Origin: a virus
DNA: 35,990 nucleotides
Virus record (IMG/VR): IMGVR_UViG_3300020548_000023
Location: 1 to 35,990 of that record
Strand: one strand, 5' to 3'
Under the pieces are notes generated by a model. The model was not told where the DNA came from. It saw nothing but the letters and a program-made list of their open reading frames with translations, and did not search any database. Shown here piece by piece: positions 1 to 35,990 of this stretch. The position numbers and the translations under genes are program-made. The first letter of the stretch is position 1. Each line of letters opens with the position of its first letter.

Positions 1-1
1 A

Positions 2-280
2 CAAAAGAAGCGACACATCGATAGACAAGTCAAGGTGAAAAAGTCATCATACTGGTTCAATAAGTATGGAGATACTATTCAGCCACATCGCTTTCATAAA
101 ATGGATGCAATGGACTGTGGTGTATCTGGTTGCATTTGGTGTGGTAATCCTCGTCGTGTATGGGGAGATAAGACGTGGCAAGAGATTCGCTTTGAATGCT
201 CCGCAGTTGAGCAGACAAAACGAGACTTCATTGGTAAATGGGAATGGGAGGATCTACATGATCCTGCCATTGATTGGTGA
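2..280 (+). CDS. Small cysteine-motif protein, 3' end (start lies upstream)
   Basis: The reading frame is open from the left edge to TGA at 278-280 and begins with a basic stretch (KKRHIDRQVK) before the only in-window start candidate, GTG at 35. I think the true start lies outside the window because this basic stretch resembles the N-terminal part of a widespread family of small phage and bacterial proteins that share a Cys-rich core followed by GNPRR. Here the core is CGVSGCIWCGNPRR, followed by a TWQEIRFE segment. The three close cysteines suggest metal binding, but no function is established for the family as far as I know. It lies on the same strand just upstream of the gp32 promoter and is probably the last gene of an early operon. 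The coding call is solid; the function is unknown. Confidence 0.7.
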   Translation, partial: QKKRHIDRQVKVKKSSYWFNKYGDTIQPHRFHKMDAMDCGVSGCIWCGNPRRVWGDKTWQEIRFECSAVEQTKRDFIGKWEWEDLHDPAIDW

Positions 281-291
281 CTAAATAACAT

Positions 292-320
292 TTGACACAA
301 GGAGATTCTTGTGTTATTAT
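292..320 (+). promoter_or_regulatory. Sigma70-type promoter for the gp32-like gene
   Basis: TTGACA at 292-297, a 17-base spacer, then TATTAT at 315-320. This is a near-consensus host-type promoter, predicting a start near 327 and a leader of roughly 54 bases. It fits an early or middle gene such as gp32 and differs from the TATAAATA boxes found before the structural genes. An ACTAAATA at 280-287 is a poor late-promoter match. Confidence 0.7.
295..314. repeat. Perfect 7-bp inverted repeat inside the promoter
   Basis: ACACAAG (295-301) and CTTGTGT (308-314) are perfect inverted copies separated by six bases. They fill the spacer and overlap the last bases of the -35 box. The position suggests an operator rather than a terminator: if transcription starts near 327 the element is not transcribed from this promoter, and no clean U-run follows it. 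Confidence 0.5.
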
Positions 321-380
321 CTATTTTTATTATGATGATGTGGATAAGAAAACATACAACGCAAATACAAGGAAAATACA

Positions 381-1349
381 ATGAACTTTTCAAACCTTAA
401 GAAACAATCCAAAGACTTCTCCAGCCTTCTCAAGAAGGTTGACGAGATGAATAAGCCCACCTACGATAAAGACGATTCCACAGACAACTATTGGAAGCCT
501 ACACAAGATAAGGCTGGCAATGCTCTTGCGGTTATTCGTTTTCTTCCTGGTCCTGCAGCGGATGGCGATGATGCTCTTCCATGGGTTCAGTATTGGGATC
601 ACGGTTTTCAAAACAAGTTCACCGGTAAGTGGTATATTGAGAAGTCACTGACCACTCTTGGTCAGGGCGTCAAGGATCCTGTTTCTGAATACAATTCTAC
701 TCTATGGAATGCTTCGACCGATGATAACTCACCAGAGCGTAAGCAGGCCCGTGAGCAGAAGCGTCGCCTCCACTATGTTTCTAACATCTATGTGGTGAGT
801 GATCCTAAGAATCCTCAGAATGAAGGCAAGGTCTTTCTATTCAAGTATGGTAAGAAAATCTTTGATAAGATTACAAAGATGATGAATCCAGACCTTGATT
901 CAGAAAAGAAGATCAATCCATTCGATCTTTGGGAAGGTGCTAACTTCAAGTTGAAGATGGTCCGTCAGTCTGGTTTTCCTAACTATGACGAATCGGTGTT
1001 CCTAACTCCAGGTCCTCTATCCGAGGATGATGGTGAACTTGAACAGATTTGGAAGACAGAATACTCCCTCAAGGAGATTATCGATCCAAAGAACTTCAAG
1101 ACATATGACCAGCTAAAGGCTCGTCTAAATGATGTTCTAGGTCTGACACCTGGCAAGTCAACATATACCGATGAAGTCCTTGAGAGAAATCTCGCTAAGG
1201 TCAAGGCAGCAAAGGTTGTTGATGAGGATGAGGATATTCCCTTCCATGATCCTAAGCCAGTTGCTCGCAAGGCAGCGGCACCTGTGATTGAGGACGAAGA
1301 TGACGATGATCCTGATCTAAAGGAATTTCGTGATCTACTAAACGACTAA
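381..1349 (+). CDS. 32: gp32-like single-stranded DNA-binding protein
   Basis: This 322-residue protein is close in length to T4 gp32 (301). It coats single-stranded DNA during replication, recombination and repair and contacts other replication proteins. The N-terminus has the basic LKKQSK segment expected for cooperative binding. The core contains the strongly conserved block around residues 126-155 (QKRRLHYVSNIYVV), then FLFKYGKKIFDKI and NPFDLWEGANFKLK. The C-terminus is very acidic (IEDEDDDDPDLKEFRDLLND), the typical protein-interaction tail. The protein has no cysteine: where T4-type proteins carry zinc-ligand cysteines, this one reads KDPVSEYNS (98-106), although a His (H74) remains nearby. 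AAGGA at 369-373 is a well-spaced ribosome site. The preceding leader is A-rich and looks unstructured, which would suit autogenous translational repression as in T4, but that is inference. Confidence 0.96.
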   Translation: MNFSNLKKQSKDFSSLLKKVDEMNKPTYDKDDSTDNYWKPTQDKAGNALAVIRFLPGPAADGDDALPWVQYWDHGFQNKFTGKWYIEKSLTTLGQGVKDPVSEYNSTLWNASTDDNSPERKQAREQKRRLHYVSNIYVVSDPKNPQNEGKVFLFKYGKKIFDKITKMMNPDLDSEKKINPFDLWEGANFKLKMVRQSGFPNYDESVFLTPGPLSEDDGELEQIWKTEYSLKEIIDPKNFKTYDQLKARLNDVLGLTPGKSTYTDEVLERNLAKVKAAKVVDEDEDIPFHDPKPVARKAAAPVIEDEDDDDPDLKEFRDLLND

Positions 1350-1356
1350 GAAGATT

Positions 1357-1384
1357 GGGGAGCAGAAATGCTCCCCTTTCTTTT
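1357..1384 (+). terminator. Hairpin terminator between convergent genes
   Basis: GGGGAGCA (1357-1364), a GAAA tetraloop, TGCTCCCC (1369-1376), then TTTCTTTT. This is an 8-bp GC-rich stem with a stable GNRA-type loop and a T-rich tail, ending the gp32 transcript. The T-run overlaps the stop codon of the convergent gene. On the minus strand the stem is not followed by a good T-run, so efficient termination is expected mainly on the plus strand. Confidence 0.9.
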
Positions 1385-4300
1385 ATCTGGCATTACCGTA
1401 GTTGAAGTGTCCTTCGCCAAATGTTCCTGGCGTTTCATTTCCATATGCTCTAGCAAATGCACGATAAGCAGATGGTGTATCCGCAGGATTCTGTATCATA
1501 TTCATTGTATGATCGTGATTTAGAACCTGTGTCACTGGTGATGGATTTTGTATTGTTGGCATAACATTTTGTGGCGGCGCCTGAGGCGTCATCATTTGCA
1601 TTTGATTTCTAATCTGGTTCATTTGCATACTGGTCATATCAGGAGCAGGTCCTGGTGTATTATGAACATGAGGCATCGCTGTCACAGTAGTCTGTTGTGG
1701 TGTCGATGCAGCAGGTACCGCAGGAGACGAAGATTGCGATATAACCGAAGCTGTGTCTAGTTGTTTTCTATATCCAAACTGTGACATAACATCATATCTT
1801 GAAGGATTAGAATATATGCCAAGAGGAGTTCTGGCTTCTCTAGAAACAGGAACAGTGGGTGCAGCAAAAGCTGGTGATGTTCTAACTTCTGATTTTGGTG
1901 TTGTCGCATTGATTTCAGCAGCCCCCGTAGAAGGAAACATTCTTTCCATAAATGTTTTTGGCGCTTGAGCCATCTGTGTAGTTGGACCAATAGTTGATGA
2001 CGGAGTTGCAGGTGTTGGTCCTACTTGACCTGTTGAGGATGCAGGCGTTGTCGATGCTAATTGTGTTCCTTGCTTCTCGGCAGCTTGTGCTACTTGTAAT
2101 CCTTCAAACTGCTTGCCGATTCTGTAAGAGTATTTCGTTGCATCTGTTCCAAATGCATCTGCTTTTGATGCACCTGTTCTTAACCACTTATTAGCGCCAC
2201 CTGCTCCTTGATTGTGAGCATAACCAAGGACTTTAAGTCTGTCTTCTGGAGACATGGCAGCATACTTTTTATTATTCTTCATTAAGTGATTATGATGTTG
2301 TAACACGTATGCATCAAAATACTTTTCTTGCATTTGTGGATTTTGCAAAAACTCGTCAGACGCCGCAATCTTTCTTGATCCTTTCATTCTTGCGACTGGT
2401 GCTTGCTCTCCTAGAAACTTAGCAATCTCTTTAATCTCGCCGCCGCCCATTTGATATGCACCAGCAAAACGATTGCTTGAACCACCACGAAGATTATAGT
2501 TACCACCACGACTTTCAATACTTGCTACAGCTTCTCTAAAAGCATTATATTGTTGTTGAGATGCGCCAATAGCAGGAGCAGCATGAATACTTGTATAATT
2601 CGCCAAGTTACTTTTTTGATTTAGACCTGACGATGATACACTAGGAGAATAAGTATCAGCTTTTCTTGCTCTTGTCTGTGTATGTCCATGAGTGTGTGAC
2701 GCTGCTCGATGACCACCTCTACCACCTGAGGTACGATTTATGTTTATTCTTGGTAATGCTCTTGGTCCAGCGTCACCCATACCTTCACCAGATAATCTTT
2801 CACCGGCGATAGAACCTATCAGTGGCATGATAAATCCCATTGCTGTTGTAATGAGGCCGAGTGGAGATGCTGTTCCGCCACCCATCATTCCTCCCATCAT
2901 ACCCATGAGATTTCGCATCATTGCTACAGGTTGCATTAGTGAAGCGGATTGTTGTTCTGCCTCACCCATAGATGCACCGCCGATATTACCAGGTTCACCA
3001 GCGTAATCTACATTACCTTCGACGCCAGGAGCAGATTCACCGCCAGTGCCTGGTGTTCCAGAGTTGGTACCAACCGCAGATTTTTGTGCAGGTGATCCGA
3101 GTCCTTGACCATATGCTAGTGCTTCTTGTGAAACTTCGTCATGAACTTTACCACCAGAAGAGATTAGACCAAATGATGTTGTCTTACCAGTATTACCGAT
3201 TGGATAACTATTCTTGTTAACCCACTTCGTTCTAGCACCGCCAGAACCATTGAATTGTTCTAGTAATAGAAAGTCACCTTTTTCATTTGGTGCTGTTAGT
3301 GCGACACCTGTATGATAACCAGAGTGAACTCTATCTGCGCCTGGATTGTTATATTGTTTTGTTGCTACAATCTGACCCGCTTTAATATCACCATCAACAA
3401 CCGTCCAGCTGTTCGATCTACCAATATTAGGATTAAACGCTTTTGACAGTGTGGCACATTGCTGTGCGTTTCTTGTGTCGTATAGCGATTTATCGTTAGG
3501 TACAATGTAGTTAGATACTACACTAAACTTAGCACCTTCTGTTCTTTGTCCTGCTTGTTTTGTCGTATCACCTGCAGGTGCGCTAGGAGTCGTGGCTCCT
3601 GTTCCTGCTTGTCCTGCTTGCTGTTGGGGTGTAGTCGCTCCACCTTTTCCTTGCTGTGGTGTAGTATCTGGTGCTTCATAAACATTTACCGCTCTTTGTG
3701 CATAACGCATTCTAACATCAAATGCTTCAACACCAGGATTTTCAAATCGTCTCATAAACACATGAGTTTTGTTTTGCAAACCTTGTGCGGCCATCATCTC
3801 TCTAAGTGCAGGAGCGTATGCGCCTTTCAACTCATCTCTTAGTGTTTCATAGTTTGCTTGATAGTTTGCTAAATCGCCGCCATACTTCTGAACGTTTGCT
3901 AAGAATTTGGCTTTTCTATCTGGACTTGTCCATTGAGCCCATCCACGACCAGGTCCTCGACCGCCTGCTTCTGACATTTGTCCGAATCCACCAGACTCTT
4001 CGCCAAGATTACCAACAATTGCAGCAGCGTCTTCTTTTGTTAAACCTGGAAAATCTCTTTGCAAGTCTTTCATAATTCTAGGAGCTAAGGCTTGAAACTG
4101 CTTACTACCTGTTCCTACAGAACTATCAGTGAAAGAACCGCCGCCATATTCTTGGCGCATTCTCGATAGCATACCACCTTGACGATCTAAACGAGTATCA
4201 ACGCTACCTTGCCATAGACTTTGTTTTCTAGCTGACTCTTTAGAGATAGCCTCTCTAAATCCGCCAACATCTGGTGTTCCTCTTCTAAAATAATCAGGAA

Positions 4301-4421
4301 AGAGTTCTGCTATCTGTGTAGGCGTGAGACCTTGTAATAGATTAGGATTAGACCTAACTAGTCTATCCCTTTCTTCGGATCTAAATTCGGCGAGTTTTGA
4401 GTAGTTTGATTTCTTTGCCAT
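1383..4421 (-). CDS. Tail hub protein with three candidate peptidoglycan-hydrolase domains
   Basis: This 1012-residue protein shows three separate wall-degrading modules. Residues about 110-250 resemble the phage tail lysozyme family (AAIVGNLGEESGGFGQ, candidate catalytic Glu141/142, then GRGWAQWTSPDR). Residues about 299-420 resemble BPSL0067/NlpC-type cysteine peptidases (NAQQCATLSK with Cys322; VHSGYHTGVAL with His366/His370). Residues about 622-775 resemble a transglycosylase/lysozyme fold (ASIESRGG with Glu636, FAGAYQMGGG, LGYAHNQGAGG). Between modules 2 and 3 lies a Met/Gly-rich hydrophobic stretch (496-540), then a His-rich patch (571-580). Pro/Gln/Thr-rich linkers separate the parts, and the C-terminal 230 residues are low complexity. 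It abuts the gp51-like gene (start one base after that gene's stop) and is last in the hub operon. It most likely sits in or near the hub and opens the cell wall during injection. No gp29-like tape-measure gene is visible, so such a role is conceivable but unsupported. The coding call is certain; the catalytic assignments are by motif only. Confidence 0.85.
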   Translation of the reverse strand: MAKKSNYSKLAEFRSEERDRLVRSNPNLLQGLTPTQIAELFPDYFRRGTPDVGGFREAISKESARKQSLWQGSVDTRLDRQGGMLSRMRQEYGGGSFTDSSVGTGSKQFQALAPRIMKDLQRDFPGLTKEDAAAIVGNLGEESGGFGQMSEAGGRGPGRGWAQWTSPDRKAKFLANVQKYGGDLANYQANYETLRDELKGAYAPALREMMAAQGLQNKTHVFMRRFENPGVEAFDVRMRYAQRAVNVYEAPDTTPQQGKGGATTPQQQAGQAGTGATTPSAPAGDTTKQAGQRTEGAKFSVVSNYIVPNDKSLYDTRNAQQCATLSKAFNPNIGRSNSWTVVDGDIKAGQIVATKQYNNPGADRVHSGYHTGVALTAPNEKGDFLLLEQFNGSGGARTKWVNKNSYPIGNTGKTTSFGLISSGGKVHDEVSQEALAYGQGLGSPAQKSAVGTNSGTPGTGGESAPGVEGNVDYAGEPGNIGGASMGEAEQQSASLMQPVAMMRNLMGMMGGMMGGGTASPLGLITTAMGFIMPLIGSIAGERLSGEGMGDAGPRALPRININRTSGGRGGHRAASHTHGHTQTRARKADTYSPSVSSSGLNQKSNLANYTSIHAAPAIGASQQQYNAFREAVASIESRGGNYNLRGGSSNRFAGAYQMGGGEIKEIAKFLGEQAPVARMKGSRKIAASDEFLQNPQMQEKYFDAYVLQHHNHLMKNNKKYAAMSPEDRLKVLGYAHNQGAGGANKWLRTGASKADAFGTDATKYSYRIGKQFEGLQVAQAAEKQGTQLASTTPASSTGQVGPTPATPSSTIGPTTQMAQAPKTFMERMFPSTGAAEINATTPKSEVRTSPAFAAPTVPVSREARTPLGIYSNPSRYDVMSQFGYRKQLDTASVISQSSSPAVPAASTPQQTTVTAMPHVHNTPGPAPDMTSMQMNQIRNQMQMMTPQAPPQNVMPTIQNPSPVTQVLNHDHTMNMIQNPADTPSAYRAFARAYGNETPGTFGEGHFNYGNAR

Positions 4422-4640
4422 TTACATCTTTTTTCTTAGCATTTGTTGTAGTTGTGCCCTTTGCTCATTCTCTAGGTCTTTCATCTTTTGCTCTTGCTCT
4501 TTCAGGAACAGAGCCAACATTTCAATATAGATTTGTCGCTCCCATGGTACCATATTCTCAACATCCGACAAAGGCCACTTATGATGATGTAGTAAACTAA
4601 AGTTATTCTTGAAATGTCCCGAGAGACCCTCATAGGACAT
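4422..4640 (-). CDS. 51: gp51-like small baseplate hub protein
   Basis: A 72-residue protein with a conserved HHKWPLSDVENMVPWERQIYIEML core, followed by a charged, Gln/Glu/Lys-rich helical C-terminus (KEQEQKMKDLENEQRAQLQQ). Short proteins with this HxxS/PLSDxExMxPxERxIY pattern sit beside gp26 in T4-type phages and are annotated as gp51, needed catalytically or structurally for hub assembly. Its place between gp26 and the large hub protein, with two bases separating it from gp26 and none from the next gene, supports that role. The protein is short, so the family assignment is moderate, but the coding call is strong. Confidence 0.7.
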   Translation of the reverse strand: MSYEGLSGHFKNNFSLLHHHKWPLSDVENMVPWERQIYIEMLALFLKEQEQKMKDLENEQRAQLQQMLRKKM

Positions 4641-4642
4641 TA

Positions 4643-5368
4643 TCAGAGAAAAAAATCAGCGAAATTCTTGTACCTCACTTTATGATCGAATCCACACTTG
4701 TTACATTTCGCTTCTATGTTGACCACGAAAGATGGAAAGTTTTCGATATATTCTTCCAGCTTTCTAAAGTTCTCTTCGGTCAGACCCATTACAAAGTCGT
4801 TTAGTTCTTCCTTGCTATAATCTTTTGCCGAGTAAACACCATCTTTGTCGTAAATGTAATCTATACTATTGACAACGATATTTACTGTTCTATCGATATC
4901 AAGGCCGCCGTCTATCTTCTTCATAGAGCCATAACCAGGATATTTCATTTTGACGCCCTTGCCACCACCTAGAGGTATGTCGTTAGGCACAGGATTATCA
5001 TTTACTAGTTCACAGTTTGAAACGTCCATCTCGGCAGAGAATATGTTGCCACATACTTTATCTTCCTCAATCACATTATTACAGGTTAATTTTACCGCTA
5101 CTTTTTCACCGATGCTCTTTGCTCTTAGGAAGATGAACAGAAAGTCTACCTCGAAGAACGGCGACTTATTTACATCAAACTTACCAGTAACGATACAGTT
5201 ATTCACGACCTGCTTGACTGTATTTACGATTTCATTTTGATCTTTTGACTCTAAAGCAATCAGTAATAGCTTTTCTTCTCTTACATTGAACGGTCTGACT
5301 GTCAGCGTTTCACCACTAATAGGCATCGTCAATTCGTAAGTAGGCACCTCAATCTTAGGTAATGTCAT
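4643..5368 (-). CDS. 26: gp26-like baseplate hub subunit
   Basis: This 241-residue protein belongs to the T4 base-plate gp26 family (T4 gp26 has 208 residues). The recognisable part is the N-terminal half: a YELTMPISGETLTVRPFNVREEKLLLIALES-type block at residues 11-41, followed by FFEVDFLFIFLRAKSIGE at about 71-88. In T4 the protein is part of the central hub. Four cysteines are arranged as two pairs, Cys96/Cys106 and Cys222/Cys225 (CNKC), which looks like a split zinc ribbon. GGAG lies eight bases upstream of the ATG on the minus strand. The gene is the third in the right-to-left hub operon, after a 28-base gap from the tube-like gene. Confidence 0.88.
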   Translation of the reverse strand: MTLPKIEVPTYELTMPISGETLTVRPFNVREEKLLLIALESKDQNEIVNTVKQVVNNCIVTGKFDVNKSPFFEVDFLFIFLRAKSIGEKVAVKLTCNNVIEEDKVCGNIFSAEMDVSNCELVNDNPVPNDIPLGGGKGVKMKYPGYGSMKKIDGGLDIDRTVNIVVNSIDYIYDKDGVYSAKDYSKEELNDFVMGLTEENFRKLEEYIENFPSFVVNIEAKCNKCGFDHKVRYKNFADFFL

Positions 5369-5396
5369 AATACAACTCCAATTTATCTAAAAATTT

Positions 5397-6056
5397 TTAT
5401 ATATTAGCTGCTACTCGTTTTTCCCAGTTCTTGAATGCGAATGAAACCTGTAATCTTAGGACTTCATTCTCTGCCCAAGATACTTGCTGAGGAGCAACTA
5501 AAACAGGCCAACACTTTTTCATTTTCCAAGCATATATTGGCTCAGGTACATATCTATTGCTTGCTCTTGATGTAGGCGGTATACCAGTGGCGTTATCTGC
5601 TTTATTGATGAAAGCATTTGCCAATGATCCATATTCAGCATACTGGAATATATCAATGTCTGTAAAATACTCGTTAGGATATTTGAAGTGATATGAGTTT
5701 GGCGGATTAATAATGTCCATCCAATCATCAAAGAATTGTCTTTCAAGTGTTTTACTACGACAAAGAAAGGTCAATGAGAAGTCATCGCCATATGTCGTAT
5801 TGGTAGGCATCATTTGCTTTGGACCGTAGTATCTGACTTCGGCAGTCTGAAATCCACGTCCAGGAAACTGTGCGGCTTCACAAGCATAAATCAATGTGCC
5901 TATTTTATTAGAGTAACTCAATCTAGGCAGTAGACCAGAAAGATTTATTCTAACCAGAAATCTACAACCCTTGACTACACTATAATTGTCGTCCAATGAA
6001 GCCATCATTGAACTGATTTCAGTTCTTAGCGGTGCGTTTGTTATATTAGCAGCCAT
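5397..6056 (-). CDS. gp19/gp54-type tail tube or tube-initiator protein
   Basis: This 219-residue protein has the tail-tube fold signature of the T4 gp19 family: an early VKGCRFLVRINLSG strand, EAAQFPGRGFQTAEVRYYG (about residues 76-94), a YGDDFSLTFLCRSKTLERQFFDDWMDII block, and a C-terminal LRLQVSFAFKNWE strand. T4 gp19 has 163 residues and gp54 320, so the length does not decide between them. Its place directly after a gp48-like gene and before gp26 argues for the gp54 job (starting tube polymerisation on the baseplate) rather than the main tube protein, which in T4-type phages lies beside the sheath gene. The start overlaps the upstream stop by one base (TAATG), implying translational coupling. 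Confidence 0.75.
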   Translation of the reverse strand: MAANITNAPLRTEISSMMASLDDNYSVVKGCRFLVRINLSGLLPRLSYSNKIGTLIYACEAAQFPGRGFQTAEVRYYGPKQMMPTNTTYGDDFSLTFLCRSKTLERQFFDDWMDIINPPNSYHFKYPNEYFTDIDIFQYAEYGSLANAFINKADNATGIPPTSRASNRYVPEPIYAWKMKKCWPVLVAPQQVSWAENEVLRLQVSFAFKNWEKRVAANI

Positions 6057-6841
6057 TAGTATCCCGTTTCGATTCTGTTTTTGTCGATGATTTCCATTTC
6101 TAGGAACGACATTGAAAGTCTGGCAGTTACAGGTCTTCCGTCTTCGAAGGTGCTAAACTCTGACATTGGATTATAATCAACATCGACACGACCTAAAACA
6201 CCCTTAGCGATGTATGGTAGATTAACATTCTTTGCCCACTGACCGTTAGGCTTTCTATAATGAAATTCGATTTCCCATTCAGAAGGACTTTTAAAGAATG
6301 CACCAAAAGGTCCTGCAATCTCTGGTGCAGCATGATATCTAAATCTGTTTAGCAGACCTCTCTTATCACTATTTGTTGCTCCAAATAGTTGATCGGCGTC
6401 CGCACTGGATTCTGGTGCAAACACGAAAGAGAAGGTAAATGTTCTTAGATTGGTGCTTCTATAGAGAACCTCGACTGCGGGATTGATAACACCTCTGAAT
6501 GCCGATCTAGCAACTGCACCAACTAGTCCCGACGCTCCAGTCTCTGCGCCTAGACCGACAGCGGTTGCTCCTAGACGAGATAGCTTGACCTCGTCATAGA
6601 CATGATTTTGTGCCCATGTCATAATACTTTCTTGACCACCACCAGGAATATAGATTTCAAAGATATCCTCTATCTCTCTTTTAGTGTTGAATGTCTCGCC
6701 TCCTGTTACGGATCGAACTAGCTGATTGGTAGGGCTACTAATCCAAGTAGGTACCTCCGACTTGAAAGCATAGAAAACGACTTTTTGTCCATATTCTGGA
6801 TTGTTATTTAAGTCGGCTGGAAAAACGTGATCGTATCTCAA
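6056..6841 (-). CDS. 48: gp48-like baseplate tail-tube cap protein
   Basis: This 261-residue protein matches the gp48 pattern: NLRTFTFSFVFAPESSADADQL in the middle, a PSEWEIEFHYR block, and a C-terminus reading ARLSMSFLEMEIIDKNRI. In T4, gp48 sits on the hub below gp54 and caps the baseplate so the tube can start. T4 gp48 is longer (364). The start is TTG at 6841, supported by GGAG seven bases upstream and by the absence of any ATG in the next ~70 codons. It is the first gene of the minus-strand hub operon and is transcribed divergently from the gp4-like gene, with a 43-base gap. Confidence 0.75.
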   Translation of the reverse strand: MRYDHVFPADLNNNPEYGQKVVFYAFKSEVPTWISSPTNQLVRSVTGGETFNTKREIEDIFEIYIPGGGQESIMTWAQNHVYDEVKLSRLGATAVGLGAETGASGLVGAVARSAFRGVINPAVEVLYRSTNLRTFTFSFVFAPESSADADQLFGATNSDKRGLLNRFRYHAAPEIAGPFGAFFKSPSEWEIEFHYRKPNGQWAKNVNLPYIAKGVLGRVDVDYNPMSEFSTFEDGRPVTARLSMSFLEMEIIDKNRIETGY

Positions 6842-6866
6842 GGTATTACTCCAAAAATGCTACATA

Positions 6867-6874
6867 TATTTAGT
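6867..6874 (-). promoter_or_regulatory. Weak candidate late promoter for the hub operon
   Basis: On the minus strand the bases read ACTAAATA, two mismatches from the T4 late box TATAAATA. A start is predicted near 6861, upstream of the GGAG and TTG of the gp48-like gene. The divergent 43-base gap must hold the hub-operon promoter, and this is the best candidate I see. Confidence 0.35.
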
Positions 6875-6884
6875 GAGGTATAAA

Positions 6885-7331
6885 ATGGCTTTTGAGTATA
6901 AGCAAGGATTTTTCAAACCACAATTTCCTGAAAAGTATAAGGGTGACGCTAACAATATCGTATATCGGTCTGGCTGGGAAAAGAAAGTTATGAACTGGTG
7001 TGACACGAATAAAAACGTTATTTCATGGTCTAGCGAAGAAGTGGTTATACCATACGTCTCACCCATAGATAATAGGCACCATCGATACTTTGTGGACTTC
7101 TATGTTGAAGCACTGGATAACAATGGCAATAAGCAAGTCTACCTTCTGGAAGTAAAACCCAGAGGACAGACACAAGAGCCTAAGAAACAGTCACGAAGAA
7201 CAAAAAGATATATTACAGAAGTCATGACCTGGGGCATCAATCAAGCAAAATGGAAAGCTGCCGAAGATTTCTGTGAGAATAGAGGCTGGACTTTTAGACT
7301 TATAACCGAAGAAGACTTATTCAAAATGTAG
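6885..7331 (+). CDS. 4: gp4-like head completion protein with nuclease-type core
   Basis: This 148-residue protein matches T4 gp4 in length (150) and pattern. It acts at the end of head filling, before the tail joins the head. It has a PD-(D/E)xK/TnsA-like arrangement: RSGWEKKVMNW with Glu32, EE at 51-52, Asp71 in YFVDFYVE, and Glu89-x-Lys91 in YLLEVKPRG. The start is ATG 6885 with GTGAGG six bases upstream; GTG at 6873 lies inside that ribosome site and is rejected. Gene order (gp4, one unassigned gene, gp53) echoes T4, where gp4 precedes gp53. Whether the nuclease core is active is not decided by sequence alone. Confidence 0.88.
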   Translation: MAFEYKQGFFKPQFPEKYKGDANNIVYRSGWEKKVMNWCDTNKNVISWSSEEVVIPYVSPIDNRHHRYFVDFYVEALDNNGNKQVYLLEVKPRGQTQEPKKQSRRTKRYITEVMTWGINQAKWKAAEDFCENRGWTFRLITEEDLFKM

Positions 7332-7339
7332 TATAAATA
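7332..7339 (+). promoter_or_regulatory. T4-type late promoter, exact TATAAATA
   Basis: A perfect TATAAATA box begins one base after the gp4 stop codon. T4 late transcription normally starts about six bases past the box, which here falls at about 7345, the A of the next ATG. The downstream gene also lacks a ribosome-binding site, so a leaderless message is possible. Confidence 0.7.
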
Positions 7340-7344
7340 ATAAT

Positions 7345-7845
7345 ATGGCAGAATATACCCAAGATGAATTGACGAAATGGATCAACACCAAGGCCATGAA
7401 TCTAACGTCTGGTGTGGTTCAGAAGCGGCTATTGCATAGTAACAGAGGGTCAAGCCCAATAATAGGTAATTTGTATTTTTATAAGTATGATCCAAAACAC
7501 AAAGCGACGCTGACGATTTATGACAAATATCCGATGACATTTCCTATCAAAATGTATGGTAATGGATTTCTCGGAGTAAATATGCACTATCTTCCAGTGG
7601 GTCAGCGTAGACAGTTTGTCAAGTCTATTCAGGATTATAAAGAGACAAGCGACATATCCAGAATAGATGTTGGTGCAGAACTGATAAGCGAACTGGAACA
7701 AACAGGAAGAATTTACAAGATTATGCCAGAAGCCGTGCATAGATATCTTTTTACTCATGTTAGATCAAGATTTATACAAATATTACCCGAAGAATACGAA
7801 AAAGCAGTTCAACTAAGAATTGACGAATGGGTTATTAAAGGATAA
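7345..7845 (+). CDS. Unassigned conserved T4-type structural-cluster protein
   Basis: A 166-residue protein with no cysteines or membrane segment. The central block (about residues 40-92) reads GNLYFYKYDPKHKATLTIYD, then FPIKMYGNGFLGVNMHYLPVGQRRQF. I recall similar YDPK...YD..P..FP and GF.G.N.HYLP patterns in proteins near gp53 in other T4-like phages, but cannot attach a firm function. Its position between gp4 and gp53 is where packaging-completion or baseplate genes occur. The C-terminus is charged and helical (ILPEEYEKAVQLRIDEWVIKG). No Shine-Dalgarno sequence precedes the ATG, and an exact late promoter ends five bases upstream. It is followed four bases later by gp53. Confidence 0.75.
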   Translation: MAEYTQDELTKWINTKAMNLTSGVVQKRLLHSNRGSSPIIGNLYFYKYDPKHKATLTIYDKYPMTFPIKMYGNGFLGVNMHYLPVGQRRQFVKSIQDYKETSDISRIDVGAELISELEQTGRIYKIMPEAVHRYLFTHVRSRFIQILPEEYEKAVQLRIDEWVIKG

Positions 7846-7848
7846 CAA

Positions 7849-8676
7849 ATGGCAGTCAGTAGTTTTTACGATCTATTTCCTAAAATCAATTATGATATTG
7901 AGAATAGACGACTCCAACCACAGTATGAGCAGGTCACCAATATCTTTCATCGTCTAGGCGTTGTTAGAGATGTTATCAATAACATTGGCTCATATATTGT
8001 TTACGATATTGAGGATGGCGATACACCAGAAATTGTGGCTCATAAAGTCTACGGCGACGCTGGTGGATTCTGGCTCATTCTACTAGCGAATAACATTATG
8101 GATGGTCAGTTTGAGTGGCCACTAGATCCAAATTCTTTCAATCAGTTTGTGATAGAGAAATATGGTTCTATCGAGAATGCTTTGATAACGCCGCATCATT
8201 ATGAAAAAGTAATAATAAGAAGAAATACCAGAACAGGATTTGAGTCGGTAACAAGATTTGTGGTCAATGGTGAAAGACTAACAGAGAACATGCCACCTGA
8301 AATTCCTTTCAGCTATTATGAACCATGGACGTCCACAACATATAGAACGGCCGACTCCTCATTTTTCAAAAGCGATAACGAATCCCCCGATCTACTAGCA
8401 GACTTGGACAACGGCGAACCATTCGGCGCATCTCTGGATCGTGGTAATCTAGCACTCACTGGAGAATTAATTCAACCCGAAATATATACTATCAATGGAG
8501 AACCTATTGAAATTGTTATTAAAGGTGAAATTGTGTATCAATACGAACACGAAAAAAGACTGAATGACGAGCGCCGATCGATTAAGGTCATCAAAAAAGA
8601 GTATTATGTCCAGATTCAGGACGAACTAAAAGCAATGATGTCCAATAAGCCATCTTACATTAGAAGGGTTTTCTAA
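7849..8676 (+). CDS. 53: gp53-like baseplate wedge protein
   Basis: This 275-residue protein carries the gp53 signature at residues about 1-105: SFYDLFPKINYDIENRRLQ, YDIEDGDTPEIVAHKVYGDAGGFWLILLANNI, and FEWPLDPNSFNQFVIEKYGS. The middle piece resembles a LysM-like fold. T4 gp53 (196 residues) joins adjacent wedges around the hub. Here the C-terminal half is longer and ends with a charged stretch (EHEKRLNDERRSIKVIKKEYY). AAAGGA lies a few bases upstream of the ATG. The stop overlaps the next start by one base (TAATG), implying coupled translation with the hub gene. Confidence 0.92.
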   Translation: MAVSSFYDLFPKINYDIENRRLQPQYEQVTNIFHRLGVVRDVINNIGSYIVYDIEDGDTPEIVAHKVYGDAGGFWLILLANNIMDGQFEWPLDPNSFNQFVIEKYGSIENALITPHHYEKVIIRRNTRTGFESVTRFVVNGERLTENMPPEIPFSYYEPWTSTTYRTADSSFFKSDNESPDLLADLDNGEPFGASLDRGNLALTGELIQPEIYTINGEPIEIVIKGEIVYQYEHEKRLNDERRSIKVIKKEYYVQIQDELKAMMSNKPSYIRRVF

Positions 8677-9920
8677 TGGCGGCTAATTCTGTCATGAATA
8701 ATGAACTACGAACGGTTACTATATCAGGAACACTGGGTGGTGCTGATAACTATGAGGATATTATTTGTAAAGAGATAACTGCTTCCGAGAGCCTACTAAC
8801 ACCAGGACTACAGACTTCCGCTACTTTTCAGTCTAAGGTATATAATAATCGTATATTCAAAAACTGGGATGCGACCAAAAATCAGGTTATGTTTTTGGAT
8901 ATGAGAAACAAGATAGGCGATGAAATGAAAATCGCCCAGACAATCTATCGTCTGGATAATCGTGAACTAAAAATCAATGTCGGTCAGATAGAAGAAATGA
9001 CTTTTCATGCCTGCGATGTTACATTGTTGAGAGACGCCAAGACGCTGGTTAGTAAATCATGGAGTTGTACCACACCAGATCAGGTCGTCAGATATGTTCT
9101 AGAGAGTTGTGTTGGTGCTAATAATCCAGATATTCAGGAGTCTAGTCCTGGTCGTGACTACATCGCCGAGATGATTCATCCATTTCAGGTTGTCCAGCAG
9201 CAAGCAAATATGGCGCTTGACGGCGATGATCCATCATTCGTTCACTTTATGACATATGGTAATAGACAAAACGGATGGGAAGCCAGACATCATTTTAAAT
9301 CACTAAAACAATTAGCAAATCAAACACCGAAGGCAATATACTATCACACAGAAACAGGTTATGCTGGTGGTCAGGGATATAATCAGGGAGATGTTTCGTT
9401 TCAGCGAGACAAAGATGGCGAGAAAGTTATTCACTTCAGCTTCCCCTGTGATTATGATCTATTGTCTGACTTGCTAAATGGTCTAGATGAAAATGGACGA
9501 AATATCAATTCAGGATCATTTCTAAATGTGTCAGATGCCACTGGTAGCTATCTAAATGGCACCATGTCTGGCTGTATTCAGAACGGTAATTTCAAGCAAT
9601 CGCTAACAAATAAAGGCACAGCGCAGCAGCAAAATGGTTGCGAAACGGACGTTGAAAAGCATCTATTGAGAAGACAGGCCAGAATGGGTCTACTCGAAAA
9701 AGACAAGATCGCATTGCGTCTAATCGCACCATGGAATCCAGAGTTACACGCAGGCGATGTTATTGAGTTTAGATTATTTGATAAGCAAGAGGGTTCACAG
9801 CTTCTATATGGTTCAGGTAACTATATGATTTCGTCTATGTCACATAGAATTTATCTTGGTGGTTATGCCACAACCACGCTAGATTGTGTGGCAACAACTG
9901 TAGGACAAGGAATAGTATAA
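8676..9920 (+). CDS. 27: gp27-like baseplate hub protein
   Basis: This 414-residue protein is close to T4 gp27 (391), the trimeric hub ring that joins spike and tube and resembles phage P2 gpD and VgrG N-terminal domains. The N-terminal half has an ITASESLLTPGLQTSATFQS tube-like strand pattern. The middle has the insertion typical of hub proteins (IAEMIHPFQVVQQQANMA, SFVHFMTYGN), and the C-terminus has APWNPELHAGDVIEFRLFD and a YMISSMSHRIYLGGYATTTLDCVAT hairpin, typical of the last gpD/gp27 domain. It sits between gp53 and the two spike genes, as expected. One-base TAATG overlaps on both sides indicate coupling. The fold assignment is by pattern and context, not by strong identity. Confidence 0.8.
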   Translation: MAANSVMNNELRTVTISGTLGGADNYEDIICKEITASESLLTPGLQTSATFQSKVYNNRIFKNWDATKNQVMFLDMRNKIGDEMKIAQTIYRLDNRELKINVGQIEEMTFHACDVTLLRDAKTLVSKSWSCTTPDQVVRYVLESCVGANNPDIQESSPGRDYIAEMIHPFQVVQQQANMALDGDDPSFVHFMTYGNRQNGWEARHHFKSLKQLANQTPKAIYYHTETGYAGGQGYNQGDVSFQRDKDGEKVIHFSFPCDYDLLSDLLNGLDENGRNINSGSFLNVSDATGSYLNGTMSGCIQNGNFKQSLTNKGTAQQQNGCETDVEKHLLRRQARMGLLEKDKIALRLIAPWNPELHAGDVIEFRLFDKQEGSQLLYGSGNYMISSMSHRIYLGGYATTTLDCVATTVGQGIV

Positions 9921-11323
9921 TGAGCAAGAGTTTTCCTTCACATCCTAAAGGTGAAATTACACCAATGGTCATCGCTGGTGGTAATAAGAATAGCGTCACA
10001 GGCACTTCTGAAAGACAAGATGGTGCAGCACCAATCTTTGATCCAATGCGTCATTCTCAACAAGATGTTAATCTCGAAGATTTGTGGTTCTCTGGATTAT
10101 CCGCACTACCAACTGCTTTTGGACAGAATAGCTTTATGGGACCACCTGATCCAGGAACAATCGTATATGTATTGAAGCAGGCAGGCGAAGCTGGTGGTGT
10201 TATTCTTGGTATGTCTAATACTGTCAGAAAAGGTGGTGAAGGCGCTGGAGGTGGTGGTTCTGATATTATGAACGGACCAATCATGCAACAGCTAAAGTCC
10301 GAAAAGATTCCTGTTAGTATTCCACCACAGATTCAAGAGACGACAGAACGTGGTGCAAGGATCCGAAAGATTAAAGAAAAAGGCGAAGAGCATTCTCTAG
10401 ATTTGCTCGATGGACTGCCAATTCACGGCGCTTTGTTCCAAATGACTGGATTTTTTCAGCCAGAGATTAAACAAGTTCCAACAGCTAAAACAAAAAACGA
10501 CAAGATGATGACCAATCAAATGTTTCAGCAGCTTGCTGGACAGGTCATGTCTATGGCGCAAATGTTCCAGGGACTAGCAAGCAAGGGTCGTGGAGGTAAT
10601 AACAATAATACCTACATACAAGGCATTATGAGTAGCGTTAATCCGCAAGTTGGTACAGCTATCAATAGTTTGTCAAAACTTGTGCAAGGACTAGACACAT
10701 CTGAAGGTATTGGGTTCGTTACTGGCGGCGTGGTTCACGAAGAAACATTTCTAGAAAACTCTGCTAATCTACTGTCACAAGTCACTACCATCGATGATTT
10801 GATGAATACGATGCAGAGACTTCAGTGGGACACAGAACTATTTGGTCAAGATAAGCTGGAGCCTGTAGAATATACACTAGACACAGCCCACGGTGCAATC
10901 ACACAAGTTGTAGATTTCGAAGGCAACATCGGTATTATTTACACAGGTAATACGATGAACAATATGAATAGCTGGGCAAATGTCATTTCAAGTCCTACGC
11001 AGTCTCCTGGTGGTGCTGGTTTTGCTCCTCCTCCAAGTAGCGGAGGACAAGGTGGACAAGCTGGCTCAATGATGCAGCAAATGTTTGGTAAGTCTTCTCA
11101 AATTATGCAAGAGTTGTTTAAGAGACTTTCCCCTAAACAAGAAAAAGAAGCCAAGAAAATGCACAAGACTCTAAATCAAAGTGAAACAGCCAAAAAACTA
11201 CATGAGATTTATAAAGAGACCGCAGAAGGCGGAGAGCCATTGAAGAAAGAAAATTATAAGAGTAAGACTGGTGGTGTTGGAACCGATCAATTTAGTATCG
11301 ATTTTAACTTTGGCGATTTTTAA
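9920..11323 (+). CDS. Spike-associated protein, OB-fold-like N-terminus
   Basis: This 467-residue protein starts at ATG 9920, overlapping the gp27 stop by one base; an earlier in-frame ATG at 9884 lies inside gp27. Residues about 45-100 (NLEDLWFSGLSALP, then PPDPGTIVYVL and GGVILGMSN) look like the oligonucleotide-binding domain of gp5/VgrG spikes, which packs on the hub. A glycine-rich linker follows. The middle is rich in Met, Gln and Gly (MTNQMFQQLAGQVMSMAQMF), with a strand-rich block at about 240-345 (VEYTLDTAHGAITQVVDFEGNIGIIYTGN). The C-terminal 100 residues form a charged, partly helical tail. No lysozyme motif is present. I infer it replaces the N-terminal part of T4 gp5 as an adaptor between hub and beta-helix. 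The coding call is strong; the role is moderate. Confidence 0.7.
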   Translation: MSKSFPSHPKGEITPMVIAGGNKNSVTGTSERQDGAAPIFDPMRHSQQDVNLEDLWFSGLSALPTAFGQNSFMGPPDPGTIVYVLKQAGEAGGVILGMSNTVRKGGEGAGGGGSDIMNGPIMQQLKSEKIPVSIPPQIQETTERGARIRKIKEKGEEHSLDLLDGLPIHGALFQMTGFFQPEIKQVPTAKTKNDKMMTNQMFQQLAGQVMSMAQMFQGLASKGRGGNNNNTYIQGIMSSVNPQVGTAINSLSKLVQGLDTSEGIGFVTGGVVHEETFLENSANLLSQVTTIDDLMNTMQRLQWDTELFGQDKLEPVEYTLDTAHGAITQVVDFEGNIGIIYTGNTMNNMNSWANVISSPTQSPGGAGFAPPPSSGGQGGQAGSMMQQMFGKSSQIMQELFKRLSPKQEKEAKKMHKTLNQSETAKKLHEIYKETAEGGEPLKKENYKSKTGGVGTDQFSIDFNFGDF

Positions 11324-11333
11324 TAGGAGATAA

Positions 11334-12545
11334 ATGATGGCAGCCAAAAGTAATGATAAGCCAGCAGGCACAACACCAGAAGATCCATATAATATTCGTG
11401 AGACAGCACGAAAAGGTAAAGGTGCTGGTGAAAATCCTAATTACTTTGCTTGGAAGGATCGCTCAGGTAATAACTGGGGTGCTGACGCTACAAAGGGACA
11501 CGAATCGATGTGGTTCCAGCATCGTTCTGGAACTGGTGTCGAACTATTTCCTGATGGTGCAATGCATCTTACGGCACATAATTCAAAGTATGAAATAACA
11601 TTCGGCGAAAATCGCATTACTATATCTGGCGCCCAAGATATCACTGTAAAAGGTGATGCGTCTCTCCGTGTCTATGGTGACTATAATCTTACATGCCATA
11701 AGAACTTTAATCTGGCTGTCATGGGTGATATGAATGTTACATCCAAGAATATGAACAGACAGATCCGTGGCAACATGGATACGCAAGCCAAAAACGTCAA
11801 TAAGAAGGTCGAAGGCTCTATTAACTATCAAGCACATGGAGCGGCTGCTTATGTTTCTAAAGATTCTACTACCGTAGCCTCACAAGCAGGATCAACTTTC
11901 TTGGCTGGAGCGTCGGGTCTACATGGTGCAGTAACACAAGAAGGCGATATGTCCTTCTTCAATGAAAAGGGTGATATGTTCCATGAGACTAAAGACGGCA
12001 AGTCAGATCAGAAATACGCCAGCAATGGTAAAGAAGTCAAAATTCTACACAAAGACGGTAAGACAGATCACACGGCTGACGAAGAAATCACCACAACTTC
12101 TACTAATAAGGGTATTACAACTACAGCCAAGCAAGATTATACGGTACAATCACAGCAAGGCAATATTCAGCATAAAGCCGATCAAGGTAATATTTCTACT
12201 AGAGCAATGCAAGGTAAAGTTGAAGTTAAGTCTGACTCTAGCGATGTTCACGTTACCGCTGGACAACATGCTGCAATCGAAGGAGGCGGCGGCACAACAG
12301 TAGGAAATGGCACAGCGACAACAAACGTTATTGGCGGTTCCTCTGGCGTAAATATCGAACCTCTGGGCGGTCTATTAAATCTCGCACCTGGTGGAACACC
12401 AACATTTGGTGGTTTGGGTCAATTGGCATTTAACTTCCTAACTGGCGATCAAGCACAGGGCGTCGGTGATCGTCGTTCTGAAAGAGCTAGTCAGCCGCAA
12501 GAAGAACCAGAAGATCCATGGATCAATCAACTGGACAGAACATAA
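11334..12545 (+). CDS. 5: gp5-like beta-helical central spike without lysozyme domain
   Basis: This 403-residue protein has a disordered N-terminus (about 1-35), then an FAWKDRSGNNW/MWFQHRSGTGVELFPDG adaptor. From about residue 78 there is a long array of short alternating strands (ISGAQDITVKGDASLRVYGDYNL, MGDMNVTSKNMNRQIRGNMD, and so on to about 300), with the V-x-G and hydrophilic-alternation pattern of the gp5/VgrG triple-stranded beta-helix. The C-terminal part is Gly-rich and ends in a charged tail. T4 gp5 carries OB fold, lysozyme and helix in one chain; here only the helix is present. Start choice: ATG 11334 is followed at once by ATG 11337, and the AGGAGA site is better spaced from the second, so the protein may be one residue shorter. 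A late-promoter-like box overlaps its stop codon. Confidence 0.85.
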   Translation: MMAAKSNDKPAGTTPEDPYNIRETARKGKGAGENPNYFAWKDRSGNNWGADATKGHESMWFQHRSGTGVELFPDGAMHLTAHNSKYEITFGENRITISGAQDITVKGDASLRVYGDYNLTCHKNFNLAVMGDMNVTSKNMNRQIRGNMDTQAKNVNKKVEGSINYQAHGAAAYVSKDSTTVASQAGSTFLAGASGLHGAVTQEGDMSFFNEKGDMFHETKDGKSDQKYASNGKEVKILHKDGKTDHTADEEITTTSTNKGITTTAKQDYTVQSQQGNIQHKADQGNISTRAMQGKVEVKSDSSDVHVTAGQHAAIEGGGGTTVGNGTATTNVIGGSSGVNIEPLGGLLNLAPGGTPTFGGLGQLAFNFLTGDQAQGVGDRRSERASQPQEEPEDPWINQLDRT

Positions 12546-12548
12546 ATA
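12541..12548 (+). promoter_or_regulatory. T4-type late promoter (CATAAATA) before gp25
   Basis: CATAAATA differs from TATAAATA only at the first base and overlaps the stop codon of the spike gene. Initiation is predicted near 12554, leaving a short leader with AAAGGG six bases before the gp25 ATG at 12571. Confidence 0.55.
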
Positions 12549-12570
12549 ATAAAAATATAAAGGGCATTCA

Positions 12571-12972
12571 ATGTCAAGTCAAATTAGCAGACAACCAGAT
12601 TACGCTGACCTAGATATGGACTTTCTTAGAAATCCATCTACAAATGACGTTAACGTTATTAAAGGCGAAGCGGCGATCAAGCGTTCGATACGCAATCTGA
12701 TTAAGACTAATTTTTATGAAAGACCTTTTCGTCCAAGAGTTGGATCGGATGTAACATCATTATTGTTTGAACCATCGACTTCCGCATCACAGATTGTTCT
12801 GGAGAAAGTTATTAGAGTCTGTATCGAAAACTATGAGCCAAGAGTCAGACTGCAAAATGTAGAGGTATCATACGACGAAGACGAATATGGCTTCAACGTT
12901 CGCTTGGAATATATTATACTAAACAATAATCTACCTGTAGTAACATCATTGTTTCTCGAAAGGATTCGTTAA
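12571..12972 (+). CDS. 25: gp25-like baseplate wedge protein (GPW/gp25 family)
   Basis: This 133-residue protein matches T4 gp25 in length (132). The family pattern is clear: DVNVIKGEAAIKRSIRNLIKT, NFYERPFRPRVGSDVTSLLFE, and IENYEPRVRLQNVEV. gp25 forms the core bundle of each wedge with gp6 and gp7 and helps start sheath assembly; it is conserved in contractile injection systems. A late-promoter-like box lies 22 bases upstream and AAAGGG is well placed. The gp6 gene follows after five bases, so the two are probably cotranscribed. Confidence 0.96.
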   Translation: MSSQISRQPDYADLDMDFLRNPSTNDVNVIKGEAAIKRSIRNLIKTNFYERPFRPRVGSDVTSLLFEPSTSASQIVLEKVIRVCIENYEPRVRLQNVEVSYDEDEYGFNVRLEYIILNNNLPVVTSLFLERIR

Positions 12973-12977
12973 AAATC

Positions 12978-15062
12978 ATGGCAACTTCCAATAATGCACT
13001 CAAAGTTGCAGACCTAGACTTCTTTTCTATTCGTGAGAATCTTAAAGATTATCTCCGAAATCAAGCAACATTTCAGGACTATGACTTCGAAGGTTCTGGT
13101 ATGTCTGTGCTTCTTGACATTCTGGCCTATAATACATATTACAATGCCTTTTATCTAAACATGGCCGCTAACGAGTCGTTTCTAGATACTGCACAGATTC
13201 GAAACAATGTTCTATCTCATGCCAAGCTAGTTAACTATGTTCCTATGTCAAAGCGTGGCGCTATGGCAAAGATCAATGTTGTCGTTACTCCAGGTCCTAA
13301 TGAAGATCAGGACGCACAATTTATCACACTAGACAAGTGGACGAACTTTCTTGGTGCTGACAAGGATCAGGTCAACTATCCGTTCGTGGCAGTCAATTCT
13401 AACACCGCTGTCAAGACAAATGGATCTTTTACTTTCTCCAACGTGGTTATTAGACAGGGCGAAGTTGTAACTCGTCAGTTTCCTGTTACCGCAAATAATA
13501 CAGCCAGACGATTTCAGATTCCATCTTCTAATGTGGATACATCAACTCTTATCGTTTCTGTTCAGGAGTCCAACTCAAACACACAGATTACACAATACAC
13601 ACTTGCTGGAGACTTTGTTGACCTCAAGGCCAACTCAACAGTTTATTTCGTGGAAGAAGATCACAGTCTAAACTACTCTATCTATTTCGGTGATGATGTT
13701 ATCGGCAAGAGACCAGCAAATGGAAATATCGTTCAGGTGACATATCTTGACACAGTAGGAACTAAGGCAAATAATATTGTCAAGTTTGCTCCTACTGATG
13801 GCGACGGTATTGCTGGTTATAAGAATAATGTTAGAATTACTTTGGTGGAAGCATCCATCAATGGCGCTGAAAAAGAAACAGTAGATCAGATCAAGTTCCG
13901 TGCGCCTAATTATTATGTCGCACAAAATCGTGCTGTCACCAAGATGGACTATGAGACTATTCTAACCAAGAATTATCCAAACATCGAGGCAGTATCAGTA
14001 TGGGGCGGCGAGGAAAATGATCCACCTGTATACGGTAGAGTCTTTATGTCACTAAAGACCACTGGCTATTTCACACTAACAAATGTTGAAAAAGAAGAAA
14101 TCAGAAATACAGTTATCAGAAACCGTAATGTTCTGACTGTCGATCCGGAGATTGTCGATCCTGACTTCATATTCCTACTAATTCGTGGAAAGGTTAGATA
14201 TAATCCTAATCTGACCACACGCTCGCAGGGGCAGATCAATAATATTATTAAGGAAGCGATTTACGATTACGCCGTCACAGAACTATATACTTTTAAATCA
14301 ACATTTAAGCTATCTAAACTTCAGAGCTATATCGAGCAGGCAGAACCATCAATCACATCTTCCGATATCGATATCTTTATGCAAAAGAGACAAAAGATTG
14401 AGATTGGTGACAGAAACAATTATGTTCTCAACTATAATACACCTCTAAGAAAAGGTGACTATAACTTTAAACTATACTCTTATCCTACATTAGGTATCAA
14501 TGACATTACCAATGTTAGACGAGATGTTTTGTTGGAAGAAACACCAGAGTCCTTCACTGGCATCGATTCGATTGAAATCGTGGCACCAGGAATCAATTAT
14601 TCTTCTGGTTCAAAGCTAACTATCACTGGTGACGGAACTGGCGCAGAAGCAGTCGCCACTATTGTCAATGGCAGAATTGTCAAGATTGAGGTGACGAATC
14701 CTGGCATCAATTATACCCGAGCCTTCGTGACCATCAATGATGCTGATGGTTCAGGAGCAGTTCTAACTGTTAGACTAAGATCCACACTAGGCACGCTCAG
14801 AGCATATTATTTCAAGTCAAACGGTGAAAAGGTGTTTGTCAATGAAAATGCAGGAAATATTAACTATGCCACTGGTCGTGTCACACTAAATTCACTATTG
14901 GTTCAGTCTATGCCATCAAATGATTTCTATGATCAGGATGTTCTGACCGTCAATGTTGTTCCAGAACAGGGTGTCATTGAGCCACTAAGAAATCGTATTC
15001 TAGCAATTGATACTAACAATATTCAGGCCATTCAGCTTGAGCTAATTCCAGAGACATCATGA
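12978..15062 (+). CDS. 6: gp6-like baseplate wedge protein (baseplate J family)
   Basis: This 694-residue protein (T4 gp6: 660) starts with the conserved wedge segment LDFFSIRENLKDYLRNQATFQDYDFEGSGMSVLLDILAYNT-type block (residues 13-52), followed by YNAFYLNMAANESFLDTAQIR. The middle has YSIYFGDDVIGKRPANGNIV and a baseplate-J-like core (FRAPNYYVAQNRAVTKMDYETILTKNYPNIEAVSVWGGEE). gp6 forms the ring linking neighbouring wedges. Near the C-terminus (about residues 525-605) there are two GxNY-type strand modules (VAPGINYSSGSKLTITGDGTGAEA; VTNPGINYTRAFVTIND) that interrupt the gp6 sequence and recur in gp7 and gp8. The stop overlaps the gp7 start (ATGA). Confidence 0.95.
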   Translation: MATSNNALKVADLDFFSIRENLKDYLRNQATFQDYDFEGSGMSVLLDILAYNTYYNAFYLNMAANESFLDTAQIRNNVLSHAKLVNYVPMSKRGAMAKINVVVTPGPNEDQDAQFITLDKWTNFLGADKDQVNYPFVAVNSNTAVKTNGSFTFSNVVIRQGEVVTRQFPVTANNTARRFQIPSSNVDTSTLIVSVQESNSNTQITQYTLAGDFVDLKANSTVYFVEEDHSLNYSIYFGDDVIGKRPANGNIVQVTYLDTVGTKANNIVKFAPTDGDGIAGYKNNVRITLVEASINGAEKETVDQIKFRAPNYYVAQNRAVTKMDYETILTKNYPNIEAVSVWGGEENDPPVYGRVFMSLKTTGYFTLTNVEKEEIRNTVIRNRNVLTVDPEIVDPDFIFLLIRGKVRYNPNLTTRSQGQINNIIKEAIYDYAVTELYTFKSTFKLSKLQSYIEQAEPSITSSDIDIFMQKRQKIEIGDRNNYVLNYNTPLRKGDYNFKLYSYPTLGINDITNVRRDVLLEETPESFTGIDSIEIVAPGINYSSGSKLTITGDGTGAEAVATIVNGRIVKIEVTNPGINYTRAFVTINDADGSGAVLTVRLRSTLGTLRAYYFKSNGEKVFVNENAGNINYATGRVTLNSLLVQSMPSNDFYDQDVLTVNVVPEQGVIEPLRNRILAIDTNNIQAIQLELIPETS

Positions 15063-17980
15063 GTTCAAATAATAAAACCTCAGTTCTAGTAAAATCACAG
15101 CTACCAGGATTCGTTAGAGACGAACATGGTCTATTTGTGGAATTTTTGGAGTATTATTACAAGTTTCTTGAAAGAGACGGAAACATGTTGTATGTTTCCA
15201 AAAACTTTCCAAAGTATCTGGACATCGATGAAATCAAGGCAGACATTGACCATGATTTGTTGATTGGTGAGGAACATTATCTAGAAGAAGAAAACGATTA
15301 TCATGCCTTCCTTCAAAAGATGTATGATAATTACGCATCTCTTATTCCTGACACTATTCTGGCAGACAAGGTTCTATTTCTAAAGCACGCCAAGGACTTC
15401 TATAGAGCCCGTGGTTCAGAGCGTTCGATTCAGTTTCTTATGCGAGCATTCTTTGGAGAAGAGGTCCAGTTTTATTATCCAAAAAATGACATTCTTCGTG
15501 CGTCAGACGGTAAGTGGTTTATCGAGCGTTCTCTAAATGTCAAGGACTTTGCTGTCAATAATGTGGCTAACGATGCTGCATATTCTATATTCAAGAGCAA
15601 GACAATTAGAGGTGCTACGTCTAACTCTACTTGTGATGTGGAATCTGTTGATCAGTATTATGATAATGGTACTCTTGTCACCGAACTTAAAGTTTCGGCA
15701 GTTGAGCAAGACTTTGAAAATGGTGAACAGATATACACCTTCTTTGAGGAAAACGGTGAAGTCAAGTTTCTATCATGTAATCTATTCTCTGGTATTATTA
15801 TTTCTGCCACTGTTACATCTCCTGGTTCTGGTTATGTCCAGGGTGCTGGTGTTCCTATTATTAGTAATTCTGGTTCTGGTGGACAGATTTTTATCTCGAA
15901 GGTCGCTAGAGCTAATCTCGAAGGTAAGATCAAGGCTGTTACAGTAACATTACCTGGCGCAGGATTCAGAGCAAATGATCAGCTACTATTCACTGGCGGT
16001 GGTGGTAAGAACGCCGCCGCAAATATCTTTTCTGTAAATCCAGACGAGACATTTCATCCGGCGAATTATGATATTATTGGCTCCAGAATTATCGATGTGG
16101 CCAACACAATAATTTGCAACGTCGCCGATCCTAACGAAGGATTCGCTTATACTAATCTGGCGACAATATACACAAACACATCTAATCTAAGAGTTAACAC
16201 AATTCCGGGATCTGGTATTACCGAGATTACTCTATCTGGTAATATGCAAACTTCAAATGTCTATTTCGAGACAGGCGATATTATTGTAGTTGCTAACACC
16301 GAGTTGATCATTCTCGAAAGCAATCGTTTTGGAGTTGATTTAAGAGTATCATCTCCAGGTCTACCTGGTGGATTGACAAATCAAAGTCTAATAATCAAAA
16401 AGAAGCCCAACTCTAATACTATCATTGCTGATTCGATGATATATTGGACATATGATAACTGCGGACCTATCGTAGCAACCGCAATTATCAATCAAGGTTC
16501 TGGATATGTTGAACTTCCTACAGTTGACGCTCTATCAAACACCTTTGTTCGTTCTCTTGGTATTCTTGGTCGCATGGAAGTTATTGACGGTGGACGAGGA
16601 TATCAGCAAGGCAACATTATCGAGTTTATCAATCAATATGGTGACTACGGCGAAGGAGCCAATGGTGTTGTTTCTCTTGTAGATGCCAATGGTACAATTC
16701 AGCAAGTCGCATTTACAACAAGACCTGGATATGACGAAGGCGGCGCCGGATATTCACAGGCTTATCTGCCAAGAGCAAATGTTATTACCACTACTGGTAA
16801 TGGTGCTAACATTATGGTTACCGCTATTATTGGCGATGGTGAACTACTTGAAGCCCAATCAAACGTCATTGGTACGATTGAAAGATTAAGAATTGTATCT
16901 GGTGGCGCAGGATATCTAACAAATCCAATTCTTGATCTATCTACACAAGGCGACGGTACCGCACAGGCATTCGCTAATATCGTTACAGGCATTTACACAT
17001 ATCCTGGTAGATATATCAATGACGACGGTCATCTTTCTGGATATAATTTTATTCAGGATAGAGACTATTATCAGCCATATTCTTATGTTATTAGATCCGA
17101 TGTTTCGTTGGAAAAATATAGAAAAGCTATCAAAGAACTGGCACATCCTTCTGGTATGATTTTGTTTGGTCAGCACGAATATGTAGACAAAAATCAAGAA
17201 AATGTCTCGGCGAATATTGTCAATGCATTCATCACAACAGATTCAGTATACAAAAATTTGATTGCCAAGTTTAGCACATCAAATACATTTAGTTATACTC
17301 CATCATCTACCTATACATATCTAACATTTGACAAGAGAACTGGTACAGGCAATACGGCAGCCAATCTAGGTAATATTCTATATAATACTCAGAATGTTTG
17401 GTATAATGCTGCTAATACTGCACAGAGAGCAAACGTCAGAGGAAATGCATATTTCTCGGCTGCTGGTCTCGAAGTTCTAGGCATTTATGCAAACGGTAAT
17501 GCCACGATGCAGCACGTTAGCACATTGAATGTTGCCAACGTTATTACCGTTTCTGTATGGTATAATCTTGCAAACAACTCCGGTATTAAGACAATTGTAT
17601 CTAAGCAAAGCGGAACCGTTAGAGGGTTTGATATCGATACAAGTAGTGGAGCACCTTACGTTGTGGTCAGACCTGGCGTTGCCAACAATATACTAACTAT
17701 CACACCATCACTTAACGCCAATACATGGCAGCATGTGGCATTTACCTATGATGGTTCTAAGATTCGTGGGTACTCAAATGGTGTATTCAAAGCAATCTCT
17801 ACAGGCACAGCAAATGGTATTACTGACACTACGGGCAACCTAATCATCGGTGGCTTTGCCGGTTTCCAACAATATAACTTCGAAGGTAAGGTTGCATCCG
17901 TTGAAATCTATAATAAAGTATTATCGAATACCGAAATACAAACATTGTTCAATAAAGATCGTCGCAGATTTGGCATATAA
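15059..17980 (+). CDS. 7: gp7-like baseplate wedge protein with GxGY repeats and LamG-like C-terminus
   Basis: This 973-residue protein is close to T4 gp7 in length (1032). Its N-terminal 170 residues have the conserved form seen in many T4-like phages (LPGFVRDEHGLFVEFLEYYYKFLERDGN; LFLKHAKDFYRARGSERSIQFLMRAFFGEEVQFYYP). gp7 organises the wedge core with gp6 and gp25. Residues about 240-640 contain at least five GxGY/GxGF modules (SPGSGYVQG, LPGAGFRAN, NQGSGYVEL, DGGRGYQQG, SGGAGYLTN), each followed by strand-rich Gly/Asn/Ala sequence. Residues about 795-965 resemble a LamG/concanavalin jelly roll (VITVSVWYNLANN, TWQHVAFTYDGSKIRGYSNG, GKVASVEIYNKVLSNTEIQTLF). Such domains often bind glycans, which would be unusual for a wedge core protein. 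ATGA overlap with gp6. Confidence 0.88.
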   Translation: MSSNNKTSVLVKSQLPGFVRDEHGLFVEFLEYYYKFLERDGNMLYVSKNFPKYLDIDEIKADIDHDLLIGEEHYLEEENDYHAFLQKMYDNYASLIPDTILADKVLFLKHAKDFYRARGSERSIQFLMRAFFGEEVQFYYPKNDILRASDGKWFIERSLNVKDFAVNNVANDAAYSIFKSKTIRGATSNSTCDVESVDQYYDNGTLVTELKVSAVEQDFENGEQIYTFFEENGEVKFLSCNLFSGIIISATVTSPGSGYVQGAGVPIISNSGSGGQIFISKVARANLEGKIKAVTVTLPGAGFRANDQLLFTGGGGKNAAANIFSVNPDETFHPANYDIIGSRIIDVANTIICNVADPNEGFAYTNLATIYTNTSNLRVNTIPGSGITEITLSGNMQTSNVYFETGDIIVVANTELIILESNRFGVDLRVSSPGLPGGLTNQSLIIKKKPNSNTIIADSMIYWTYDNCGPIVATAIINQGSGYVELPTVDALSNTFVRSLGILGRMEVIDGGRGYQQGNIIEFINQYGDYGEGANGVVSLVDANGTIQQVAFTTRPGYDEGGAGYSQAYLPRANVITTTGNGANIMVTAIIGDGELLEAQSNVIGTIERLRIVSGGAGYLTNPILDLSTQGDGTAQAFANIVTGIYTYPGRYINDDGHLSGYNFIQDRDYYQPYSYVIRSDVSLEKYRKAIKELAHPSGMILFGQHEYVDKNQENVSANIVNAFITTDSVYKNLIAKFSTSNTFSYTPSSTYTYLTFDKRTGTGNTAANLGNILYNTQNVWYNAANTAQRANVRGNAYFSAAGLEVLGIYANGNATMQHVSTLNVANVITVSVWYNLANNSGIKTIVSKQSGTVRGFDIDTSSGAPYVVVRPGVANNILTITPSLNANTWQHVAFTYDGSKIRGYSNGVFKAISTGTANGITDTTGNLIIGGFAGFQQYNFEGKVASVEIYNKVLSNTEIQTLFNKDRRRFGI

Positions 17981-17983
17981 ATA
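17976..17983 (+). promoter_or_regulatory. T4-type late promoter, exact TATAAATA, before gp8
   Basis: A perfect TATAAATA overlaps the gp7 stop codon (TAA at 17978-17980). Initiation is predicted near 17989, giving a leader of about 13 bases that contains a purine-rich GAGAG ribosome site before the gp8 ATG at 18002. Confidence 0.75.
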
Positions 17984-18001
17984 AGGTAAAGAGAGAAAAT
18001 A

Positions 18002-19333
18002 ATGGCATCAGTTCGTTCCAAAGACTTTGGTATATTTCTAGCAAAACAGTTTCGTGAGTCTGTTTCTGAACCAGCAGGAGCTAATCTATATCTGACTTTT
18101 GGTAGATCGTATCCTTGGACCAACGACTCTAATCCACCGGCGGCTAATACATCCGAGGCAACTTTCATCGATGTTTGGAATAATATGATCGGCGGTAAGC
18201 GTATTACTGGTAACGATATTCGTCATGTTGTGCCACGTTTTAACTGGACAAACAATACTGTTTATTTCGCATATAATCATATGGCAGACTCTAAAGATTA
18301 TAAAAATGCTAATACAGCATTTTATGTGCTAACCGACGAGTTCAATGTCTATAAATGCATTAGTAATAACTATGGTAATGCCTCCACGTCTAAACCGACA
18401 TCCACTAATCCAGTAGGACAGTTTCAAACACAAGACAAATATATCTGGAAATACATGTTTTCGGTTTCAACAGAAGATCAGGAGAGATTTCTAACTGATT
18501 CTTTTATACCTGTGAAAACTCTCCTATCAGATGATAACACGCTCCAATATCAGGTCCAAGATAACGCTGTAAACGGTTCAATTAATGATATTGTTCTATT
18601 AAATCGTGGTGCAGGTTACACTGGAAATAATATCACAGTAAATATTACCGGCGATGGTCTATTCGCTAATGCTAGAGCGGTCAGAAATATCACAACTTTT
18701 CAGATTGATAGTATTATTGTGGACAGCAAGGGATCGGGCTACACATTTGCTAACGTCAGAATAACATCTGTCACCGGTGCAGGTGCAAATGCTAGAGCGA
18801 TTATCAGTCCACCGGGTGGTCATGGATCCGATCCACTGTATGAACTAGGTGGATCATATTTAATGATTGATACAAAAATTAATAATAGAGAAGGTGGCGT
18901 TCTAACGGTTGAAAACGATTATAGACAAATTGCAATTATAGAAGAACCATTGATTAAAGATGAATCGAGAACAATTTCCAATACAGCGGTATCACAGTTG
19001 ACGGTATTGACGATGGCAGAATCTTCCTCAACTTCTAATTTTCAAGAAGATGAATGGGTTTATCAAGGACCTAGTCTGGCTAATGCCACATTTAGAGGAA
19101 TTGTTACTGAATGGGACTTCTCAAACTCTAAATTAAAACTAACAAATGTTCTGGGCACACCAACGGGTGACATTATCACTGGTAATACCACGACAACATC
19201 AAGATATGTTAGTTCGGTTCAATTACCTGATATGGAAGCATATACTGGAAAACTTTTATATATAGATCATATAGTTCCTATCGAGCGTTCAATCGACCAG
19301 AACGAAGATTTCAAAATTCTACTAAGTTTCTAA
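18002..19333 (+). CDS. 8: gp8-like baseplate wedge protein
   Basis: This 443-residue protein (T4 gp8: 334) shows the gp8 pattern in its first 170 residues: ANLYLTFGRSYPWTND, FIDVWNNMIGGKRITGNDIRHVVPRFNWTNNTVYFAYNH, FYVLTDEFNVYKCISNNYGNAS, and DKYIWKYMFSVSTEDQERFLTDSFIPV. gp8 is a dimer at the outer wedge that contacts gp7 and gp10. The extra length comes largely from a middle insertion (about residues 190-265) with two GxGY modules (LNRGAGYTGNN; DSKGSGYTFAN), the same module found in gp6 and gp7. The C-terminus (LLYIDHIVPIERSIDQNEDFKILLSF) is the typical gp8 ending. It is preceded by an exact late promoter. Confidence 0.93.
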   Translation: MASVRSKDFGIFLAKQFRESVSEPAGANLYLTFGRSYPWTNDSNPPAANTSEATFIDVWNNMIGGKRITGNDIRHVVPRFNWTNNTVYFAYNHMADSKDYKNANTAFYVLTDEFNVYKCISNNYGNASTSKPTSTNPVGQFQTQDKYIWKYMFSVSTEDQERFLTDSFIPVKTLLSDDNTLQYQVQDNAVNGSINDIVLLNRGAGYTGNNITVNITGDGLFANARAVRNITTFQIDSIIVDSKGSGYTFANVRITSVTGAGANARAIISPPGGHGSDPLYELGGSYLMIDTKINNREGGVLTVENDYRQIAIIEEPLIKDESRTISNTAVSQLTVLTMAESSSTSNFQEDEWVYQGPSLANATFRGIVTEWDFSNSKLKLTNVLGTPTGDIITGNTTTTSRYVSSVQLPDMEAYTGKLLYIDHIVPIERSIDQNEDFKILLSF

Positions 19334-19348
19334 GGGAAAGAATAGAAA

Positions 19349-22300
19349 ATGGCAAATACTGCTAATGTTACGGCGCTAACTACAGACTTCAATGTAACAC
19401 CATATTACGATGATTATGATGCTACAAAGGGTTTTTATCGCATTCTATTTAAGCCTGGTTATGCGGTACAGGCCAGAGAACTAACACAAATCCAGACAAC
19501 TCTCCAAGAGCAGATTCAGCGATTTGGTCGTAACATTTTCAAGGACGGCACAATCGTCATTCCTGGTGCTTTCTACCTAGAAACTAATGCAGGTCTAACC
19601 GCTGGTCGTGCGGCTCGTTACGTAAAAGTTTTGGACACAGACGCTACTGGTAATACAGTTAGCATGGCTGCTTGGGAAAACTTTATCTACCAGGGCAAAC
19701 AGGCAGGCAATACCAGAGTAGAGCTTCGTGGTTCAACAACCAACATCACCGCACAACTTGTCCAGACACTAGATGGTGTTCAATCTTTACAGAATACCAA
19801 GACAATTTATGTTGCTTATACCTCAGCATCTACCTCTAATGCCACACAAAAGGTATTCCAGGCAGGCGAAACACTAACAGCAAACATTGGCAATACTCCA
19901 TACACCCTAGTTGTTCACAACACCGATCCTGCTCCTACTGGATTTGGTTGCCGCTTTGCTATCTCTGCTGGTGTTCTCTTTGCGAAAAATCACTTTATTG
20001 CTTTCCCGGATTCATCTATTATCGTTAGCAGATATGATGCCAATCCAACAGCAAGAGTCGGGTTTTACATTACAGAAGAAATTGTCAATGCATCCGCAGA
20101 TTCTTCGCTACTTGATCCAGCACAGGAAGCATCTAACTTCTCTGCTCCAGGTGCTGATCGTCTAAAGCTAAATCCAGAACTAGCTGTCGTAGGTGCTAAC
20201 GATGCCGTCGATGTTCAGAACTTTGTATCACTATTCACACTAGAGAATGGTGTCGCCACATCGTTTCTAGCTAACACACAGTATTCTTATATCAATGATG
20301 CCATGGCTCGTAGAACGCATGACAACTCTGGTGATTATGTTATCAATGGCATGGAAGTTCAAATCAAAGAGCATGATGACACCGGTTCAAACTTCGGTCG
20401 TTACGCTAACGGAAATAACTCACTTCTTTATGCTGGTGTTTCTCCAGGAACAGGTTACTGTGAGGGATATCAGGTTGGTTCACTAGCAACTGTAGACCTT
20501 TCTGTTGAAAAAGGACTAACAACATCCAACGTCAACGCACAGCTAGTTGGCTTCACACCAGGGTCTTATGTAACAGTTGATGAGTTTGTTGGTGGTTGGG
20601 AGCTAAACAAAGGCAATTCTATCGACCTTTACAATACCGCACAGAATCGAATTTCTGAAAAGAAGTGGTCTATTGCTTCACAAACAGGAAGCAAGATCGG
20701 TTCTGCTACACTACTTTCTTATGAGTATGTTACAGGAACACCAGGATATGACGCCAGATATAATGTTTATCTGTCTGATATCAAGATGCTTGGGTCGAAC
20801 GTATTCTCAAACGTAAGAAGTTTCTATGCTGCCGCTTCCGGTGTAAATCCTGCACCAGGCGCTGACGCCGTTCTGGACGTCGCTAACAATGCCATTCTAC
20901 AAAGAATTCCAGAGTCGCCACTTCTATTCTATACAGGTTCAGATTATACCAAGACTGTAAGAAGTGTTAGTGATGTTTCATCGACCGATACCAATTATCA
21001 ATACAGCAAGACAGACGGCGTTGCTTCTTCTGTTCAGGTGTCAAGTAATGGTATCTTTACTCTAACACTATCACCTGGTGTTGAGACATTTATTCCTGGA
21101 ACATATAGCGGATCGTCAGCAAGTAATTACTATCTGACATTCAACCAGACAACTGCTGGTGCGAATGTTATCGCTATTTCTATGACTGGTCTAACATCAA
21201 GCAATACCGGAAGAACACTAGTAGGACTTGGAACCAGATTTACTCGTCTAAATGTTGGTGATAAGATTCAGATTTCTGGTAATACCAACATCTATTATGT
21301 AACTGGCATCTCAGGCGATACAAGTCTAACTGTAGACGCTAATCTTCCTGCGGCGCTAACAGGTAATACTCTCTCGAAAGTTTATAGATCCGGTGATATG
21401 ATCAACATGGCCGGCGTTGGTAACGACGATGGAAGACAAAGAATTGTAACTGCGACATCAACATCTCTCCAGTTCAATCTTAGAGAGTCATTTCCAGCTA
21501 CATTCTATGTGACAGCAACTTATCCTATTGCTAGATCAACAGCACTAGAAATCAAGAAGACACTAAGAACCAGAAGATATGTCAAGATTAGACCCGAAAC
21601 TAATACAGCTGGACTTCGTGGTCCGTTCGATTTAGGTTTCTCTGATGTGTATCGAATCCGTTCGATTAGATCACAAGCGGGATCTTATCCTGCATCAAAT
21701 ACTGCTGGTTCTAATGTTGTTTCTTCGTTCGTATTCAATAATGGACAGAAGGACACACTATACGATCATGCAACAATCAAGCCAAAAGTAACTCTGGCTA
21801 ATAACACATATCTACTGGTAGAACTAGATTACTTCTCTCCTGACTTTACAGTTGGTTCGGGTTATTTCTCAATTGACTCTTATCCAATTCAGGATAACGA
21901 TGCTCTATTCAATCCAGAACAAAACATTAGAACAGAAAATGTTCCTGTTTATAAGTCACCAACAACAGGTAAGACATTTGATTTAAGAAATCATCTTGAC
22001 TTTAGACCTGTTAAGGTTAATAGTTCTGCCGACGCTACCACACCAGCGGCGGCGACTGCTAATCCAACGGCATCGACAACCTATCAGGCATCTGGTGGTG
22101 GTCTAAAGTTTCCCGTGCCTTCATCGGTTGTAACTTTCGACTATTACTACTATCTTGGTAGAACCGATCTTATCGTGGTTAACAAGGACAACAAGTTTCA
22201 AGTAATCAAGGGTGTTCCTGGTCTAAATCCAAAGACACCAGAATTGCTACCTGGAACAATGGCTCTTGCTTCATTGACAGTTGTCCCATATCCATCTCTA

Positions 22301-25300
22301 TCACCTGCATACGCTATTGCTCTTGGTAGAGAAGACTTGGCTTGTTCGTCAAGAAGACTTTCAAACATTCGCTTCACGATGAGAGACATTGGTGTTCTCA
22401 AGGAGCGCATTGTAAATCTAGAATACTACACATCTCTATCTGTTCTAGAAAGAGCAGCCACACAGATGAAGATTCTAGATGAAAACGGTCTAGATCGATT
22501 CAAGAATGGTATCTTTACAGATAACTTTAGAGACAGTTCACTATCTGCGACATACGATCCAGAACAGAGAATTACTTTCGATCCTGAAGAGAAGTCAATT
22601 CGTTCATTGTATAAGATGGAAACAATTGCTTATGACTATCAGGGCGGTACCAACGTCAAGCTAAACAATCCAGTTATTACTCTAAACTACACCGAAGTTC
22701 TACACTACGCACAAGAAAGAGTAACAACCGATATCAATGTTGAGCGTCAGTCTTGGCTATTCCTAGGAAATGTCAATCTATATCCAGATCAGGATATTTG
22801 GATTGACACAACCATTATGCCTGACGAACAGCTATCTAACAAGTCAACATCAATCGTTGTCTATGGTACCCAGGGTGCTAATGTTAGATACTCTACCGAA
22901 CAGTATGGTATGGAAGTTGTCGTTCTATCTTCTAACAATGAAGTAAGACAAGCAAATACAAACTTCGGCACCTTCAAGGCTAATGCAACCGTAGGTGTAG
23001 TTGATACACTAGTCAACACCACATGGAACGCATGGAAGAGATGGGTTACAGGATATAAGGTCTATAGAGGAAGTGGTGCTGGTAAAACACTCGTAGGCAC
23101 ATATTCAACTTATGACTCTGCCCGTGCGGCAGCAAACGCTAACAATCCAATTGGCGGATCAGGTGTAACGATTGAAACCGTTTATAACAATCAGAGAACT
23201 GGTACACAGTATTGGGAGACAAATAGCGCAGACGTAGTTGAGAGCGGCTATAAGATTGTTGATATTCAGTCTTATCCATACATTCGTCAGCAAATGATTA
23301 CAGTTCGCTGCACCGGCATGAAGCCATTCACCCAAATGTGGCCATACTTTGATAGTGTGCCAATGGCTAACAATGCTCGACCAGTTACTGCTAATCAGTT
23401 TGGTTGGATCATTGCTAATCAACCAGGTCTACCATCAAATACGGTTATTGATCTAACAAGAGGCACTTCATCTGCTAATAACATAACAACTCCGGCTTTT
23501 CCTTCTAATCTTGAAAACTGGATTCCACTAGGTTCTACACTAGTTACCGACAAGGATGGCGTTCTAACATTCCAGATGCAGATTCCACGTGGTCAGTTTA
23601 GAGTTGGTCAGCGTCCAGTTCTAGTTATTGACAGTAGAACACCTGTTGATCCTAACGCCGTTAGAAACAGAACAGAAGTTCCTGCTGATATCTCAACAGG
23701 AGGTCAGGCACTATTCACAGCATCTGGTACAGCCGTATCTAAGCAGCGTTCGATTCTATCAACTAAGACTGTCTCTTATCATACAGAGGCAATTAGACAG
23801 GACACATCATCATCCGAGTGGGAGTCAATTGCTGCTCCACCTCCACCACCACCTGCGTCTCACTCTTGTACCGCATACTCTTTCTTGGCAAGAGCGCCTA
23901 AGGGAGAAGAAGGTATTTTCTTGACAAGCGTTGATATCTTCGTGTCAAGAATTGGTAGACAGGGATTCTGGTGTGAAATCCGTGAAATGGATGCTGGTCA
24001 ACAGATTACAAGAAACACTGTTCCTTATTCGGAAGTGTTCTTCAATAATCCTGCAACTGTTCCAATTTCGCCAAATGGTAGAACAAATCCATGTAAGGTT
24101 GTCTTCCCTGCACCTGTATTCTTGTATAACGATACACAGTATGCATTTATCATCCATCCGCTAAACGCTAATCCAGATGTTTATGTTTGGATTTCAAGAC
24201 TCGGCCAGACAGATATCAATGGTCTTGGACCAGTTGTTGATCGTCGTGGTACAGGCACATTCTATCAGACAAACAACAATACAAACTGGGATATTATTCC
24301 AGACGTTGACCTTGCTGTCAAGTTCTATCGTGCCGACTTCGTTAAGGATGTTGATGGTATTGCATATCTTGGCAATAGATCGATGGATAAACTATTCGTC
24401 AAGAATGAGAGTATCAACTTCATTGATAACTACGGTGAGCCATTCATCTCCGGTGATAAGCTAACACTATCAGGAGCCAATGGTTCGATTGCTGTAGGTG
24501 ATATTATCAATGGTCGCACATCATTCCAGAATAGCACCGTCGTAAGCGTTGCTGGTGGTCTAATACATTGTTCCAATACTGGATACTTCGATGGCGAAGT
24601 TATCAATGTTCTCCATGCCGCTAACTCACTCTATAAGGGTGTTTCAGCAACCATTAGTGACAAGTATAATGCCTATGGAACACTAAGCTATTATGTAGAT
24701 GGTCCTGACACCTCTCTTGTTCATCTAACTGGTTCAGGTGGCGGATTCGTCAATGGCGATTATGTTATTGCTGCGACCGATTGGAGCAAGCGTGGTAGAC
24801 TCGAAAGAGTAGAGTCCATCTCTAACTTTAGATATTCTACCATGTCATTTGAGCCATCATTCCTAAGTTTTGAGCTAACCGATATCAACTTCAAGGTTAG
24901 ACCAACAAATGTAGATGGAACATTTGGATCATTCATTGATGTTGATCCATCCGAGACATATTACTTCAAGACCGAACAGGGACTATTCTCTAAATCACTA
25001 GAGATTTCTCAACTAAGCAACCAACGCTCTATGAATGTTCAGGTCAACATGAGAACAGCATCTAATTCCGTTTCTCCAGTAATTGATGTGTCCAGAACCC
25101 ACTGTGTTCTTATCGATAACATCATCAATAACGATACTGCCGGTGAAACACTACCGACACATGGTCTACTTCTAAACAAGTATATCTCAAAGGTTGTTAC
25201 ACTAGCAGAAGGACAAGATGCAGAAGACATGCAGGTTATGCTAACTGCATATCGTCCACCAGGAACAGACGTAAAGGTTTGGCTAAAGGTTCTAAACGCC

Positions 25301-25855
25301 GAAGATGATACACCAGTTGCTGAAAGACCATGGGTCGAACTTTATAAGCGTTCACCAGGTGATGTAAGATATTCATCAATCGATAATCTTGATGACTTTA
25401 TTGAATACACTTATCTTGTTCCATTATCAACTGTTGATAGATTGACACTTAATAGCACCAAGCTTGGTGCCAACGCCAATCAGACATCTATTATTCCTGG
25501 CAATAGACTTGATGGACTAACATCTGGATTCTATTCTATTGTCAATAGTGTAGAGGGTAGCGGTAACGGCGCCATCTATGTAATGAGCGCATCTGGCTTC
25601 GCTGCTGGCGAGTCCGCTAATGTTGTCAATACAGCAACAGGAAATGTTGTCGGTAACACAGTTATCACAACTCTAGGACGTCCTGCCGCTCTAATCGGTG
25701 GAACATCAAATGTTATTTCTTATACAACAGATAATGGTGTAACTTATCAGTCATATAAGTATTTCGCTATCAAGGTTGGTCTACTAAACGACGGAGAAAA
25801 TACAGCCGTCGTACCAAGAGTTGGAGATTTGAGAGCAATCGCCCTACAGAAATAA
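19349..25855 (+). CDS. Giant DUF4815-type virion structural protein
   Basis: This 2168-residue protein is the largest in the window. The N-terminus (VTPYYDDYDATKGFYRILFKPGYAVQARELTQIQTTLQEQI, then RNIFKDGTIVIPGAFYL) is the DUF4815-type signature of long structural proteins placed after gp8 in many T4-like phages. The rest is strand-rich and modular: VEKGL/NAYGTLSYY segments, an inserted segment at about 1215-1300 (GYKVYRGSGAGKTLVGTYSTYDSARAAANAN), a polyproline hinge at about 1496-1502, and a jelly-roll-like block (GIFLTSVDIFVSR to YVWISRLGQTD). In related proteins this block follows a DPLAQ-type motif, which is absent here. By position after gp8 and before the fibres it probably does the gp9/gp10 work of attaching fibres to the baseplate. 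Function is inferred from context. The start follows AGGGAAAG. Confidence 0.85.
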   Translation: MANTANVTALTTDFNVTPYYDDYDATKGFYRILFKPGYAVQARELTQIQTTLQEQIQRFGRNIFKDGTIVIPGAFYLETNAGLTAGRAARYVKVLDTDATGNTVSMAAWENFIYQGKQAGNTRVELRGSTTNITAQLVQTLDGVQSLQNTKTIYVAYTSASTSNATQKVFQAGETLTANIGNTPYTLVVHNTDPAPTGFGCRFAISAGVLFAKNHFIAFPDSSIIVSRYDANPTARVGFYITEEIVNASADSSLLDPAQEASNFSAPGADRLKLNPELAVVGANDAVDVQNFVSLFTLENGVATSFLANTQYSYINDAMARRTHDNSGDYVINGMEVQIKEHDDTGSNFGRYANGNNSLLYAGVSPGTGYCEGYQVGSLATVDLSVEKGLTTSNVNAQLVGFTPGSYVTVDEFVGGWELNKGNSIDLYNTAQNRISEKKWSIASQTGSKIGSATLLSYEYVTGTPGYDARYNVYLSDIKMLGSNVFSNVRSFYAAASGVNPAPGADAVLDVANNAILQRIPESPLLFYTGSDYTKTVRSVSDVSSTDTNYQYSKTDGVASSVQVSSNGIFTLTLSPGVETFIPGTYSGSSASNYYLTFNQTTAGANVIAISMTGLTSSNTGRTLVGLGTRFTRLNVGDKIQISGNTNIYYVTGISGDTSLTVDANLPAALTGNTLSKVYRSGDMINMAGVGNDDGRQRIVTATSTSLQFNLRESFPATFYVTATYPIARSTALEIKKTLRTRRYVKIRPETNTAGLRGPFDLGFSDVYRIRSIRSQAGSYPASNTAGSNVVSSFVFNNGQKDTLYDHATIKPKVTLANNTYLLVELDYFSPDFTVGSGYFSIDSYPIQDNDALFNPEQNIRTENVPVYKSPTTGKTFDLRNHLDFRPVKVNSSADATTPAAATANPTASTTYQASGGGLKFPVPSSVVTFDYYYYLGRTDLIVVNKDNKFQVIKGVPGLNPKTPELLPGTMALASLTVVPYPSLSPAYAIALGREDLACSSRRLSNIRFTMRDIGVLKERIVNLEYYTSLSVLERAATQMKILDENGLDRFKNGIFTDNFRDSSLSATYDPEQRITFDPEEKSIRSLYKMETIAYDYQGGTNVKLNNPVITLNYTEVLHYAQERVTTDINVERQSWLFLGNVNLYPDQDIWIDTTIMPDEQLSNKSTSIVVYGTQGANVRYSTEQYGMEVVVLSSNNEVRQANTNFGTFKANATVGVVDTLVNTTWNAWKRWVTGYKVYRGSGAGKTLVGTYSTYDSARAAANANNPIGGSGVTIETVYNNQRTGTQYWETNSADVVESGYKIVDIQSYPYIRQQMITVRCTGMKPFTQMWPYFDSVPMANNARPVTANQFGWIIANQPGLPSNTVIDLTRGTSSANNITTPAFPSNLENWIPLGSTLVTDKDGVLTFQMQIPRGQFRVGQRPVLVIDSRTPVDPNAVRNRTEVPADISTGGQALFTASGTAVSKQRSILSTKTVSYHTEAIRQDTSSSEWESIAAPPPPPPASHSCTAYSFLARAPKGEEGIFLTSVDIFVSRIGRQGFWCEIREMDAGQQITRNTVPYSEVFFNNPATVPISPNGRTNPCKVVFPAPVFLYNDTQYAFIIHPLNANPDVYVWISRLGQTDINGLGPVVDRRGTGTFYQTNNNTNWDIIPDVDLAVKFYRADFVKDVDGIAYLGNRSMDKLFVKNESINFIDNYGEPFISGDKLTLSGANGSIAVGDIINGRTSFQNSTVVSVAGGLIHCSNTGYFDGEVINVLHAANSLYKGVSATISDKYNAYGTLSYYVDGPDTSLVHLTGSGGGFVNGDYVIAATDWSKRGRLERVESISNFRYSTMSFEPSFLSFELTDINFKVRPTNVDGTFGSFIDVDPSETYYFKTEQGLFSKSLEISQLSNQRSMNVQVNMRTASNSVSPVIDVSRTHCVLIDNIINNDTAGETLPTHGLLLNKYISKVVTLAEGQDAEDMQVMLTAYRPPGTDVKVWLKVLNAEDDTPVAERPWVELYKRSPGDVRYSSIDNLDDFIEYTYLVPLSTVDRLTLNSTKLGANANQTSIIPGNRLDGLTSGFYSIVNSVEGSGNGAIYVMSASGFAAGESANVVNTATGNVVGNTVITTLGRPAALIGGTSNVISYTTDNGVTYQSYKYFAIKVGLLNDGENTAVVPRVGDLRAIALQK

Positions 25856-25864
25856 GGAGTGAAT

Positions 25865-26641
25865 ATGACTTTTAGTTTTGATGCTAGTGAACTCGGTATT
25901 ACAGAAGTAAAGATTGTTGATTTTGGAGATGGGCAGAAAGTACCTGCCCATCAACATCAAAAAGGCGGTGGATGGGTAGCAGAAACCGCACATGTTGATG
26001 AAGATTGTTACGTAGGTCCATATGCTATTGTTTATGGCGAGGCCAAAGTAACTGGCAATGCTATCATAAACGACCATGCCAAAGTTTATGGAAATGCTAG
26101 GGTGTATGGAAATGCCAGAGTTTACGGTGATGCCCAGGTATTTGACACGGCTCAAGTCTATAATAATGCCAGAGTTTCTGGTCATGCCAAGATATACGAG
26201 GACTGCCGTGTTATGGATAACGCTCTTGTATATGATCACGCCGAAGTCTTTGGTAGAGCCATTGTAAGAAACAATGCCGAGGTTCTCAATACTGCCAAAG
26301 TTTATGGTGTTGCGGACATCTATGACTCGCTAAAGATTTATGACGACACAGTGGTTACTAGAAAGCCTAAAGCGTGCTATGGTTTTGACTATAATGTGAC
26401 AGTCACCGATCATCATGTATGTCTTGGGTGCGTAGTTATACCTCCTAAGTTTATTGATACCGCCGGTAAGAAGGTCATGAGAACCCTAAACTATGATCCA
26501 GACATTATTGCCAAGTGGTTAGAGGCTATCAAGTTTGTTTGCGAGTTACATGGTTGCGTAGATAGACCAGAAGACGTAGAGAAATTTGACGAAAGAAAAG
26601 TCATTACCGATCTATTGAATGCCAGAGTCGGACTAAGATGA
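25865..26641 (+). CDS. Parallel beta-helix (hexapeptide-type repeat) protein
   Basis: This 258-residue protein starts at ATG 25865, chosen because AAGGAG lies five bases upstream; GTG at 25859 overlaps that ribosome site. Residues about 38-160 are a run of roughly 16 six-residue turns of the V-Y-G-N-A type (KVYGNARVYGNARVYGDAQV, and onwards), which should fold as a left-handed parallel beta-helix like YdcK-type proteins and acyltransferases. The C-terminal 90 residues are different: a Cys/His-containing segment (KACYGFDYNVTVTDHHVCLGCVVI) followed by a helical tail (KWLEAIKFVCELHGCVDRPEDVEKF). I see no clear acetyltransferase active-site loop. It lies between the giant structural protein and the fibres and overlaps the next gene (ATGA). 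It could be a virion surface component or a modifying enzyme; undecided. Confidence 0.75.
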   Translation: MTFSFDASELGITEVKIVDFGDGQKVPAHQHQKGGGWVAETAHVDEDCYVGPYAIVYGEAKVTGNAIINDHAKVYGNARVYGNARVYGDAQVFDTAQVYNNARVSGHAKIYEDCRVMDNALVYDHAEVFGRAIVRNNAEVLNTAKVYGVADIYDSLKIYDDTVVTRKPKACYGFDYNVTVTDHHVCLGCVVIPPKFIDTAGKKVMRTLNYDPDIIAKWLEAIKFVCELHGCVDRPEDVEKFDERKVITDLLNARVGLR

Positions 26642-26841
26642 GTAGAGAAGCCAAAACAGATATTCCAGGCATTTACAGAAGCCCCGAGGGATTTCTTATA
26701 AATAAAGATAGTAACGCTCTTGCTGCATATAAAGCAAGAAAGAATAGAGATAAAGAAATCGATAATATGAAGGAAGAAGTATCTTCACTGAAAAACGACT
26801 TACAAGAAATCAAAGAAATGCTAAAGAAGGTTTTAGAGTAA
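26638..26841 (+). CDS. Small coiled-coil phage protein
   Basis: This 67-residue protein has an N-terminal DIPGIYRSPEGFLINKDSNALAAYKARKNRD segment followed by an amphipathic helix (MKEEVSSLKNDLQEIKEMLKKVL) with a clear heptad pattern. Similar small proteins with a G-x-Y-...-INKD..AL.AYK.RK motif occur among structural genes of T4-like phages, without known function to my knowledge. It overlaps the beta-helix gene by four bases and ends one base before the long fibre gene. A TATAAATA box occurs within its coding sequence. A chaperone or oligomerisation role for the fibre is possible but unproven. Confidence 0.75.
   Translation: MSREAKTDIPGIYRSPEGFLINKDSNALAAYKARKNRDKEIDNMKEEVSSLKNDLQEIKEMLKKVLE
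26697..26704 (+). promoter_or_regulatory. TATAAATA box inside the 67-residue gene
   Basis: An exact T4-type late box lies within coding sequence, about 140 bases before the long-fibre start. It could give the fibre gene its own late transcript, but an internal match in AT-rich DNA may be chance. Confidence 0.35.
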
Positions 26842-26842
26842 C

Positions 26843-29800
26843 ATGGGATTAGCAAACGTAAACCTTACTGATACATTTGATCAGTGGAGAACAAAAACCA
26901 ATCAGATAATTCTCTATGCGAATGAGCAGCACGCCAAGATGAACTTGGTGTTTCAGACAACCAATGCCGTTTTCGTCCAGTCTAATACAGATAACGTTAG
27001 ATTATCTGCGGCATATGTAGTGTTAAATTCTGCTTTCACACAAGCAAATACAGATAACGTTAGACTTACCAGAGCGTTTAATGTATTAAATGCGGCCTAT
27101 ACATCTGCCAATTCTAACTATGAAGTGACCAATTCCGTATTCGAGCAGGCCAATACTGATAATGTCAGATTGTCCGCTGCCTATGTTGTATTAAACTCCG
27201 CTTTCACTCAAGCAAACACAGACAACGTTAGACTTACCAGAGCATTTACGGTATTGAATGCAGCTTATACTAGTGCCAATGCCAACTACGTCGTAACAAA
27301 TTCAGTTTTCGCACAGGCTAATACGGACAATGTCAGACTGACAGGCGCATTCACTGTATTAAATGCTGCTTATACTTCCGCTAATGCCAACTATGTCGTA
27401 ACAAATTCTGCATTTGCAGTTGTTAATTCTGCATTCACACAAGCAAATACTGATAATGTTAGACTGACAGGAGCTTTTAATACAGTAAATGCTGCATTCA
27501 CTCAATCTAATACAGACAATGTAAGATTGTCAGCCGCATATGTTGTAGTTAACTCTGCTTTTGGTGTTACTAACTCTGCTTTTGGAAGAACAAATACGGT
27601 CTATAACTTTGCAAATACTATCTTTGGTTTTGCCAACGGTGTAAACGCTAATCTCACTTCTGGTTATGCAGTAGCTAATGCTGGATATGATCAAGCAAAC
27701 ACGGCCCGTGATCGTGCGAACGATGCTGTAGGATTAGCACTACAGCTAGGTGCTAATGCTGCTAATATTATTATAGAAAATCAAGTATCGTTTAACACAG
27801 CAAACGGAGCTTTTCTTGCTGCCAATCAAGCATTTGGTAAAGCAAATGGTGCCTTCGGTGTTGTAAATACGTCTTTCGGTGTCACTAACACAGTATTTGC
27901 GTTAACTAATTCTGCCTTCACTTTTGCTAATGGTGTTTCGGTTAATACAGCAGCAGTTTTCGCATTAGCAAACGGAACAGCAACAAATTCTGCCGCAGCT
28001 TTTGGTTTCGCTAACGGCGTTTCTATCAATACCACTGCCGCTTTCGCTAGAGCAAATGCGGCTCTTCCTAATACATCTGGAGCTGTCTTTGCCGGCAATA
28101 TGACTATCACAGGCAATGTTGGTCTAGGTACCGCTGCTGGTTCACTTAAACTTGACATCGACGGCGATATGAGAACCACTGGTAACATTATACTTGGTAA
28201 CGCATCTTCTGATTATATTCAATACTTTGGTGGGCAAATTATCACAGCGAACAATATTCGCATTGGTAATACAACAAATGTTTTATTCATCGATCAACTG
28301 AATACAAGACTAGGTGTAGGAACCATCACACCATCCACCACACTAGATGTTTCTGGTTCAGCAAGCATTTCTACAGGATTGACAGTTGCTGGAATGACTT
28401 TTGCAGGCGTCGCCACAAATGCTGCATCGGGATTTGGCGCAGCTAATCAGGCAGGCGTAGTTGCTAATAACGTCAATACATTTGTTCAGTCCTGGACCGA
28501 TAGTAGATTTGTTAAATTGTCTTCTGCGTCACAGCAATCAATTGGTAGTGATCTTTCCATCACAGGTAATCTAACTGTATTGGGAACCACAACATATGTC
28601 AATACAAATACACTAGCTGTAGGCGATAATATTGTTACATTAAATGCTGATTTACCAATCGCAACTGCACCAACACAAGATGCAGGTATCGAAATCAATC
28701 GTGGTTCATCTGCTAATGTTGCTGTTCTCTGGAATGAAACGAGTGATAGTTGGACATTTACTAATGATGGCACAAATTATAGACGAATCGCTTCAAATGC
28801 AGATATTGAATCTGTAACACAAAACACTACGGCGGCTTTTGCCAAGGCCAATGGCGTTTCGGCCGGTGCTAATGGATATGCTATTCTGGTTGGTGCAGCA
28901 TCTAATACGTGGGCAAATAGTATTGTATCAAATATCGGTGCTTCTTCAAACAACTATGCTGGAGCAATGGCAAATGCTTCTAATACATTTGCCAGAACAA
29001 TCGTTGACGCTAATCTAATTGTTGCTAGAGCATACACCAATACATCAACAACGGCTGCCAATAACTATGCCACATCTTTTGCTGTTTCTGTGGGCAATGC
29101 AGGCAACGCTTATGCTCAGGTTGTAGGAACTTCTGCTAATAATTATGCAGCCGCTACATATCCTACCAAGTCTGGTGTTGGCGCCACTGGTACGTGGGGT
29201 ATAAGTATTTCAGGTTCTGCATCTTCAGCATCTTCAGCAACTTTAGCGGCTAAGGCGTCCACACTTGCTCAGGGTGGTGGTAACGGAACCGCTATGACCT
29301 TTAATTGGTCATTGCAGGCAGGTCAGCCTAGCTGGTTATGGGGATCTAATGATGGTGTATCTCATCAAGTATATAATCCTTCCAACTTTAGCGTGTCATA
29401 TGCTGCATCTGCGGGAAGCGCATCATCGGCTGGTTCGGTTACTAACGGTGTATACACTGTTGGAGATCAGTCGATTGCTGGAATAAAGACTTTCACAGAT
29501 AGTCTAAGACATATAGTTTCTTCTGGTTGGACAGGATTCTATCTAGGTGGTCAATATAATAGCTATCTATGGTTACATATGGGCGGCGAGTCTGGTACCA
29601 ACGAACTAAGATTTGGTCGTGTTAATAGATCAACTTTAGCTTGGGAAGCTAATCCATTCATTTTCGAGATATCTGGCGGAACATTTACTGCTGCAGGAAA
29701 CATTGTAGCATATTCTTCTGACGAAAGACTAAAAACAAATCTTCGTCCAGTTTCGGAAACTCCTTTGGCAGACTTGTTGTCTCTAAGAGGCGTAAGATTC

Positions 29801-30037
29801 GATTGGAGAGAAGACACGACACAACCAATGCGTGGCACTGATGTCGGACTATTAGCACAAGATGTCGAAAAGGTACTACCAGAAGCAGTAGCCGCCGCTC
29901 CATTTGACAAAGATTACAAGACAATTAAGATGAATCAACAGTTGATTGCGCTACTAGTGGAATCCGTGAGAGAGCTAAAACAAGAAGTTGATAGCTTAAA
30001 ACAAGAAGTTGATTATCTAAAGTCAAAAGGAAACTAA
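26843..30037 (+). CDS. Tail fibre with N-terminal repeat stalk and C-terminal S74-type chaperone
   Basis: This 1064-residue protein begins with a short anchor (TDTFDQWRTKTNQIILYANEQHAKMN). Residues about 35-420 are a stalk of degenerate repeats with Asn/Ala/Phe/Tyr in register (NSAFTQANTDNVRL, NAAYTSANANYVVTN). A middle block (NLTVLGTTTYVNTNTLAVGDNIVTLNADLP) is common in phage fibres. The C-terminus from Ser959 (SDERLKTNLRPV, GVRFDWR, VGLLAQDVEKVLPEAV, YKTIKMNQQLIALLVESVRELKQEV) is an intramolecular chaperone of the peptidase S74/endosialidase type. Ser959 and Lys964 have the Ser-x4-Lys spacing of the self-cleaving dyad, and the chain ends in a LKQEVD coiled coil. It probably folds as a trimer and is trimmed after assembly. 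It is followed after three bases by the glycine-rich adhesin gene. Confidence 0.92.
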   Translation: MGLANVNLTDTFDQWRTKTNQIILYANEQHAKMNLVFQTTNAVFVQSNTDNVRLSAAYVVLNSAFTQANTDNVRLTRAFNVLNAAYTSANSNYEVTNSVFEQANTDNVRLSAAYVVLNSAFTQANTDNVRLTRAFTVLNAAYTSANANYVVTNSVFAQANTDNVRLTGAFTVLNAAYTSANANYVVTNSAFAVVNSAFTQANTDNVRLTGAFNTVNAAFTQSNTDNVRLSAAYVVVNSAFGVTNSAFGRTNTVYNFANTIFGFANGVNANLTSGYAVANAGYDQANTARDRANDAVGLALQLGANAANIIIENQVSFNTANGAFLAANQAFGKANGAFGVVNTSFGVTNTVFALTNSAFTFANGVSVNTAAVFALANGTATNSAAAFGFANGVSINTTAAFARANAALPNTSGAVFAGNMTITGNVGLGTAAGSLKLDIDGDMRTTGNIILGNASSDYIQYFGGQIITANNIRIGNTTNVLFIDQLNTRLGVGTITPSTTLDVSGSASISTGLTVAGMTFAGVATNAASGFGAANQAGVVANNVNTFVQSWTDSRFVKLSSASQQSIGSDLSITGNLTVLGTTTYVNTNTLAVGDNIVTLNADLPIATAPTQDAGIEINRGSSANVAVLWNETSDSWTFTNDGTNYRRIASNADIESVTQNTTAAFAKANGVSAGANGYAILVGAASNTWANSIVSNIGASSNNYAGAMANASNTFARTIVDANLIVARAYTNTSTTAANNYATSFAVSVGNAGNAYAQVVGTSANNYAAATYPTKSGVGATGTWGISISGSASSASSATLAAKASTLAQGGGNGTAMTFNWSLQAGQPSWLWGSNDGVSHQVYNPSNFSVSYAASAGSASSAGSVTNGVYTVGDQSIAGIKTFTDSLRHIVSSGWTGFYLGGQYNSYLWLHMGGESGTNELRFGRVNRSTLAWEANPFIFEISGGTFTAAGNIVAYSSDERLKTNLRPVSETPLADLLSLRGVRFDWREDTTQPMRGTDVGLLAQDVEKVLPEAVAAAPFDKDYKTIKMNQQLIALLVESVRELKQEVDSLKQEVDYLKSKGN
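26960..27620 (+). repeat. Coding repeat array of the first fibre
   Basis: At least seven in-frame copies of an AN(T/S)DNVRL-containing unit, alternating with NAAYTSANANYVVTN units. Protein sequence is conserved between copies while third codon positions vary freely, so this is a protein repeat and not a DNA-level array. Confidence 0.85.
28968..29046 (+). repeat. 79-base cassette shared with the third fibre gene, copy A
   Basis: This segment encodes ANASNTFARTIVDANLIVARAYTNT-type sequence and matches 35131-35209 at 78 of 79 bases by eye; the only difference is gac/gat. A more diverged copy lies at 35791-35869. Confidence 0.85.
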
Positions 30038-30040
30038 TAA

Positions 30041-30733
30041 ATGCCAACTCCGAGTTCTGGTGCGATTTCATTTTCTGATATTGCTTGGATTGTTTATAAC
30101 AACTATTCTACACAAGTGTCTCTAAATGATAGCGATGTTAGAGCATTGCTAGGTATTTCATCTGGCACGATTGGCATGAATAGTGCATATAGCAAGCCCA
30201 CTGCTGGTAATACGGGTGGATCATACTACGCACCAGGAAGTTATAGCTGGGCAGTTGTTCCTTATAAGACACTATACGCACAAGTCGCCGGAGGCGGTGG
30301 TGGCGGTGGAGGTGGCTGTGGTGGTCAGTTTTTCACTTATGGTTGCGTCAACTTCTGTGCTAGTAGTGCTGGAACTGCTGGCGCCCAAACAAGTTTCAAC
30401 GGCGTAGTCTCGAATGGTGGAGGCGGCGGTGCCAACTGCGGTGGTGCTGCGGGCGCTAATGGTGGTAATAACCAAAATGGCAATACAGGCGGCGGAGGAT
30501 CATCTGGTGCGGGCGGAATTCCTGGCGGTGTTAACTGCTCTGTCAGTAATGGTGCCGCTGGAGGTAGAGGCGGTTTCGTCGAGATTTCCTGGACAAAAGC
30601 GGTAAACGGTCCTGCATATGGTGCCACACTTAACTTTAGCGTCGGAGGCGGCGGCGTGGGCATAGCTGATGGATGTAGAGCAGCGCCGGGCGGTGCTGGT
30701 GGTTCTGGTTGGGTTTATATTGCTTGGAGTTAA
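30041..30733 (+). CDS. Glycine-rich adhesin (receptor-binding candidate)
   Basis: This 230-residue protein has an N-terminal domain (ISFSDIAWIVYNNY, VSLNDSDVRALLGISSGTIGMNSAY) of a type common at the start of phage fibre tips, where S-L-x-D-x-x-V-R and G-x-I-x-M/S motifs recur. Its C-terminal two-thirds is polyglycine-rich (runs of five to eight Gly), ending in GGAGGSGWVYIAWS. This resembles the glycine-rich adhesins (gp38 of T2-like phages) and other Gly-rich fibre tips that contact the receptor through loops between polyglycine helices. At least seven cysteines lie in the loops (GGCGG, YGCVNFC, NCGG, NCSV, DGCR), unusual for an adhesin assembled in the cytoplasm. It sits directly behind the S74 fibre and probably attaches to its tip. 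Confidence 0.75.
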   Translation: MPTPSSGAISFSDIAWIVYNNYSTQVSLNDSDVRALLGISSGTIGMNSAYSKPTAGNTGGSYYAPGSYSWAVVPYKTLYAQVAGGGGGGGGGCGGQFFTYGCVNFCASSAGTAGAQTSFNGVVSNGGGGGANCGGAAGANGGNNQNGNTGGGGSSGAGGIPGGVNCSVSNGAAGGRGGFVEISWTKAVNGPAYGATLNFSVGGGGVGIADGCRAAPGGAGGSGWVYIAWS

Positions 30734-30737
30734 TTCG

Positions 30738-31334
30738 ATGAATCTAATAATAAAAATAGAAGACGGTAAACCCGTAGATCATCCTCTACATGAGGACAAT
30801 ATGAAGTTCTTTTTTCCTGATTTGGATGTCAATAATCCGCCAGAAGGATATGCCAGATTTGTTAGAAAACTTCCACCAGAACTCGATCCTATGCATAGAG
30901 TTGATTATGTAACTTACGAGTTGGACGAAGAACTATCACAAGAATATGGCACTCCTGTGTGGACAGACTTTTTTCATATCAGAGAAGTTACAGACGAAGA
31001 ACTCATTCAGGAAGCACAAGAAACAACTAGACTTATGAATGAGAAAATGGCGGCAGATGTCAATGCACCAGTTCCTCCACCGGATGATGGCAAACTATAT
31101 GTGTGGTCTAGCGTCACTAACAGTTGGATAGAAAAACCGGAAGACTTTGATGAATTAGTCAAAGAAATGGCAAGCAAGATGTTAGAGCTAGGAATTGTTG
31201 GTATGACTCCTGAACAAATTCAGAATCTTGATCCAGAAAGAAAACAGGCGGTTCAAGAGATAATTGATCAGCTAAACGCCGCATTCAATACCACAGTTAT
31301 CAACGAAAGTATATTCCAATGGCCGAATACGTAG
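30738..31334 (+). CDS. Probable tail-fibre assembly protein
   Basis: This 198-residue protein starts at ATG 30738 with TTGGAG eight bases upstream; an earlier in-frame ATG at 30669 lies inside the adhesin gene. The N-terminus (MNLIIKIEDGKPVDHPLHEDNMKFFFPDLDVNNPPEGYARFVR) has a form found in fibre-assembly-type proteins of T4-like phages: I-I-K-x-G-x-P-x-x-H-P followed by F-P-x-x-x-x-x-N-P-P-E-G. The middle has APVPPPDDGKLYVWSSVTNSWIE, comparable to the PPP..G..Y.WD....W pattern of assembly chaperones. The C-terminus is helical and acidic. It is placed right after the adhesin and before small fibre-associated genes, as expected for a chaperone. It overlaps the next gene by 16 bases. The role is inferred. 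Confidence 0.7.
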   Translation: MNLIIKIEDGKPVDHPLHEDNMKFFFPDLDVNNPPEGYARFVRKLPPELDPMHRVDYVTYELDEELSQEYGTPVWTDFFHIREVTDEELIQEAQETTRLMNEKMAADVNAPVPPPDDGKLYVWSSVTNSWIEKPEDFDELVKEMASKMLELGIVGMTPEQIQNLDPERKQAVQEIIDQLNAAFNTTVINESIFQWPNT

Positions 31335-31663
31335 AATTTCAGATAGATCAAGGAACAGACTTTAGCACATACATCAATTTAAATGATGATGACACAAACT
31401 TGGCTCAAAATGTTTCTGGATATGTTGTGTCGGGTAAATTAAGACGGTCTCTAGTATCAGCTAATGCTGCTGAAACATTTAACTGTCAGATTACAGATCC
31501 TGCCAATGGAGAAATTATGATTTCACTGGCGGCCGCTAATACTGCAAATCTAAGACCAGGAAGCTACTTTTATGATATTCGAGTTGTTGATACTGAATCA
31601 AATAATGCAACGTCTAGACTGATCGAAGGAATAATCATCGTCTCTCCTGCAATAACGAAGTAA
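31319..31663 (+). CDS. Small beta-sandwich virion protein
   Basis: A 114-residue protein: VEFQIDQGTDFSTYINLNDDD, GYVVSGKLRRSL, NGEIMISLAAANTANLRPGSYFYDIRVVDTE, RLIEGIIIVSPAITK. The order of a QG-D-F strand, a polar loop, an I-x-I-S-L strand, the L-x-P-G-x-Y-x-Y-D-I hairpin and a final EG..xVxP strand is the pattern of a small Ig-like or BppU-like domain common in fibre and baseplate operons of T4-like phages. It has no cysteines. The start overlaps the end of the preceding gene by 16 bases, so translation is probably coupled. An exact role is unknown. Confidence 0.75.
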   Translation: MAEYVEFQIDQGTDFSTYINLNDDDTNLAQNVSGYVVSGKLRRSLVSANAAETFNCQITDPANGEIMISLAAANTANLRPGSYFYDIRVVDTESNNATSRLIEGIIIVSPAITK

Positions 31664-31667
31664 CGAC

Positions 31668-31910
31668 ATGGGAACAAGAATAACAATCAAACCAAGAAAA
31701 CAGAATGTCAATGTCACTGCTCCCGCTAAAAATCGCATTGCGATAAATACTGGAGGAGCTGTTGGTGGAGGACCCATCATCGACACTATTCAAGAGTTGA
31801 GAGATGTAGACGCTTCCGATGTAGATAACAATGAGACGCTAGTTTATGATGAGGTAAGTGGTAAATTTATTGTAAGAGAAATACCCATCATAAACGGAGG
31901 AGAATTTTAA
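31668..31910 (+). CDS. Small fibre-operon protein with DVD/lVYDevsGKF motif
   Basis: An 80-residue protein. The N-terminus is basic (GTRITIKPRKQNVNV) with an Ala/Gly-rich middle. The C-terminal half reads IDTIQELRDVDASDVDNNETLVYDEVSGKFIVREI and ends INGGEF. The LRDVD-x-(S/T)-x-x-x-D-N-x-x-L-V-Y-(D/N) pattern recurs in phage fibre proteins as a short strand-turn module. The GG-x-F end resembles the DGGNF end of the following fibre. It could be a separate anchor or connector for that fibre. GGAGG near its 3' end probably serves as ribosome site for the next gene. Confidence 0.7.
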   Translation: MGTRITIKPRKQNVNVTAPAKNRIAINTGGAVGGGPIIDTIQELRDVDASDVDNNETLVYDEVSGKFIVREIPIINGGEF

Positions 31911-31913
31911 GAA

Positions 31914-33329
31914 ATGTCTAACACAAGAATCCAAATCAAGAGATCGAGCGTTACAACTACGCCATTAGGAGGTTCTCTTGCTGCGGCAGAACCAGCCTAT
32001 TCTTACCTTTCGGAAAAGTTATTCATAGGTTCATCTGATGGAACAGCTTCAGTTGTCATCGGCGGTAAGTTCTTTATTGATCAGCAAAATACTATTTTTG
32101 ATCTAGTAAATGCAGCATTCACCGTATCAAATTCGGGTTTTACCAGCGGCAACTCTATCTATTCGCTACTTAATCTAACGTTTAATACAACAAATTCTGC
32201 ATATACTCTTGCTAATGCTAACTTCGATGTGACAAATGCTGCATACACAATGGCAAATGCCAATTATTTAGTGACAAATGCCGCTTTCGATGTTGTTAAT
32301 GCAGCATATACATCTGCAAACGCTAACTATGTCGTAACAAATGCAGCATACACCTCTGTAAATGCAGCTTATGCCGTAGTAAATGCAGCTTATACTTCAT
32401 CGAATGCTGGCTATGGTGTAGCAAATGCAGCCTTCGATCTTGCTAATACTAAATTTGCTTCTGCTGGCGGTACAATCACAGGTAACGTCAACATCGTAGG
32501 CAATCTCACACTTTCTGGTAACACTTTCATAGTAGATGCGGAAGTTCTAAGAGTTTCGGATCCTCTACTATATCTTGCTGGTAACAACTATTCTTCCGAT
32601 ATCGTAGACATCGGTTTCATCGCAAATTATAACAACGGTTCTGCCAATCTACACACTGGTCTTTATCGTGAACATTCATCTAAGGAATACTATCTATTCC
32701 AAGGATATTCTGAGGAACCAAGTGGAAATCACATCGATCCAAACGCTAATGGTTTCCAGTTAGCTGTTCTTAATGCTGACATTATTACCAGCAATCTTAG
32801 ACTAAACGGTGCCAACACTTATGTTTGGATCAAGACAAACTTTGATACAACCAACTCTGCATATACACTAGCAAATGCTAACTTTAATGTCACAAATGCT
32901 GCTTATACATCATCCAATGCAAATTATACTCTAACAAATGCTGCTTTTGATGTTGTCAATGCAGCGTATACATCAGCAAACGCCAATTATGTCGTAACAA
33001 ATGCGGCTTATACATCCGTTAACGCAGCATATCTAGTTGTAAATGCAGCATACACCTCAGTAAACGCTGGATATACTGTAGCTAATGCTGCTTTTGATAC
33101 AGCAAATACAGCCGATATTCATGCAGCCAACGCTTCTTATGTCAATACTGGAACACTACTAGTAAATTATGGTGGTACCGGCCGCAATACCTTTAACACA
33201 AACGGTATTCTATTTGGCAATGGAACTGGTGGAATACTTGTCACATCGGCAGGTACCGAAGGTAATGTTCTACAAGTAGCTGCTTCTGGTATTCCACAGT
33301 TCGGAATGCTCGACGGAGGCAACTTCTAA
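31914..33329 (+). CDS. Second tail fibre protein with internal duplication
   Basis: This 471-residue protein starts with an attachment motif found in phage fibres (NTRIQIKRSSVTTTPLGGSLAAAEPAYSYLSEKLFIG, residues 3-38). Residues 90-179 are a stalk of NAAYTSANANYVVTN-type repeats. Residues about 190-305 form a distinct beta module (EVLRVSDPLLYLAGNNYSSDIVDIGFIANY, GLYREHSSKEYYLFQG), which recurs in the third fibre gene. Residues 310-399 repeat the first stalk almost exactly in length and order. The C-terminus (GTLLVNYGGTGRNTFNTNGILFGNGTGG, then MLDGGNF) is a knitted beta module with the Y-GG-TG motif frequent in fibre shafts. There is no chaperone domain, unlike the first fibre. It is probably a trimeric fibre connected to the baseplate. 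Confidence 0.85.
   Translation: MSNTRIQIKRSSVTTTPLGGSLAAAEPAYSYLSEKLFIGSSDGTASVVIGGKFFIDQQNTIFDLVNAAFTVSNSGFTSGNSIYSLLNLTFNTTNSAYTLANANFDVTNAAYTMANANYLVTNAAFDVVNAAYTSANANYVVTNAAYTSVNAAYAVVNAAYTSSNAGYGVANAAFDLANTKFASAGGTITGNVNIVGNLTLSGNTFIVDAEVLRVSDPLLYLAGNNYSSDIVDIGFIANYNNGSANLHTGLYREHSSKEYYLFQGYSEEPSGNHIDPNANGFQLAVLNADIITSNLRLNGANTYVWIKTNFDTTNSAYTLANANFNVTNAAYTSSNANYTLTNAAFDVVNAAYTSANANYVVTNAAYTSVNAAYLVVNAAYTSVNAGYTVANAAFDTANTADIHAANASYVNTGTLLVNYGGTGRNTFNTNGILFGNGTGGILVTSAGTEGNVLQVAASGIPQFGMLDGGNF
32181..32450 (+). repeat. 90-codon stalk repeat, copy 1
   Basis: The segment begins FNTTNSAYTLANANF and ends AAFDLANT; it is 270 bases long, the same length as copy 2 at 32841-33110, with the same order of subunits. 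The proteins differ at only a few positions while many codons differ synonymously. Confidence 0.9.
32841..33110 (+). repeat. 90-codon stalk repeat, copy 2
   Basis: The segment begins FDTTNSAYTLANANF and ends AAFDTANT. With copy 1 it brackets the DPLLYLAGNN beta module, giving a stalk-head-stalk plan in one protein. Confidence 0.9.
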
Positions 33330-33351
33330 CAGTAATATTGGAGAATAGAAT

Positions 33352-33864
33352 ATGAGTGATCCTCAAAAGTTTATAAATGCTTACGTTGACAACGCCATGG
33401 GCATGATTCATGAACAAACGTCAACAATATTACAGTTAAAGACTCAAGTAAGAATTGCAAATGAAATTGTTTCCGAGAGAGATGCTTTGATTGCTTCTCT
33501 CCAGGAACAGTTGGAGCAATGTAAAAATACGGCGTCGGATTTATCTAAGAGTGTAGAGGAAGCAGATACAATCAAAGCATCTTATGAAGCTATTAAAAAT
33601 AAAGTTTCACATATGGATGCTGTGACAGCACAAGCAAATGAAACAAAGCAAGCATTGATAGCAAAAAATGCTGAATGTGAAGTCTTAAAGCAAGAAATTG
33701 AAACACTTAAAATTGACAATGATGCATTAAAATCTGAAAACGATAATCTCACCAAACTGGTCCCGTCTGTCAAAAAGCTCATAAATAAGAAAAAGGTAAT
33801 GGTTGAAGAAACACCTGCGGTTGTAGTAGAATCTCGACCAAAAGACGAGAATGACGACTTTTAA
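33352..33864 (+). CDS. Coiled-coil protein between fibre genes
   Basis: This 170-residue protein is predicted almost wholly helical from about residue 15 to 148, with heptad spacing of hydrophobics (TILQLKTQVRIANEIVSERDALIASLQEQLEQ; CEVLKQEIETLKIDNDALKSENDNLTKLV). The tail is basic then acidic (INKKKVMVEE... RPKDENDDF). It has no enzymatic motif. Between two fibre genes with a TAATG overlap to the second, it may act in fibre trimerisation, as a fibre-attached rod or whisker, or as an assembly factor; sequence alone cannot decide. GGAG lies eight bases upstream of the start. Confidence 0.8.
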   Translation: MSDPQKFINAYVDNAMGMIHEQTSTILQLKTQVRIANEIVSERDALIASLQEQLEQCKNTASDLSKSVEEADTIKASYEAIKNKVSHMDAVTAQANETKQALIAKNAECEVLKQEIETLKIDNDALKSENDNLTKLVPSVKKLINKKKVMVEETPAVVVESRPKDENDDF

Positions 33865-35990
33865 TGGCAAACACAGTAATCAAACTTAAAAAATCATCAG
33901 AAGTTAACAAAGCGCCTTCACCAAGTGATCTAGACTATGGCGAAATTGCCATCAATTATGCCGACGGCAAATTATTCTATAAGAATACTTCAGGATTAAT
34001 TGCATCTGTTTCTGGCGGTGGTGCTGGAGGTGATAACTTTGGTGTCGTTAACGTTGCGGGACAATTGCTCATTGCAGATACGTCCGGAGACTTTCTAACA
34101 ATCAATAATGGTGACAATATTGAGTTGTCTGCCAATATCTTTAACGATTCATTCACAATTACAGCAAATCTTAAACCAGCATTTGATGTCGCCAACTCTG
34201 CTTTTGATGCTGCTAACAATGTCGGTCCACAAATTGCTCCTGCATATAATACAGCTAATGGAGCATACGATAAAGCTAATTCAGCAAATGTTCTAGCATA
34301 TAATACAGGTATTGGTGCTAATAACTATGCTGGAGCAATGGCAAATGCTGCCAACTCTTATGCTTCTGCCACTTATTCCACACTAACACAACTGGGCGAC
34401 AATTGGACAGTTACTAATGCTGCTTTTGGTAGCGCAAACTCTAGACTAGCTAATACATCTAATGTTACATTTGGTGGTTGGTTGTATTTTCCTGAAGATT
34501 CTAAACTTAGAATGGGTAGTTCTTCAAGTGATGCGCCTTTAGGTCAGCTTGAAATCAAATCTTCATCTGTTGTAAGAACATTACTAGCTAGTGATTCGTA
34601 TTCGGAAATTAGATTTAACGATAAAAACAACACCGGAAATCCCGCTTATATTACATATTATCCTAGTGGAACTTTAGAAACAAGATTAGATGCAAATAAT
34701 GGAGAAATTAGAGATTATTCCGATTTCTTTGTTTGGGGTAACTATAATTTAGGTCAGTATTCTACAGTATTTACTCTAAACTCTTTAACCAGACAAATAA
34801 ATCATACTGGTAGTATGAACATCGCCAACTCACTTATTGTTGGCACCACAAATGTTGCACCGTCGTTTATATCCGCAAATGCCTATGCAGGATTTATGGC
34901 AAACTCTGGCAATGTGTTCACTGGATTAGTCTATACAGCGGTCAACTCTGCATTTGCGGTAATCAATGCAGCCTTTACAAGTTCTAATGCTGATTATACA
35001 TTAACTAATGCGGCGTATACTTCTGCTAATGCCAACTATGTCGTAACCAACGCTGCATTTGCTGTAGCTAATGCAGCATACGGAAATGCTAACTCTATTG
35101 CCATATCTGCAAATGCCTATGCAGGATTTATGGCAAATGCTTCTAATACATTTGCCAGAACAATCGTTGATGCTAATCTAATTGTTGCTAGAGCATACAC
35201 CAATACATCTGTTACGGCTGCCAATAATTATGCTGGAGCAATGGTCAATGCTGCAAATGCATACGCCAATTCTACCTATGTAAAGCTATCCAGTTCCAGT
35301 CAAACAATTTCTGGCGATCTTAGCATTACAGGTAACCTAAACATTCTTGGATCAACTGTAACACATAATACAGATAGTTTTGTCGTTAGTGATCCTCTTG
35401 TTCTATTGGCGAGCAACAATACTGCGGACGTTGTTGATATCGGTTTTATTGCTCACTATGCTAATGCTACTAACGACATTGTTCATACAGGTTTCTTTAG
35501 GGATCATGAATCAAAAGAATGGTTCATATTTAAAGAATATAATGTTCATGCATTGGATTATGATGGTCATATCGGCACCACTGGTAATAACTTTACAGTG
35601 GACGTTCTAAATGCCAGTCTTAGAACTAGCAATTTGAACCTTGGTGGTGCTAATGCTATTGTATGGATCAAGACCGCTTTTGATACTGTAAATGCAGCTT
35701 ATACAAGTTCCAATGCCGACTATGTATTGACGAATGCGGCCTTTAATAGTGTTAATTCGGTGGCCATTGCTGCCAACAATTATGCTGGAGCAATGGCAAA
35801 TGCTTCAAATACATTTGCCAGAACTATTGTAGATGCTAATCTAATTGTTGCCAGAGCATATACTAATACATCTACTACGGCAGCTAATAATTATGCTGGA
35901 GCAATGGCCAACTCTGGCAATGCCTGGACTCAATCTATCGTTGATGCAAATCTAGTTACTGCCAGAGCATATACTAATACTTCTGTCACA
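33864..35990 (+). CDS. Third tail fibre protein, 5' part (runs off the window)
   Basis: The frame from ATG 33864 stays open for 709 codons to the last base of the window. The N-terminus (NTVIKLKKSSEVNKAPSPSDLDYGEIAINYADGKLFYKN) is the same attachment type as the second fibre. Then come Gly-rich linker, ANSAFDAANN/NAAYTSANANYVVTN stalk repeats, a beta block (RMGSSSSDAPLGQLEIKSSS... EIRFNDKNN), more stalk, and a module paralogous to that of fibre two (SFVVSDPLVLLASNNTADVVDIGFIAHY; GFFRDHESKEWFIFKEY). Two further NNYAGAMANASNTFARTIVDANLIVARAYTNT units follow. The 3' end, and so any chaperone domain, is not in the window. The start overlaps the stop of the coiled-coil gene by one base. Confidence 0.88.
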   Translation, partial: MANTVIKLKKSSEVNKAPSPSDLDYGEIAINYADGKLFYKNTSGLIASVSGGGAGGDNFGVVNVAGQLLIADTSGDFLTINNGDNIELSANIFNDSFTITANLKPAFDVANSAFDAANNVGPQIAPAYNTANGAYDKANSANVLAYNTGIGANNYAGAMANAANSYASATYSTLTQLGDNWTVTNAAFGSANSRLANTSNVTFGGWLYFPEDSKLRMGSSSSDAPLGQLEIKSSSVVRTLLASDSYSEIRFNDKNNTGNPAYITYYPSGTLETRLDANNGEIRDYSDFFVWGNYNLGQYSTVFTLNSLTRQINHTGSMNIANSLIVGTTNVAPSFISANAYAGFMANSGNVFTGLVYTAVNSAFAVINAAFTSSNADYTLTNAAYTSANANYVVTNAAFAVANAAYGNANSIAISANAYAGFMANASNTFARTIVDANLIVARAYTNTSVTAANNYAGAMVNAANAYANSTYVKLSSSSQTISGDLSITGNLNILGSTVTHNTDSFVVSDPLVLLASNNTADVVDIGFIAHYANATNDIVHTGFFRDHESKEWFIFKEYNVHALDYDGHIGTTGNNFTVDVLNASLRTSNLNLGGANAIVWIKTAFDTVNAAYTSSNADYVLTNAAFNSVNSVAIAANNYAGAMANASNTFARTIVDANLIVARAYTNTSTTAANNYAGAMANSGNAWTQSIVDANLVTARAYTNTSVT
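35131..35209 (+). repeat. 79-base cassette shared with the first fibre gene, copy B
   Basis: Matches 28968-29046 with one mismatch by eye. The flanking bases diverge at once on the left (gcaggattta here, ctggagcaa in copy A) and within a few codons on the right, so the identity has sharp borders. Confidence 0.85.

Follow-up and report, generated by a model that had tools for sequence, protein, structure and literature searches.

The locus described here raises the question of why a single large protein at the end of a phage tail operon should appear to carry three different cell-wall hydrolases. The DNA analysed, referred to as the window, comprises 35,990 bases, an entire IMG/VR virus record derived from environmental DNA, and belongs to a T4-like virus of bacteria. 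The protein, P0001, is probably a wall-opening tail protein of the virion that occupies the tape-measure position and combines several enzymes, two of them in exchangeable slots designated A and B.

The locus and its large protein

P0001 is encoded by the last gene of a minus-strand operon that also contains genes for a gp48-like protein, a tube-like gp54/gp19 protein, gp26 and gp51, and it is convergent with gp32 (Table 1). The genes for gp27-like, gp5-like, gp25 and gp6 proteins are on the plus strand, further along the window. The gp51-like ORF also matches the C-terminus of phrog_150 (gp26) with E 0.0027. The match of the gp5-like gene is confined to the C-terminal portion of the gp5 family, and Pfam and PHROG profiles detected no lysozyme domain in it or in the gene before it. 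Since this spike is without a detectable lysozyme domain, the window shows no injection-side candidates other than the modules of P0001.

The conserved N-terminal region with its LTPTQIAELFPDYF motif is the hallmark of the family. Much of the remaining chain is rich in Pro, Thr, Gln, Gly, Ser and Ala, and a search of the full chain against PDB sequences gave nothing useful. Hydrophobicity of the Met/Gly-rich segment peaks at residues 520-539, and the segment is conserved in closer relatives. The extreme C-terminus of the low-complexity tail is also conserved.

Table 1. Positions of P0001, its parts and neighbouring features in the window.
Feature	Position	Strand	Basis
P0001, three-hydrolase tail protein, 1012 aa (whole gene)	1383..4421	minus	intact ORF; IMG/VR orthologues with same neighbours
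N-terminal region (d0), residues 1-94, LTPTQIAELFPDYF motif	4140..4421	minus	aligned in all members having the N-terminus
Slot A, residues 95-262, Phage_lysozyme2 cassette; Glu142 codon 3996-3998	3636..4139	minus	Pfam, invariant E142, recombination signal
Middle module (d2), residues 299-430, CHAP/NlpC-P60-type cysteine peptidase/amidase	3132..3527	minus	AF2, VIA-align, invariant Cys/His
Predicted catalytic codons of d2	Cys322 3456-3458; His370 3312-3314	minus	
Met/Gly-rich hydrophobic segment (dH), residues 485-560	2742..2969	minus	hydropathy and conservation
Slot B module, residues 601-790, lytic transglycosylase/goose-lysozyme fold; Glu636 codon 2514-2516	2052..2621	minus	phrog_5867, MltE, phiKZ gp144
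Low-complexity Pro/Thr/Gln-rich tail (dC), residues 791-1012	1386..2051	minus	composition; C-terminal alignment
gp51-like tail assembly chaperone extension, 72 aa	4422..4640	minus	phrog_634 E 1e-21
gp26-like tail assembly chaperone, 241 aa	4643..5368	minus	PF12322 E 3e-53
T_TTT_TTT slippery heptamer near gp26 stop	4649..4655	minus	-1 frame open into gp51; proposed gp26-gp51 frameshift
Tail-tube-like protein (gp54/gp19 family)	5397..6056	minus	phrog_45 E 3e-32
gp48-like baseplate tail tube cap	6056..6841	minus	phrog_230 E 1.5e-28
gp32 ssDNA-binding protein, convergent neighbour	381..1349	plus	PF08804 E 3e-41
Terminator-like hairpin between gp32 and P0001	1357-1376		
gp5-like spike, C-terminal beta-helix	11334..12545	plus	phrog_430 positions 315-569, DUF2345

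A tape-measure position after gp26 and gp51

P0001 is assigned to the tape-measure position because its gene directly follows those for gp26 and gp51, two proteins that fit the role of tail assembly chaperones. The window and 19 of 19 relatives (20 of 20 phages) have an in-frame T_TTT_TT[T/C] heptamer close to the gp26 stop. The conserved gp51 N-terminus of HTVC008M and Melnitz lies in the -1 frame, and the annotated gp51 starts inside it. When a relative of 172 kb was scanned for slippery sites in the same way, this was the only one found among 237 ORFs. By its sequence the site looks like a frameshift of the lambda G/GT type, and it supports the tape-measure position of P0001. Vladimirov et al. 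(2022, cited in PMC10885494) reported on tail assembly chaperones in T4-like phages. The two genes 26 and 51 of T4 itself are on opposite strands. The chaperones of that report are presumably the products of these two genes.

P0001 is most likely a multi-enzyme drill tip at this position. As far as can be judged from models of its parts (AF2 confidence is below 50 for residues 480-600), it is without the long helical body of a normal tape measure, so that it may be either a tape measure or a cargo or hub protein. P0001 could be a lysin carried in the baseplate hub or the tube lumen, the true tape measure being another, unrecognised gene. This alternative is less probable but has points in its favour: P0001 is high in Pro, Gly, Ser and Thr, has low-confidence linkers and has no homology to annotated tape measures, members of its family vary in length with their cassette content (804-1312 aa), and the multi-hydrolase protein of phage A-1(L) is described as a hub separate from the tape measure. 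The location directly after gp26 and gp51 argues against it, as does the 172-kb relative, in which no other ORF of at least 300 aa stood out as a tape measure by sequence start or composition at a shallow level of annotation. The N-terminal domain of P0001 has no homology detectable by hmmsearch (best E 0.3) to the proteins at the same locus in cyanophages, HTVC008M, Melnitz and DLP6. At this locus of HTVC008M, a 'putative tail tape measure' is annotated one small ORF further along.

Three hydrolase modules in one chain

The earlier note had proposed that P0001 carries a tail-lysozyme-like module with Glu141/142, a BPSL0067/NlpC-like module with Cys322 and His366/His370, and a transglycosylase-like module with Glu636. 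Three hydrolase modules of different folds are indeed present in this one chain from a tail/hub operon: two are of a type that cuts glycan, the third of a type that cuts peptides or amides. They are not the product of chance, because homologous modules occur in many other contigs. Structure models of the middle and third regions both gave hydrolase-type folds, that of the middle region being less certain.

The first module matches PF18013 (Phage_lysozyme2) at residues 126-248, with E 2.8e-17 and 63.6 bits against a curated cut-off of 28.2. Residues E142, S143, G160, Q163, R169, E197 and R237 are invariant across 13 diverse aligned homologues. Glu141 varies, so that of the two glutamates proposed it is Glu142 that is the catalytic candidate.

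The middle module matched nothing in Pfam, NCBIfam or PDB sequences; no phage record came up by tblastn with E as high as 1, and there was no relative in a bacterial genome. An AlphaFold2 model built with 11 relatives has a pLDDT of 84 and a pTM of 0.80. CHAP, NlpC/P60 and wall-amidase entries make up its best 15 VIA-align rows; examples are PcsB (Z 7.6, the highest value, which is too low for VIA-align to be relied on by itself), the CHAP domains of LysGH15 and LysK, and the type VI amidase Tae2; one of the top rows, 2lrj, is titled only 'staphyloxanthin biosynthesis protein'. Foldseek matches were weak, the first being the CHAP domain of the phi812 hub (E 0.1). Cys322 and His370 are invariant in 11 sequences, His366 varies, and Cys33, in the numbering of the model, starts a helix (33-40). 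According to the model, the module is likely to have a CHAP/NlpC-P60-type fold. The cysteine and one of the two proposed histidines are retained as predicted catalytic residues, and His366 is not. Membership of the BPSL0067 family is unconfirmed, as Pfam gave no match to it at E up to 1, an absence that does not exclude membership.

The third module matches phrog_5867 'endolysin' with E 9e-27. Its model aligns with MltE (VIA-align Z 12.7, 147 residues, rmsd 3.0) and with phiKZ gp144 (Foldseek E 1.4e-3, prob 1.00), and further structural matches are Slt, MltC, phi6 P5 and the T7 core protein. All of the best 50 VIA-align rows have the lytic transglycosylase/goose-type lysozyme fold or are close kin of it. 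Glu636 is invariant in 7 sequences, in the context IES...G...YQMG, and together with the match to MltE this bears out the proposed module. There was no SLT match in Pfam, and a search of PDB sequences with a transglycosylase profile gave nothing useful.

Exchange of whole hydrolase domains

IMG/VR searches revealed more than 20 loci of the P0001 family, all members of which are metagenomic contigs, as are all close relatives of the window. Where the neighbourhood is visible, the operon is nearly always gp48/gp54/gp26/gp51/P0001-like and convergent with gp32. The N-terminus, the middle peptidase and the C-terminus are kept across these relatives, and slots A and B are replaced.

Slot A is occupied by one of three divergent Phage_lysozyme2 lineages (window and L002; L014 and L015; L022, L033, L027, L040, L042 and L046), SLT_3 in L021 and L047, and Hydrolase_2 in L025. 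Slot B, which as an exchange unit spans residues 570-790, contains the transglycosylase of the window in L002, L003, L025 and L027, and a VgrG3-like muramidase domain (PF21277) in L015, L021, L022, L033 and L040. In L047 it has a subthreshold match to Hydrolase_2 (E 0.004), and in L042 no domain was recognised by Pfam or PDB-sequence search. Even the middle module is replaced in L025, by an M15-like stretch (subthreshold, E 0.02) to which Pfam and PDB-sequence searches gave no assignment. Among complete relatives whose slots are readable, nearly all have recognised hydrolases in slots A and B alike, and wherever both slots are complete and the family can be assigned, each contains a recognised wall hydrolase. 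These assignments suggest that hydrolase function is kept through slot replacement.

The DNA of L002 and L014 is 94-100% identical in the aligned backbone and about 40% identical in slot A. L015 and L022 likewise match at 97-100% in both end regions, a similarity that does not extend to slot A. Between the window and L002, identity is 93-100% in slot A and 43-86% in the flanks, and codons differ at identical residues in 11 of 158 cases in slot A versus 207 of 450 elsewhere (p 2e-21). Judged from these patterns of identity, the slot exchange is recent. For slot B of the window, recent recombination was looked at by pairwise comparison. Parsimony on a tree of four upstream proteins requires 7 changes among 12 taxa for slot A and 6 among 10 for slot B. 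Slot content is without signal on this backbone tree, the change counts being as high as in any shuffle (for slot A, 0 of 500 higher). More unusual than the three-enzyme chain itself is that near-identical phages exchange hydrolases, a feature missed by the earlier note. As a sign of a cyanobacterial host, psbA was sought, and no Photo_RC match was found in five relatives, which may be incomplete.

The exchange bears on whether the modules are enzymes. Catalysis is predicted for P0001, and the lysozyme of A-1(L) is annotated by fold, the text on activity in PMC10966104 naming only the endoglucanase and the peptidase; one or more modules might accordingly be catalytically dead wall-binding domains. 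This is unlikely, as catalytic-type residues are invariant across divergent relatives and replacement is, where assignable, always by another recognised wall hydrolase family. It is highly improbable that the cassette pattern arose artificially, through metagenome assembly that joined strains occurring together: the complete L002 arrangement is found on one contig, but others were recovered more than once, in contigs of separate IMG metagenomes (L014 type in 2, L015 type in at least 4, window type in 3 contigs).

Comparison with described systems

The combination of glycan-cutting and peptide-cutting activities in one injection protein was thought in the earlier note to be undescribed for T4-like phages. 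In kind it is not new. The hub protein gp15 of the Anabaena myophage A-1(L) has a lysozyme domain as well as endoglucanase and peptidase domains of demonstrated activity (PMC10966104), and is the nearest described precedent: like P0001, it is one chain at a myophage tail tip with three hydrolase-type domains that combine glycan and peptide cutting. It differs in being a hub barrel protein with another domain set. The part of that source available does not mention cassette exchange, which is a feature of the P0001 family. What sets the P0001 family apart from A-1(L) is its locus, its set of domains and, more than anything, that near-identical phages trade entire hydrolase domains.

Cyanophage proteins with two hydrolases are precedents too. 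Sequenced cyanophages have such proteins, without annotation, at the P0001 locus. S-B05 has M23 and the transglycosylase of the window in one protein, and S-WAM1 (S-WAM1_011/012) has Amidase_2 (E 3e-5, just under the cut-off) and the same transglycosylase. S-ShM2 (S-ShM2_013/014) has Phage_lysozyme2 in one protein and C39 with GH24 in the next, S-PM2 (S-PM2p207/208) has Phage_lysozyme2 and M23, and at the same locus of DSL-LC03 SLT and VanY are separate genes. The T4-like cyanophages thus resemble the window in having large proteins with one or two wall hydrolases at the same locus, but they have two separate proteins with unrelated N-termini and other hydrolase sets (C39, GH24, M23, Amidase_2, GH19). 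Two of these, gp208 and gp209 of S-CREM2, were identified as virion proteins by mass spectrometry, with 73 and 71 unique peptides (PMC10665884). Their genes adjoin gp26 and a 66-aa ORF, and they carry GH19 and GH24 domains. That P0001 is not a virion enzyme but an endolysin that lyses the host from inside is very unlikely and was rejected: PHROG 5867 and several records label proteins of this locus 'endolysin' or 'lysozyme', but P0001 lies inside a tail/baseplate operon, its S-CREM2 counterparts are in virions, and its 1012 residues with a hydrophobic segment are unlike known Gram-negative endolysins.

The 'lysozyme' AAY80_233 of Stenotrophomonas phage DLP6 is likewise large and encoded near gp51 in an operon convergent with gp32. 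It has one recognised hydrolase, a GH108 muramidase domain (E 1e-26), and it differs from P0001 in that a 148-aa ORF separates its gene from gp51 and in having no detectable N-terminal homology. Tape measure proteins with hydrolase domains are those of TM4, T5 (pb2) and phiIPLA35 (cited in PMC6116005). They share with P0001 a wall hydrolase embedded in a protein at the tape-measure position, but they usually have one hydrolase and a long helical body, whereas P0001 has three and disordered linkers. The role proposed for P0001 resembles that of the T4 tail lysozyme gp5, in which a tail enzyme digests the wall locally during injection. P0001 is not a gp5 homologue, and T4 gp5 carries a single lysozyme in the spike, for which the gp5-like gene of the window has no detected equivalent.

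Proposed role and implications

From its position and modules, we infer a role for P0001 in entry. It would most likely be packed in the tail tube or at the end of the tube and be released into the periplasm upon tail contraction. There, its three catalytic heads, on flexible Pro/Thr/Gln/Gly linkers, would work together: the tail lysozyme of slot A and the lytic transglycosylase of slot B would cut glycan strands, and the CHAP/NlpC-P60-type cysteine enzyme would cut stem peptides or the amide bond. Since the gp5 homologue is without a detectable lysozyme domain, P0001 would take over the lysozyme role of the spike. Slots A and B are exchangeable cassettes whose hydrolases would have been brought in by recombination on either side of them, probably as an adaptation to the wall chemistry of the host.

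More tentatively, and with somewhat less than even confidence, P0001 may be a platform for hydrolase exchange, a tail scaffold that stays constant and has two slots whose wall-cutting enzymes are traded among co-circulating phages by recombination through conserved flanks and linkers. Discussions of phage host range usually centre on receptors and intracellular defences. If the exchange-platform interpretation is true, entry would also be tuned to the peptidoglycan of the host, a counterpart at the level of the cell wall to the switching of receptor-binding proteins. That wall-opening enzymes change hands between nearly identical phages, with the layout of three enzymes intact, suggests diversifying selection on the peptidoglycan step as well. 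A testable prediction is that phages with the same receptor and different cassettes would differ in wall specificity. The slot cassettes would also be a natural library of matched hydrolases for Gram-negative walls, and many of the 'hypothetical' proteins encoded after gp26 and gp51 in T4-like aquatic phages appear, by their sequences, to be multi-enzyme tail lysins.

Gene 26-51 junction

All 20 phages compared (the window and 19 others) have a slippery heptamer T_TTT_TT[T/C] near the gp26 stop codon and a -1 frame that is open into gp51. The others are S-ShM2, S-PM2, P-SSM2, DLP6, HTVC008M, Melnitz, S-CREM2, S-B05, and the metagenomic relatives L002, L014, L015, L021, L025, L027, L029, L033, L041, L042 and L047. 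The N-terminus of gp51 lacks its own start codon in HTVC008M and Melnitz. These features suggest that a gp26-gp51 fusion is made by programmed frameshifting, an arrangement that differs from T4, in which genes 26 and 51 are on opposite strands.

Locations of features in the window and its relatives
Feature	Location	Strand	Remarks
Slippery heptamer	window 4649-4655	minus	gp26/gp51 junction, in-frame
gp27-like to gp5-like region	window 8676-12545		gp27-like is phrog_350
S-PM2p207, after gp51	L056 (S-PM2) 9886-13389		ADP-ribosyltransferase match
2093-aa protein	L028 516-6794		GH24 lysozyme, M15 peptidase (subthreshold), window's transglycosylase module
Permuted two-piece tmRNA	L003 6386-6730		Rfam match
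Permuted two-piece tmRNA	L035 13795-14160		Rfam match
Permuted two-piece tmRNA	L041 13104-13506		Rfam match
Permuted two-piece tmRNA	L047 14528-14905		Rfam match
Permuted two-piece tmRNA	L063 5940-6300		Rfam match

Tail proteins

The window's gp5 seems to be divided over two genes, of which the first matches no family and the second codes for a beta-helix; no lysozyme was detected between them. A tblastn search of 50,697 phage records gave no match to the window's gp27-like protein. At residues ~61-90 of P0001 (the three-hydrolase tail protein), directly before the exchangeable slot A, window and L014 DNA are 98% identical, versus 64-82% further upstream, and yet their slot A cassettes differ. 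This stretch is a possible recombination anchor. Judged by its domain matches, the L028 protein is a second three-hydrolase chain, on a scaffold other than that of P0001. S-PM2p207, a large protein, combines a tail lysozyme with an ADP-ribosyltransferase match (PF01129, residues 66-218, E 1e-5, above cut-off).

tmRNA and host

No tmRNA was found in the 35,990-nt window. Five relatives encode alphaproteobacterial-type tmRNAs, permuted and in two pieces, which score above cut-off for the Rfam families alpha_tmRNA and tmRNA_permuted and have tags such as AANDNVPFDYALAA; Melnitz provides a precedent for a phage-borne two-piece tmRNA (PMC9004378). The tmRNA hints at an alphaproteobacterial host without proving it.
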